From Coptis chinensis (lineage: Eukaryota > Streptophyta > Magnoliopsida > Ranunculales > Ranunculaceae): a stretch of 64,000 nt of DNA. Every line of letters begins with the position of its first letter. The first letter of the stretch is position 1. The notes under the pieces were generated by a model, which saw only the letters and a list, made by a program, of their open reading frames with translations, made no database searches and was not told the DNA's origin. Location: the NCBI GenBank assembly GCA_015680905.1, contig CM027381.1:89677501-89741500 (forward strand). Reading direction: 5' to 3'. Below are positions 1 through 64,000 of the stretch, one piece after another. Position numbers and translations under genes: made by a program.

Positions 1-2516
1 TGGGTTTGACTTTTGATAGAAAGAGAAATGGGGGAATACCAAATAGTAATTTTGAATAATGTTAATATAGGAAACTAATATTTGAATTTTGAATGTTGGG
101 TATAGATTATCTTTAATTTTCGGAAAGTTTTAAATAAGAAGGAAACAATATATTAACATAAGGAACTTAATAGATATAATACTTTTAATAGAAAATAAGA
201 TTTCCATAGTTAGGAATAAGGATATTTAGTAAAATTGGAAGTGAAGCAAAATATATGGTGTCTCCAGAGAAAGTAGTTTTTCTCAAAAACACAAACAGCA
301 CACTCAAGCAAAAATGAAGAAAAATGGCGGATTTTGCTAGCTAGCTGGGATTGGTTATCGCATAGTCTTTTTCGATATTTCTTTTTCTCGTCTATGCACA
401 GAGAGGTGAGTAGTTTAGTTTCATTTTTTTTTCTCGTCTATACAGAGAGATGACTTTACTGTAGGACTACATGTTTTCGTTCATTTTCATTTTCTGCTCA
501 TTTCTGTTCAACAATGATTCTTCTCCTTAATGTTTAAAACTTATTAGATTTGTTAGGACTATCGAAACCCTTAGGTGGTTGTAAAGGGAGGCGTGAGCCC
601 CCAAACCTCCTCCCCTGTAAATATTCAATACTGCGATACTGAGGGGTTGGATATTGTATGTATTTTTGTTTTTTGAACTGTTTTGTTTGTATTGCGGGTT
701 GGTTGTTTGATAAATGGTGGTAGGGGGGAGTTTGAGGGTGGTTGAAAGCTTCAAGAACGTTAATGGCGGTCGGATCTAAGAGTTGAGAGGTGTTTTCGAA
801 ACTGAGATTTGGGGTTTCTTGGTGAAGTAAAGTTGTGGGGTTTTTCACCCACACAAATTTTCGCTGGGTTATTTTTGGGTGGTGTGTGAAGGATTTTTGG
901 GTGGCTAGAAGCTAGTGCTGGTGTTGGGAAGGAGATGACCCGTGAGAGCGATCTAGTGCTCCCGGTCGGTGTGTAACTTTTTTTTTAGACCTGTGAATAA
1001 TTAGTTGGGTCAAACCACAACAGTTTTTGTTTTTGGGCCAATTCTTTTATCTTTTGTTTTGGGCCAGTTTAACATGTTTATGTGGGCTGGTCCATAGAAT
1101 ATTAAGTGAATCACATAGGCCGGGTTAAATAATTTTAAGGTCTGTTTCGGTTAGTTGGGCCAAATCAGTTTATGGGCGGGGGTACGACTTAAGTTATGGA
1201 ACCGGGTTAGCTTAGCCAAGTTGGTTAGGACCAAAGTTTGATTTGTTTTAAATATGGGTTTGGGTGAGGACCAGTTGGGATGACCACCGATTATGACTGT
1301 TGATTGTTGGGTTTGACTATTGACCCGTTGACTGTTGACTTTTTCCAAAATGTTATAGATTGAATTTTACGGACCAATCCGACGATAGGATGTTGGTGAT
1401 ACTTGTATAAACTTGTTTGTCAGTATCTAATATAGATTTGACGTTAATCTTGTGTGAATATTGACACGTGAAGATAGGGAAATTTTAAGATGCATAGATA
1501 TATACATTTGAATAAATTACGTAATGAAAATCCTAGAACCTAGCTACCACAACTCATGTGATTAGCCCTGTGTAGGGCCTGTGCAATTTGATTGGTCCTT
1601 TTGGCGTTTTAGTTAATCTGAATGGCCCTTCTGGTGTAGCCGAATAGTGGCTTGATTATCTCGTTCGCAAACTTTAGAACGAGACGCGCGTTATTTTTAT
1701 GCCGAATAGTGGCATTACTCACATAATGGCTTCCGTGTGGATGTATCATGTTAAGGTAGTTACGCGGGTGGTCCAAGATGTGAGGGGAGGCATGTGGAAA
1801 CTAGGTAAAACATAGAGCCGAAACTAGGTAAAACATAGAGACGACGTGTTATTAGGGACACTTGATAAATGTTACTTCGGTGTGGTTATTGATTTAAGAC
1901 TTTCAAGTTAAGTTTCATTTTATGCTATGATTATTACAAATTGTTTTGCAGAATAGTGAGTTAAACTAATTATTCTTGCAGAGAGGACCCACTCTGCGAT
2001 AGAGTATGCATAAAGGTAAGTACTAGGATACCATACGTTTGATTTACTCTTAGTTAGAAGCTAATGCGCCTCGGTGGAGGAACTACCTGCCATATAAAGA
2101 ACGAAATTTTATGTATATCTAAATGGTTTTTCTAAGGCTACTCATACTAGCATTATTTATAATGGTGACCCGATTTGCATGTTTGCTAATCGGGTATGTT
2201 CTTATATGAACATAGTCGATCAGCGTGGACAAGGGTTAGTTGATGTTCGAGAAGGTGGTGTGTTGCTCGTGATTGATGTTAAGTATTTATTTTTAATAAG
2301 ATGTCGGTTCATTTTTCCTGAGAGATGTAGTGGAATTTGTTGGGGACATATGTTTGAATTTATTTTATGAATTCTTAAGTGAAGAAGTTTGTAACTTAAT
2401 TTTGATTGCAAGTTTTCATAATGATAAGTTATTGTTAACAATATTTTATTATTTAGATTTTTCCGCATGTGTTATTATTTTCTTAAGGGTTATGTAATAG
2501 ATTGGGTTTTGAGGTT
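1..2516. other. Non-coding, repeat-like region with no gene recognised
   Basis: I see no protein with recognisable motifs on either strand; open frames are short and lack coding character. Two small tandem duplications are visible: a 26-28 bp unit containing TTTCTCGTCTAT followed by ACAGAGAG (about 382-455), and a 21-bp unit GAAACTAGGTAAAACATAGA(G) at 1797-1817 and 1820-1840. The stretch around 1300-1340, rich in TTGAC/GTTGAC words, resembles non-coding parts of plant retrotransposons, but I cannot assign a family or boundaries. Confidence 0.4.
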
Positions 2517-2592
2517 GTTGTCACATCTCGGATATCGAGGAGTCGGATATAATTTATATTATCTGATTTATCAAAATTCGGGGTGTAACAAC
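2517..2592. repeat. Short inverted repeat (TTGTCACATCTCGGAT hairpin)
   Basis: The arms at 2517-2533 and 2576-2592 are imperfect inverted copies (GTTGTCACATCTCGGAT against GTTGTTACACCCCGAAT on the opposite strand), separated by an AT-rich loop. A related word, TTGTCATATCCCCG, occurs near 14865 inside the third-level insertion of the nested transposon. It may mark the end of an unclassified transposon, but no target duplication was found. Confidence 0.45.
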
Positions 2593-4108
2593 CGTTGAAG
2601 GGGATTTGGTTAAAAGAGCTTTAGCCGCTTTGATTCAAGACATTAGTGCGCACATAAGATGTCTCTTGGTTGCTTTTGGAGTCCTAAGTGCTAACAGAGG
2701 AGAAAATATAGCATTTTGTATTTGTTTTTTAATGTGGGGGAAGAAGCTTAGATCAGGTCGCCCTTCAGAGCTGCAATTTTTTTCCTTTCCTTAAAAAGAT
2801 TTACATTTAACTGGATTATCACTTGTCGGTACAACACTGCTAGAAAAATGAAGCTTGACATGTTCATTGCATGTGCGCAAGAAACTGCAAATTCCAAGCA
2901 AATCTAATAGATACTTTGGTGGATCATGTAGAAATACCAAACAGCCGCAAATCTGATTTATTCTAGAACATAGCGCCATAAAACATGAGTTCAACTACCG
3001 TTTGCTTACTCTCTTGTAATATTAAAGTATAAAATGCAAAGGCACTTCCATTTGACGCTCAAATACAATACGCTTGAAATTTTAAACCATTGTCAACTCA
3101 TGACTAGCCATGCAGACATGCAGTTCGTGAGAATTCTCACCATAAAATCTTTTGTATCACCAACAACTAACAACACTTTTACAAGCTGCTGAAAGTTTCC
3201 GGAAGTCTATGAAATAAATTAGTAAAGTCTAGCACTCTGACATTGTTTTAGAAGGCTTTGAGAATGATTATCCTAAATGAACGTTTCTCAAGATGAGGTC
3301 GTTGTTAAAGTACCCTACAAGTTTAGTATCACAGTGCCTTACTTTTTCTGGTTGAAGCTATGGATATGCTCATATGCATACTTCTATTTCTTCTAAGGAC
3401 CAAGTCAAGAAAAGATCACCTTGACGAAGTTTATGACATACTACCAAACACCACAGATTCCATTCTATGTTAGCAATTATAGCTCAGGTGCACAACTCCA
3501 CTTCAAATTATCTCTTTGCAAATTTATAGTTCAGGGACTTGAGAACCATAGCTTCAATCACTTGTTAGTGTGGAAGGGACTTGAGAACCATATCTTCAAT
3601 CACTTGTTAGTGTTAGTGTGGAAACTCGATTCTAACTGAATTATGTTATGTTTTGAGATGACATATTGTTTCATTTACTTAGATTGGAAATAATGCCAGA
3701 AATAGTGGAAAGAGAACATTACACTTGTGATTTGTACGAAAGATGAATGCCAAAACTCGTATGTACAATTTGAGTGCTTTAATAAATTGAATTTTCTTTT
3801 CAAAGAGTAATTACAGCATAAGTGTTATAGAAATACAGAGCAAAAATTGCTAACTCTGGAACGGATACATTGATCGAACCAAACTATTATCATCATATAA
3901 ACAAAGGAATAAGAAGACCAAGACTGGGATATGCTGAAAGGTGTTCTCTTTCTTTTCAACCTTTTGAGTCATAGCAAAGCCCCAACTTATGCAGCATGGT
4001 TACCGATGCCATGTCATCATGAAGTTTAGCCTTAGTAGATTTTTGCTTCTGCAGCCACCAGCCTTCTATATATTTGATGAGAGTTACTACCAGATTTGTA
4101 AACTCCTC
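2593..4108. other. No gene recognised; contains a 42-bp tandem duplication
   Basis: No homology is evident. A short open stretch at 2606-2794 (+) has no motif I recognise. At 3534-3575 and 3576-3623 a unit beginning GGGACTTGAGAACCATA is repeated head to tail, the second copy carrying a 6-bp TGTTAG slip. The 3' flank of the O-fucosyltransferase fragment begins at 4108 and downstream. Confidence 0.4.
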
Positions 4109-4921
4109 AAAGTTTAGCCTCGCTCAGACACTCGTGAGGATTTGCATAGAAGTATTCTTCCTCCTTGGGCTTGTCTAGAATAACTTTTCGAGGACTTGGC
4201 ATTCCCAACCTTTTGTGGTGTGCCAATCGGATAGCAACTTCAAACTCATCCCAAGAGAGTGTCTTATTATGATACAAATCAATCAACTCTACAAGCTTTC
4301 TTCTATCCGTACAATAGTTTTTGAACCCATGATACCGCGCAGCAAGTTAAAACTCGGCAAAGCTACGTGATGTTGTTTTCTCTCACAAACCCGGATATAG
4401 CGTAATGTAAAGCTTATGTGCAAAATTTACAAAGCCAAAGAAAGTACAATTCAAACATGTGGTGACCTTCAACTAATTTAGCCATGTTCCCATCATAAGT
4501 AGGAATGAATATGTTGTTGGCAACAGAAACGATGAAGTCCAGGGCTGCCATTTGAGATGAGTGGTTATGAAATTGTTGCAAATCCCCAGGATCGAGCAAC
4601 ATCTCCTTTTTCACCTAAAACGATAGTAGGCCAATCAGAAATCAAAGTAATCAAACACTGATACATAAGCATCCATAAATTTTAGCTGGTTGAATATGAT
4701 GAAGGTTTAAAAGACTCACAAGCCGCGGAAATGCAGCTCTTAATGCCATAAGCCTCCTTTCACTGCCATATATCTCACCAGAGGCTATATATATCTGAGT
4801 GCTCTTCCCAAAGCCTAATGCTTGTAAAACTAATGCCATCTCCTCTGGTGTAAGAGGACATGTGCCTCGGGATCTCCTTTCCTCATAAACCAACTCTTTC
4901 TCCCTCCGCCAAGGATATGCA
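4109..4921 (-). pseudogene. O-fucosyltransferase family protein, C-terminal gene fragment
   Basis: Three blocks on the minus strand match, in order, the C-terminal end of plant GDP-fucose protein O-fucosyltransferase (DUF246/GT106-type) proteins, which act in the Golgi. Block A (about 4921-4720) begins AYPWRREKEL and contains CPLTPEEMALVLQALGF and IYIASGEIYG; it is bounded by an acceptor-like GATCAG and a GTGAGT donor. Block B (from 4614 after TTTTAG) has [16 protein letters not shown] and [16 protein letters not shown]. Block C, ending at stop TGA 4109-4111, has KLVELIDLYHNKTLSWDEF and KPKEEEYFYANPHECL. The upstream exons, which carry most of the catalytic domain, are absent. Block C is preceded by an in-frame TAA with no AG acceptor between it and the homologous sequence, so splicing B to C looks broken. 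I read it as a decayed or truncated copy, not a working gene. Confidence 0.8.
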
Positions 4922-6540
4922 CTGATCATATCCATTTAACACAATCAAGCTACAAGTGTTCTGTTAATTACAGACAAAATCTAGCAGGAATCACATGTAT
5001 CCACAACTATTTATAATAGTAAAAGACCGTGAAAGCATTTTGAATTACTTTCAATCAAAATCATGCCTTAGGAGTCGGATAAACTAAGGCCACCACAACA
5101 AAATCAACCTAATCAAAAGAAATCTCTCCATCTACATTGGACGTGCGCTACCGGCTACTAGCCAAGACAGCACAATAAGAAAAGATTTCTCTATCAATTA
5201 ATAGCATTATAACAACTGATTGACTACAACAATTGATTGAAGACTAGTGCAGATGAATCAACAAATAAATGAGAAATTCAGATTGACTTAATTAATCAAC
5301 TCAATTATATAATGTCAAGCAATCAAGATTAGATATATAAATCTTTCATTTTAATATCTCATATAAAACCCATATTCAAAACCAAGCATTTTTCAATACA
5401 GGGCAATCAGACTAAGTAAATCAAATAATACTCAAACAAACCTCTACCATGCAAGCACAGAAAGATACAACATAACCCCATTCATCCTATTATCAGAAAA
5501 GAAAACTTTAATACATCTAAATCAAGTGCACATGCAAGAAAAATCATAATTTGAATACATAACTAAAAGAGAAATCGAAATAAACAGAACTCCATTAGTT
5601 TTAAACTCATATATTACCAATGCATGTTTTTCCCCAACTTCAAAGATGCATCTTTGCATACTAGTAGATTGAGAGTAAAGTTGAGAAAGAGAATTTGAAG
5701 TGGTTGAATGTTGAATGAAGATCTCATGTCCATCTCTTCAAACAAAAGAAAGATCATTTCTTCTGTTACTATCCATAGCTTTTTTTTCAAACTTTATTTG
5801 TTCTTTCTCTCTAAGTACTTTACGACTGTGAAGTTGACTAAGATGAAGAAGAAGACATCGTTATTAACGTTTTTGTAGAAAAAAAAAAACTAGAGCTGAA
5901 GGGGTTTGTTGTTATTGGACAAATGACAAATTTGCCTAGGTGGATTGAAACGAATATGAGTATGTGACTAAGAAAATGTAATTATTCTTTTGCTGGGATT
6001 TCAGTGTTGAAACTAAAATATTTAGTGGGATTCTTTTCTACTTTCTGTGAAACTCTCTGTCTCTAAAAAAAGAAGAAGTTGGAGAGAGAATAGGAGAGAG
6101 GGAGTGAGTGAGAGAGTTTTGAGAAAACCCTTCGCGAGATAATATTTCGAAATTTCGGTTTTAAACTAAAATCCGTAAACGGACGTCCGTCTAGGAGGGG
6201 ATATATATATATATATACCCGGCTCCTAAAATGACCTTAAATAAGGACCAAATCTAAAACAACCACAATTTCACCTACAAAATAATTTAAATATTCCCTA
6301 ACTTAGATAAAAATTGTTGTCCATTTTTGAAAAATATCTAATGGTCAAGAAATGTCTAGTTTTTGCAATCATTTTTTGCCAATGTTAAAAATTGTCAAAC
6401 GAGTTAAATTTTTGTAGAGATGTTATTTATGGTTAGTAGATGATATGTACAAAAGATTAGGTTTTAAATCATTTTGTAGGTGAAGTTGTGGTTATTTTAG
6501 ATTTGATCCTTATTTAATGTCCTTTTAATATATATATATA
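4922..6540. other. AT-rich intergenic DNA, no gene seen
   Basis: I looked for the missing 5' exons of the O-fucosyltransferase fragment on the minus strand and found none. A purine-rich GAGAGA tract lies at about 6060-6125 and a short (TA)n at about 6200-6220. Confidence 0.4.
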
Positions 6541-6613
6541 TTCCGAAAGTACATTTTGAAAGTTTTTGATGATATATATATATATATATATATATATGGA
6601 ACTAGGTTTTTGA

Positions 6614-6683
<70 letters not shown>

Positions 6684-6718
6684 TCGAAAAAACCTGAATT
6701 TCAAAATGTACTCGGAAT
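6541..6718. repeat. Foldback element with (TA)n loop
   Basis: The left arm (6541-6572, TTCCGAAAGTACATTTTGAA...) and right arm (6681-6718) are imperfect inverted copies around two long TA runs. The right arm and its continuation resemble sequence at 38610-38680, so this is one copy of a dispersed repeat family. The TA runs create spurious YIYIYI open frames. Confidence 0.6.
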
Positions 6719-6787
6719 ATAACAAAATAAGTGCCGGAATTTCAAATACTAGTCTCCTATGAAGTGAAGTTTTGTTGACTAACTCAT

Positions 6788-7413
6788 TGTGAGGGACTAA
6801 TATACACAACCAATGTATATCATACACGTGTCCAACACAACTCATCAAAAGAACATTCCCCCCCTCATGACAGCTCGCTTCATAGCGAACCAAACTGTCT
6901 CTCCATCACGAATTGACACCATCAGAAGACACCTCCCCTGACGAACTCATGACAAATCGCTTCACAGCGAACCAACATAATCACTTCGCCTAACGACCTC
7001 ATACACTCACCCTACGACCTCACTCTAAAGTGACTCAAGTCGAATGACGACCTCATCCTAGAGCGACCTCCATAGTGCTCGCTCACCTTGTTCCATAATG
7101 GCTAGTAACGTACGCCTTCACTGATGCATTCAAGGCCGCAGCTTCAGTCGTGCACCTCATCAATCGCCATAACTCGCCATCATGACCTGAAGACCATGAT
7201 TTGACCTAACACTAAAGAAAAGGAAGGACAACCAAGGTTTTCTTTTTAAAAGGGACAGGAACTACGTCTGACCTGATTCAAGTCTCCCCTAGCAAAGAGG
7301 ACTTGACACGTAGGCAGTTCGCTCAGAACGAACTAGGTCAATTCAATCCCACAAACACCCTTCTCCCCGATTATTGCCTACATTTGTAAGGTCAACCAAT
7401 TAGAACCTTTACA
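6788..7413 (+). repeat. 5' LTR
   Basis: Left long terminal repeat, TGTGAG...TTTACA. In the first 95 or so bases a hand alignment with the right LTR shows four substitutions and one single-base indel, so the insertion is not recent. The 3' part (CTACGTCTGACCTGATT, then CGTAGGCAG) is also recognisable in the solo LTR at 45.9 kb. Confidence 0.9.
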
Positions 7414-7431
7414 TTGGCGCCATTTGTGGGG
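7414..7431 (+). other. Primer-binding-site region
   Basis: TTGGCGCCATTTGTGGGG follows directly after the LTR end, the position and form of primer-binding sites in many plant Ty3/gypsy elements. I did not assign the tRNA. Confidence 0.7.
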
Positions 7432-7485
7432 TGATTTCCTAGAGAAAACAACACGATCAAGTCATTATTCTTAGGCCCACAAAGC

Positions 7486-8148
7486 ATGGAAATCCTCATG
7501 GATTCATTCAATGAACTTGTCTCTACTGTGAGTACAATGCAATAAGCAATCTCCAACTTAGAAGAAGACAACCAAACCCTGTGGAGAATTTCAATCCTAA
7601 CTGGGCACCCCGTGATCCGCATCAACGCCTCAACACCGACAAAACCACTCCAAAATTTAAGATGATTTCGAGAAGACCGAATCAAAGACAACCACAAGGA
7701 GTACAACATACATTCCAGTTCCATATGAACCAGAGAACCATCGCAGCCATGACAACAGATATAGCATGAGGAACACAATACCCAAGCCTGAAGCAACTTC
7801 AAACCACCAGAAGAAAAGAAAACGACGAGGGAGCAGACAGTTTTCCTCTATCCAAACCAATGGAAGAAATCCTCGAGGAAATCTAACGCACTCCATTTTT
7901 TCAACCCACCCCCTGAGAGCAGACAAGCTCCCCAAGAAACCAGGCAATCACTTCTGCCATTATCACCAACTCTGCAACCACACACCAATGAATGTCAGCA
8001 CTTGAAACACCACATTCAAGACCTTCTCAATAAAGGTTACCTATATGAGTACCTAGCAATTCCAGAAATCGAACTGGTTACCCCCCCATGGCACAACTCA
8101 ATCTGCGAAACTCTCCAGATCGTTAAGTCACATTTTCAACCACATTAG
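7486..8148 (+). pseudogene. Decayed, internally deleted gag of the LTR retrotransposon
   Basis: An ATG at 7486 opens a short helical N-terminal stretch (MEILMDSFNELVSTVSTMQ), closed at once by a TAA. A basic stretch follows around 7670-7830. Around 7940-8090 come the remains of a zinc-knuckle-like motif: FCHYHQLCNHT, then after a one-base frameshift ECQHLKHHIQDLLNKGYL. This Cys-x-x-His...Glu-Cys pattern followed by a helical L-K-x-x-I region is seen in gag of Tat-type elements. The capsid core is missing and at least two frameshifts or stops separate the pieces, so no functional Gag can be made. Confidence 0.65.
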
Positions 8149-9262
8149 AAACATTCCATTTTTCAAACCGGATATCAAACCAATACCAAACGTCACCAGT
8201 CAGCCGTTCTGTCAATTCCACCAAGTTCACTCCCATCACACCGACAAGTGCAAGTGCTTGAGAAATTAAATACAATACCTGATAAGCGAAAGGACTCTTG
8301 AAGGAATTCGTTGACAACAAACTACAATAATCTAGTAGAGGTCCAGAACAAAGGGACTACATCCACCTAGTATGCCAACAGTGGCGAACCACAAAAACAA
8401 AAGAGAGGCCGAACTACTGGGGCTTTTACTCAAACACCCGTGTCAATAGGCAAGACCAGAATAGAACATGACTCCCTCCATTCTACACTCCCAGTTTGCA
8501 AATGGATCCATCCATATCGTCCAGATTCACTAACCTATAGTTAGGTCGCTTACCACAACAACGATGTATGGCAGCGCACATTAGCTAATCTAGCACGATA
8601 CACACAACAGTTCACAAAGAACCACCATCATATGAGCAAAGGAGTATCTATGCTTTCTCAAAGGTCAATTCAACACGTTTTATTTATTTCGTCAATGTCT
8701 TACCTCTATGTTCATCAATAAAATTATCCCCTTTCATGGAACATGTTTTTCTTCGTACTTACAATTCAATGTAGAAAAATACCTAGTTCACAATGTCAAA
8801 CCAGTTTGCTTCCACACACACATTAGAACAACTAACAAACTGCTATAACCACAAAGTCACACTCGACTCCCCCATAACAAAGGAGACGAACATTACACCA
8901 GGACGATGCACAAAAAAAAAAAACTCCGTCCATACGAAAAACATAGTGACCAACTCAAAACTCACTCTTACTCAAGAGAGACGTCACCAAACCACATAGA
9001 ACGAAGCATACTGATCAACCAGCAGTATGCTCCAATAAGTCCTGGCCATAAATAGCCCTTGATCTCACCTACTCAGAGCAGATTGATACCAATCATATGA
9101 CCACACCAAGATCAACTCACAATCATAGTCGCACAACGCAAACCATATTGGGGGCATCGCCAATAAACAAATGCACCGATAGAAACACCCCACCAATCCG
9201 GATGTATCTTTTACCATTAGTTTGTATTAACAGCCACGTCGTGTAAGGTCACATTTCTTTTT
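8149..9262. other. Non-coding interior of the LTR retrotransposon
   Basis: No pol motif (protease DSG, reverse transcriptase YxDD, integrase HHCC) was found on either strand. Short open frames here have no recognisable domain. Confidence 0.55.
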
Positions 9263-10240
9263 CAGGATCAACTCCACATGTCCTTACCTCACGAGCTCAC
9301 TCCAAAGTGACTCCAACTAGGTAAATAGTCTTGCTAGCTGGGGACCTATATTTCTAGGACCAGTTCAGGATCGAGATATCATGGTATCATACCAATGGAG
9401 AGCGGAAGCTAGGAGCAACTCAACATGAACTTACCTCACAAGCTCACTCCAAAGTGACTCTAGCCGGGTAAATAGTCTCGCTAACTGGGGACCTAAACTT
9501 CTAGGACTAGTTCATAATCGAGCTATGATTGTATCATACCAATGGACGACCTCGTCTAGGATCAACTTCACATGAACTTACCTCACGAGCTCACTCCAAA
9601 ATGACTCCAGCCGGGTAAATAGTCTCGCGATCAACTGGGGACCTAAACTTCTAGGACCAATTCAGAATCGAGCTATGATGGTATCATACCAACAGATGAC
9701 CTCGTCTAGGATCAACTCCACACGTACTTACCTCATGAGCTCACTCAAAAGTGACTCCAGCCGGGTAAATAGTCTCGCCAGCTGGAGACCTATATTTCTA
9801 GGACCAGTTTAGGATCGAACTATCATGGTATCATACAAATGGAGAGCAAAGGCTAGGAGCAACATAACATGAACTCGCCTCAAGAGCTCACTCCAAAGTG
9901 ACTCTAACTGGGCAAATAGTCTCGCCAATTGGGGACCTAAACTTCTAGGACTAGTTCAGGATCAACCTATATGATGGTATCATACCAATGGACAATCTCG
10001 TCCAGGATCAACTCATCATGTACTCTCCCCACGAGCTCACTCCAAAGTAACTCAAGCCGGGTGTCCAGGAGAAACTCAACGTTGGAACGGTCACTTAGTC
10101 TACTGAAGTGCCACCTAACCTACAGATCGGTCACTTATATGCAGGACGATCTAAATCTATGAGCAAATCAACATGAAATTGCCTCACGAGCTCACTCCAA
10201 AGTAACTCAAGCCAGGTAGACGACCTCGTCCAGGAACAAC
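9263..10240. repeat. Tandem array of about 150-bp units inside the LTR retrotransposon
   Basis: The word CTCACGAGCTCACTCCAAAGTGACT recurs with small changes near 9288, 9436, 9582, 9732, 9880, 10030 and 10182, about seven copies. Between them each unit carries GGGTAAATAGTCTCGC, GGGGACCTAAACTTCTAGGAC and ATGGTATCATACCAATGGA. Later units are shortened or rearranged. A shorter version (ACCTCACTC...AAAGTGACTCAAG) is present in each LTR, so the array may have grown from LTR-derived sequence. Confidence 0.85.
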
Positions 10241-10657
10241 TCAATGATGGAATGGCCACTCAGTCTATTGAAGTGTCACCAACCCTAAAGATTGCTTATT
10301 CATACACAGGACAATCTAAAGCTAGGCGCGTTCCATCACAAAACTACAAGCTATGGAACTACACTTCTAGGATCATAGCTCCCATAACAACACCAACAGA
10401 GTTTTACTATGCTAAAAACAAAGGAACATTCAAGCAAAATAGATCATCAAAGCTACTCAAAGAACTACCCAAGCTACCTTAGGAAACCAGTTCACAAAGC
10501 TTCATAGTATCAAAAGAACTGCCCGAGTCACCTCAGGAAACAAGTTCGCAGAAGCGCAATTGTATCAAGTAATGACCTGGTCAAACCAGTCCAAAAAGTA
10601 AACATCCTCCCGTCACACCAATATAACAGGCAAAGTTTAAACATTACATTACTCAAA

Positions 10658-10774
10658 CTATGGGGACATGCCCCCATCATCCATAACTCCATCAATAGAG
10701 TCGGATAAGACAGCATGACGATCTCTGGAACGCACAACAGGAACATCCTCTGTTAGATCGGCACCACTTTCACC
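10658..10774 (-). pseudogene. C-terminal end of the antisense ORF, left of the hAT insertion
   Basis: Read on the minus strand from the hAT boundary, the frame used by the antisense ORF right of the hAT (17519 onward), allowing for one copy of the 8-bp target duplication, stays open here and ends at TAG 10658-10660 after DDGGMSP. This shows that the hAT split one pre-existing reading frame. The short acidic tail has no known function. Confidence 0.7.
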
Positions 10775-11437
10775 CAGTGGAAGAGCCAGGGGGCCCAGGG
10801 TACACCCGGTGTACCCTCAACTTGAAGAAAAAAAAATAGTTAGTGTATCAGGCGTAAGTGCTAAGAAGCAAAAAAAAAATAGCATGTGTTGATGCCTGAT
10901 GTACTATGTACTTGATGTAATGATGTGTAAAAGGAAAAAAGTATAAACGAAACCAAAAGACCCATGTACTAATGCGTGACTCGTGACTTCTTGAGAGGTG
11001 ATAACAGTACCAAAAAAAAATAATAATAATAAATAGAAAACCCAACAATCACTCCACCGAAAAAACCCACCCATATATAAACCCAAACAAATAAACATTC
11101 TCACTGCTCACGTACTCTACTCCTCCTCTCTTCCATTCTCTATTATTCTATATTAAAATTTAAGTCTTCTACTCTTCTACCGAAACAAACAACTTTACAT
11201 CTACCGGTTTTGTGGAGGTAACTAAATAACCCTTATATTATTTAATTTTTTGTCGTCTTTTTATACGGATTCCTAAACCATATTAATTATTTAGATTTTT
11301 ATATGTTTGTGATTATTATTTTATTTTGTGCACATCATTGGTGGTTTATTTTAATTCGTGCTTTTAATTAAATTGATTGGTGGTTTATTTTAATTGTTTA
11401 AATAACTATGCTAAAGTATTTGATCAGATAAAAGTCG

Positions 11438-11754
11438 TTGCCCGCTCTACCAACTAGTAACATAGATCATGTTGTTAGTGTTAAAGTAGGATCCTCTTCA
11501 AAGCGAAGTCACCATGAAACTGAGGATGGTGGTGTTGAACAACCTACGTCAAAGCGGGTTCAACATGAAAATCATGAAGAACTTGACTTGTCTAGTCTTC
11601 TAGGAGACCCTGGATTGAGGAACAAGATTTCAGATTATCATCCTAATGATCATGACTCAGTGAGAAGAACATATTTTCTTAGGGGTCCTTGCTAGCCTAA
11701 TCATACTTTTTCTTGAAGGACAATAGGCAAAAGGAACCATCACTTTCAGAAAGT
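11438..11754 (+). pseudogene. hAT transposase-like gene, N-terminal part
   Basis: The frame encodes a basic, nuclear-signal-like N-terminus (SSSKRSHHETED, TSKRVQHENHEEL) and then DPGLRNKISDYHPNDHDSVR and YFLRGPC, the signature preceding the TTF-type zinc finger of plant zinc-finger MYM-type-1-like hAT proteins. The expected next residues are readable only through in-frame TAG and TGA codons. No ATG opens the frame: the position used is TTG, so the start codon may be lost. A likely 5' leader intron lies upstream (GTGGAG|GTAACT near 11212-11222 to TTGATCAG near 11427). Coding similarity stops at the insertion junction near 11755. Confidence 0.8.
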
Positions 11755-11760
11755 GTAAAG

Positions 11761-14700
11761 TCCTGAATTATTATTAAGGGTATTTTTGTAAATTTCATAT
11801 TAAATCTAGGGTCGTTTGTGTAAATTGATTATCGGGTTTATATTTCAAACGCACGTAACTTACTGAAACTTAACTCAGGAGATTTTAAGTCACGTTAGGT
11901 AATTGGGGAAAAGGAAAATGCGAAAAATTTGACAAAATGCATGTTAGAGAACCAAATAAGCTTATAATATAGCAGTTAGTTTGCACGCATGAGTGGGTTA
12001 TTGTTATAGCCTGCGGTGAGATAGAATGTAGGAAATTAAATTTAACCGGAAGGGGCCGGAAAAATAATCACGATTTTGAAGTCTAATTATGCCTTAAGCC
12101 TAATTGGGTCATATTGGGTTTGGGCCTTAACAAGGTAAACAAGAAAAAAAACAAAAACAAAACCGTGATCGCGACCAAAAAAGAAACGTAAATATGCAAA
12201 AAAAAAAAAATCGCACCAAACAACCCCAAATCGCACCCATCTTTTCCCCAATTTCGCACCTCTTAAGAGAGAGAGACTCAATTCTCCCCAATTTCAGTGA
12301 TCCAAACCAACAATTCCTCACACCCAATCTTAGTAACACTAAAACCAAGCGTGAAGATTCAAATTAGTGGAATTTCATTGCATTTGCTGCGGGTGAGTTT
12401 AATTTGTTTCAAACAACTAGTTTAAACTCATTTCAATGGATTTGATGTGTTACTGAAGCTATTTGAATGGGGTGGTTGTATAATTCGACAGTAGCTATTT
12501 GGAGAGGTGATGGCTTAACGAAATCAGCCGAGAAGAAAGCTAAATGAAGAATTCTTACCGATTTGGTAAGAGATTTTGATATTCTCTAGTTCTATACTTT
12601 GTTTTATAGGGACAGGAATTTTAAAAGCAATGATTCTAAGTTTATATGTATTAGAGTAAATTCAAGCACCCATTCATTGATGAAGTTATTATGGTTGGAG
12701 TGTTGAAATTTGGATGGGATTGTGATGTATTGAAAAAAATAATAATAATAATTGAAATTGGTTGTTGAATGTTTAAGATAGCTTGTTTGGAGAAGATTGA
12801 GTTGAGCTGATATCGGTGGAGCAGCGACTAGCTAGGAGCCATTCTTTCGACTTTAAGAATTATAAATATTCATTCTATTTTAGAGAAGTTTATGTTATTT
12901 ATATACTAATTTAGGATTAGGTCGATTGATGACCCGATTGATAAGGAACACCCTGTAATTATTTCTAGATTTAAGGGTGAATTGAAGAGTGAAATTTGTT
13001 TGTAGTTGGAGTTGGGAAAAATCTTAATCGTTAGTGGAATTGATAGAGTGGTATTGACATAAAGGCCGCGGAGATGTCGAGTATTTATTAAATGGCCTGT
13101 AGCTTATTGTTTTAGTTAGATGAAATTTTTGAAACCATATTCTTAACGCCGAGATTCTTCTCGACTTTCGTGAGATAAGAATTTCCTCGTTAGTTTGATA
13201 AACTCTGGTAAATTTTTGTATACATCTGGTGTTATAGGAGTGATCTCAGTGGATTTGGTTAAGTTTGGGCTTGAGGAGAACGGAGCTTGCTAAGGTAGGA
13301 ACCTACATACCAATATATGGTCCGCTAATTTTCATGCATGATTTGAATTGTTTAAATAGGAAATAGATAGTTGCGTATCAACCATGCATGTATATATGAT
13401 ATTCATGTTTTTGCCTTTGTATTTCCTCGCTATAAACTATATATATAGAGCTTTTCGTGTGAAATGATTTTTTGGTAAAATCGGGTAGCGGAGATTTATT
13501 TTCTTTGTTAAAAGAGAAAACTGGTTTTGGGAAGGGTCTATTGTCTCTTGAAGCCTGTAATGGAGGCAGAGAAAATGATTTTGTAAGCGGGGTAAGGATT
13601 ACCCGGTTGTTTGTAAATATATGTGAGGTTTTTGATTGTCCCGGGATAGAGTTTCGTTTGTTATTTAAAATGATTCACCGTTGGGGAATCATCGGTTGTC
13701 ATTTACTATGACTGGGTGGTTTGGGAGTCATAGGTTGTATGTGATCGATGGGGAAATCAGGGAACTCCCACATGGGACCAACAGTTTTAAAAGGAAAAAA
13801 CTAAATATGTATCTATAGTATTTGGAAATGTTTAAGTTATATATATATATATATATATTACTATGCTTATTATTCGAGGGATTTAGAAAAGAAATTGTGA
13901 ATTCCTATAAAAAGAAGGAACCGCTGTCAGATTTCCCGAGGATTAGTTCAGATTCCAACGGTGGTGTACTATTTTCGAGGTGGTGGGCCACCTTTAAAAG
14001 GATGCATCAATTGGATGTAATCGGGAATTTCTTTTCTAGATAACCATGCTTTGCGTGTCACGCGTTGTATGGTGATTAGATTTTTAATGGGGTTACATGT
14101 TACCTCGATGAAGTTAGGTTTAGACGCGGTCCATATAAGTTAGTCCATCCCGGATGTGTCGAGGATCCCGTTTAGACTTTCGTGTCGAACGGTTGACCTC
14201 ACCGTAGTTAGGTGACGTTTCGTATGGGGGTCGTGGTCACAGGCCAGGGCCGAGCCTGAGCCCTAAAAGCTTTGGAGATTTGGTATGTACTCTAAACACG
14301 ACATTAACATGACTCCGCGGTAAAATTTGGAAAACAACGGTGCATGGTTTTGACCGAAAGCGAAATCGAACCGAGATTGACTATTTGGACCTTTGGCCGA
14401 AAAATTTTTCCTCACCATTCTAATAGAATGCACGCCACAATATTGTAATATGATGATTGTGAAAACTATATTTTGTATATCAATGAAGCATGTCGAGATG
14501 ATTTCTCGCTAGTTAGTGATGTATATATATATAGTTACGATATTTGAATAATTTTATGGAAAACATGTTTTAAATGTTTTCTATAAGTAACTATTTATAA
14601 ACATGCGTTTCTCATGGGCATAGTTGTTTGCTCATCCTACTTAACATTTAGTATAGTATTGTATGGAGGTTTTCCTAACCCTAAGGGATTATGGTTATGC

Positions 14701-15092
14701 AATGATTTGGGAGGATTTCCTTATGCTTGACGAGGACATAGTCAAGTTCATATTTTTGTTTATATAGAGAGACTAGTTTCTTTTGTTGTATATATATAGA
14801 GAGCTAGGTCATTTTGATGTAATAATCGATATGGCAACATGATTCTCCTTGTTTTGTAGATATTGTCATATCCCCGTAGTATTTAAAGTTAAGAGTAGTA
14901 TATATGGTTGTTGGATATATATATGGTTGGAAGAATGAATTATGAGATGTCCGGGGTTATACATGGGTTTTGGGTTTACTTAATGTCGATTAAACAAAGG
15001 AAACTCGCCAAAATTTTGGTAGAATCGGGATAGCGACGCCTCGAGATTCATTCCACGCCCCTCGGGATGTGTGTTGGTCTCGCAAAATAGAA
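11761..15092. mobile_element. Third-level insertion of about 3.3 kb within the hAT transposase gene, unclassified
   Basis: hAT coding similarity is interrupted between the two halves of the transposase. GTAAAG occurs on both sides (11755-11760 and 15093-15098) and may be the target duplication. The interior has no recognisable protein. It includes (TA)n near 13838-13858, a conserved-looking tract near 14990-15075 (ATCGGGATAGCGACGCCTCG) and TTGTCATATCCCCG near 14865. It could be a solo LTR or a large non-autonomous element, but clear TG...CA ends matching the duplication were not found. Confidence 0.55.
11898..11976 (+). repeat. Diverged second copy of a hAT gene segment
   Basis: The 20-mer GCATGTTAGAGAACCAAATA and its surroundings (TTGGGGAAAAGGAAAA before, TTATAATAT after) match the transposase segment at about 15240-15310, where the same bases encode HVREPNSAHN. 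A small piece of a related hAT gene therefore lies inside the third-level insertion. Confidence 0.6.
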
Positions 15093-15098
15093 GTAAAG

Positions 15099-17306
15099 AG
15101 TGGTATGGAGAGTTTAGTTGGTTGGAATATAGTATTCACAAAGATGCCGCGATTTTTTGTCACTATTGTTATCTCTTTAAACCCCGATCGAGGGGTTCAA
15201 GGAGGCGGAGATGTTTTTTCTCACAAGGGGTTTACTAATTGGGAAAGGAAAACCAAATTAAAAGAGCATGTTAGAGAACCAAATAGTGCTCATAATATTG
15301 CTTATAGGGCAACACGGGCATTGCTAAATCAAGAGCAACATATGAAAACATTTGTTGAGAGACAATCCGACCAAGTTCGGCGGATTATCGAATACATCTA
15401 ACTGCAATAACTGATTGTATTAGGTTTCTTTTGAGACAAGGTTTAGCTTTCAGTGGCCATAATGAATCAGAGGAGTCGATCAATAAAGGCAATTTTCTTG
15501 AACTTATATGATTTTTGAAAGATCATAACGAAGTCATTAAGAACGTTCTTGAAAATGCTTCTAAAAATCGGAAATTGACCTCGCCTGATATACAAAAAGA
15601 GATTGTGAATGCAACTATTATGGAAACTACAAATGCTATTTTAAAGGATTATGAAAATTCATTGTTTGCTATTTTAGTCGATGAAGCACGTGATATATCA
15701 ATTAAAGAGCAAATGGCCTTGTTTTTCTTTATGTCGATATGAAAGGTTAGTTGAGACAGAGATTTTTTGGAGTTTGCATTTTAAGGAAACTAGTGAAGAA
15801 CACTTTTGTTTAAGTAAAATTTTTTAGTTGTTTTTTAATTATGGGTTAAGCATATCTAGACTGCGTGGACAAGGCTATGATGGGGCCAACAATAATATCA
15901 GTAACACTTAAAAAGGCAATTGATGAGTTGTTCTCTAAGCATGGGTTAAGCATATTTAGAAGGTGGACAAAGGGTATGATGGGGCTAGCAATATACAAGG
16001 TGATTTGAATGGCCTAAAAACACTTATAATGAAAGAGAATGAGTCTACATTTTATGTTCATTGTTTCGCTCATCGCCTTCAGTTAGCCCCTTGTATTAGT
16101 TGCAAAGAACCATGAGTCAATTGTTAACCTTTTTGTTCTCTCTAATGTGGTAAATAATGTTGGAGCATCATGTGTTTAATTTAGATATGTTACGCGAAGC
16201 AATGAAGGCTAGAGTTGTTGCAGCCTTACAAAGCGGAGAAATTTCAAGTGGCAAAGGGTTGAATCAAGAGACTAGTCTTAAACGATCTGGTGACACTCGA
16301 TGGGGCTCACACTATTATACACTTCTTGACATGATAAACACTTATGGTTCAGTACTTGATATGCTTGATAATATAGTGGAAGATGGTTCAAACTCAGAAC
16401 AAAGAGGTGAGGCTTACGGATTATTGATTTTAGTGCAGTCTTTTGAATTTATCTTAAATTTGCATTTGATGAAAGCGATACTAGGAATTAGTAATGATTT
16501 GTGAAAGGTTTTACAGCGTGAAGACCAAGACATTGTCAATACTATGGTTCTTGTTAAAATAATAAAGGTACGCTTACAGAAGATGAGAGATGATTGGTGG
16601 GATAGTCTCCTGATTGAAGTTTCTTCACTATATATATGCCAAACATGATGTGGTTGTTCCAAATATGGAAGAGAGGTATGTGGCTCGAGGGAGGTCTCGA
16701 CGAAGAATGGAAGGAACCACTAATTTACATTACTATCGTGTTGGATTATTTTATCACTGTATTGATTTGCAACTTCAAGAGTTAAACAATCGGTTTAATG
16801 AAGCAAACACATAATTAATTACTTCTTTGCATGACATGTCTTGATCCTTGTGAGTCGTTTGCTGCTTTCGATAAACAAAAGTTGATTCATTTTGCTCGAC
16901 TTTATCCCGATGATTTTTCAGAGATAGATTAGATGGAATTAGCGGATAAGCTTGAGAATTATATCATTGATGTGCGTTCCGATACTAAGTTTGGCAAAGT
17001 AAATGGAATTAGAGGCCTAGCCAAAAAAATGGTTGAGACGAAGAAAGGCATTGTGTACCCTCTTATGTATTTGTTGATTAAGTTGGCGCTGATTTTACCT
17101 GTTGCTACTGCTACTGTGGAGAGGGCATTTTCTGCTATGAATATCATAAAGAATCGTCTACACAATCGGATAACAGATGAATGGTTGAATGATTATTTAA
17201 TAACATACATTGAAAAAGAAGTTTTTGATAGCATTGATACCAAGTTGATCTTGCAACGCTTCCAAAAGATGAAGAATGATGACAAAAAAGAAGGTCGCCG
17301 GGGATA
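15099..17306 (+). pseudogene. hAT transposase-like gene, central and C-terminal part (DUF4371 and hAT dimerisation)
   Basis: The sequence resumes with WYGEFSWLEYSIHKDAA and the cysteine-rich TTF-finger CHYCYLFK. It shifts frame near 15200 and continues with GFTNWERKTKLKEH, then LTSPDIQKEIVNA and ILVDEARDISIKEQM (DUF4371 region). After several stops come GYDGASN, TRWGSHYYTLL and NLHLMKAILGISNDL. The C-terminal hAT dimerisation domain is open at 16933-17306, with LALILPVATATVERAFSAMN and IKNRLHNR, ending at TAA. At least five frame breaks and a partial internal duplication (15840-15995) make it non-functional. Plants carry many such hAT-derived genes; this one has no sign of domestication. Confidence 0.88.
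15838..15997 (+). repeat. Internal partial duplication in the hAT pseudogene
   Basis: A block of roughly 55 bp, starting ATGGGTTAAGCATAT and ending TATGATGGGGC(C/T)A(A/G)CAATA, occurs at about 15840-15896 and again at about 15940-15995, separated by AAGGCAATTGATGAGTTG. Both copies encode the LSI...GYDGA motif of the transposase. Confidence 0.75.
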
Positions 17307-17518
17307 ACATGAATAAGTATTTGTTTAGATTGAATTATTTTTTCTTTTCTTATTTTTTTTATATTACAATTATTTTATATGATTTTTTTATGTTCGAAAT
17401 ATACTTTTTTTGTGATCGGGTTTAAATTTTTAGTTAAAAAAAAAATTAGTGTATTGTTTTTTTTTATGCTTGGTTTCTGGGTGGCTCACCCTCACTTACA
17501 TTCCTAGCTCCACCACTG

Positions 17519-19600
17519 CTTGCACCTCCAGGTATGAGTTTATCTCTAGCTCCAGAAGCATCATGCACACATTGCAACTTCAAGTCTTCATACTTTCCCT
17601 TCAGTTCTAAAAAGTCCTTAGAAAGTACATACTTACCATTTTCCACCTCACTAAACAAAGTCTCATAAAGATTTTTAGTCAACTTTGCTACCGATTTGCA
17701 TTTATTTGCAAAATCTTTAATTTTTACCAACTTAGCTTGCTCCATCTTGAGCTGACGTACTAGATCACTATTTTCCAAAGCCAATCCGACCTTCTCTGCA
17801 CCCAAATCGTCATATTTTTTTCTTCAAAACATCATAGTACGTCATCTTTCTGCAGCTTCAAAACATAATGAACATTCACGCAGCTCCTCATTAGCTTTCT
17901 CCAGCTCCGCATGAGCCACATCCAAATTTCTCTTATAGGTATCACCAACCAAAGGCAATCGTTTTAGATGTTGGTAACTAACAAGCAGCTGCAAAAACAA
18001 ATCAAAGTCCTCATGACAGAAAAAATCAAAACACCACAAAGATGGCACAAAACGGAGTACTTACATAACATAGGTTAACATCCATGGATTTCAGATTATC
18101 CACCAGCTCTTTGCCTTCAGCCAACTCCTTCATGTCACCATCCAAAACAATACTATCCAACAAACAGCTCGCCACCAATGGTGACTTAAAGCTACAATCA
18201 GATCGCTTCACCAAATAGAATTTTCCCATTTTAGGATGAACATACGACAAACTCCTATCAAGCTAGCTTAGCACTTTTGCTCCGTGTTTGCATCCCCTTA
18301 GCACAATCATTCATAACACTTCTTTGCTTCACAGTAGGAGAAGAAACGTACAACAGTCGCACCACCGACCTCCTTATCAAAAACATCCAAGTCAAACTCA
18401 CTAAGGTCAATAGTTTTAGAGAGAGATGGACCATCCATCGCCACCTTCCCATCACAAGTTCCTATAATCCCCACATTATCAGCAACATCACAGACCTTCT
18501 TTTTCAAATTTAGTGGTCGAACTGCCACAATCACCTCCTCCAGATCAAAGAAAGAGCCTTCTTGGCGCAGAAGACATTCTTGGTCATTCTCACCCACAGG
18601 ACGATTGCTAACAGAAAGTAACATCAAATTATTTCCAGCATTTGAACTACCCCCAAGGTTACCACCAGTCCTCATCCGAGCTGACAGACACACACCTCTC
18701 GGTTCGTTCACAACAGCTTCAGCCACCTCGTTCCCCATGACAAAGTCTGAATCACTCATAAGTGAAGGACGTTTCTTCTTACTCCTTCCTCCCTTATTGA
18801 TTCCTTTAATTCTCTTCGAAGAGAAAAATCTTGACACCACATGAAGTTTCCTCTTTTTCTCACCACGACTCAAACACGCAAAGCCTTTAATCACCTTTCG
18901 CTTAGTTCGCTTGGGAATAAAGACCTCTACAAAACAAAAACAAAGAAGTTCATTGTCACTCAAAATCAGAACGCATCAAGACTAGCCCAACAAATAAAAA
19001 CCTACCATCAAAGTTACAAATCCTAGTCCTCAAAGAGCAACCAGAAGCACAATAGTCTCCAAAGACTAAAAACAGCTTCCTCTCCCACGATCTATCATAC
19101 ATCCCCTCCAAGACCAACGACCTCCCAGGCATGGTCATTAACCCATAATTTTTCAACTTCGACGTCTTCATAGAAAAGTGGTCTAGCATATCACCAACAG
19201 TAATACAATACTCCCCCATCATGTTTAGCAAGTCAAAGACTTTAAACAACCTCCAACTGTTGCTCGCGAACTGGCAAGGGGCTTTGTTATAAAAGTTTAG
19301 GAAATCTACAATTAGTTTCAAGAAAGGCAGTTGTAACCCAACCTCCAGCTGACCGTAGCAAACCACTATTCCCTCATTCTTGGGAGGAACATACTCACTA
19401 CTAAAAACATTGTCACCTTTACCTAATTCACAAATATCCAAGCCAGGTAGATCAATACCAAACCGATTCTTCAGATCGTTACCGGACTATTTGTTCAGAT
19501 TGTCAAGATCATCTACCGTTTTGTCACCTACAGCCCTAGGTGATAACATATTAAAACAAGAGGAATCTCCAGACACACTTACGACAGTTTCCGAAACAGT
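17519..19600 (-). pseudogene. Antisense ORF of the LTR retrotransposon (gypsy 'Transposase_28'-like), spliced, decayed
   Basis: On the strand opposite gag lies a multi-exon coding sequence. Its N-terminal part (about 19560-19006) includes FGIDLPGLDICELGKGDN, YGQLEVGLQLPFLKLIVDFL and ASNSWRLFKVFDLLNM, the pattern of the plant 'putative gypsy type transposon' family (PF04195-like). An intron (19005-18927, donor GTAGGT, acceptor TTGTAG) precedes a basic exon (KRTKRKVIKGF, GGRSKKKRPSL, nuclear-signal-like). Later parts (18250-18060 and 17990-17519) are helical and heptad-like (HAELEKANEELREC, LVRQLKMEQAKL), suggesting a coiled coil. In-frame stops occur (NLNK-stop at about 19484, and near 17850 and 18255). 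The 3' end is cut by the hAT and continues at 10774-10658. Antisense ORFs of this kind are known from Tat-lineage elements; their role is unknown. Confidence 0.75.
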
Positions 19601-20090
19601 TGCATAGCTGTCAAAAATATAAAAAAAATCCTAGTTTCTCTCCAAAAGAATCACCAGGTCGAGCGTCACCCAAGATCCAAACTACCAATGACACAACGAA
19701 AGCAAAGAGCATAAAGAAGACACAAACAATTCAAAAAGAAAACTCACCTTCAGATGACCTCCTCACTAAGAATGCCGTGGATAACACAACCTTTCAAGCC
19801 TCAAGTTTTATGCCCAGCTATCAAGGCAAAACAAACCCCAAGACAAGTACGTACTATGACAAGTCCCACGTCATACGTACCTCGTTATGACCAAAACCTT
19901 GTCAACACGTTTCTTTCACATTTAAGGTTTTGCACAAAAACCAAGAACTGACCCAGACGACAGAACAAACCTGTTTATCCAGCTCATCCACCTCACAAAG
20001 TCCTCCGGACCACTAGTCATTCTCTTATATGCTTCCCACGTGTGAACCTACTATCTCATCAAATCCCCCCAATGAACAAGAACGAACTAA

Positions 20091-20103
20091 TGAGAGGGGG
20101 CTG
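20091..20103 (+). other. Polypurine tract
   Basis: TGAGAGGGGG, followed by CTG, lies immediately before the right LTR, the expected position of the plus-strand primer of an LTR retrotransposon. Confidence 0.7.
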
Positions 20104-20730
20104 TGTGAGGGACTAATATACACAACCAATGTATATAATACACGTGTCCAGCACAACTCATCAAGAGAACATTCCCCCCTCATGATAGCTCGCTTCATAG
20201 CGAACCAAACTGTCTCTCCATCACGAATTGACACCATCAGAAGACACCTCCATCGACGAACTCATGACAAATCGCTTCACAGCGAACCAACATAATCACT
20301 TCGCCTAACGACCTCATACACTCACCCTACGACCTCACTCCAAAGTGACTCAAGTCGAATAGATGATCTCGTCCTAGAGCGACCTCCATAGTGCTCGCTC
20401 ACCCCATTCCATAACGGCTAGTAACGTACGCCTTCACTGATGTATTCAAGGCTGCAGCTTCAGTCGTGCACCTCATCAATTGCCATAATTCGTCATCATG
20501 ACCTTAAAACCAGGATCTGACCTGACGTTAAAGAAAAGGAAGGATCGCCAATGTTTTATATATAAAGGAGACAGGAACTACGTCTGACCTGATTCAAGTC
20601 TCGCCTTAGTAGAAATGACTTGATACGTAGGCAGTTCGCTCAGAACGAACTCGATCAATTCAATCCCACAAACACCCTTCTCCCCGATTATTGCCTACAT
20701 TTGTAAGTTGAACCAATTAGAACCTTTACA
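20104..20730 (+). repeat. 3' LTR
   Basis: Right long terminal repeat, the same TGTGAG...TTTACA ends as the left copy. It keeps a TATA-like TTTATATATAAAGG at about 20550, which the left copy has lost (TTCTTTTTAAAAGG). Confidence 0.9.
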
Positions 20731-20735
20731 CTTAT

Positions 20736-21263
20736 TATCCTCAATTCCTCATTTATAAAACAAACATAACTATATTGAGAATCCTGAATATATTTAAGAC
20801 ATTTGAAAGTTGAAACCCAAAATATATTTGGAAGTCCGTGTTCATAACTCAAAAGGATAAAGTTGTTATTTCGTTCCCCATTCACCGTGAATCCAATCAT
20901 ATTTGTTATTCTCACTCAAACAGACAAAACACACTAAAATCCAAAACCACAACCATCGTTGATTTCATTTATTAACGTTGCAGTACGCATCCACAACAAA
21001 TCCTTTTCGACCCCCTACTAATGTTTCACCAATAAAAGTAGTCTAGTAGCAGGTGAACCGTAAAGCGGTATATCCTCTGAACAACATTCAAAAGGGCGAA
21101 CAACTCATAATTCGTCGTTTAGTCCACTTAAAAACACTTCTCTCTCTCAAAATCTCTGGGGCGACACACTCGAAGCTCCAATCTTCGTTCAGATCGCCCC
21201 TTATTTCTTTATCTTTATATATAACTCAACTCTTCCTCATTCGATTCCACCAAAGAAAAGAAA
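20736..21263 (+). promoter_or_regulatory. Upstream region of the plastidial pyruvate kinase gene
   Basis: This is the only room for the promoter between the retrotransposon and the start codon. A TATA-like TTTATATATAAC lies at about 21213-21224, only 40 bp before the ATG, so it may be leader rather than the core promoter. CT-rich leader-like sequence (TTCTCTCTCTCAAAATCTCT) lies at about 21138-21160. The transcription start cannot be fixed by eye. Confidence 0.3.
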
Positions 21264-24200
21264 ATGGCCCAAGCTTTACATTTCACAATCCCGACCTCCA
21301 CACCACTAAACCGAAACCGAAAATTCCAGCCATCAAAACCATCCATCATCTCACTCCCACGAATCCCGATGCTTAAAAAACAGATCTCAGCCGTTTATTC
21401 CGAAACGGATTCAACCCCTAGGGTTTTGACTGCAGAGAACGGAACAACGGGTGGGATAGAAGTGGATACGGTGACGGAAGTGGAAATGAAAGAGAATGGG
21501 TTTAGAAGTACACGTAGGACGAAATTGGTGTGTACAATTGGACCCATGAGTTGTGGGTTTGAACAATTGGAAGCATTAGCAGTGGGTGGAATGAATGTGG
21601 CTAGAATTAATATGTGTCATGGGACACGTGAGTGGCATAGAGGTGTGATTGATAAGGTTAGGAGGTTGAATGAAGAGAAAGGTTATGCTGTTGCTATTAT
21701 GATGGATACTGAAGGTAGTGAGATTCATATGGGTGATTTTGGTGCTGGTGCTACTTCTGCTAAAGCTGAGGTACCCACTTTTTCCATTTCATCATACTTT
21801 CGATTTCTTGTTTATCGATTTTTTATGTGTTTATATTGTTTGATACCAAAAATAAAATTAGACTAGTATGTAGTTAGATGAATTCGACAAGCATCACCAA
21901 CAAGTTGACGAGTCTCTCATAGAAATGAAAAACGATGTAGCTATAAATATTATTCAAAGGGCACCAAGATACCGAAATTTTTATTTTTTGTAGGTCTACT
22001 AATATATGTGTTGGTACGGAGTATAGGTTAAAGGGCTTATCTATTGATTTAATTATTGTATCTCGTACTAAATAGGTTTAGGGGCTGGGACTTGAAATCA
22101 TGTATGCCAGGAATTCTGTTTTACAAGTATCTAGTGTGTTTTATAAGTGAATCACGAAATAGTGATTATGTACTGTTAGACATGCAATAATTCCTTTCTA
22201 TCATTGGTTGTACACTTACAATCATGTCATGTTCTGCTACTAGAGCATTAAGTTTCCAAGAGAAGGAATATTTGGTGTAGTTTCTTTTTTCCTGATATTG
22301 TCTCGCCTAATATGACGTGGTCAATATTTTTAAAATTGCATGAAGGGTCTCATTGTTTAGTGAAGTATAATATAACTGCCTCTTACAAGTGAACACACAT
22401 TCTTCTTTCATCTCGGCAGTCCCTCATTTCCGGATTTTGCTTGTGCTAATTGGAGATTTGTTTTTATTTCAGGACGGAGAGATCTGGACTTTCAGTGTGC
22501 GTGCCTTTGAATCAGCTCTTCCGGAATATACCATCAGCGTAAACTACGATGGGTTTGCTGAAGGTCACAATTTCTAACACCCCTATTTTCCTAAGACATT
22601 ACCATAGCCACACCACACTACTGTTAAAGAAGCTTACTGAATTTGATTCAATATATTTGAATGTCATGCAGACGTGAAAGTTGGTGATGAACTCCTTGTG
22701 GATGGAGGAATGGTGAGGTTTGATGTTATTGAGAAAATCGGCCCAGATGTTAAGTGCCGCTGCACTGATCCTGGGCTTTTGTTACCACGAGCTAATCTGA
22801 CTTTCTGGAGAGATGGAAGTCTGGTTCGAGAACGAAATGCCATGCTTCCCACAATTTCTTCAAAGGTTGGTGACTTGAATTAAATTCCTGCATTTATTAT
22901 GATGAAATGGGTTTTGTTGGTTTACTTTGGAATGTGTATGGCTGCTTGTGTGTATTTTCACTGCTAAGGCCTGATGAATAGTGCTATATTATGAGAAGAA
23001 GCAATAGTGAGCAAAAAAAGTAGGTGGTGTAAACATACTACCAAAAGCAAGCAACACCACAACACACACACACACACACACACAAAACCTTCACTTTATC
23101 ACTGTTTTCTCTGACTATTAGAAGCATGTGAATGAGTCAAGTGTTAATGGTCTCTCAAACTGCTAGCAAGTTTTCATTTAACTTTTGACATTTTCTCCTT
23201 CCTGAGAAAGAAAAAAACCTGGGATGTATATTACAACGGATGCCTATGAAAATAAGTTTGTCCTCTCTTTTTTCCCCTTGCAGGATTGGCTGGATATTGA
23301 TTTTGGGATTGCAGAGGGTGTTGATTTCATTGCAATTTCGTTTGTTAAGTCTGCAGAAGTCATTAACCATCTTAAGAGTTACATTGCTGCACGATCCCGT
23401 GACAGGCAAGCATTACTGTTCTCTTTTTCTTTTGTTATCTCTGTTTATGCTGGTAATATATTTCTCTTGTAAATACTAGTGTCACGCACTGCAAAGTCCT
23501 AGCTCCAAAATCCAGATTTGGGGTTTATTATGTCGGTGATCAGTTACCTTAATTGTTGAGTCCCTGTAAAAGCTAAATAGGCACCAAGAAATGAGAAAGG
23601 TGGACAGTATCAAAAGCCCCAAACAGTCAAAACTAAGGGTGTGTTTGGCAACTAGGATTTTAGGGTGGAATTCATAATATATTTCCGAAAATTAAGAATC
23701 ACCATGTTTGGCAACCTTTTCTGCACTGTAATGGAAACCTCAAATCCCCAAAATCAAGAAATTGTAAATTTTTATAGGGGGCAGAAACTTGAGATTTCCA
23801 TATATTTAGGAATTTTAACTACTTGAAATTGTAAGTCTTGGAATTATATTTTCAATTCCAATTCCAAAGGAAAACTTCCAAACATACCCTATAGGGAAAA
23901 CACAATTCCAACCTCAAATATGTATAGTGCAGAATGGCAGAGCATGCTACAGGCGTCTGAGCAGAAATTTTCTTCTTCTTCCTAGCTAGCAGTATCTTCT
24001 CCCCTCTATCTCTGTTTCTCTCATCTTCCTAGCCACTTTTCTTCTTCCTCTGTATCCCCCCCCCCCCACATAGATAAAAATAAAGTTGGAGAGAGAGGTT
24101 ACAAAGATGGTGTTAATTGTAGATTTCTGTTTTGGGAAGGAACAAAAAAAATGAAAGCTAGAATATAATTGGGTTACCATTTCATGTATTTTATGTGAAA

Positions 24201-25469
24201 CAACCAAAATGTTGTTATCTTTGGAATCTGCATTGCATAAACATACTTGTCTGACTCAAGTTTCTCGTGAATTTGCTCTGCAGTGATATTGCTGTTATTG
24301 CAAAGATAGAGAGTGTCGATTCTCTAAAAAATTTGGAAGAGATAATTCTGGCGTCCGATGGAGCCATGGTCGCAAGAGGAGATCTTGGTGCTCAGATTCC
24401 ATTGGAGCAGGTCCCTTCGGCCCAGCAGAGGATTGTTGAGGTCTGCAGGAAGCTAAACAAGCCTGTCATTGTTGCCTCGCAGCTGCTCGAATCCATGATT
24501 GAATACCCTACACCTACTAGAGCTGAAGTTGCTGATGTTTCTGAAGCAGTTCGGCAGCGGGCGGATGCCCTGATGCTTTCAGGTGAGTCAGCTATGGGCC
24601 AGTTCCCAGAGAAAGCATTGACTGTTCTGAGAAGCGTCAGCTTGAGAATTGAGAGGTGGTGGAGAGAGGAGAAACGCCATGAAGCTATGGAACTTCCAGA
24701 TATTTCATCTTCATTCTCGGACAGCATTTCAGAGGAGATTTGTAACTCCGCTGCCAAGATGGGTAAAGATTTTTTGACTGCCAAATTTTGTAGCTTTTAA
24801 GTTTCTGTTTCCTTACTTAGTAAGTGACGACATGGATTACAAATTCGTGTTTGCTATAAAAACATCCTGAACCCAATGTTAGAATATACAACTTCAGGTT
24901 ACAAGTACTTTTCTTGATGATCACTCAGTAGTCAGTACTGTCTTTGCTTCTGCATGCTAATGATAACAACAGGATGTGTTAATCTTGGTGTATGTCATGA
25001 ATTTGTGATCACATTATTAGTCTTAATAAAGATAGGTAAATTTGTTTTAGCTGGTTTTTGGGTTGACGTACATTCTTAAATTAATACAATGACAGTCTTG
25101 GTCTCTTGAGCTCTAATTTATTAAATTTTATTTGGGGTTTCTGATTATTGTGACTTTCATTTTGCAGCTAACAATTTGGAGGTGGATGCAATTTTTGTTT
25201 ACACAAAGACAGGGCATATGGCGTCTCTCCTCTCGCGCTGCAGACCTGACTGCCCAATTTTTGCTTTCACAGCTACAACTTCTGTGAGGAGACGTCTGAA
25301 CCTACAGTGGGGCTTGATACCTTTCCGCTTGAGTTTCTCTGATGATATGGAGAGCAACCTTAACAAGACCTTCTCCTTGCTCAAGGCGAGGGGAATGATC
25401 CAGTCTGGTGATCTTGTCATTGCCGTGTCTGATATGTTGCAGTCCATTCAAGTGATGAATGTTCCATGA
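21264..25469 (+). CDS. PKP1: Plastidial pyruvate kinase, alpha-type subunit (six exons)
   Basis: It converts phosphoenolpyruvate and ADP to pyruvate and ATP in plastids, feeding fatty-acid synthesis. Exons: 21264-21770, 22473-22563, 22672-22865, 23284-23405, 24284-24762 and 25168-25469; together 1695 nt, 564 residues. The first 85 or so residues are Ser/Thr/Pro-rich and transit-peptide-like. The catalytic part opens [20 protein letters not shown], with [13 protein letters not shown] and [13 protein letters not shown] where typical kinases have DTKGPEI; this change marks the alpha type. Other landmarks are [14 protein letters not shown], the active-site segment [54 protein letters not shown] and the C-terminus [12 protein letters not shown]. 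All junctions keep frame and all are GT-AG except intron 4, which uses GC-AG. No premature stop is seen. The symbol rests on similarity to Arabidopsis PKP1. Confidence 0.95.
23062..23084. repeat. (AC)n microsatellite in pyruvate kinase intron 3
   Basis: A run of about eleven AC units within the intron between exons 3 and 4. Confidence 0.95.
23406..24283 (+). other. GC-AG intron 4 of pyruvate kinase
   Basis: Exon 4 ends GACAG and the intron begins GCAAGC; the acceptor is TTGCTCTGCAG and exon 5 starts TGATATTGC. This junction gives R-D-S-D-I-A-V, the expected protein. AG|GCAAG is the usual strong context of minor-class GC donors. No nearby GT donor keeps the frame. The intron also holds a MITE and a run of twelve or so C bases near 24057. 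Confidence 0.85.
23636..23890. mobile_element. MITE-like element in pyruvate kinase intron 4
   Basis: Ends AGGGTGTGTTTGG and the inverse of AGGGTATGTTTGG give 13-bp terminal inverted repeats with one mismatch around about 255 bp of AT-rich non-coding DNA. GTGTTTGG-type ends are common in plant MITEs. I could not find a convincing target duplication, so the superfamily is left open. Confidence 0.65.
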
Positions 25470-26390
25470 AGAAAATATCTGTAATATTAAGTGCTTATTT
25501 GTTTCTTCCATTAAGTTATGGTCTTTCAGTTGTTCTATCAATGTGTTAGAATGGGTTTATTATTTTCATCTGTGACACTTAAATTGAAGGTCCTCTGCAA
25601 TTTGCTCAGCAAAAGAAACCAAATGAAGAAAGTTGCTCCGTATTCACTGCTGGCACCTTTCAGAGTTTACAGTCAGTTCTTCCCTCTCATAACTGTGACA
25701 TCCTTGCATTTGAACCTGCCCCGAATTTGGTACTTTTGAAGTGTTCTAGGCTTCTAGATGAGGTTCTTTGGTGGTGTAGAGCAGTACTTTTACAAAAGAA
25801 GCAAATCCTTCAAAGTGATCAACTTGTGCTGAAGAGGACATTAGATACTGGTATGAACTTTTGCTTCCTTTTATGTTGTCTTTTTTGTTTTATCAATAGA
25901 CACTGATTTATGAACTTTTGATGTTATTCTAGTAAGAAAGTTTTGTCCAAGGGTTTTGGTTGATTGAATAATAAAGTTGGAACCCACATAAACTTGACCC
26001 ATTTGTACCGTAGTGGGAGTCCAACTGTGGGATTCTGTATGAGGTCAATCGTTGTATCTTCTTTATGTTGTGTGCTTGTGTTTACAACTGAGCAACTGAA
26101 TGCAAGTACGCAACTCTGTACCCAGTATACTGTCTTAGACACTGTATTGCTTCCTATCTAGCCAGTCTCTCTTAGAACCAGGTAGTTAGATTATCAGTCC
26201 TTGGAAACTCAGTAAAAGAGTTAGAGATACCTTGCGTTATTTAGGGCTGAACTTGAAATTCTCTGAAAGTAAATTGGAATTTGTGATTGTTCAATACATC
26301 ATCGTGTTTGAAGGTTAGAGAGATATAATCTCTTCTATCTCTGATATATCAAATATACAGTTTCGTTTGGCATCATGAAGCAACAAATAT
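25470..26390 (+). other. 3' flank of pyruvate kinase, no further gene seen
   Basis: This probably holds the 3' untranslated region. No other coding signal is evident down to the first F-box-unit similarity at about 26.4 kb. Confidence 0.4.
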
Positions 26391-26429
26391 ACGGTTTCCA
26401 GTTTAAACCATTTTCAGTATTCCTGTTCC

Positions 26430-26660
26430 TCTGTATCCTCTCTTCTTTTGCTGTGCTCTCCCTTCCCTGCAACGCTGCAATAGTCTCCTCAACAATTATA
26501 GTCACAGGAAAGCGCAGCCATGTTTAAAAAACTTGGGGAGAGTTTATAACAATCTAGCATCAAGTCCATCAGAATTACACGCGTACGAAGTCAATCTTGG
26601 AGAGCACGTGATAATTGCAAAAGCTCAGATAAAAACTAGTCTTCTGAAAAACAGAAAAAA
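26430..26660. repeat. Tail of a third copy of the F-box unit
   Basis: CTGCAATAG...AAAAACTTG...TAGCATCAAGTCCA...AGTCAATCTTGGA...TGATAATTGCAA...AACTAGTC at 26470-26645 is collinear with 28240-28410, and its end also with 33815-33915. Three copies of the same flank show a local tandem duplication. Confidence 0.65.
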
Positions 26661-26793
26661 GAAAACCAGTAACAAAAATGAGTTAAGCATTTAAACAAAA
26701 GTTTCAAAGCAGAGATTTACGTTGATGATAATGTGAAAGCACATAGGTTAACAAAATTCTTTCGATAAGGAAAACTAAATAAACACCTTAATA

Positions 26794-27915
26794 TTAATAG
26801 TTCAGGTACCTCTTAGTTAATCCACCAATTTTCCTTGGAGAAATGAGACTCCCAACATGAACAGCTGCTTGTGAAACAAACCTCTTCTCCGGTATGGTCT
26901 CCTCAAGATCAATAAACCTATAATAATTCATTTCGGTATTATAATAACCCAACAGTCTGCAAGCATACAGGAACAAGATTTCTCCATATTTCATGACATC
27001 TATAGCTTCAAAAGGCTCAGAATAAGAGTCGATTCGGAAGAAGTATTCCTTAGTCCAGGATCGTTGTTCTCCGTAGCTTTTCATGACCCAGATCTCAATA
27101 GGCTGATCAACAAATCACAGGTTAATCTGAGAAATTCCGTCAACACGAACAACAACCAATAACCCGAACCCTCTTCCCTTTCTGAATTTTCAAAGCAAGG
27201 AGGCAATGTTTTTCTTCAAATTCCTCGCTTTCTAATTTGAAAGAAAAAACAAAAACCTTCTGTTGATTATAGCCTAACCAGTGGAAAGCTCTGTCAAAGC
27301 AAACACTGACGGCTTGGCTGTTGGCAACCCAGGATATGGTGGTGCGGGAGTGATATTCAGAGGATACAATGCAGAGTTGCTGGGAGTGCTAGCACACGGT
27401 ATGGGGAATGACTACAAGCTATGATGCTGAATGCACAGCCATTGTACTGGTAACAGAAGTGGCTGGAGGTAAAAACTGGAAACAGCTATGGGTAGAATGT
27501 GATTCAAAGTCTGCGGTCTTGGCCTTCAGAAAAGGCACAATTCCTTGGAAACTGCAGGCTAGGTAGAAGAGAGCAATTCATAAGCTTGACTACGGGCATA
27601 TCTCTCATACATATCGGGAAGCTAATTTTGGAGAGGATGCAGCAGCTAAGAAGGGTGCAACACTCATTCCAGGAGACAGGTTATGTAGCTCTACTAGACC
27701 AAGCTATATTTCAAAACTAGAATGTCCTTACTTGACATACTACAGATTTAGTTAGGTTTGGAATTGTAAGCTCTAACAACATGTGAAACTTTTACTTGTT
27801 GTACAATTTTTCATTCTTTATAAAATCCCTACTTATGTGTAAAAAAACCAGTGGAAAGCTCCATTCACAAACACATTTATTGACATTTCCACCTGGACGG
27901 TGTAGGGTACATCTC
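26794..27915 (-). pseudogene. F-box-associated-domain protein, copy 1, decayed and interrupted by a LINE
   Basis: Plant F-box proteins recruit targets to SCF ubiquitin ligases; only the C-terminal associated (FBA/kelch-like) part is recognisable here. From upstream: VPYTVQVEM, VFVNGAFHW (about 27910-27845), then a 552-bp LINE insertion, then AFHWLGYNQQKV (27292 downward), EEFEEKHCLL, frameshifts near 27200-27110, IEIWVMKSYGEQRSWTKEY and a C-terminus GSLISPRKIGGLTKR ending at 26794. Compared with copy 2, the N-terminal portion is missing: flanking DNA similar to 33.5 kb directly abuts about position 27925. It cannot encode a functional protein. Confidence 0.8.
27293..27844 (+). mobile_element. 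5'-truncated LINE (RNase H domain and 3' end)
   Basis: The insert encodes an RNase H-like tail: NTDGLAVGNPGYGGAGVI, YDAECTAIVL and VECDSKSAVLAF can be read with a frame change, then HTYREANFGEDAAAKKG. A short untranslated region ends in TGTGTAAAAA. The 16-bp sequence AACCAGTGGAAAGCTC flanks it at 27277-27292 and 27845-27860, a perfect target duplication typical of target-primed reverse transcription. It lies opposite to the F-box pseudogene it disrupts. Confidence 0.92.
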
Positions 27916-27929
27916 AAAGCATGCAGAAA

Positions 27930-28427
27930 AGATATAAGAATTGCAGAGGTATGGGATAAAATCTTATGAGTAACTCATTTATTATAAACTGGCCACAGAG
28001 ATTTCTATACCGTACCTTCATGATTCTACACAGAGTATCAGGAAAACATAACCTAACTATTTGATCCATGTGTTCGAATTATGCTCAAGATCCCACAGTA
28101 AGGAATAACATTCTTAGAACGTATAGTAACGTACTTTGGCATCTATAGATTACATAAGAACAAGAGGGTAAGGATATGTTGTGACTGTAAGTCATGATTG
28201 ATCGTTTTGCTACAGTGTCAATATTCCACATTTCTCTTCTCTGCAATAGACCCCTCAATGATTAAATCATAATCAAGGCACTTAACATGTCAAAAACTTG
28301 CGAAATCTAAACAGAACTTAGCATCAAGTCCACTACTTTTACTTAATAGAGTCAATCTTCTAGGACACTTGATAATTGCAATAAACAGTTTATACAAGAA
28401 CTAGTCAGTTGAAAGAATAAAAACTAA
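27930..28427. repeat. Duplicated flank of F-box copy 1
   Basis: AAGATATAAGAATTGCAGAGG through ACACTTGATAATTGCAATAAACAGTTTATACA is collinear with 33495-33915, with scattered changes. It ends where the PMD element is inserted. Confidence 0.8.
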
Positions 28428-28594
28428 GAGCATCTTTAGGAGCAATATCAATCTAGCATCAAACACCAAATTTCCAACAATTTGGTGTTTTTTCAATTTT
28501 AGGAGAGTCATATGTTGATGAAAACACCAAATCAAACACCAAATCGGCCAATATTTGGTTCCAGATTTGGTGCTGTATCAAATCACTCACGCAG

Positions 28595-28730
28595 TTTTGC
28601 CAAAACCACGCGGTTTTTCCAACACCGCGTGGGCTTGGGCTGCTAAATGGGCTTCTATTGCACGGTTTTTCCAAAACCGTGTGGGTTTGAGCTTCTATGG
28701 GCACGGTTTTGCCAACACCGCGTGCGTTTT
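28595..28730. repeat. Left subterminal palindromes (CACGCGGTTTTNCC / CCGCGTGG)
   Basis: AACCACGCGGTTTTTCCAACACCGCGTGG, then TGCACGGTTTTTCCAAAACCGTGTGG, then GGCACGGTTTTGCCAACACCGCGTG: three near-palindromes of 26-28 bp (given here in parts no longer than needed). They look like clustered binding sites at the element end. Confidence 0.75.
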
Positions 28731-28957
28731 TTTTGAAAATTAGAACTGTGGTGCATAGAGCTTGAGAAATTATGAATTGTGCATAGAAATTAAGAAATTA
28801 ATAATTGTGCAATTGAAGAAATTAAGAATTGTGATTCAAAATCGAAAAAATTAAAGAAATTAAAAACCTATGATTATGATTATGATTATGCAGTCCAAAA
28901 TCTATGATTATGATATAATATCCAAAATGATCTAAAACCTATCATATAACATAAAAT

Positions 28958-31238
28958 TTATTTAACTCTTTTATTATGCCCCTTACCACTCGATCTCTCT
29001 CCTCTCTCTATTTGGATATTCCTAAACTGCTTCTCTAAGTTCATAATCTGATAATCAAGATCTTCTCTGTCTGCATGAAGGTTAACTACCTTAGTATGAA
29101 GTTCCTCATATCTCTGATGTTGTTGCGTGTACACCTGCTGAATATCCTCATACGCCTTTCGAGTCTCGTCATACGCACGTTGGGATTGCTGATATGTCTG
29201 AGAATATGCCTCTTCCTTTTCTTGGCTATAATGATACACGTCAGTCTTCATCCTATCAAACATACAAATCTGGTTCTCATATCTTTCCCGAATCTCAGCC
29301 TGAAAATCCAAGAAAATACATTGTGAGTACATATTATATATATAATGAATAAGAAAAATAAAATAACTAAACTTACCGTGGTATACGGATCATTCTGCGG
29401 CTCTAACTCATGGCAACGAGCACGAGGCACCTCAGGAATGGAAATGTAAGTAGCCTCCCCATCAGGTCCACACACGTCAAACATCTGAAGATTACTGACA
29501 GACACAGGAGCTGTATGATATGCATTCAGAGGTTGTGGGTTGTAAATAGGCTGTGGCAGATGAGGAATACGTAGCTCACGTCTCATCTTTTCCAGGCCCA
29601 CAAACTCGAAGTTGCTAGCCAGATCAACAGGGGGCAACAATGGACCCATGGAGACATGGTTCCACCATCTATAATACTGATCAGCAATCTGCTCAACAAC
29701 AAAAGAAGACGCATCTGGCCAAGGACCACCACTGGCATGAACTTCATGAACTTGAATTCTACCCCACGACTTCGCATCACTAACATCTGGCATGGGAGCA
29801 CATGGAACTCCATAACTTCCAGTCATCTGCCTCCAACATCCGCCGCCCGCGGTACCAAACCATACTGATCCGCGCGGGCAAAACAACTCGTGGACGTGAC
29901 AACATACAAGCATGCTGCATAACTGGATCGTCAAAGGCAGTAGTCAAACGCCAAGGTCTCCACTCAATAGATGACAATGATCTAATATCAATCTGAGCAC
30001 GAGCCATACAGACATTATTTCTAATCTACCCCCTGTTACGAGTCAAGTGAGGCTCTGACCAACTACCAAATCTAGGGCGAGTATTAGCAATCATGCCTAT
30101 GTTAAGACAAAGAGTTCGAAAGTACTCATAAAACCAAATCTCTAAAAGTCCTGTGAATCCTGCAATCTAAGGACTTCTACTTCTTAATGTTTGTGAAGCT
30201 TTATCTAACGCCGCTATCAATGTGGCATATACTGAGCTACCCAGGTCATAATCTCTCATAGCATGCAAATCAGATACATAAGCATAATATCTCAGTCATA
30301 CTATAGAATGACCATTGGAAAACAGAACATGCCCAATAAAAAACATAAAAAAAGCCCTAACATATACATCATCACCCTCACTACCAGGTAGAACAGTCAA
30401 AGCTAACTCATTTCGTGTGTATCGGGGGTCCAAGAGGGGTTCCATATATGCGATCTTAATATGAGATAGCTTAATACCAGAAGAATCATAAGCATCCGCA
30501 TCCAAGCGAGGAAAACTCATAAGCATACTATCCATATTCTCATAATTTGTATGAAAAGGTATCAGTTGGCCTATACTGATACTCAACCCAGAAATCATAG
30601 TGAAGTCTAGTGGTGTGAACCCTAACTCCGCACAAGAGAAATGAAATGTATGAGTTCTATTCCACCATCTTTCTACTAAAGCTATGACCACTGTCCAATC
30701 AGCCTTCTCATAATCCACATCAACCAAAAGACCTAAAGGTGTATACAAAATACTATCTCTAATATGTACAAACTCATCTAAACTCTTAATAACCTTCCAC
30801 CACTCTCTAACACCATGTAAAGCCGATCTAACTCGGTAGTCAATAACATGATGATATTATGAAAAAAAAAATAATGCGTATAAGATAAATAATTAATTGG
30901 TCCAACTCAATTAATTAATGCATAATATTCAAAATATTTAATCAAAACTAAATAATTACCTGAGTATTAGCCACTGCACTCGACACGTGTTTTGTATCAC
31001 GTGTAGAAGACACAACTTCCATATCAAGTGCTTCACCGGGTGCAAATTGCCAATTGAAGTCGTTCATCTGATACTCCAGTACATAGAGATGTCTATCAGT
31101 CGGCGCGACATCCTCAGGTTCTTCTCCCCCACTGTCTTCTCCCCCACCGTATTTTACTTTTTCGGGTTCTTTTCTCTCATCGCCAATGTCGTCTGTGTAT
31201 TGCAAATCATCACCCTCGAAAGGTTCAAAATGATCCAT
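28958..31238 (-). pseudogene. Plant mobile domain (PMD/MAIN-like) protein, decayed
   Basis: An N-terminal acidic exon starts at ATG 31238 (MDHFEPFEGDDLQYTDD) and ends AVANTQ at a GTAATT donor (30959). The PMD follows: HHVIDYRVRSALHGV, FVHIRDSILYTPLG, VERWWNRTHTFHF, CAELGFTPLDFTMISGL, SHIKIAYMEPLLD and YYAYVSDLHAMRDYDLGS. Its C-terminal part has DQYYRWWNHVSMGPLLPP, then a coiled-coil tail (RAYDETRKAYEDIQQ) ending NKRVK at 28958. Stops break the domain at 30296-30298 (TGA) and twice further downstream, and the second exon lacks an AG acceptor. PMD proteins are known both as transposon products and as host silencing factors (MAIN, MAIL1); this copy is a transposon passenger. Confidence 0.82.
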
Positions 31239-31321
31239 ATCAAATTTCAAGAGTTTAGGTAGGTTTTTGTTTTTTTTAAACTAAGGAGAGGGTTTATAAT
31301 TGAGAGAAGAGTTGAAAGTGA

Positions 31322-31492
31322 TTGAACCGCGTGGCTTTGGTCTTGATTATATAGAAGTAGCATGCGGTGTTCTGAACACCGTATGGTTTTCTCGAAACCG
31401 CGTGGGCTTGGGTCTGTCAGTTGGGTTTTAGTGGCACGGTTTATCCAAAACCGCGTGGGCTATATGACGCGGTTTATCCAAAACTACGTAGT
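31322..31492. repeat. Right subterminal palindromes
   Basis: AACCGCGTGG, GCATGCGGTGTTCTGAACACCG, GAAACCGCGTGGGCTTGGG, GCACGGTTTATCCAAAACCG and GACGCGGTTTATCCAAAACT follow one another. They mirror the left-end motifs in inverted orientation and share the GTGGGCTTGGG(C/T) extension. Confidence 0.75.
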
Positions 31493-31699
31493 TTGATGGC
31501 GAAAATTGCTTGGTGTTTTTTTAGTTTGATGTTTTTTTGGTTCAAAATTTTGGTGTTTTTTTGGTAGCTATCCTAAATATGCTCTAATTCATCAAAGTTT
31601 CATTATCAATGCAAGAAAGGCAACAATGTGAAAGCGCATTAGTTAACAAAACAGAAGAGATGAGAATACACCTCAATATTGAATTCAGCTACCACTTCG

Positions 31700-32610
31700 C
31701 AAATCTAGTAATATACCTCGGTGAAATAAGACTCCCCACATGGATCAATGGCGGCGAAAAATGCCTAATTTCAGGCAGGACCTTCAAAAGACTGAACATT
31801 ATAATGATCAGTTTTGGGGTCATAAGAACCTATAATCTCGCAAAAACATGTAGTCAATATTTTCCCATTATTCATCATTTTAAGGGCTTGAAAAGGTTTC
31901 CAACCCCATTCACACACATCTTTGACTACATATTCCTTAGTCCAGGATCTTTGTTCTCCATAATTTTTCATTACCCAAATCTCAGGTGGCTCCTCAACAA
32001 AATGACAAATAAAGCACAGATACCCATTTAACACGACCAAATAATGCCTGAAACTCTCTTCTCTTTCTGGATTTTCAAAGTAAGGAGGCAATGGTAACCT
32101 CAGTCTTAGTAGAGTTGTATTGCTCAAATCCCAACCAATGAAGAGCTCCATTAACAAAGACATTCGGTGACTTACTTTCAAATGTGTACGGTACATAAGT
32201 TATCGTCCTCCACATACCTGAGCTCACTGTATATACTTCAGCCTCATGAAAATCTTTGTTAGTCGGGACTATGCGGATTACCTTATACTCTTCTGTAATT
32301 GAATCAAAACCGAACCCACTTACAGTAGCCTTCTTTTCATATTTGGGAGATTTCTGAAGACGGGATTGCATATAACGAAGGGTGGTTCATTTATAAAAAT
32401 CAGGCCATTACACGAATTCAACTCAAGATATAGTTTAGGGAAAATGTTGATTTAAAAAATGTCTGAAACTTCAAAACTAGCAACTACATCTTCTTCATCA
32501 AGCAAGTAATATTTCCTTTCCCTTGATTCATTCAAAATAACAAAATGAGAATTGCTTTCAATGGCTTTCGCATGTTGCATCTTGTGACATGGGCCAATTT
32601 GTTATCGGTT
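31700..32610 (-). pseudogene. F-box-associated-domain protein, copy 2, decayed
   Basis: From upstream: HFVILNESRERKYYLLDEED, an in-frame TAA, LYLELNSCNGLIFINEPP, ATVSGFGFDSITEEYKVIRI, EVYTVSSGMWRTI, VFVNGALHWLGFEQ, a frameshift near 32110, then LRLPLPPYFENPEREESF, YLCFICHFVEEPPEIWVM, NYGEQRSWTKEYVV and KMMNNGKILTTCF. The last part is shifted again (HVGSLISPRY near 31730). This is the kelch-like F-box-associated region; the F-box itself was not found. At least one stop and two frameshifts make it a pseudogene. It is the better preserved of the two paralogous remnants. Confidence 0.82.
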
Positions 32611-34000
32611 GACCTGCATTTGCATATATTCGCACAGAAACTACTTGATCGATGTGCTTCAGAAGGGTCTACGCATACGCAATCAGAAATCTTTTTTGCA
32701 TAACTCACTGATATTTTTCCTAACCATAAACTTTGCTTAAATTCCCCTTAGGAAAATTCTACTTTGAGTGTTGAGTTCTTCTAACTCAGAAGTCATTTTC
32801 AGTATTCCCCAAGTTACTGGTTGATGGAAATGCTAAAGAGTACTCAATGCTAAATCTTTCAAGTTTGGACCGAACATTCTTTCCATGCCCACATGGAAGT
32901 TGACGTATAAGTTTTCTGGAAATCCGTAGGAGACAATGGCAAGTTCTAGTTTCTCATTTTTTACCTACTACGTGACTGAGTTTTATTAGAAGTTCACAGA
33001 GAGGGCAACTCAGCAAGTGCATAAGACTATAAGAATGTTAAGTAGAAATACATCAACGTCGAGCTAAGCTGTGAGACATACGTTAAGTAGACTATAAGAG
33101 TATGTTAATAAGACTATAAGAGTATGTTAAAAGCTGTGAGTCTTATTCGTTGGCTCGTTGCCACTGTAGTATTGTGTTATTAACAACCAATACCAAATGG
33201 TACCTCCTAAGCATTGTGAGACAAACTAAATTACTTGGTTTCATGACATAGGGTTATTGTCTATATATACTAGGAATCCCTTTGTGAAGGTGATGTAGTG
33301 CAAATCTTGAGGTAGCTTTCTTGAATCTGTATTATACCAAAAAGATACAACACTATGATCTCTTCACAATATATTATGTGTCTTCCAAACAAAAAAGGGA
33401 GAAAAAAAACGACTATGGTGCCACAAGAATTTACACTGATTCTGAAAAGGTTGCTTCTAAGTTTCCTCAACTTTTGATGTTCATGGAGGCATACGGAAAA
33501 GAAATAAGAATCGCAGAGGTACCACCTGGGATAAAATCTTATGTCGATCTCGTTTAATATACACTCAACACAGAGATTTGTTTATCATACCTTAAAGATT
33601 CTACACAAAGTTTCAGAGAATAATAACCTAACTACTCGATCCATGTGCTTGAAATGTCCGAGAACCCACAGTAAGGAATATCGTTCTTAGAACGTTGTAG
33701 TATAGTAACATACTTGGGATGTTTGGATTATATATAAACATGAGGCTAAGAAAATGTTCTGACTGTAAGTTAAAATTATCTTTTCTGCTTCAAAACAGAA
33801 AAAACTTTCCATATTCCACATTTCCCTTCTCTGCATTAGCCCTTACTCCAACAGACCCAATCTCCTAAAACACTTGATAATTGCAATAAACAGTTTATAC
33901 ATGAACTAGTCTTTTGATTAAAATAAAATTTAAGAAGTCTTCCTTCACTACAGCGTATAGAACCTTGTTATGCAATTTTTTTGCAAAGGACACAAAATCT
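32611..34000. other. Upstream flank of F-box copy 2, including the duplicated 33.5-33.9 kb segment
   Basis: No gene is recognised at 32611-33490. A short plus-strand open frame (33321-33557) ends in the segment duplicated at 27930-28427 and has no known motif. The duplicated segment runs about 33495-33915. Confidence 0.5.
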
Positions 34001-34003
34001 CAA

Positions 34004-34028
34004 ACACACACACACACACACACACACA
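34004..34028. repeat. (CA)n microsatellite
   Basis: About twelve CA units downstream of the eEF2 gene. Confidence 0.95.
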
Positions 34029-34559
34029 AGTAGTCAACCGATCAGAAATCATAACATTATAAACTATATCTAGAACACTTACTAGTTAATACCAACAGAG
34101 TCACACCAGCCTTTCCTGGAAACATACAGTACGTGTATAAGCACATATCAACTAACACGAAATTAAAGCAACAAGGTCATATTGATGTTACCTGAGGAAC
34201 CAAAAGATCCATCACTCAGCAGTCAGTATTGATACAAGCCTTATATGATCGATAGAGGGTATGTGAGACACCCATCACTCAACAGTCAGTAGATAGTAAA
34301 CATAATGGGATTGATTAAACTTTTCACACCCCATTACAAATATATCAAGTGTATCCCACTACACATTACAGACAAGAAAATAAAAGATCAAATATTTTTT
34401 TTTTAACCGAATCCAAATAACCACAAGTAAACTTTTAAGCATGAAAATTGGAAACATAAGTGCGTAGAGCAGTCCAACAGAGTATCAAAATCATAATAAG
34501 AACATATCAAATGACAGCCAAAACTACGATGGGAAAACCCCAACTTGGTAATTAACACC

Positions 34560-37091
34560 TTATAGCTTGTCCTCAAATTCGGAGAGAGGTGTCATTTGCT
34601 CCTTCAAGCCCTTCCTCCTACGAATCTCAGACACATGGGTTGCTGCTTGCGACCCAGCCTCCAAAGGATCTGAGGACATCATGTCCCAGTGATCAAACAC
34701 ACACTGTGGGAAGGCCTGTCCGGATGTTGCAGCTCTGAGTTGACCGGAGAACCCAAATGACTCAATGACTGGCAAGTACGCTTTGATGTTATATAATGGA
34801 GTACCTGGCCTCTGCATCTCCTCAAAGACATGCCCACGTTTCTGATTCAAAACACCATAAATGCCACCAAGTGCCTGCTCTGGGGCCTGGATCTCGACCA
34901 TGTAAACAGGCTCCAACAGCCTTGGCTTGGCAGTAATCTGTGAAGCATAGATGACTCTCCTTGCAGTTGGAATGACCTGACCACCACCTCTGTGAATGGC
35001 ATCAGCATGGAGCACAACATCACATACCTCAAAGCAAATACCCCTCATGTTCTCCTCAGCTAATGCACCTTCCTTGGATGCCCACTGGAAACCAGCCACA
35101 ACCGAGTCCTTAATTTCATTCAAGTACTGAACTCCCTTACACATATCAACAACCATATTAGGACCGGTGGTCTCAGGACCAAAACACCAGATCTTCTTTG
35201 CAAGATCCTTGTCCCAGCCAAACTCTTCAGACAAGATCTTTGAGCGAACCTTAGGATCATCCCTTGGACCAATACGTCCATCATCAATAGCCTCAGCAAG
35301 ACCATCCTCCAACGGGCGGGCTTCCATATACAAACGGTTGTGCTTATTTGGGGACTTGCTCATCACAGTGCGGACAGACTTCTCAAGCACAGTCTCACGG
35401 AAGGAAACTACAGGGTCAGATTTAATGATTTCGGCCCCACCCATGAAATCATCAACCAAGTCTTTCAAACAAATCTCAAGATGAAGCTCTCCTGCACCAG
35501 CTATAATGTGCTCCCCGGACTCTTCAATTGTACACACAACCATAGGGTCTGACTTGGCTAGACGTTTAAGACCTTCAACAAGCTTCGGCAGGTCTGAGGC
35601 AACCTTGCATTGCACAGCAACACGAACAACAGGTGAAACGGAAAACTTCATAGCACGGATTGGATGTGCCTCAACTTCCTTCTCATTTGTCAATGTAGCA
35701 TTCTTAGTAATGAACTGATCCAATCCAACCAGTGCTACTGTATTACCGCAAGGCACATCCTCAACTGATTCCTGCTTCTTTCCCATCCAAATAACAGTTC
35801 TCTGGACACTCTTTGTGTACAAGTCCTTCTTCTGGCCAGGGACGTAGTTAGGACCCATAATCCTCACTTTCGAACCAGTTGAAACCTTTCCAGCAAACAC
35901 ACGCCCAAACGCAAAGAACCTGCCCTTGTCAGTTGCAGGAATCATCTTTGACACGTAGAGCATAAGAGGTCCTTCAGGATCACAGTTCCTGATTGCTTCA
36001 GCATACTTGTCATCAAGAGGGCCCTCATACAAATTTTCAACACGGTACCTCTGGGCCTTTGAAGGAGAGGGGAGGTGATGTATCATCATTTCCAACAAAG
36101 CAGTGCTGGCAGGGAGCCAGGTCTGCATAACACGCTTCATCAAAGCCTTGCCAAGTAACTCCTTCTCGTCTGACTTCATGGTTACACCAAGCTTCTTCAA
36201 CATGGGCCACAGCTTTTCCTTCTGGTCATTCATACAGGTATTAATAATCTGTTTGATCGGTTCGTAGCAGAACTGAACGAACCCTCTCTTGCAGGTAGGA
36301 GAACCAGTGTTCTTGGCAGTCCACTTCTTGGTAGCTGGGTCAAAAAAGTTCTCGCCCCAGAGCCTCTCCATCATCTTTGATTCGTCAACACCAAACTTAG
36401 ACGCATACATCTTTGCAAAGTTGGTGAGGGTAAATGCCCAACCATGCAGACCAGCAGAGAAGGCAACAGTCCCTTTTTCTGGATAAACCATGACATCACC
36501 CAGGAGAGGATCTTCATAAGTGGCCATAATAACATTGGCATTCTCTATGACCCTCTGGAATGTCTGGTATGCCTCCTCTCCATCAACCTGAAGCTCGAGA
36601 AAGCAACGATCCATCTTGTTTACCGTCAATACAGGCCTAATCCTTTCTCCAAGAGCTTGTCGGAGGACGGTTTCAGTTTGCACACAAACACCCTCAATAC
36701 AGTCAACTACAACAAGGGCACCATCAGTGATACGGAGGGCAGCTGTTACCTCAGATGAAAAGTCGACATGCCCAGGCGAATCAATAAGGTTAATGAGATA
36801 TTCATTACCAACTCTTGGACCCTTGAACGCGCTGAGAGATTCATCAGACATCTCATAGTAGAGAGAAATTCCAGTAGACTTAATTGTAATACCACGCTCT
36901 GCTTCATCTGCGCGGGTATCTGTCATTCTAACATCACCAGCAGTTTCCTGAGCAATGATACCAGCCGCGGCAACCAGAGAATCAGTAAGAGTAGATTTTC
37001 CATGATCCACATGAGCGATAACACTCATGTTCCGAATGTTATCTTTGAGATCCATGATTCGGCGAAGCTCCTCGGCTGTAAACTTCACCAT
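34560..37091 (-). CDS. Translation elongation factor 2 (eEF2)
   Basis: This GTPase moves tRNAs and mRNA through the cytosolic ribosome after peptide-bond formation. The coding sequence is a single uninterrupted frame of 843 residues, the standard eEF2 length. ATG 37091 gives the conserved [14 protein letters not shown]; the frame is open further upstream but has only a TTG there, and an acceptor CACCAG lies 12 bases before the ATG, so the longer version is not used. Seen: P-loop AHVDHGKST (residues 26-34), the switch region with Thr57 in [28 protein letters not shown], the diphthamide loop with the target His in [11 protein letters not shown], and the C-terminus SEFEDKL. No stop or frameshift interrupts it. 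It is expected to be strongly and constitutively expressed. Confidence 0.98.
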
Positions 37092-37103
37092 TTCGTAATG
37101 CTC

Positions 37104-37605
37104 CTGGTGATTAACACAAATAAGCTTCAGGAAAAAAAGATCAAATATTTGAGGATGCAATAGAATTCAAAATGTAGATTCAGTGCAAAAAAAAAAAAGA
37201 CGAATACTTGAATCAGTTGTCGACGTCGATGCAGAAGAAAAGACTACCTAAAGAAACACATTAAAAATTCAATAATTATAGACCTAATAAAAGAGATTGA
37301 ACCAACCTGAGAAGAGATTAAATACCAAAATCTAACAGTTTTAGGCCAATTTAATAAATAGTCAAGGAATATAAACTGTGAAATCAAATGAATGATTAAA
37401 AGAATTACAGTAAACAAGTGAAACAAATTATTATTGATGTAAAAGAATAACCAACCTGGAAAATTAAAGCTTCAAACTTTTCTTCTATAGTAGTAATTAC
37501 AACTTCTAATCAACCTGTAAAAAAAAATAAGATAACCTATATCTGAAAAGGAGAATAAACCAACCTGAAAATCAAAGCTTAACCCAAAAATAAAATTAAA
37601 CCAAC
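37104..37605 (-). other. 5' leader intron of eEF2 with repeated CAG|GTTGG sites
   Basis: On the minus strand the first leader exon ends CTTTGGAAAG and the intron begins GTTGGTTTA; the last acceptor is TTAATCACCAG, joined to GAGCATTACGAA just before the ATG. Inside, CAGGTTGG or CAGGTTGA occurs at about 37560-37567, 37511-37517, 37451-37458 and 37302-37309, each preceded by a pyrimidine-rich tract. Each is an acceptor fused to a copy of the same donor. Confidence 0.65.
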
Positions 37606-37673
37606 CTTTCCAAAGAGTAAAGAATTGGGGTGGCGGTGGTTGAAGGGCAAGTCAGAGAGAAAGAAAGTCTCTC

Positions 37674-37763
37674 AGGGTTTCACTTTATAGTTTTTAGTGT
37701 TAAAAATAGGCCCGCCCATTAGTTCCAATTCCAGACATTAACACCCGCCCAATACAAAGCCCA
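37674..37763 (-). promoter_or_regulatory. eEF2 core promoter: TATA, telo-box, site II-like element
   Basis: On the minus strand a CTATAAAG TATA box (37683-37690) is followed by the telo-box AAACCCT (37674-37680) and a CT-rich leader (CTTTCTTTCTCTCTGAC). A TGGGCT site II-like element (37758-37763) and two GGGCGGG words lie upstream. Telo-box with site II is the known pairing in plant genes for the translation machinery. Confidence 0.75.
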
Positions 37764-37819
37764 TTAGCAACCTCAATGGAAGTAGCGTTGTAGATGATAA
37801 AACCCCTCTAGAAAAATAA

Positions 37820-37850
37820 GTTTGTTTGTTTGTTTGTTTGTTTTTTTTTT
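37820..37850. repeat. (GTTT)n microsatellite upstream of eEF2
   Basis: Five GTTT units followed by a T run. Confidence 0.9.
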
Positions 37851-37859
37851 CAAAATATA

Positions 37860-38510
37860 ATTACAACCATTTGCCACACCAGCCCCATACAGTGTTGCAA
37901 TAGGTGACCTTTAGCAACAATTTTTTGGCATTGCAAAAGGATGCACTGCGCTGCTAAAAATCTCTTATGTTGTAGTGAATTATTCTTCAATTAATAATAA
38001 CCTATAATTAAAAAATGAAAAAGTAGATTGCAAAATGAGAAGAGTATTTGTCATGAGAGAATAATATCTTTTCTCATATCTTAAATCACTAATCACAACA
38101 CGTACACAAATCAGCTAGCTCAAAAAATTTTTACAAGTTTATAGTTTGAGTTTTGTTTTTGCTAATAGATGGAGAAGAAGGTAGATGCTTTCTCATATCT
38201 TAAATCACTAATCACAATACACAAATCAACTAGTTCAAAAACAGAAACAACTAGATCTCAAAAACATTTACAAGTTTATAGTTGGAGTTTTTTTTTGCTA
38301 GATGGATAAGAATGTCATAATTGGTATTAAACAAAAAACCAAAATTATTAATGATAGCCGCTCATTTTTGTCCTAAAACCGAAATTACTGTTCACCCGGT
38401 ACTGTAGCAGAAATTACTAGTCAATTTGTGTCTATAGGCCTAATTTTGTGGGATATTTATGGTTTTGTGTCACCTGATTTTGTTGTACATTTGCTGATGA
38501 AATCGATGAA
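37860..38510. other. AT-rich intergenic DNA, no gene seen
   Basis: A segment of about 70 bp (CTTTCTCATATCTTAAATCACTAATCACAA... with ACAAATCA and TTACAAGTTTATAGTT) occurs twice, at about 38070-38150 and 38185-38285, a local duplication. Confidence 0.5.
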
Positions 38511-38520
38511 GAAAATGACA

Positions 38521-38720
38521 TGGAACCATAGTTCGTGATTTCGACGGAATTCTCAGAATTTCGCCTAATATTTCAGTTTTTGAGAAATTTGGAATTCCGA
38601 ACAAGAGTCGAAAAAACATAAGTTTCAGAATGTACTCAAAATATAGCGGAATAAGGGTCGGAATTCTGATTTTTAAAATTTTCAGAATTCCAGAGATTTC
38701 GAAATCTTGAACCATGCATG
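38521..38720. mobile_element. Foldback MITE-like element
   Basis: The left arm (GTTCGTGATTTCGACGGAATTCTCAG, about 38531-38556) is an imperfect inverse of the right arm (GGAATTCCAGAGATTTCGAAATCTTGAAC region, about 38685-38712). The interior (CGAAAAAACATAAGTTTCAGAATGTACTC) is similar to the right arm of the foldback repeat at 6681-6718. Confidence 0.6.
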
Positions 38721-39700
38721 GAAGTGATGGAACAAAGTCATTATGTTGAGTCTACAACTATCTATATTGGTTGAAATCATTTATCCAAACACTCGGAATT
38801 CTTTTAGTTCAATTGCTGAGCTCACACAAAAATCGACTATATGAATATTACAAAATTCGATTATTTGTGCAAGTCAACATAAATTTTTTAAACAAGTAGA
38901 TTAATATTCGAGTAAACTAATGTTTAATTTGCCCATTATACAGTCAACCTCGAATTTCCCCTTGTACTAAAAATCTTGTACTTTGAGTCTACTTTAAATC
39001 CGTTTCTTCTCATTGAGTGAACTTAGGCATCATTCTTTTAGTAAAAGAGTTGGAAATTGAAAGTATTCAGCACCATTATTTTGTTTTGACACCTAGTTGT
39101 AAGTTTTTCCTAGTCACATAAATTTTAATGAGAGGATAAATCATTAGAACTAATTAAGAGATGTTATAGAAGAAGCAATACTAATTAATGTTGTTAGTAT
39201 TAGAATAATATGGCTTCGAGATGAGAAAATGTGTGTGTTTTAAATGGTTTTGAAAGGGTATGGAATTTTAATTTAATGTTTTATATATAGGAATCAAGTG
39301 ACATTTTTCTTCATTGAATTAGGTTGAACTACTGGTGGTAATAACTTTTTCTGTTTTTTCGGTTAACATTTACCTTGTGTACGTAGAAACAGAGAATTCA
39401 AGACACAAGATATTTTAGGAATAAAAGATTTTCTTTAGATGTTGAAAATATATAGTTAAGATATAGATGTAAGTATGTAACTCAATTTTATTTATATTTT
39501 ATTTTATATTTTTACAAAATGATTTATTATTATTTTTTTAAAAGTGGAAAATTAAAATAAATATCATTATTTTATTAATAATGATAACGAGTTTTATAAA
39601 TAATTACGACAAGCGTGCAACAAGCTGTACCATAAGTCATTTATGAATATTTTTATTGTTTTATTTATTTTTCCGAATAGGGCTTGAGTTTAGCAGTCCC
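38721..39700. other. AT-rich intergenic DNA, no gene seen
   Basis: Nothing recognisable on either strand; very low GC around 39480-39600. Confidence 0.4.
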
Positions 39701-39710
39701 CACTGTTTCA

Positions 39711-39883
39711 TTAGAATTGCAAATATACATGACTTTCTTTATCCTCCTCCACAATTAACTGAGGCACTAGAGGGGGTATAAAGTAGTTGTAACCTTCAAC
39801 ATACTCAAGAGAAGCCAAGAGATCGGCTGCTCTATTACATTCTCAATATACGTGAATAAATTATATGGAGAGGAATCTTGATG
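39711..39883 (-). pseudogene. LINE RNase H domain, C-terminal part, left of the MULE
   Basis: The minus strand reads ECNRAADLLASLEYVEG and YNYFIPPLVPQLIVEED to a TAA at 39711-39713, with in-frame stops upstream (FLSI-stop, HVY-stop). The pattern H-V-Y-R-E-C-N-R-A-A-D is typical of the RNase H end of plant L1-like LINEs. The same frame continues beyond the Mutator-like insertion at 45116 and up. Confidence 0.75.
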
Positions 39884-40128
39884 GGATTAACTATCGATTA
39901 ACCTATGAACTTGGCAAAATATTCCACTTTGCCCCATGAACCTTTTTTTAGAGCGAAATAAACCTAATACTTGGTATGAAATTCCACTTTGCCTACGTCG
40001 GTAGATTTCGGTCCACGAAATGATGATGTGGCTAATTTATTTCATACATGTTTTTTATCAAATAATAAAAAAACAACATAAACAAGTGATTGTGCAAAAT
40101 GAAACACATCACCACATCACCACATCAC
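39884..40128 (+). repeat. Left TIR of the MULE
   Basis: Matches the inverted right TIR up to GAAACACATCACCACATCAC; here CACATCAC is reiterated three times at the inner end. A TATA-like TAATATAAAAGG at about 40175 lies just inside it, before the GRF ORF. Confidence 0.9.
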
Positions 40129-40301
40129 CACATTACGTGATCACGTGAGTGTCCAACGGTTTTCTCTTTTGTAATATAAAAGGAAACCAAGGTCGTCGAT
40201 CTTCTTCATTCTCCAATGTTCATTTTTTTTTTTATTTCTCTTAAATTCCCATAAGTTTCTCTTAAATTTTTATCATTTCTTTTAGTTCTTTTCACTCAAA
40301 T

Positions 40302-40619
40302 ATGTCTCAACAATCAATCTATTCGTCTGGTACTTGTGAGTGTGGAGAACCAGCGTCTATTAAAACTTCATGGACTGAGCAAAACTTTGGCAGACGATTT
40401 GTAGGATGTGTCAACTACTATACTAGTAGAAAGTGCAGGACATTTTATTGGATTGATCCACCACTTACTTTTCCGCCTTATACACTAAAAATCGAGGAGC
40501 TTGTGAAGACAATTGTGGAGTTGGAAAACAAAATCATGATGCTGAAGAAGAAGAATGAACAAGAAAAATGGTTGATTGTGTTTCTTCTATTTGTTGTTTT
40601 CTTTATTTGGTTGAAGTAG
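40302..40619 (+). CDS. GRF-type zinc finger protein encoded by the MULE
   Basis: A 105-residue ORF from ATG 40302, intact. Residues 12-50 form a GRF zinc finger: CECGEPASIKTSWTEQNFGR, then RFVGCVNY, KCRTFYWID, with Cys/Cys/Cys/Cys spacing and the Gly-Arg-Arg-Phe core. A coiled coil (LVKTIVELENKIMMLKKKN) and a hydrophobic C-terminal segment WLIVFLLFVVFFIW, probably a membrane anchor, follow. It runs opposite to the transposase and has its own TATA-like box about 125 bp upstream. GRF fingers bind nucleic acid in other proteins; the role here is not known. GRF-plus-TM proteins are widespread in plant genomes, so transposons may be their source. Confidence 0.85.
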   Translation: MSQQSIYSSGTCECGEPASIKTSWTEQNFGRRFVGCVNYYTSRKCRTFYWIDPPLTFPPYTLKIEELVKTIVELENKIMMLKKKNEQEKWLIVFLLFVVFFIWLK

Positions 40620-41083
40620 GGATGTTGAATTAGGGTGGATGCAAGTAGGGTTTGTAAGTTGTGTTATGATTTCCAGTTTGATTGTAACGTCACTGTAATG
40701 GAATAGAGTTTTAGTTTTTAGTTACTGTTTGCATTGTGCACTTCTATAATCTTTCAACATCAATTTCATCCATAAATAAAACATACATGCGCGGCCAATT
40801 TTATTTAGATTGGAACAATTCATTTGTAAACAAAAAATTGTAGCATATTATGCAAAAAAAAAAAACCTGCAACATATATTATAAAAAAAACTATAAGGTT
40901 TCTCACAGTACTTAGAAACTGCAACATAACAGTCTTGTGTTTTTGTTGACATACATAACCACCAAACAAAACAAACAAATAAAATAAAAGAACTACAGTA
41001 ACAAAAGCATAATCACCTTGCAGCATACATATTATATGGTTCACCAAGCCTAACATACAAGACAATAACAAAAGCATAATCAC

Positions 41084-44000
41084 CTACTCCTTCTCCCCCC
41101 TACTATGCTTTGCACCTACTGTCTTTTTCCCTCTACCAGTACCACCAGCTGCACTTGAACTTGTAGCACCTGCAGTTGACCTTGTAGCCTTGGATGGACT
41201 TGGAGCATTGCTGCAGTTAAACCAGGCATACATGTTTTCAGCTATTGATGGACTTGAATTCCTAGGACTTAACCTTGTTACATACCCTTGGTTAAGTGGC
41301 AAGAACAACACTTGACCTTGTTACCCTTGGTTAAGTGGCAGCAACAACACTTGACGTTGTTACCCTTGGTAGAGTGGTAGCTGCAACACTTGACCTTGTT
41401 ACCCTTGGTGGAGTGGCAGCAACAACACTTGACCTTGTCACCCTTGGTGGAGTGGCAGCAACAGGACTAGCATTTGATCTTCTTTGAAGAAGTGTGGCTT
41501 GAAGGTGGAGGTCCAAATGAAGAAGTTTGACTTGAAGGAGCTGCATCATTTGGGCTTTTATTCTTTGGTGAAGTAGCAGCAACACCAGCAACATTTGTTG
41601 CTTTATCACTTAGAGTAGGAGCAACATCTGGTGCATTTTTCTTTGAATACTTTCCTCTTTTCTGACCTGGTAACTATGGAAATAAAAATTATAACAATAA
41701 TTTCAAAATTATAACAATCATTTCAAAATGACAAATGCACTAACCTTTATGTATTGGTCTCTAGTGTTTAGACAATCAATCACTTCAAATCACCCAACTG
41801 GTGGTTTCACCCTTTTCTTTGAAGTAGTTGCACTCTCATCAGTTGGTGTTGTCTTAGTTTGAACTGGATTCCTTTTTTTCCTAGCCTACATTAATTGTCT
41901 TAATTAAATCAAGTTATTATTAACAATGTTCCAAATAAAACAAAATTATCTATATATTAATATCATATCATACTTACCTTATTCCTTGACTGTGCTGGTG
42001 GAGGTGCTGGAACAAATGCCTTTTTGCAACCTTTTTTTTATTGTGGCCAACTTCCTTGCAATTAGAACAATGTATTTGTGCCCCCCTCCTTGATAGATGC
42101 CCTGGTTTCTTTGGGGATTCATGTGGATCCTTTCTTCTATTCCTTCTTGGTACTCCTGGCATTCTTCTTTCGATCAGGTGGTTTAAAGGGTTCCTTCACC
42201 ATTCCACTAATTTTGGTTTTTCTCCACTGTTTCTCTCCATTTAAAGGTTTCATGGTTACTTCATAAGCTTGCTTGATGGTCTCCACCTTGTAGCATGACT
42301 GCACAAAGTCATCAGGATTCTTACCATTAAAAGCAATGGTTGCAACTGTATGACAACAAGGTATACCACTCAAATCCTAGTCCCTGCATGCACAAGTCCA
42401 TGCTTTTGTGTCAACTATATAAGCAACTGTATTGACCACATGCCTCACTTCAACCATTAACTATCTGTCTCCTTTGCTGCATTCTATTCATCACATATAG
42501 CCTTATCTCCTCTAACATGTAAATAATTGGTTTGCCCCTTGCCCCCAATATACAAGCATTGAATGTCTCACACATATTGTTCTCCACTGCATCACATCTT
42601 GAATTGTTTAGGAAATAGGCTTTACACCATTGTTTTGGGTTTTGTTGTTTCATTAGGTAATCATATGCATCATCAGATAGGACTTTTATTTCATCCATAA
42701 CATTCTCAAATTCTTTAGGTGTACCACTTTTACATGCTTGCCAAAACAAATTCTTGAATTGTGCACCACCATGCCTCTTTCTGAAGTTGGCATAAACATG
42801 TCTAGCACGTACAACACCTGTGTTAAGCCAAGGGTAACATCTGTGCTATAGCTTTCACAAGACCCTTTTGTTGATCTGATAAGATTGTCATGACAAGGCC
42901 ATTTGATGTCCCAATGTTTGCAGCAAACAAACCCAAAAACCATAACCAAGACTGATTGTTTTCACCTTCCACCATAGCCCATGCAATGTGGTACATTTGG
43001 TTATTCCCATCCCTTCCAACCGCTGTAAGTAATTGCCCCCTAACATGCCCATTCAAAAAACAACCATCAAGACCAAAAACAGGTCTACATCCCTGCTTCC
43101 ACCCTCTAATCAAACTTTCAATTCAATGTACATCCTCTGAAAATAGGCAGGAGGATGACCTTCAACTAGCCAGTGAAGTTCAATCCTCACAGTACTTCCT
43201 TCATTCCTTCTCATTATTTCCCCAACATAGTCCCTCACTTTACTATAATGCTCAATCACAGCCTTATCAATATCTCCTGTTGCAAGCCTCTTAGCCCTAA
43301 GGCATTGTGATTGAGACACATTGATGCCATAAGTCTTTCTTACATCTAGCACAAACTCAGCTAACTTCCATCTTGTGGTGTCAATTAGCTTATCTTTGTA
43401 TCTCCTAGAAAGCCACCTAGCATTCCTAAGCTTGATCTTAAACTTTCTTGAACATGCATGTTTTTTAATATAAGTTTTCACCTGAACTGTCTCCACACCT
43501 TGCATGTAGCTTGCATACAATTTCTAGGTGCACTTCTCAGCACAATGAGCCTTTAAGAATCTAGCTTCATTCTTTTTAAGGCCATTGTAAACTGCATAGT
43601 TTCTTAAGCATTCCTTTAGCTCTTCCATGGTTGCAAACTTCATTCCAAGTTCAGGTTTTTGTAACTTAACTTCAGTCTTGGGATTGAAAACAGGATACCT
43701 ATCTTTCTTTCTTGTAACATCTGCTTCCACATCAAATTCATCTTCTTCAGGACTATCATAGTCATCATCACCAATATCAATATCTGCTTCCACATTATTA
43801 TCCCCTGCAGCAGTAAAGACATCATTCTCCATATCCCCTACATCAACATCAACACTAATGACCTCACTAGTGCATTCCCATCTTCCTCAGAGCCTACTGC
43901 ATTCCCATCTTCCTCAGAACCCACCTTAGCCTTAGCTTTACCTTTATTATTATAGTTCCTCAACTCTATAATCTTCTTTCTAACCTCAATAACCTCTTCA

Positions 44001-44310
44001 TTATTAGAACAATGATCTAAACTAGCAACACTCTCATCATCACTTGAATCATTTTCTTCATAAAAAAATTGCATCATCTTCACCTGTATCATCTTCATCA
44101 CTCCCTATTCCAACCTCAGTATGGTCTACATACACTTCAATCCCAGCAAAAACTTTAGCTTGATCACACATTTTGGTAATTTCATAATCACCCTGAATCA
44201 ACCTAAGACCACTGGCTAAAGCTTCACCTGGAACCCTATAGTAAATCCTAGTGAAATTTCTATAACCAATATTTGCAACCATATCAGTCAAAGCTACGAA
44301 AGACATCGTT
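41084..44310 (-). pseudogene. mudrA-like transposase, decayed
   Basis: Segments in order on the minus strand: an N-terminal PB1-like region (about 44310-44060, MSFVALTDMVANIGY, YYRVPGEALASGLRLIQGD); an acidic linker (44060-43700); a MuDR DNA-binding region (GMKFATMEELKECLRNYAV, HACSRKFKIKLRNARW); the DDE-type MULE domain (43113-42450) with FGLDGCFLNG, ILSDQQKGL, CARHVYANFRKRHGG and NNMCETFNACI; a SWIM finger (CACRD-stop-DLSGIPCCH, near 42395-42345); and a damaged zinc knuckle (CSNCKEVGHNKK). The Ser/Thr-rich C-terminus contains a 13-residue repeat. Frameshifts near 43115, 43520, 43835 and 42840 and the TAG in the SWIM finger disable it. Confidence 0.88.
41273..41465. repeat. 39-bp minisatellite in the mudrA C-terminal region
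   Basis: About five copies of a unit reading CTTGTTACCCTTGG, then T(T/G)(G/A)AGTGGCAGCAACAACA on the plus strand. On the coding strand it gives a repeated VTRSSVVAATPPR. Confidence 0.9.
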
Positions 44311-44865
44311 GAATAACTAGCATGATATTCACGATTCACTTTTCCACCAATATATTGTAAATTTCCAACAAATTCCCATCCCCCCCCCCCTCCCCATAAT
44401 GCAATTCCAAAACAAATTCATCCACTGAACAAATAAAACATAAGTTTAGAACCTTAATTTTCATGTTACAATAACAAAATAGACAAATCTAATTTATTCG
44501 AATCAATACAACAAATCATAATGATTTAGAGCAAATGGACACAAAATAAATGATAATTGAATGAAATCAGAACATACAAAACCTTAAATTATATAAAACC
44601 CCTAATTTGTTCACAAACCCTAAAGTTATAAATTTCGATTACACTTACTTGATTCTCCTACAATGCAAAGTCGAAGCACACTTTCGATCTTCCAATTTCA
44701 GTGCAATCTTCCTTTCTCGTTTTCCTCTTTTTTATGGAATGGGTACCTTTTTTTTTTTATGTTTCCCTCTCGTTTGTTTTTTTTTTTGGATCCTTTTTTT
44801 CCCATGCATGGGTTGTTTTTGTTTTGTGGGAGAAGAGAGAAGAGACTCACGTGATAGGCTGAGAT

Positions 44866-45106
44866 GCACGTGATGTGGTGATGTGTTTCATTTTGTACAA
44901 TCACTTGTTTATGTTGTTTTTTGATTATTTGATAAAAAAACACATGAAATACATTGGCCACATCATCATTCCGTGGACCGAAATCTACCGGCATAGGCAA
45001 AGTGGAATTTTATACCAAGTATTAGGCTTATTTCGCTCTAAAAAAAGTTCATGGGGGCAAAGTGGAATATTTTGCCAAGTTCATAGGTTAAATCAATAGT
45101 TAGTCC
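44866..45106 (-). repeat. Right TIR of the MULE
   Basis: Inverted counterpart of the left TIR, with scattered substitutions. It lies beyond a C-run (about 44382-44394) and the presumed transposase leader (44600-44860). Confidence 0.9.
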
Positions 45107-45115
45107 ATCTTGATG

Positions 45116-45395
45116 CAACCTCTAGAATTTCTGCTTTGATGTTCCAGCATTCCCATACCCCTTGTTCTTTGTTAAGCAGTATATGTACTACTCGCATTGG
45201 GTCTAAAGCCACCTCTATTCGCTAAACTTGTATATATAGTCTAACATCCCTTGAGTCCCACTAGGATAACATTCAATTCTTGGTACATAATAGTTTTCAG
45301 ATCGACCTGCAGCTCTTGTGTATGCAAGAATAACATTCCCTCTATTGTCTCTGATAGTGCCTCCTATATATGCTTGCTCGAGTCTCGGTGAGACA
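45116..45395 (-). pseudogene. LINE RNase H domain, N-terminal part, right of the MULE
   Basis: The minus strand reads YIGGTIRDNRGNVILAYTRA, then with frame changes VVHILLNKEQGVWECW and NIKAEILEVA, running into the MULE target site. IRDxxGNVILAY followed by KAEIL is the typical first half of a plant LINE RNase H domain. Confidence 0.75.
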
Positions 45396-45919
45396 AGATT
45401 TGTATTTTATTTTTATTATATCAAAACTTGTAAATTGAAAGAGTGATAGCTATGAGACAAGACAAAAAACGTTAGAATTAAGTTATTCTTTATAATTATT
45501 TCGATGGTTTGGTATATGTTTGAACCATGACATAACCCTATAGCACAATGGATGAAGTTGAGGGAATGCGTTTTGGACATTAAATTCAATATATTCAATA
45601 TGGAGCAAATGTTCCACCCCCCTAGCACTATCTTAGCGTATGGAGCAGTTAACAACAATTGCTCACCACTCTGATTGGCGTGTGGTTAAGTATCAACGAG
45701 TGTTTGACGATGTAATATCACACCACTAACATTACATGCGTGTGAGGGAATAATAATATGCGTTATTGGCAGTGGCGTCTGGAACCAAACACCCAATGAA
45801 GGTGGTGTGTGGGTTACAATGCATTCCACTAGATATAAATATAAGGTTGAAATACGCAAATGAAGTTGGGGTTTTACGACTACATCTAACCATTAGATCT
45901 TGATTTTCATTTTATATTT
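45396..45919. other. Intergenic DNA, no gene seen
   Basis: Only short open frames without motifs. Confidence 0.4.
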
Positions 45920-46346
45920 TGTTAGTACCCTCCACTCTCAACCACTCGTGGCAGACCACGTGTCCAGACTACAAGTAAATCGTACATACGACCTAAGATC
46001 AGGTCGTCCAAATGACCTATGAAATGTAACTGCTGCAAACTAGTCAACAACATCATTAATGACAGATCATTACTTCGTAATGGAAGGAGGAAAACCAATT
46101 ATTAAGATAGTGCAAAAGGGGATCTATGCCTATAAAAAGAGGCGTCTTCTCTATTCTCAAGGGGGAGGCTCAAATTCTCTCCATCTCCAACTCAATCACT
46201 CAAGATAAACTACGTCTGACTTGATTCCAGTTCATCAGAGAACTTGATATGTAGGCAGCTCAGAACACTGACCTGAGTTTAGTCAAACATCTTATACAAA
46301 TCCTATTCTCCGAGATTGTAAGGTCGTGACTAAATGTAACTCTACA
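45920..46346 (+). mobile_element. Solo LTR
   Basis: A 427-bp unit begins TGTTAGTACCC, ends ACTCTACA and is flanked by TATTT on both sides (45915-45919 and 46347-46351), a perfect 5-bp duplication. It contains a TATA-like CCTATAAAAAGAGG (about 46127-46142), and its 3' part (CTACGTCTGACTTGATT...TATGTAGGCAG) resembles the LTR at 6788-7413. No internal region is attached, so it is a product of LTR recombination. Confidence 0.92.
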
Positions 46347-46383
46347 TATTTGATGTGTTTTTTGTTTGAGGATATGCTAGTGT

Positions 46384-46500
46384 TTAGAGCATCTTCAAGT
46401 CTTCAACCATCAACACCAAACACCAAATCAACAATTTTTTTTTTGTTGAAATCCAACATTAATCCTTCTCCAAGCCTTAAATCTCAGCACCCTTGGTAGC
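46384..46500. repeat. Fragment resembling the left end of the PMD element
   Basis: TTAGAGCATCTTCAAG, followed by repeated ACACCAAA(C/T), resembles the left terminus at 28425-28480. No opposite end was located. Confidence 0.45.
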
Positions 46501-47430
46501 AAGTTGTCTTGTGTTTGTTGCTTCATCAATAATATGGTGTGGTTTTATAAGTGGCACGTGGTTAACAATCTAACGCGTGGACTTTTTTCAACTGAGTTTT
46601 TCAGCACATGATAAATTGATATATAACTAGAGTTTGGCGTGGGCTTGGGATGAACGGTTTACCTTTTGGCGCACATGATTTATTTGCCTCATTTTAACTT
46701 TAACGACTGAAGTTGCATCACCCTTCAAATGTTTGATTATGTGCAGACCCTTCAAATGTTTGATTATGTGCAGTTTAATAGGTGATTAATAGCCTATTAA
46801 TAGGCGCTATAACCTACTTGACCGATACGATTAGCAGAAAAAACCACGATCTAAACAGGGTCAATTAATAAACATGCCAATTAATAGTTCGATTTATGTT
46901 CATTAATGGGGCGATTTAGCACAAATACGTGTCAAAAAAGTGACAATTAATAGGCATGAGGGTTATTTGTTGTTTTATGTTTTTCTCAAAACATGATTTG
47001 TATATATAAAGTTATAGAACAAAAAACCTATAATATATAAACCCAACTTAAACCAACTTCCCTATGATATAATTTTAGCAGAGTCATGGATGCCTTTGGG
47101 TTTTTGAAATTTTATATGTTTTTTATTTGACTAGACAGTAGACTATATTGCAATGAGGCTATGATTACATTTTGGTGATTGTTGGATATGTTTCTCTTTT
47201 TTATTTCACTTAAATATGCATTTAGCTATTAGTTATTTGTGGCATATTACCTATGGGAAGAGAAAATCTTATTCGGAATTATCACCCGATTAGTTTTCCA
47301 ATTAATCCCCAATATATTCCGATTAGTAGGTCTAATCGCTATGCACTCCTTAACCGATTAGCTACCACTTAACGCTTAAACTGCACATGTTTGATGTTTC
47401 ACATCGCCTGAAATTGTTGCTGAAATTCAA
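46501..47430. other. AT-rich intergenic DNA with a 26-bp tandem repeat
   Basis: CCCTTCAAATGTTTGATTATGTGCAG occurs at 46721-46746 and again at 46748-46773 (given in part: CCCTTCAAATGTTTGATTAT). Otherwise rich in ATTAATAG/CGATTAG words; no gene recognised. Confidence 0.5.
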
Positions 47431-47435
47431 GTGTT

Positions 47436-48020
47436 AGGACATCGCAAATGCAGGCCCTCAAAATAGAAGGCCGCATTAGCATTTTAAAGATCTATTTAAA
47501 GGAAAAACATTGTATATATAAAGGACCTCTAAACCAAATGAGTTTCACACTCGAACCCCCACACCAATTTCAATTGAAGAAGAAAAAGAAGAGAAGATGG
47601 AGAAATCTCAAAAGTCCATTTCAATTGAAGATGAGAATGATGAATTTAAAGTTGAAAAAATTGATTTTATCCCTAGCTTGAAAACCCCTCAAAACAGTGA
47701 AATTATTGAAAAAAAAGAAGACGAAGATAATCAAGATGTGTTCGTTGGAGAAGTCACGTTTTGCTTAAAAAAAAAGTCAAGTGTGAATGGGCTTTGGGCT
47801 TTAGCTCCTTTAAAAGATCGATCTATAAGAATGAAGACATATATCCAGTCTGTTAAAATTAAAGGCCTATTTAAGGGTTGCGTTGGAGGAAATTTATCTT
47901 TAAGGTCCATTAAATTTGAAGTTAAATGGCCGTATCCAGGCTCCATTAGGGCATCACCAATGCAGAACTTCAAAACCCAGGGCCACGTTATCTTTTTAAA
48001 GTGCCATGTCAGTTTTTTGT
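47436..48020. repeat. Two direct MITE-end-like copies (GGRCATCRCMAATGCAG)
   Basis: GGACATCGCAAATGCAG (from about 47437) and GGGCATCACCAATGCAG (from about 47949) are each followed by CTTCAAAA-like sequence and then TTTTAAAG. They read in the same direction and look like ends of related small elements. Confidence 0.4.
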
Positions 48021-48022
48021 AG
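47597..48022 (+). CDS. Hypothetical small ORF, 141 codons
   Basis: The ATG at 47597 is preceded by TATATATAAAGG at about 47512-47523, a well-placed TATA-like box. The predicted product is highly charged (ENDEFKVEKIDF, IEKKEDEDNQDVF) in its first half, then KIKGLFKGCVGGNLSLRSIK. I recognise no family. The last 25 codons run into a MITE-end-like repeat, so the true end is doubtful, and it may be a transposon passenger. Confidence 0.3.
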   Translation: MEKSQKSISIEDENDEFKVEKIDFIPSLKTPQNSEIIEKKEDEDNQDVFVGEVTFCLKKKSSVNGLWALAPLKDRSIRMKTYIQSVKIKGLFKGCVGGNLSLRSIKFEVKWPYPGSIRASPMQNFKTQGHVIFLKCHVSFL

Positions 48023-48108
48023 GGCAACTCAAGAAGAAGAAAGAGTAGTGAAACTCTATATTGGTGGTTGTTCCAGCAGAGAAAATAAATGCTCCTCTAA
48101 ACCACATG

Positions 48109-48110
<2 letters not shown>

Positions 48111-48169
<59 letters not shown>
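48111..48169. repeat. (TA)n microsatellite
   Basis: About 29 TA units; they account for the YIYIYI open frames on this stretch. Confidence 0.95.
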
Positions 48170-48649
48170 ATATCACCATATCGCTCTATTTTCCAACCCA
48201 AGCAATATTAGTGGTTCCTAAAAAAGAGGAGGTCCTAATAATTAGAAATGCCTCCCCATATTTGTTTAAATCTCCCTAATCTATTCTTAAATTACTATGA
48301 CCTCCTCAATTTCTAATTTTATCACAAAAAAAAATAACAAAAAAAGATATTGTTACAAAAAAAAAAAAGCAAAACGAAGCTTGTCGTAGCACTGTCACTC
48401 ACCACCGTCAACATCTTTGCCATAACACTGTCACTCACTCCATCAGCAACAGGGCAACAGTGTACTCACTGGTTTTTGGTTTTCAGAATTTTTGTTGGCG
48501 GGAACAGTGTGGTATACTGTTGACAGCATTTGGTTTTGGATTTGTTTGTTGGACTAGTTTTGGGATTTGTTTGTGGATTTGTCTGTATTGGGTTCTGTGT
48601 GTTGTTATTCTACGGGTTTTTGGGTATGGGATATGTATAGTTTGGGGTT

Positions 48650-51600
48650 TGTTTGGTTTGGGATATGGTTACCTGGCTGCGGGATTTTACTATGAGAGGG
48701 AAGAAAGGTCTCGCCCTCTCAGCTACTTCTTTGGGGGTTTGTGCCCCACCCCCTAAGAAACGTGTCAATTGTCCTTTCCGGGATCGTCATGGATGCACCA
48801 ATGGAGTGAACGGTAATGGGTTTACTGTTCCCTATATTTTCACACATTTCGATAAACAACATTTGGATTGCCAGTTGAGTATCCATAGGGTACAAGATGA
48901 GATTAAGGATGATTGTGAACTGTATTTGTCACTAGAGAACTCCTTAAGGTCATTAGACAAATAGGTTTGTGGCATTTGTCTTTGCATCTATGCACTCGGG
49001 ATACCGTGTCGACATCCAGATGATACCATAGAACCGCCTGCTTTGATGGAGAGTAGAGAACCCGCATGTGTTATTATGGGCATACCACAGCCGCCCTCTA
49101 AGCCTAACACTACGGATCTTACACTCACGACACACAGGGGTGACGGTGATACCCCTAATCAGCTTGGTGATGTTTCGCATCTTGATGAGACGTTACTTGA
49201 TAGTGCATTCCGTATACCTTTCCGTACTGTGAAAAGTATACCACGTGCTTGTCGTTTGGCTTTTTCTGGTGCACTAAAATCTGCTTTCTAGGATATTACG
49301 ACTGATCCTCGTTTAGTTATGCTCTGGGTTCATCTCCTTCTTCTGCCGCGCTGTATTCTGCAAGTTTTTCAACCACAGAATCGTCAGGAACGTCGTTCTG
49401 GTACTAGAAAAAACCTTCAACAAAAATAGATTCTCCATGCTTAACCTTTGACGACATGGAATGAGCCTGGTGGGATGTTTCGTCTCTTAGAGTTTGTAAA
49501 TAAAGCCCCCTTCAATCTAGCCACCCCAGAGATCTATCCCCATTCAGAATGTGCGTCGATGCTTGCAGAAAGTTGCTGATGGACATTCTGCTGCAACGGT
49601 AAAAGTGTTGACTTCATCAGGAGTTGCCCCCAATACTGCGGAGACCATATGTGCATTAGAGGAGAAGCACTCGATGCGATAACCACCTATAAGACCAACT
49701 ATTCCTTTTGCTGAGCCCCCTTTAGTGGTAGAGAAAGACGCCCTATTGTCATGTATTAGGTCGTTTCCGAAAGGTACTTCTTGTGGCCATGATGGTCTTC
49801 GAGCTCAGCACTTGTTAGATGCCATGAGTGGTGCTGCAGAAGCTATATCATCTAATTTACTAGATGCATTGACCCCTGTGGTGAATCTTTGGTTACAGAG
49901 ACGATGTCCACAGCCGTTAGCGGAGTTCATTGCGAGTGCTCCGCTTACTCTATTTCTTAAGTCGGATAATAGTATTCGTCCTATAGCTGTGGGCATGGTT
50001 TGGCCGTCTGGTCTCCAAGATTGCAATGAAAGGAGTTTCCAAAGACGTGGTAGGGTACTTACAGGATTTTCAATATGGGGTTGGTGTTTCGGGTGGAGCA
50101 GAAGCAATTTTGCACGCTGTCAACCGTATAATGTATGCTAACAGGGACAATACCTCTCTTTAGATGCTGTTTGTAGATTTTCAAAATGCCTTTAACATGG
50201 TTGATCGGACTACCATGTTAAGAGAGGTTCGTATCCGGTGCCCAGCTATTGCCCCTTGGGTCGAGTACTTGTATTGTCAACCTGCAAGGTTATTTTTGGG
50301 AGATGGCTACATATGTTCTATATCCAGCAAGGCGACCCTTTGGGTCCCCTTCTCTTTGCACTGGTGCTGCATCCTCTGATTCTACGGATCCAGTCTAGTT
50401 GTCAGTTATTGCTACAGGCTTGGTACCTAGATGATGGGACTCTGATCGGAGATACAGAATAGGTGGCGATAGCTTTGGGTATGATTCAGGAAGAAGGACC
50501 TTCTTATGGGCTGGTTCTTAATGTGGCTAAAACTGAGGTATTTTGGCCATCACTAGATCCACGTCGCTCCACTCTCGGTCTCTTTCCTTCAGATATGTCC
50601 CGTCCTCAGCAGGGGGTTAGGTTGCTTGGAGGTGCGGTCAGCACTGATCTATCTTTTGTCAGGGGCCTTGCTCGAAAGCGTGTTGAAAAGGTTATGACTT
50701 TGATGGACCGTTTAGCTGTGTTGGAAGATCCTCAGTGTGAGTTAGCGCTTTTACGAGCATGTGTGGGATTCTTTGGTCTTTGCGATTCGTACTTGTCCAC
50801 CATCGCTTTTCAGAGAGGCAGCTAAGACTTTTGATCGGCATCTCCGCAATGTTCTCCAGGGTATTGTGGTTTCTGATGGTCCTGAATTTGGTGATATGCA
50901 GTGGCGTTTATCGACACTCCCATTATATCTTGATGGTTTAGGTATCTATTGTGCCTCTGATGTCTCTACTTTTGCTTTCGTGGCCTCCCGTTGTCAGACT
51001 TCTGAGCTTCAGAACCACATTCTTAGGAGTTGTGGCCGAGTGGCTGTTGATGCGATTCTTGATGTTGCTAGCAGTGCATTGAGTCTCTGTTTACCGATCT
51101 TGACCTTAATTCTTTGGCTGTGAATGCTATCGTCCCCTCAAAACCACAAAAAGTTTTGGCAGAAGCGTTCTACAGTAAGATTGTTGATGGTATTGAGAGA
51201 GAGTTTGAATTATCTGCTCATCAAAAAGCAGTCATTGGATACTTGCAGTCAGAACACGCAAAAGATTTTCTACTTGTTATTCCGATGGAGGGACTTGGAT
51301 AGTGTATGTCGCCGGTGGAGTATCGTTCTATTCTCCGGTACCGTCTCATGATTCCTTTGTACTCTGACGGTGGTCTATGCCCTATTTGCAAAAATAGTAG
51401 ATTGGATGCTTTCGGGGACCATGCAGCACACTGTCGACACTTTTCAGGTTTCAAATATCGACATGATCATGTCAGAGATATTTTATGTAATGCATTTTGG
51501 AGGGCTGGGGTACAAGTGAAAAGGAGGCTCTCGTCAATTTTCTCATTGATCCGAATGAGGGAAGATCGACACTTTGGCCTGCGGATGTATTGATCTATAG

Positions 51601-52000
51601 TTGGTCTGAGGGGAGGCATGCATGTATTGATGTAACTAGAGCCTCTCCGTTGGTAGGGATTGAGAATGGAGTCTTTGGGGTGGGTGACGCAACTAATAGA
51701 GCAGCAGCAAGAAAGATTGAGAAACACGAGGAGGCTTGTAGGGCTAACCAGCATTGTTTCATTCCGTTCAGTTTTGACACTTTTGGTTTTTTGGCACAAC
51801 AGTCTGTTGAGTTCCTTAAGAGATTGCAAAAAGTTATGGACTGCAGCGTAATGACAGCTGGTTCTAACGAGTTTGTTTTTAGGAGGATAGGATTTGCTAT
51901 TCAGAAAAACTTGCGTCACACCTTGTTGCACACTTGTCCTAATTATTTGTAAAACTCGTTATCATTATCAATAAAATTTCCACTTAAAAAAAAAAAAAAA
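48650..52000 (+). mobile_element. Non-LTR-type reverse-transcriptase element with restriction-like endonuclease, decayed
   Basis: Parts in order: an N-terminal zinc-finger-like motif (CPFRDRHGC, 17 residues, HFDKQH; 48785-48865), a second Cys/His cluster VCGICLCIYALGIPCRH, then LLLLPRCILQVFQPQNRQER. The RT domain starts near 49725: SFPKGTSCGHDGLRAQHLL, SDNSIRPIAVG, motif A FVDFQNAFNMVDR (50170), motif B QQGDPLGPLLFALVLHPL (50320), motif C YLDDGTLIGD (50430). A CCHC finger CPICKNSRLDAFGDHAAHC (51380) precedes KYRHDHVRD. The C-terminal domain has PADVLIYSW and HACIDVT, the spaced acidic residues of a PD-(D/E)xK-like nuclease. AATAAA and a 15-A tail (51986-52000) end it. At least five frame breaks disable it. 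No apurinic-type endonuclease was seen. Target duplications were not found; the 5' end is approximate. Confidence 0.8.
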
Positions 52001-52985
52001 CACGGGAAACCATTTGTACAAAGAAGAAATAACGAAAAAAAAAAAACCCTAAATCGAAAGTGCCATGACCTGCCCTCTTTCTCTTGAAAAAAAAATGCTA
52101 TTTCTCCTACTCTACCAATCTCTTCATCCATTCTATTTGAAAAATCAACTTCTTTGGATCATCTTTGTTTGATGCCCTTTTTTACCAGGATTACAAAAGA
52201 AAGTAGTTGATGCTTGTAGCAAAAGTTTCAATTATAGCAAAATGAACGAACCTCATCCATCAAGATTTCCCCGACTTTAGTCGATTTTGAGTTTCTTCCT
52301 TGTACAATTATCTTCCTTAGATAGTCTGTTGCAATCAATTTGTCCGTTAGGAATGTCACCTAGCACTTTGGCTTACATAACGATGAATGTAAGGTACGTA
52401 CATTGTCAGAAAACAAATTACCTCTTTCAGTTTGATTCCTGCAATGTAGTTTGGTTTTCCCGGCTTCAGAACTGCAAATGAACCAATATTTGTTTAGTGT
52501 CATCTGTGATGTATAATACCAAAGTAAATATATTGTTGTTTATTCCAAAAATTTATATACATTTATATTTATCAAACTTGATAGCTATAGTATCCTACTT
52601 GCTTCACTACATCGTAGACAATATCATTTGTTCAGCACCAGAACAAAGAATTATCCTTTTCTCCCTTTGTCTTTAAAATTTCTTCCACTGTCGTATTCTC
52701 CACACTACAAGCGAAATGAAAACTTATGCAGTAGCCAAACACAAGTAAGTAGTTCGTCAGCCATTAATAAGAAATATGTTATTCTATTTTAATGTTTAGA
52801 ATTGCCTGATCTTATTCAAATATATTGCACTAAGGGTGCATGTTGATTGACGGAAAAATGTTTCCAAAAAATTAGTCTAATGTATCTGAATGATGTATTT
52901 CAGTTCACAGGACAATAATTTCCAAAGCATTGTAAAGTCTAAATAAGATATAGAATACACATGTTAATCGCCTTGCATATACCGA
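52001..52985. other. AT-rich intergenic DNA, no gene seen
   Basis: No motif found on either strand. Confidence 0.4.
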
Positions 52986-52987
52986 GA

Positions 52988-53188
52988 TACATTGCGTATA
53001 TTCTAGAAATAATAATGGATGCAATGAAAGTTCAGAAGAGGATGTTAGTCATGGTAATGGTGCTGAGGAAATAGTTGACGGTTCAGATAAGGATGTTAGA
53101 TGTGAGAATGGCGTTCATGATTTTAGGAAAAAGAGCAACGGTTCGGAACAGAATGATGTCAATGATGGCAATATCTATTCGAGGTAGG
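52988..53188 (+). pseudogene. Coding-like patch of unknown identity
   Basis: About 66 codons are open without an ATG, ending at TAG 53186-53188. The product is acidic and Asn/Gly/Ser-rich (ESSEEDVSHGNGAEEIVDGS, KDVRCENGVHDFRKKSNGSE). Codon-level reiteration (GGTTCAGATAAGGATGTTAG against AGTTCAGAAGAGGATGTTAG) suggests a real low-complexity coding exon. Its 3' end touches the LRR kinase fragment lying on the other strand. I do not recognise it. Confidence 0.35.
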
Positions 53189-53655
53189 TTAGTTTAGAAA
53201 GTTTACCAATGTCGGCAGGGATGGTTCCCGCCAACCCTGTGCGTGTAAATCAAAGAAGGGAGAGATTTGGGAAAGAGGGGAAGCTTAAATTGTCCAATGT
53301 ACCACTAGCTAGGTTCCCAATAAAGACCTTCATATATATATATATATATATATCCGTTATATATATCCGGTGTGTTTCCTATGCTTATCTCCGTTATGCT
53401 TCCCAGATTGTTGCATCTGATTCCGTCCCTTGCACATGGGTTTGATGAATCTTTAGTAACAGTATCATTGTACCATGATTGGATGGTAGACCCATAATAT
53501 TTAAGGCTGGCCTTCCAGTAGAGGAGGGATTTCGCTTCTACAGATAACGATACAGATGACACAACAGCCTTTTCATTAGCATATGAGCTGGGAGAAAGTA
53601 GTAGTAGTAACAATATAATCAAAACCAGTATGGAGATGGAGAGTAGTGAAGCCAT
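53176..53655 (-). pseudogene. LRR receptor-like kinase, 5' fragment
   Basis: From ATG 53655 the frame gives a strong signal peptide (SILVLIILLLLLLSPSSYA), then the LRR N-terminal cap: EAKSLLYWKASLKYYGSTIQ, SSNPCARDGIRCNNLGSITE. The usual C-x-W-x-G-I-x-C motif has Arg for Trp. A (TA)n tract (53332-53352) then breaks the frame, followed by NLASGTLDNLSFPSFPNLSL, a TGA and GLAGTIPADIGKLSKLTYL, one leucine-rich repeat. No kinase or transmembrane segment follows. These receptors sit at the plasma membrane and sense peptides or damage; this is only the first tenth of one. The (TA)n expansion inside it is probably secondary decay. Confidence 0.85.
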
Positions 53656-56600
53656 GATGTTTGGTAGCTAGCACTAGACAAGGTAGTGTTGGGCATTACT
53701 AGCTAATAATTAGTATGTGCTGCATGATTGCTCTTTTGCACCATTGGATACGTTTGTAGTATTGACTTGAGAGTCATTAGTCATGGTCTCTTATCATTAT
53801 TGATGTGAGAGTCGTGGTCTCTTATCTATGTAATTAATCTAGTGATGGGCACTTTGGCATTGATTTGAAGACATTGTCTTCTTTGTAGAATTTTCTGGTC
53901 ATCTGCATATTAACGGCAGTTTGCGTCAAAAGAGGAGGGTTTATATTTGTGTCATGGTAGTGGATAGCGCAACCACTGCTAGCATGCTGCCACTAATAAA
54001 CTTGCACGGCTGCTGATTCTGCTCCCAAATTTGCCTAAAAGCCAAGTACAGGGTTATGTCTACTCGGGTTGGATATTTTGCAACGGATATCTATGTCAGC
54101 ATTGTCCTTCTAAGTTCTAACTTGCTCATAGGGTGTTTCTTTGTTTTCCCTCTCTGTCATTTACTATAGTCTAAATGTTTCTTGCCATTTATTGATGCAG
54201 AAGAGGCATATCCTTAGGCCTTAGCCGCATGTATGAAAAAAAGTTTCGCATATGTGAGTAGACCGTACCTTACTTTTCCTGGTAATCGAATAACTGTTTG
54301 AATTGAAAGATATTACCATTTTCTTTTTCGAATATCTTGATATAGATTGGTATGCATGCCATGTTTATGTTGAAATGACAATGCTTTCGTTTTCGTATTT
54401 GTGTAGTAGTCATGCTCTATTAGTGTAGGATACGTCGGCGTCAAAATTGTTGAATTAGAGTGATTCTGTCATTCAACCGTTTCAGCAACCCTTGCCTTCT
54501 ACAAAATTTAATCAAGTCTTCCACCCTAGAACTCCCCAACAAAATGAAAACACCTCTTCTCATTAGCAATACTTACAAGATTGTTCAATCCCTCATCATC
54601 AAAATTGTTTAGGTCAACTTTAATTTTTCCAACTGCGATATCGATTGAAAAAAGAAATATTTTTTGTACACTTAAACGTTTGCAAAAATTTGAATTCGAA
54701 CAGGTAAAGTTCTTAGTTTCTCTTTCAAACCAATAAATATAGATCAAGCTCTTTATAGGATAATAAATGTTAAGTTTATTGTCAGGGTAATGAAATACTC
54801 ATGTTTAGCTTATTGTCAGGGTAATGAAAGTCACGTTTGAAGGTAATATGAGTTTGTTAAATAATTTGAATAAAAATTTCACGATTTTTGTTAAAACTTC
54901 TGACCCATTATATTGGATTGATTAAAACTCCAAAACTTTTGGTCTCTGTTATAGTATATTTGATTATTATGAGAAAACACTCCCTTAGATTGTGAAGACT
55001 TTATGGATACATGAAGATTGAGAATTCAAGAAATACGTTTTCTATATCTTGCAGAAATTCGTAAAAAAATAACTGTTTAGACTATGGTTTGTTATAAACA
55101 ATCAAGTAAAATGATCAAGTAGTGAATAGGACACTTTGGCATCTATTTGCATTAGCCAAAACCAAAGTTTCATTACAATATTATTTCATGTCCAATATAG
55201 TGATCACACTCTTCTATTAATTCCCTTTTTGTACGATAGCACTCCATGACACCATTTGCCTTCTTAAATATTGCCACAATTATTGATAAGCTCGACGATA
55301 TTTGTTCATAACTTATCAATACTTTTTGCAAATTTATTGTTTAGTACAATCAGTTAATAATTCCATATGGTAGCCATGAAGTTATATCAGTTTCAAGTTG
55401 AGAATGATATTCCTTGGTATTATTGTAGGTTCATTTGATCATAGCAAAATCCAGAGAAAGCTATGAAAATTTGAAAGGCAATTTATGTAGCATAAGATTG
55501 AAGGTGGCAAAAGGGATAATCTCATTGCCCTGTACAGTGTTTTGTCAAGATGAAATTACGAATTTAATTTGAAATATCATATATGTTAGTTGTAGAAAGT
55601 GTTTTGTCACCATTAACTATAAGATGGGGTAGGACCGCAGGATGCCAAACAGGCCTTTGTTATTCGTATATAACAATCCACCCCGATTATAAACAAGTAC
55701 AAATATTGGATAGTTGTAGTACTGTTAGTTTACACCAGGCATAGGTTAAAACCCATTATAGTACATCTTCTATTGTTATACCTGCATCCTTATGTGGGTT
55801 ATCCCCTTCAATGTGGGTTGTGTAATAGGCTAATAACAATGGGGTTTGCTTTACATCTACATAATATCGACATAGTATGTGTTCAATTAGAAAAGAATGT
55901 ATTGGTCACCTTTAGAGCTTTAATTACTTTTTTTATTAGACAAAGGCAATGCCTATCATTCTTTTATTGCCTAGGTTATATACAATAATATTTACAATGG
56001 AAAACATATTAGATTCCATCATGACTACTAAACAGGTTCCTAAAAATGGGGATACTAAACTCTATTAATTTTTTACATTCCTACATTGCATATAATAAAC
56101 ACTTTGTATTGGATGTCTAATATTTTTTCCTAACTTATAGTGGAATAGGTTATTTGTTTTCATTTTCTTTCACAGATAGTATGGTAATTCATGGAACGTA
56201 AACGGTGAGTGTCTAAAGTTATCATAAAGTTTTCTTTAATTATATGTTCTTTAACAATCAGATGAGACATACCATTTAATTATGACTATTAAGAGCTTGA
56301 CTGAAACACAAGGAGCAGAATTGTTGGACAACCAAGTATGAGCTCGACATTGATTTTCTTCTCTTCTTCTTCTGCTCTTCAAAAAACTGATCTATCTTAC
56401 TACTTTAAAGAGAATTGTCTCGTGAACAATAACACTTTACGATTTTACCCCTATTCGGCTTCGATAATTACGGATATGTATCTTAATGATTATTGTAATA
56501 ACGTAATTTATGGAGGGGTAAAATCGTCCATTTCCACAGTGAAATTCAGACGCTTCTCCCTCATTTTAGCACATTGCCATCAATTGCCGCTGATCGAATT

Positions 56601-57330
56601 TTATATTTTTGTGCTGCCCGGCTCAACCCAGCTGACCGCACACGTGGCGTAATATATTGCTCTTATTTTCTCAGTCATTTTCGATATTGCCACTGACCGA
56701 ATTTTAAACTTTTGTCTTTGCCGACCAAAAGCCGATCACCCGACACGCATGGCGCCATCGCGTGCCGTGTACTAGTGGTATGTTACCACTCTTATCACAT
56801 TCTCTTTCCCGTGCTTTGGTTTATAGTTTAATTCCAAACTTTAAATCTGTCTTACTTTGATTTATATAATGGATGCTTGGTGAGATATCTTAATTAGATA
56901 AGTTGAATAACAAATGTTGCTTATGGCTTTGATTAGTTTGTTTGTGCTCTTACTTGAGATATCAACAATTTGTATCGGTGTATAACATAGTGTACTACTC
57001 AGTACATAGAGTAACTAAATGGAAAACCAAGTGCTTATTCAGTTCCTAGATAACTGAGCAGTATTTTTGAATAAAAATAAATTGGAAGTTGTTGCGAAGG
57101 TTGTAAAATGTCAAGCTATAAACATGCCTGGACTGTATATGCTAATTATAAAGACCTGGCGCTGTCATCCATGAGAATGGTGCAGCTGATGATACTAGCC
57201 TAACCTCTAACTGATTCTAAAAAATGGTTTCAGAGTACATGAGAGGTGGCTAGGGAGCACTGGACAGTGGACACATATGAATATATAATTTTTAAGCCTA
57301 TCCTCACGAGTGGTATTCATGTCATTTTAC
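53656..57330. other. Long AT-rich intergenic DNA, no gene recognised
   Basis: Short open frames (for example 56338-56652, +) have no motif I recognise. A 22-bp direct repeat (TTATTGTCAGGGTAATGAAA) occurs near 54777 and 54811. At 56570-56800 two diverged tandem copies of about 115 bp share ATTGCC(A/G)CTGA(C/T)CGAATTTTA, the first containing ACACGTGGCG, a G-box. Confidence 0.4.
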
Positions 57331-57339
57331 AAAAAGTAT

Positions 57340-57427
57340 TCTACGGATATAGGAGAGAGAGAGGCAAGAGACTTTCGCTGTTTCAGTTGGTGTTTCGAAT
57401 AAGAAGAAAACAAAGGCAATAATCAGG
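57340..57427 (+). other. Candidate 5' leader exon with donor site
   Basis: GGAGAGAGAGAGGCAAGAGA...GCAATAATCAG is followed by GTAAGATC, a strong donor, and a CT-rich stretch. This looks like a non-coding first exon. Which gene it belonged to is unclear; the coding-like pieces at 59.4-60.6 kb lie on the same strand. Confidence 0.3.
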
Positions 57428-59420
57428 TAAGATCAGAGCTCTCTTTCTACCTCCTTGACTCCTCATTGATTTTCGGCATTTAACAGTTTAAAGGATATAA
57501 AACCTACTAAAAATTTGAGTACAATTACTGATGTAGTGTGTTTTCTTTTACTTTTTCATCAAAACTAGAGCCATTTTTCAGTTTTTCTTTGTTGTATGTC
57601 TGCGTTACAGCTGAGAAACTGTGGCCAACTAGACTGAAAACGAGTGAGAGGCAAAGTAAATCAACTGGAAATTTTATGTAACCCCCCTGAGATTAGTTCG
57701 TGTAACCCCACCTTAGATGGCATGGTTACAAACTCCAACTTGGATTGAAAAATCTGTTTCTGTATATGTGGTTTACTCTGCATGTGGAGGCAAAAGACTT
57801 CAAGGGTCTCCTCCTCGCCAAATGCTTAGAGATGACTGATCTAGAAGATTAATAAGTGCAAAATACTTCATAGGTTTTCATTCTTTTCACCTATCCTGTT
57901 ATGTTAAGAGTCCAAAACCCTCATGACTTTTTGTATGCGAATTAGGGAGTGGTAATTATTGAATATTCTTCTTAGTTCAACCTTTCTGTTTTTGGTCATC
58001 CCATTACATGTAGGTTGTTGTATTGATGTTTAGGGGATATATTTCCTAATAAATCTAAGTTCGCGTCCTTTTGCTGGACATGTGAGAAATATTTTAGTTG
58101 ATGTGAGGCTGGGAATTGGCTTCTACCTACTGTATTTATGATTGTCATTTTGAAAACTTAGTTGAGTTTCTTAAGTACATGCAATTCTATATTATTTTTA
58201 TGGATATGTACCCTTACTCACTTAGTTTTGTTTAAATTTTACTTATGCAAAGCATCAATGATTGATATTCATAAGCCATCTACTTGGGTTGGAAAAAGTG
58301 TTATTAAAATCACTAAGAAAAAAATACATTATTCTAGACTTGAAACAGGTTGGTCTGAAAAAAATGTTAATTACAATGTCTTACCTTATCGAATTTAAGT
58401 TCCATATGTCGTGTTTTTTCTTGCAAGTTTATTTATCTCAATATAATGATATATCGTAATAATATTAGCATGCATAGTACCCTAAAAAAGTTTTGTCCAT
58501 TATTTGTTGTTGGAAGTCTGCCCTTGCAGATTGGCTTTGAAACTTAGTAGCACTACTAAATGGTATTGTTACTGTTTTGAGATGAAGCAGGCCTATAAAA
58601 GTCATAATCCCTTTCTCCCAAAATCAATCACCCATTGGCATTTCCATTAATGAAAAAAGAGGAATCTCACTCAATGGTAATAATGATTAATCTATATATT
58701 TCAAGGTTACGTTTTTATATTGGTTCTTTCTTCTTCTTCTTCTTCTTCTTTTCTTTGAGGTTTCTTATTTTTCTCCATCACATCCTTTTTCCTAATTAGA
58801 TGATGGTCTCAACTAGAAAATGTTTCACATAAATTACGATGGTCGCAACGTAATTGCAAATGTAAGTTGTCATTTTAGTACCAATGTTCTGGACTATTTT
58901 TGTCTATGGGCAACGTATTGGAATTGTACTAATATTAATTTTAAAAAAGTTGGATGTGATGGTCGTCATGATCTCATGCAACTCATATTTGACCTTTTCA
59001 AAGTGTGTATAAAGCTTTTCAATTAGGTTTATTTCTTATTATGTTCTTTCTTAACTTTCTTTACAAGCGTTGGAAAATCTAGACAACAATTGAAATATCT
59101 CTGTCTCAGTTACAAGATAACTTTATGCCTGCCACCAAGCAAGTGCGCCCTTCTAAACTACAAGGTTATATAATTGCAATAAGGTTACCTAACGATTCCA
59201 ATTTAGGCTGCGCGATGACCTTCGAGGGTTCACTAAGCTAGCTAACAACATATCAAGTAACGGTAACATAGCTAGCACTGTCGACATTCGCAACTCAGGT
59301 TATAATTTATCCTTATTATAAATGTTGGTATTTTTCTTTTCAATCAGTGGTTGCCTTCCTATTGATTTTAATTATCATAATTGAATGGTTTTTAATTATG
59401 TTTTATCAATTCTCATGTAG
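57428..59420. other. AT-rich DNA, no gene recognised
   Basis: Contains a (TTC)n tract at about 58728-58750. An open frame at 58820-59026 (+) has no known motif. Confidence 0.4.
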
Positions 59421-60231
59421 GAGGGAGCCGTTGGAGTTTCTTTTTGCGCACACGAGAAATCAGGTAGGGGTGCAAACGGATAGGTTCAGATTCGGATATG
59501 CCTGTATCCGAATCCGAATTCAAAAATTTATACCGATATCTGAATCCAAATCCAAATCCAACGGATATTAAAAAATTTATCCAAATCCGATTTCGGATAT
59601 CTGAATCAAATATCAGATAATATCCAATCCGAAAATTAATATTAATTAAAATTTTATTTGCTTTGAATAATTCATTTTACCACTATAAAAACTATTATAA
59701 ATATATATATTTGTCATTTATTATTATTATTTTGTTATTATAGTTTTATATTATTAGTTTATGATTTTATATAATATTTTATACAATAATAAATAAATAA
59801 ATAAATTATATATAATAAATATTAATTTTTAAATCGGATCGGATATTTTCGGATGCGGATATGGCAGTATCCGAATCCGTATCCGAAACCAGTTCGGCCA
59901 TAAAAAATTATCCGAATCCGATATCCGAAATTTTCAGATAATATCCGATTTTTCGAATATGAATTCGAACCATATTCGAATATTTGGATATCCACTTACA
60001 CTCCTAAAATCAGGGGACAAAAAATGGAAACAAAACCTACAAAGAATCCACGGTAAGCAAAACACTACCTAATAAGTAATAGCCCACTGTATTTCTTCCC
60101 AAAACCCGTAATTTTTCTGCCTCTCCCATCCTGTGAATATTAATCTACTGATAATTAACTTGATAATGGTGGGCTTAAATATTCACGTATAACTTGCAGG
60201 GATTGAACACACTGCTTCCATAAATCACGAG
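59421..60231 (+). pseudogene. Two coding-like exons, the first split by a MITE
   Basis: After CTCATGTAG, the sequence 59421-59464 joined to 60015-60052 reads EGAVGVSFCAHEKSGDKKWK, then QNLQRIH, when the MITE and one duplication copy are left out; it ends at a CCACG|GTAAGC donor. The next block, 60200-60231, follows TTGCAG, continues in phase (GIEHTASINHE) and ends CACGAG|GTAAAA. Matching phases and splice signals suggest real former exons. I do not recognise the family; the lectin-kinase fragment lies 220 bp downstream. Confidence 0.4.
59465..60006. mobile_element. hAT-like MITE with perfect 8-bp target duplication
   Basis: The ends TAGGGGTGCAAACGGATA and the inverse of TAGGAGTGTAAGTGGATA form terminal inverted repeats. 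AAATCAGG flanks both sides (59457-59464 and 60007-60014), a perfect octamer. The interior consists of ATCCGAATCCGAAT-type words on both strands around an AT-rich core, giving a long imperfect hairpin. No ORF; it depended on a hAT transposase. Confidence 0.93.
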
Positions 60232-60399
60232 GTAAAAACAAGTTTTTTATTTTTTATTTTATTTTTCCAACTTTGCGTTTTTGGTTGTGGGTTTTCTCTT
60301 CTTTGATAGAGTTTTTTTTTTAGTTGTCATGATTGCATCTGTTGACAGGTTTGAACTTGCATCACTAAATAATTGTGCCATTACTTAATTGCACATTAG

Positions 60400-60642
60400 T
60401 CATCGAAATTTGAACACTTTAACTTAAGCCTCTAAAAGCTTGCAATATACTACTAGATGGTGAAACAAACCCAAAGTTAGGAGACTTCGACCTTAGTAAA
60501 TTATGTGATCATGGAGTTGATCCTCAAACTTCTCGCCATGCAGGTACTCTCAACTATATTGCACAAGAACTTGCTAGAACTAGCAAAGCAAGTACACATA
60601 CTGATGTGTATCTATTTTGAGCATTTCTCACTGCCGTTCCAA
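60400..60642 (+). pseudogene. Lectin-type receptor kinase, kinase-domain fragment
   Basis: A catalytic-loop remnant HRNL (near 60400) is followed after a frame change by KACNILLDGETNPKLGDFDL, LCDHGVDPQT, HAGTLNYIAQELARTSKAST and HTDVYLF, ended by TGA. The order matches the activation segment of L-type lectin receptor kinases (HRDIKPANVLLD, GDFGLARLYDHG, GTMGYLAPELARTGKAST, TDVFAFG). HRD is changed to HRN and the magnesium-binding DFG to DFD, so the fragment would be inactive even if translated. No lectin or transmembrane part was found. Confidence 0.8.
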
Positions 60643-63600
60643 ATCAAGGTACGCATCTTCTTCTTTCTCTCCAAAATTTATGTTTTGTAATTAAACCAAC
60701 ATGTTTAATCAGGGTATTCACATTCTCTAGCTTCACTAAAGTGTTTTTTTTTTATTGGAATTGATTGGATTTTTGAACTTTTAGGATTTATTTGGGTTCT
60801 TAAAAATGAATAGAAAATGGAACATTTAGATCTAACATATAAAGAATTGGGATTTTAGTGCTATGTTGATTTTGTTTGGGAGTGTCTAAGTTGTGGGTCA
60901 CTTAGGGTTATCAAGTCATTGGAAATAAAGGAATTGGATTACCGTATCCCTATCGAATGAATAGAGGAGTGTTATCAAGTTTTGAAATACACTAATGTAT
61001 ATAACGTACATTCAAATTCTTTTATTTATTTTTATCACTTATCAATGCATCAGAAAGTGGAGAAAAAAACTGGCGAAAGAAAAACGGGTTGCTCCAAGTC
61101 TCCAACTCAAAATGGAAAGCTAAAGCACCCTAAACCCAAAAACCCCACGACTAAAAACCAAAATAGTTGCTTGACCCATCCCCTCCATGAAGATTAATCT
61201 GTTGGGAGATGGTAAGAAACAATCCAACCAAAGTTTTTCATTTAATTTAATTTTATTTGTGGTTCTCTCTCTTTACTATGTTCTCTCTCTTTGTTCATGT
61301 AGTAATATAATTGAATTATGACTATTAAGGTGTTGATGAATAATCTATAACAACTTAGATTTATTATTATTAATTAATCTCATCCACATTTTATTTAGAG
61401 TGAGGATTAATAGGACTAGCTGCTGCAACTGTTGGTTTAATAATGGAAGCTGCTCAACATCTCAAGGTATTTTTGTATTATTATTAATTACTGGACATCA
61501 ATCTATACACTCGCTCATTTTCTTTGTGATTGTAAAATTAATGGTAACATCTTCATCTCTTTAATAATGACTACTCTTTAATATTCTGCGTGTCTTATCT
61601 CATCTAGACGTATGTGTTGTTATTCAAATCACTTTAGACTAGGCAAGGTTGCCTCAGGCCCTAATAGTTTAAGGTAATCCAACTCAATGAGTCTTATTCA
61701 CCTTAAGGATTTTATCAATACCTGCACAAAGAACCAAAAAAGTCTAAGATTTTGAGGCACTATGGGTTGAGTTGTTCATTCAACTTTTCTTCTTTAGGGG
61801 AATAACTGGATAAGTATACACTTGATTGGCTGATATTAGGTTCTAACCTTTGAATAATATGCTTCTCTAATGGATGTCTCTGTCAAAGTCTCAACATACG
61901 GGCTTGGCAAATTGGAGATAAGCTCTGATAGTCTTTAAGCCAACAACAAATTGCGTTAGCTATGTTTCAGCCTCTTGCTTGAAGACAATAACTATCTGAA
62001 CGTGAAACCTTAGGAAGGAGTAAGGATCTATAATAGCACTGTCAATTCTTTTTCCATCTTAAATATACCACACACTTGAATACGAAATTCAGTAGTTGGG
62101 TTGGAGGTAATAATCTGTGTACTTATCGTACGCTCGATGACATTGTTATATACACCAAACCTTTTTTTTCATATGCCGACTTCCAAAACTTCAATATTTA
62201 GCTATGTTGTTTTGAAAGTATCTCATGGAAAGGCGACAAAGATAGTTGAATTGGAAGTTCATGCCAAAGAAATCATCATGCTTTCAATATCCTACTGGTT
62301 ACTGCTAGATATGATTTGTTGTTGGTGATGCAAATGTTGTGAGGTATTACCAAAGAAATCTTAATGCATGATGTTTAGGCGTGAGTAGTTCTTTTAGTGT
62401 GTTTTGAGTTGATGTAAACTGTTCTTAGGTAAAGAACATTTCCAAATTTAACACCAATGTTTCTATCTAACACATTGAGATACCCCCATAGCACATCGAC
62501 AATCCTTTGGTAAGAAGTAGCACATAAGATTCTTTTTAGGCAACATTTTCTTACTTAGATTACTAATACATTGCACTTATTATTGGATTTCTTGGACTTC
62601 TTATCATAATATTGTATATTCTTGAGTTATTATTCGATTGCTCTACTTTTATTTATTATTATTGTTATTTTTTTTTCCTGATAGATTGATTTGTTGCTTT
62701 TAGGTATCATAAAGCGGGGAGTGTGGGACGACGCTAGGCATACTGCTCACCTTAAGCTGTTGTAAAGTTGTGTACGAGCTTAGGGTCATCTTGGTTTCCT
62801 TCATTGGGAATGCTCATTTCCTTAATAACATCACGACCGAAAAACATCTTCTGTTGTATCATTTCAAAAAATATTGACAAACTAGGTGGGTATGTAAAAG
62901 ATATTCTTTGTTTTCCATCACTTCGGCATGTATCAAAAAAAATATTGTGACATTTCATTTTGTTGCTTAGTCTCAATTTTTTACAATACAAGTAAAGTGT
63001 GGTATACCACTGTAGACATCAACTATGGATCAAACGCTCCTTTTGGGAATGTTCATGCATGTCCCTAATAGTCGCCTAATTGTCTGAATTCTTTGCTGAT
63101 TATATTTTTGATAATATACTGTATACGTACTAATTTAAAGGAGTATATATGTTTGAAGTTTCTTGCTGAATGACAAGTAATCAGTCCATAAAATTGCAAA
63201 ATTGAATTTCCATTCCTTTTTTGTAATAAATTTCTTTCAATTGAAAAGGAAATTTAACTAAAACATGTGACCAAGATAAGACGTGAGCTAAAAAAAATAT
63301 CAAGTAAAAAATATCAAGGACAATTCGTGCCAAAAAAATCTAAAAGAACTTAAAGCGAGCTATCTGTTGTTGTATTGCTTTTCATTGATTCAAAATTGCT
63401 TAATTGCAGACCTAATGAAATGAAGAGTCTTTACTGAGAAAACTCTTAGATTTTATTTGGCTTTGCCTTATGTAGTTAAGCCTTTATATTGACAATACAT
63501 TAAATCTTTATACCTTGGCGTAGCCTTATGCAGACCTTGCATAGTTTTCTTTTTAAAGAATCACTCAGATTCTAAGAGCAAACCAAACAAGGATCGGAGA

Positions 63601-63770
63601 AAGAAACACAAATTCAAATCTCCCTGTCACAATAGGATGACTCTTAGAGAGAGTTTGACCAAGCAACCAACTAATGTAATGGATTCTCAGTATATTTGTG
63701 TTAAGCTTTGCATCTCTAGCTAATGGAACAAATTGAGCACTATACGTTTTTCAGAGTTAACTAACCTCAT
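60643..63770. other. AT-rich DNA, no gene recognised
   Basis: One patch at about 61403-61468 (+) reads GLIGLAAATVGLIMEAAQHL and ends CAAG|GTATTT, possibly a former exon of unknown origin. Otherwise only short open frames without motifs. Confidence 0.4.
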
Positions 63771-63774
63771 AGAA

Positions 63775-64000
63775 ATAATTAACGAGAATCGGGAAAGGGA
63801 TGCAATTGCATTGAACTATCTAATTAATATGAATTCAGAAAATAGATGCAAATGCATTGAACTCAACGAATTAATGAAAAATCGGAAACTGGATGCAAAT
63901 GCATCGAATTAACCTCAATCAATAATTAACGGGAAATCGCAAACTGGGTGCAACTCCATCGAACTAACTTCAAAAAACAATCAACGAGAAATCAGAAACT
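63775..64000. repeat. Degenerate tandem repeat at the window end
   Basis: Units of about 46-57 bp, each with AATCGGAAA(C/G) then GGATGCAAATGCAT(C/T)GAA(C/T) and a TTAATCAA-like spacer, start near 63783, 63830, 63876 and 63935; a further unit begins near 63985 and runs out of the window. Confidence 0.75.

Follow-up and report, generated by a model that had tools for sequence, protein, structure and literature searches.

What kind of retrotransposon occupies this locus of Coptis chinensis, and what endonuclease would have placed it there? Plant L1 and RTE LINEs use an N-terminal apurinic (AP) endonuclease, LINEs with a restriction-like endonuclease (RLE) are best known from animals and microbes, and the R2 enzyme is under study for targeted gene insertion. 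The part of a 2022 land-plant transposon review available to us gives L1 and RTE as the LINEs of plants (PMC9033089), and the literature searched by title and abstract start contained no account of a flowering-plant RLE LINE; novelty is judged here outside Repbase and Dfam, where the family may be catalogued under some name. We analyzed a 64,000-nt window from the plus strand of contig CM027381.1 (GCA_015680905.1), and all coordinates are positions in this window. The locus very probably holds a dead member of a plant family of non-LTR retrotransposons (LINEs) of the RLE type. The family's single ORF encodes N-terminal fingers, a reverse transcriptase (RT), a zinc knuckle and, at the C-terminus, a domain akin to the R2 RLE. 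Its copies are dispersed, share one 3′ end with poly(A) and vary in where they begin, and their 5′ junctions show an excess of same-strand A-runs, with no overall target duplication detected. An RLE-type family in six flowering-plant orders, and in more than 70 places in this genome, would widen the L1/RTE-only picture, put right the annotation of many genes now labelled 'reverse transcriptase domain' and supply a plant-adapted relative of R2.

Extent of the window copy and its protein relatives

The 3′ end of the element is common to the window and to genomic copies at 85–92% identity, and its 5′ end is common to copy L026. Collecting further copies, as the original prediction had proposed, defined this 5′ end as lying close to 48369; the element had been thought to begin at position 48650, about 280 bases further downstream. 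The parts are as follows.

48357–48368, +, twelve consecutive A adjoining the element on its left, presumed to be the target A-tract (5′ end placed via L026 and L009)
48369–52000, +, whole element copy: 5′ UTR, broken ORF, 3′ UTR and poly(A) (5′ end approximate; comparison with genomic copies)
48770–48862, +, N-terminal C2H2-like finger 1, CPF..C..H....H (pattern in 12/18 long relatives)
48968–49015, +, N-terminal finger 2, CGIC...CRH, C-x2-C...C-x-H (pattern in 16/18 long relatives)
49750–50676, +, RT domain in three broken frames (alignment of relatives, motifs)
50170–50193, +, RT motif A, FVDFQNAF
50325–50357, +, RT motif B, QQGDPLGPLLF
50424–50435, +, RT motif C, YLDD
50677–51377, +, thumb and linker region (alignment to relative P0004)
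51378–51434, +, CCHC zinc knuckle, CPIC...H...C, C-x2-C-x10-H-x3-C (pattern)
51459–51949, +, RLE domain (structure matches, profiles, pattern)
51459–51467, 51524–51526, 51578–51586, 51629–51631 and 51713–51715, +, RLE residues RHD, E, PAD, D and K
51623–51637, +, CIDVT
51970–51975, +, AATAAA polyadenylation-like signal
51986–52000, +, poly(A) tail of 15 A

Every motif that had been named from the sequence (finger, RT motifs A to C, CCHC, RHD, PAD...CIDVT, AATAAA and poly(A)) is present on the plus strand across broken frames, and the window pieces follow the predicted order of fingers, RT, CCHC and C-terminal nuclease, with the finger patterns counted above among the 18 relatives longer than 1,030 aa. 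Stops and frame changes occur throughout and the longest open frame is 153 aa, so the copy is dead, as had been supposed; the R of the relatives' RPAD is replaced by W in this copy. Pfam analysis of ten window pieces gave RVT_1 below the cut-off (E 0.0027, piece 50205–50459) and two further sub-threshold matches. A TA microsatellite lies just upstream of the element (48109–48167) and is matched in several copy loci.

A protein search with the window pieces joined, with X at the breaks, returned 486 proteins, and all named relatives among the best 120 of the 486 inspected are from flowering plants. They include Tanacetum, Helianthus, Tagetes, Cichorium, Artemisia and other Asteraceae (a family we assign to Asterales), Trifolium (Fabales), Ranunculus (Ranunculales), Spinacia (Caryophyllales), Orobanche (Lamiales) and Apium (Apiales), along with Papaver (Ranunculales) and Silene and Saponaria (Caryophyllales), and span six orders among the matches listed. 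Full-length relatives had been expected to exist, and named proteins of 1,035–1,081 aa were found in three of the orders (Asterales, Ranunculales and Caryophyllales); matches from Fabales, Lamiales and Apiales either are shorter or align to only a portion of the query. Many relatives are annotated as 'reverse transcriptase domain' or 'hypothetical' and some as 'exostosin'. Gene models P0007 and P0055 join the RT protein to kinase or copia domains and P0008 and P0015 are named exostosin, and these four are probably annotation chimeras or misnamings. A second search from the distant member P0119 returned 179 proteins, and the best 120 of these, which we inspected, again contained plant proteins, together with unnamed metagenome proteins and entry P0139, which from its Em prefix we take to be from the sponge Ephydatia muelleri.

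Genomic copies and insertion sites

The genome searched comprises 935.6 Mb in 116 contigs, and the nine contigs with encountered matches measure 85–125 Mb. One search gave at least 44 matches (40 of 3,311 candidates scored) spread over all nine large contigs and a second gave at least 41 (40 of 3,176 candidates scored); with two places appearing in both lists, the searches together cover more than 70 distinct genomic places, with the true copy number probably higher. We read 20 copies with flanks, 19 more at the right end and 14 at the left. Copies that keep the 3′ end terminate in or near AATAAAATTTCCACTT followed by poly(A), and 5′ ends vary among copies in a graded truncation. A comparison of 21 copies, one of them that of the window, gave a mean K2P distance of 0.109 with nearest neighbors at 0.058–0.086, so this sample contains no very recent pair; open frames in all 21 stay at or below 600 aa.

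Individual loci show further variation. L015 and L017 have about 325 bases of 5′ UTR in common and L026 and the window carry a different leader, and by sequence comparison the 5′ ends look modular across copies (L015 and L017 versus L010, L026 and the window). Three short 3′-end copies in L028 (187–643, 1307–1762 and 6841–7298) have similar heads of about 70 bases and lie beside A- or AAC-rich tracts; they may form a local array or represent a non-autonomous short derivative. At L016:3012–3126 (G000 C9) a 5S rRNA (Rfam 70 bits) is fused directly onto the LINE 3′ end, as if by template switching; we rejected a SINE family as the source of this chimera, of which the 41 matches listed include a single instance. 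L055 carries a second 3′ end, placed directly in the A-tail of another copy.

Insertion junctions are marked by A-runs on the same strand. We examined 35 5′ junctions and dropped 4, and an A-run of at least 8 lies within −30 to +10 in 17 of the 31 resolved junctions compared to 2.7% of 6,200 control windows drawn from the same left flanks; T-runs in the same test occur in 1 of 31 versus 1.2% of controls. Several junctions were placed by hand, and 7 of the 12 taken straight from the coordinates of the first genome search have an A-run of at least 8. Four copies (L010, L016, L022 and L027) occupy the same junction in one repeat family, with left flanks alignable over 768–1,708 bases at 68–90% identity and right flanks over 106–1,407 bases at 65–85%, and the element starts differently in each. 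In twelve empty sites of this repeat the junction position itself is occupied by 6–13 consecutive A, with at least 9 in 11 of the sites. A second target family behaves otherwise: its ten empty sites are A-rich with longest runs of 4–6 A, and the filled copy L065/L051 has a left run of A16, which suggests that part of the A-run may arise during insertion.

The left A-runs might as a whole be products of insertion, with the enzyme, on arriving at the 5′ end or at a stop, switching to a second RNA's poly(A) tail, copying some A and then joining the left flank. The A16 run missing from the ten related empty sites fits such an origin, as do the L055 3′ end within an A-tail and the L016 5S chimera, each of which records either RNA–RNA joining or insertion into a tail. 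We regard it as unlikely, though it keeps appreciable weight, since the A-run is already present in the 12 empty sites of the four-copy repeat and jumping leaves unexplained why four copies with different 5′ ends sit on the same tract. The shared site would in turn be uninformative about target choice if its four copies were one insertion multiplied with the repeat, their 5′ parts lost later. Flank identities of 82–90% for L010, L016 and L027 resemble the element identities of 85–88% and agree with such multiplication, but all left flanks end at one common base and the elements begin at different positions, and in L022 the flanks are 68–70% identical compared to 86–87% for the element. Different starts at one junction argue for separate insertions, most clearly for L022, where the flanks are more diverged than the element, and a single multiplied insertion is improbable, though less so for the other three copies.

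Together, these comparisons of filled and empty sites support a preference for A-rich places rather than for one gene sequence. The specific target sequence hoped for in the original prediction was accordingly not borne out as a single gene sequence, and the A-rich preference takes its place (17 of 31 junctions, and the A-tract in empty sites). Strict sequence specificity is rejected, as only 4 of 40 compared right flanks share a site, within one repeat (the 40 include two copies without the 3′ end). A landing-site hairpin was likewise rejected (mean folding energy −3.7 compared to −3.3 in controls, sd 2.4). Rfam analysis of 20 long copy loci and L055 found no large-subunit rRNA, no U2 snRNA and one 5S only, and we rejected rDNA and U2 targets because this search for known RNA genes near copies gave that single 5S. 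L1 and RTE target-site duplications measure about 7–20 bases. Across 29 copies, the longest string common to both flanks averaged 3.45 non-A letters versus 3.28 in mismatched pairs, a measure to which pure-A duplications are invisible, and 3 of the 29 share 6 non-A letters compared to 2.2% of mismatched pairs; in a set of 20 copies the longest common string was 4.7 versus 4.8.

The C-terminal domain and placement among LINEs

Models and profiles support reading the C-terminal domain as PD-(D/E)XK-like and homologous to the R2 RLE. The best structural match of the window piece alone is the R2 RLE, followed by viral cap-snatching nucleases, all with weak scores, and in a Foldseek search with the model of a full-length relative the seven top matches are all R2 chains. 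Profile comparison connects the domains indirectly, from the plant RLE to the RLE of distant relatives and from these to the R2 RLE, and the N-terminal and linker parts of the plant family are not alignable with R2. A knuckle-RHD-E-RPxD-D pattern occurs in 19 of 25 aligned relatives (A1) versus 0 of 5,000 shuffles of the same. Among the 25 rows examined, 21 of 22 pattern-matched rows have the knuckle spacing CX2CX9-11HX3C and thus depart from the CX2-3CX7-8HX4C given for RLE elements in the available part of PMC5678591; MoTeR and FoTeR, likewise RLE elements, also deviate from it according to the portion seen of PMC12857005. In eight full-length relatives, Pfam placed RVT_1 alone above the cut-off, with no AP endonuclease, protease or RNase H domain. 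The proposal of an RLE-type element in a plant is therefore upheld by a weak best structural match, an indirect profile link and full-length relatives in other species.

An L1- or RTE-type LINE with an AP endonuclease and a merely RLE-like C-terminus would share the poly(A) tail and A-rich target of L1; in its favor, the RT profile gives L1 a score nearly equal to that of R2 (43.5 versus 48.1 bits), and the top VIA row is L1. A-rich sites are also expected of an L1-type enzyme, so the case against L1 rests on the link of the C-terminal domain to the R2 RLE and on the AP endonuclease missing from the eight full-length relatives, to which the failure to detect an overall target duplication can be added; we consider this reading very improbable. 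A human L1 query gave no match in the window or in 20 long loci.

Our RT tree contains 69 rows, was built by a quick method and is rooted on one human L1 fragment, and therefore cannot speak to L1 kinship; its 20 R2 rows come from one R2Tg-seeded search, and it contains no CRE, NeSL, Utopia, R4, Hero or RTE rows. The window RT groups with 19 plant-type rows (support 96), and the plant-type set is nested with distant relatives in a 48-row clade of mostly unnamed proteins (99 SH-aLRT, stem 4.44 changes per column) that stands apart from the 20 R2 rows on a stem long enough for long-branch error to be possible. The phylogeny suggested in the original prediction thus separates the element from the sampled R2 rows and places it with plant-type rows; no named CRE, NeSL or Utopia sequence occurs among the protein-search matches listed. 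Membership in the R2 clade proper, with an rDNA target, draws on R2 chains being the top Foldseek and PDB profile matches, but this tree topology and the absence of large-subunit rRNA from Rfam results at 20 long copy loci and L055 leave it only the slightest probability, and an R2-like architecture outside the sampled R2 rows is the supported reading. A domesticated host gene with pseudogene copies would fit the annotation of certain relatives as host genes and the fusion of a few to other domains, but it is scarcely credible: the copies are dispersed over more than 70 places, they share a 3′ end followed by poly(A), their 5′ ends are graded, and no open frame above 600 aa occurs in the 21 examined.

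On a wider reading, which we rate as a serious possibility short of an even chance, the family belongs to a deep unnamed clade of RLE-type LINEs whose members span a sponge, uncultured organisms and eudicots, with a poly(A)-tailed plant branch landing on A-rich tracts that include the poly(A) tails of its own and other elements. If true, this would be a third LINE type of flowering plants beside L1 and RTE.

Proposed insertion mechanism and comparison with known elements

For the RLE-type plant family we favor target-primed reverse transcription by an RLE nickase with pairing between poly(A) and a T-rich primer, because it explains together the domains, the tail, the truncation, the strand-specific A-runs and the missing general duplications. 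By analogy with R2 biology, from which the catalytic steps are drawn, the protein would bind its own polyadenylated RNA and the RLE would nick the T-rich strand at an A-rich site, and the freed T-rich 3′ end would pair with the poly(A) tail and prime reverse transcription. By cutting the second strand nearby, the RLE could create at most a small duplication, or else a short deletion. Where synthesis stopped early a truncated copy would result, and an enzyme able to jump between templates could produce tandem copies arranged tail to head as well as the 5S rRNA/element chimera. The preference for A-tracts opens target choice in the RLE group to direct testing.

The plant family resembles R2 (R2Bm, R2Tg and R2 of Platysternon) in its single ORF and its order of fingers, RT, knuckle and C-terminal RLE. 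It differs in the knuckle (H-x3-C in matched plant rows, H-x4-C in R2), in an RT outside the 20 R2 rows, and in its poly(A) tail and dispersed sites with no rDNA target seen. Compared to the CRE group (CRE1/2, SLACS, CZAR, MoTeR, Cnl1 and FoTeR), as described in the accessible part of PMC12857005, the RLE motif order and most spacings of P0004 match (H-x3-C, RHD, x19, E, x16, RP(A)D, x14, D), whereas the plant family has C-x10-H rather than x6-8, x8 rather than x9-10 before RHD, and an extra residue in RPAD. This likeness is one of RLE motifs, and in the sites examined no miniexon or telomere specificity of the plant family was seen. NeSL and Utopia are also RLE-type LINEs, and the broad eukaryotic spread described for Utopia in the available text of PMC4640811 has a parallel here. 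Unlike them, the plant family is without U2 snRNA at 20 long loci and L055 and without protease or RNase H in eight relatives. R4/Dong elements insert into simple repeats. Togen targets a (TG)n microsatellite, according to the same partial source (PMC4640811). The plant family is likened to R4/Dong and Togen by target alone, through simple-repeat insertion, but its tract is A-rich. With plant L1 and RTE it has in common the host group and 5′-truncated copies, and with L1 the poly(A) tail, in contrast to which eight relatives carry a C-terminal RLE and no AP endonuclease.

Elsewhere in the window, translations read by eye indicate an 868-aa open frame resembling elongation factor 2 (34560–37166, −), two open frames reading as plastid-type pyruvate kinase exons (21225–24800, +) and, about 1.3 kb from the element, an open frame like the N-terminus of a leucine-rich-repeat receptor kinase (53305–53667, −).
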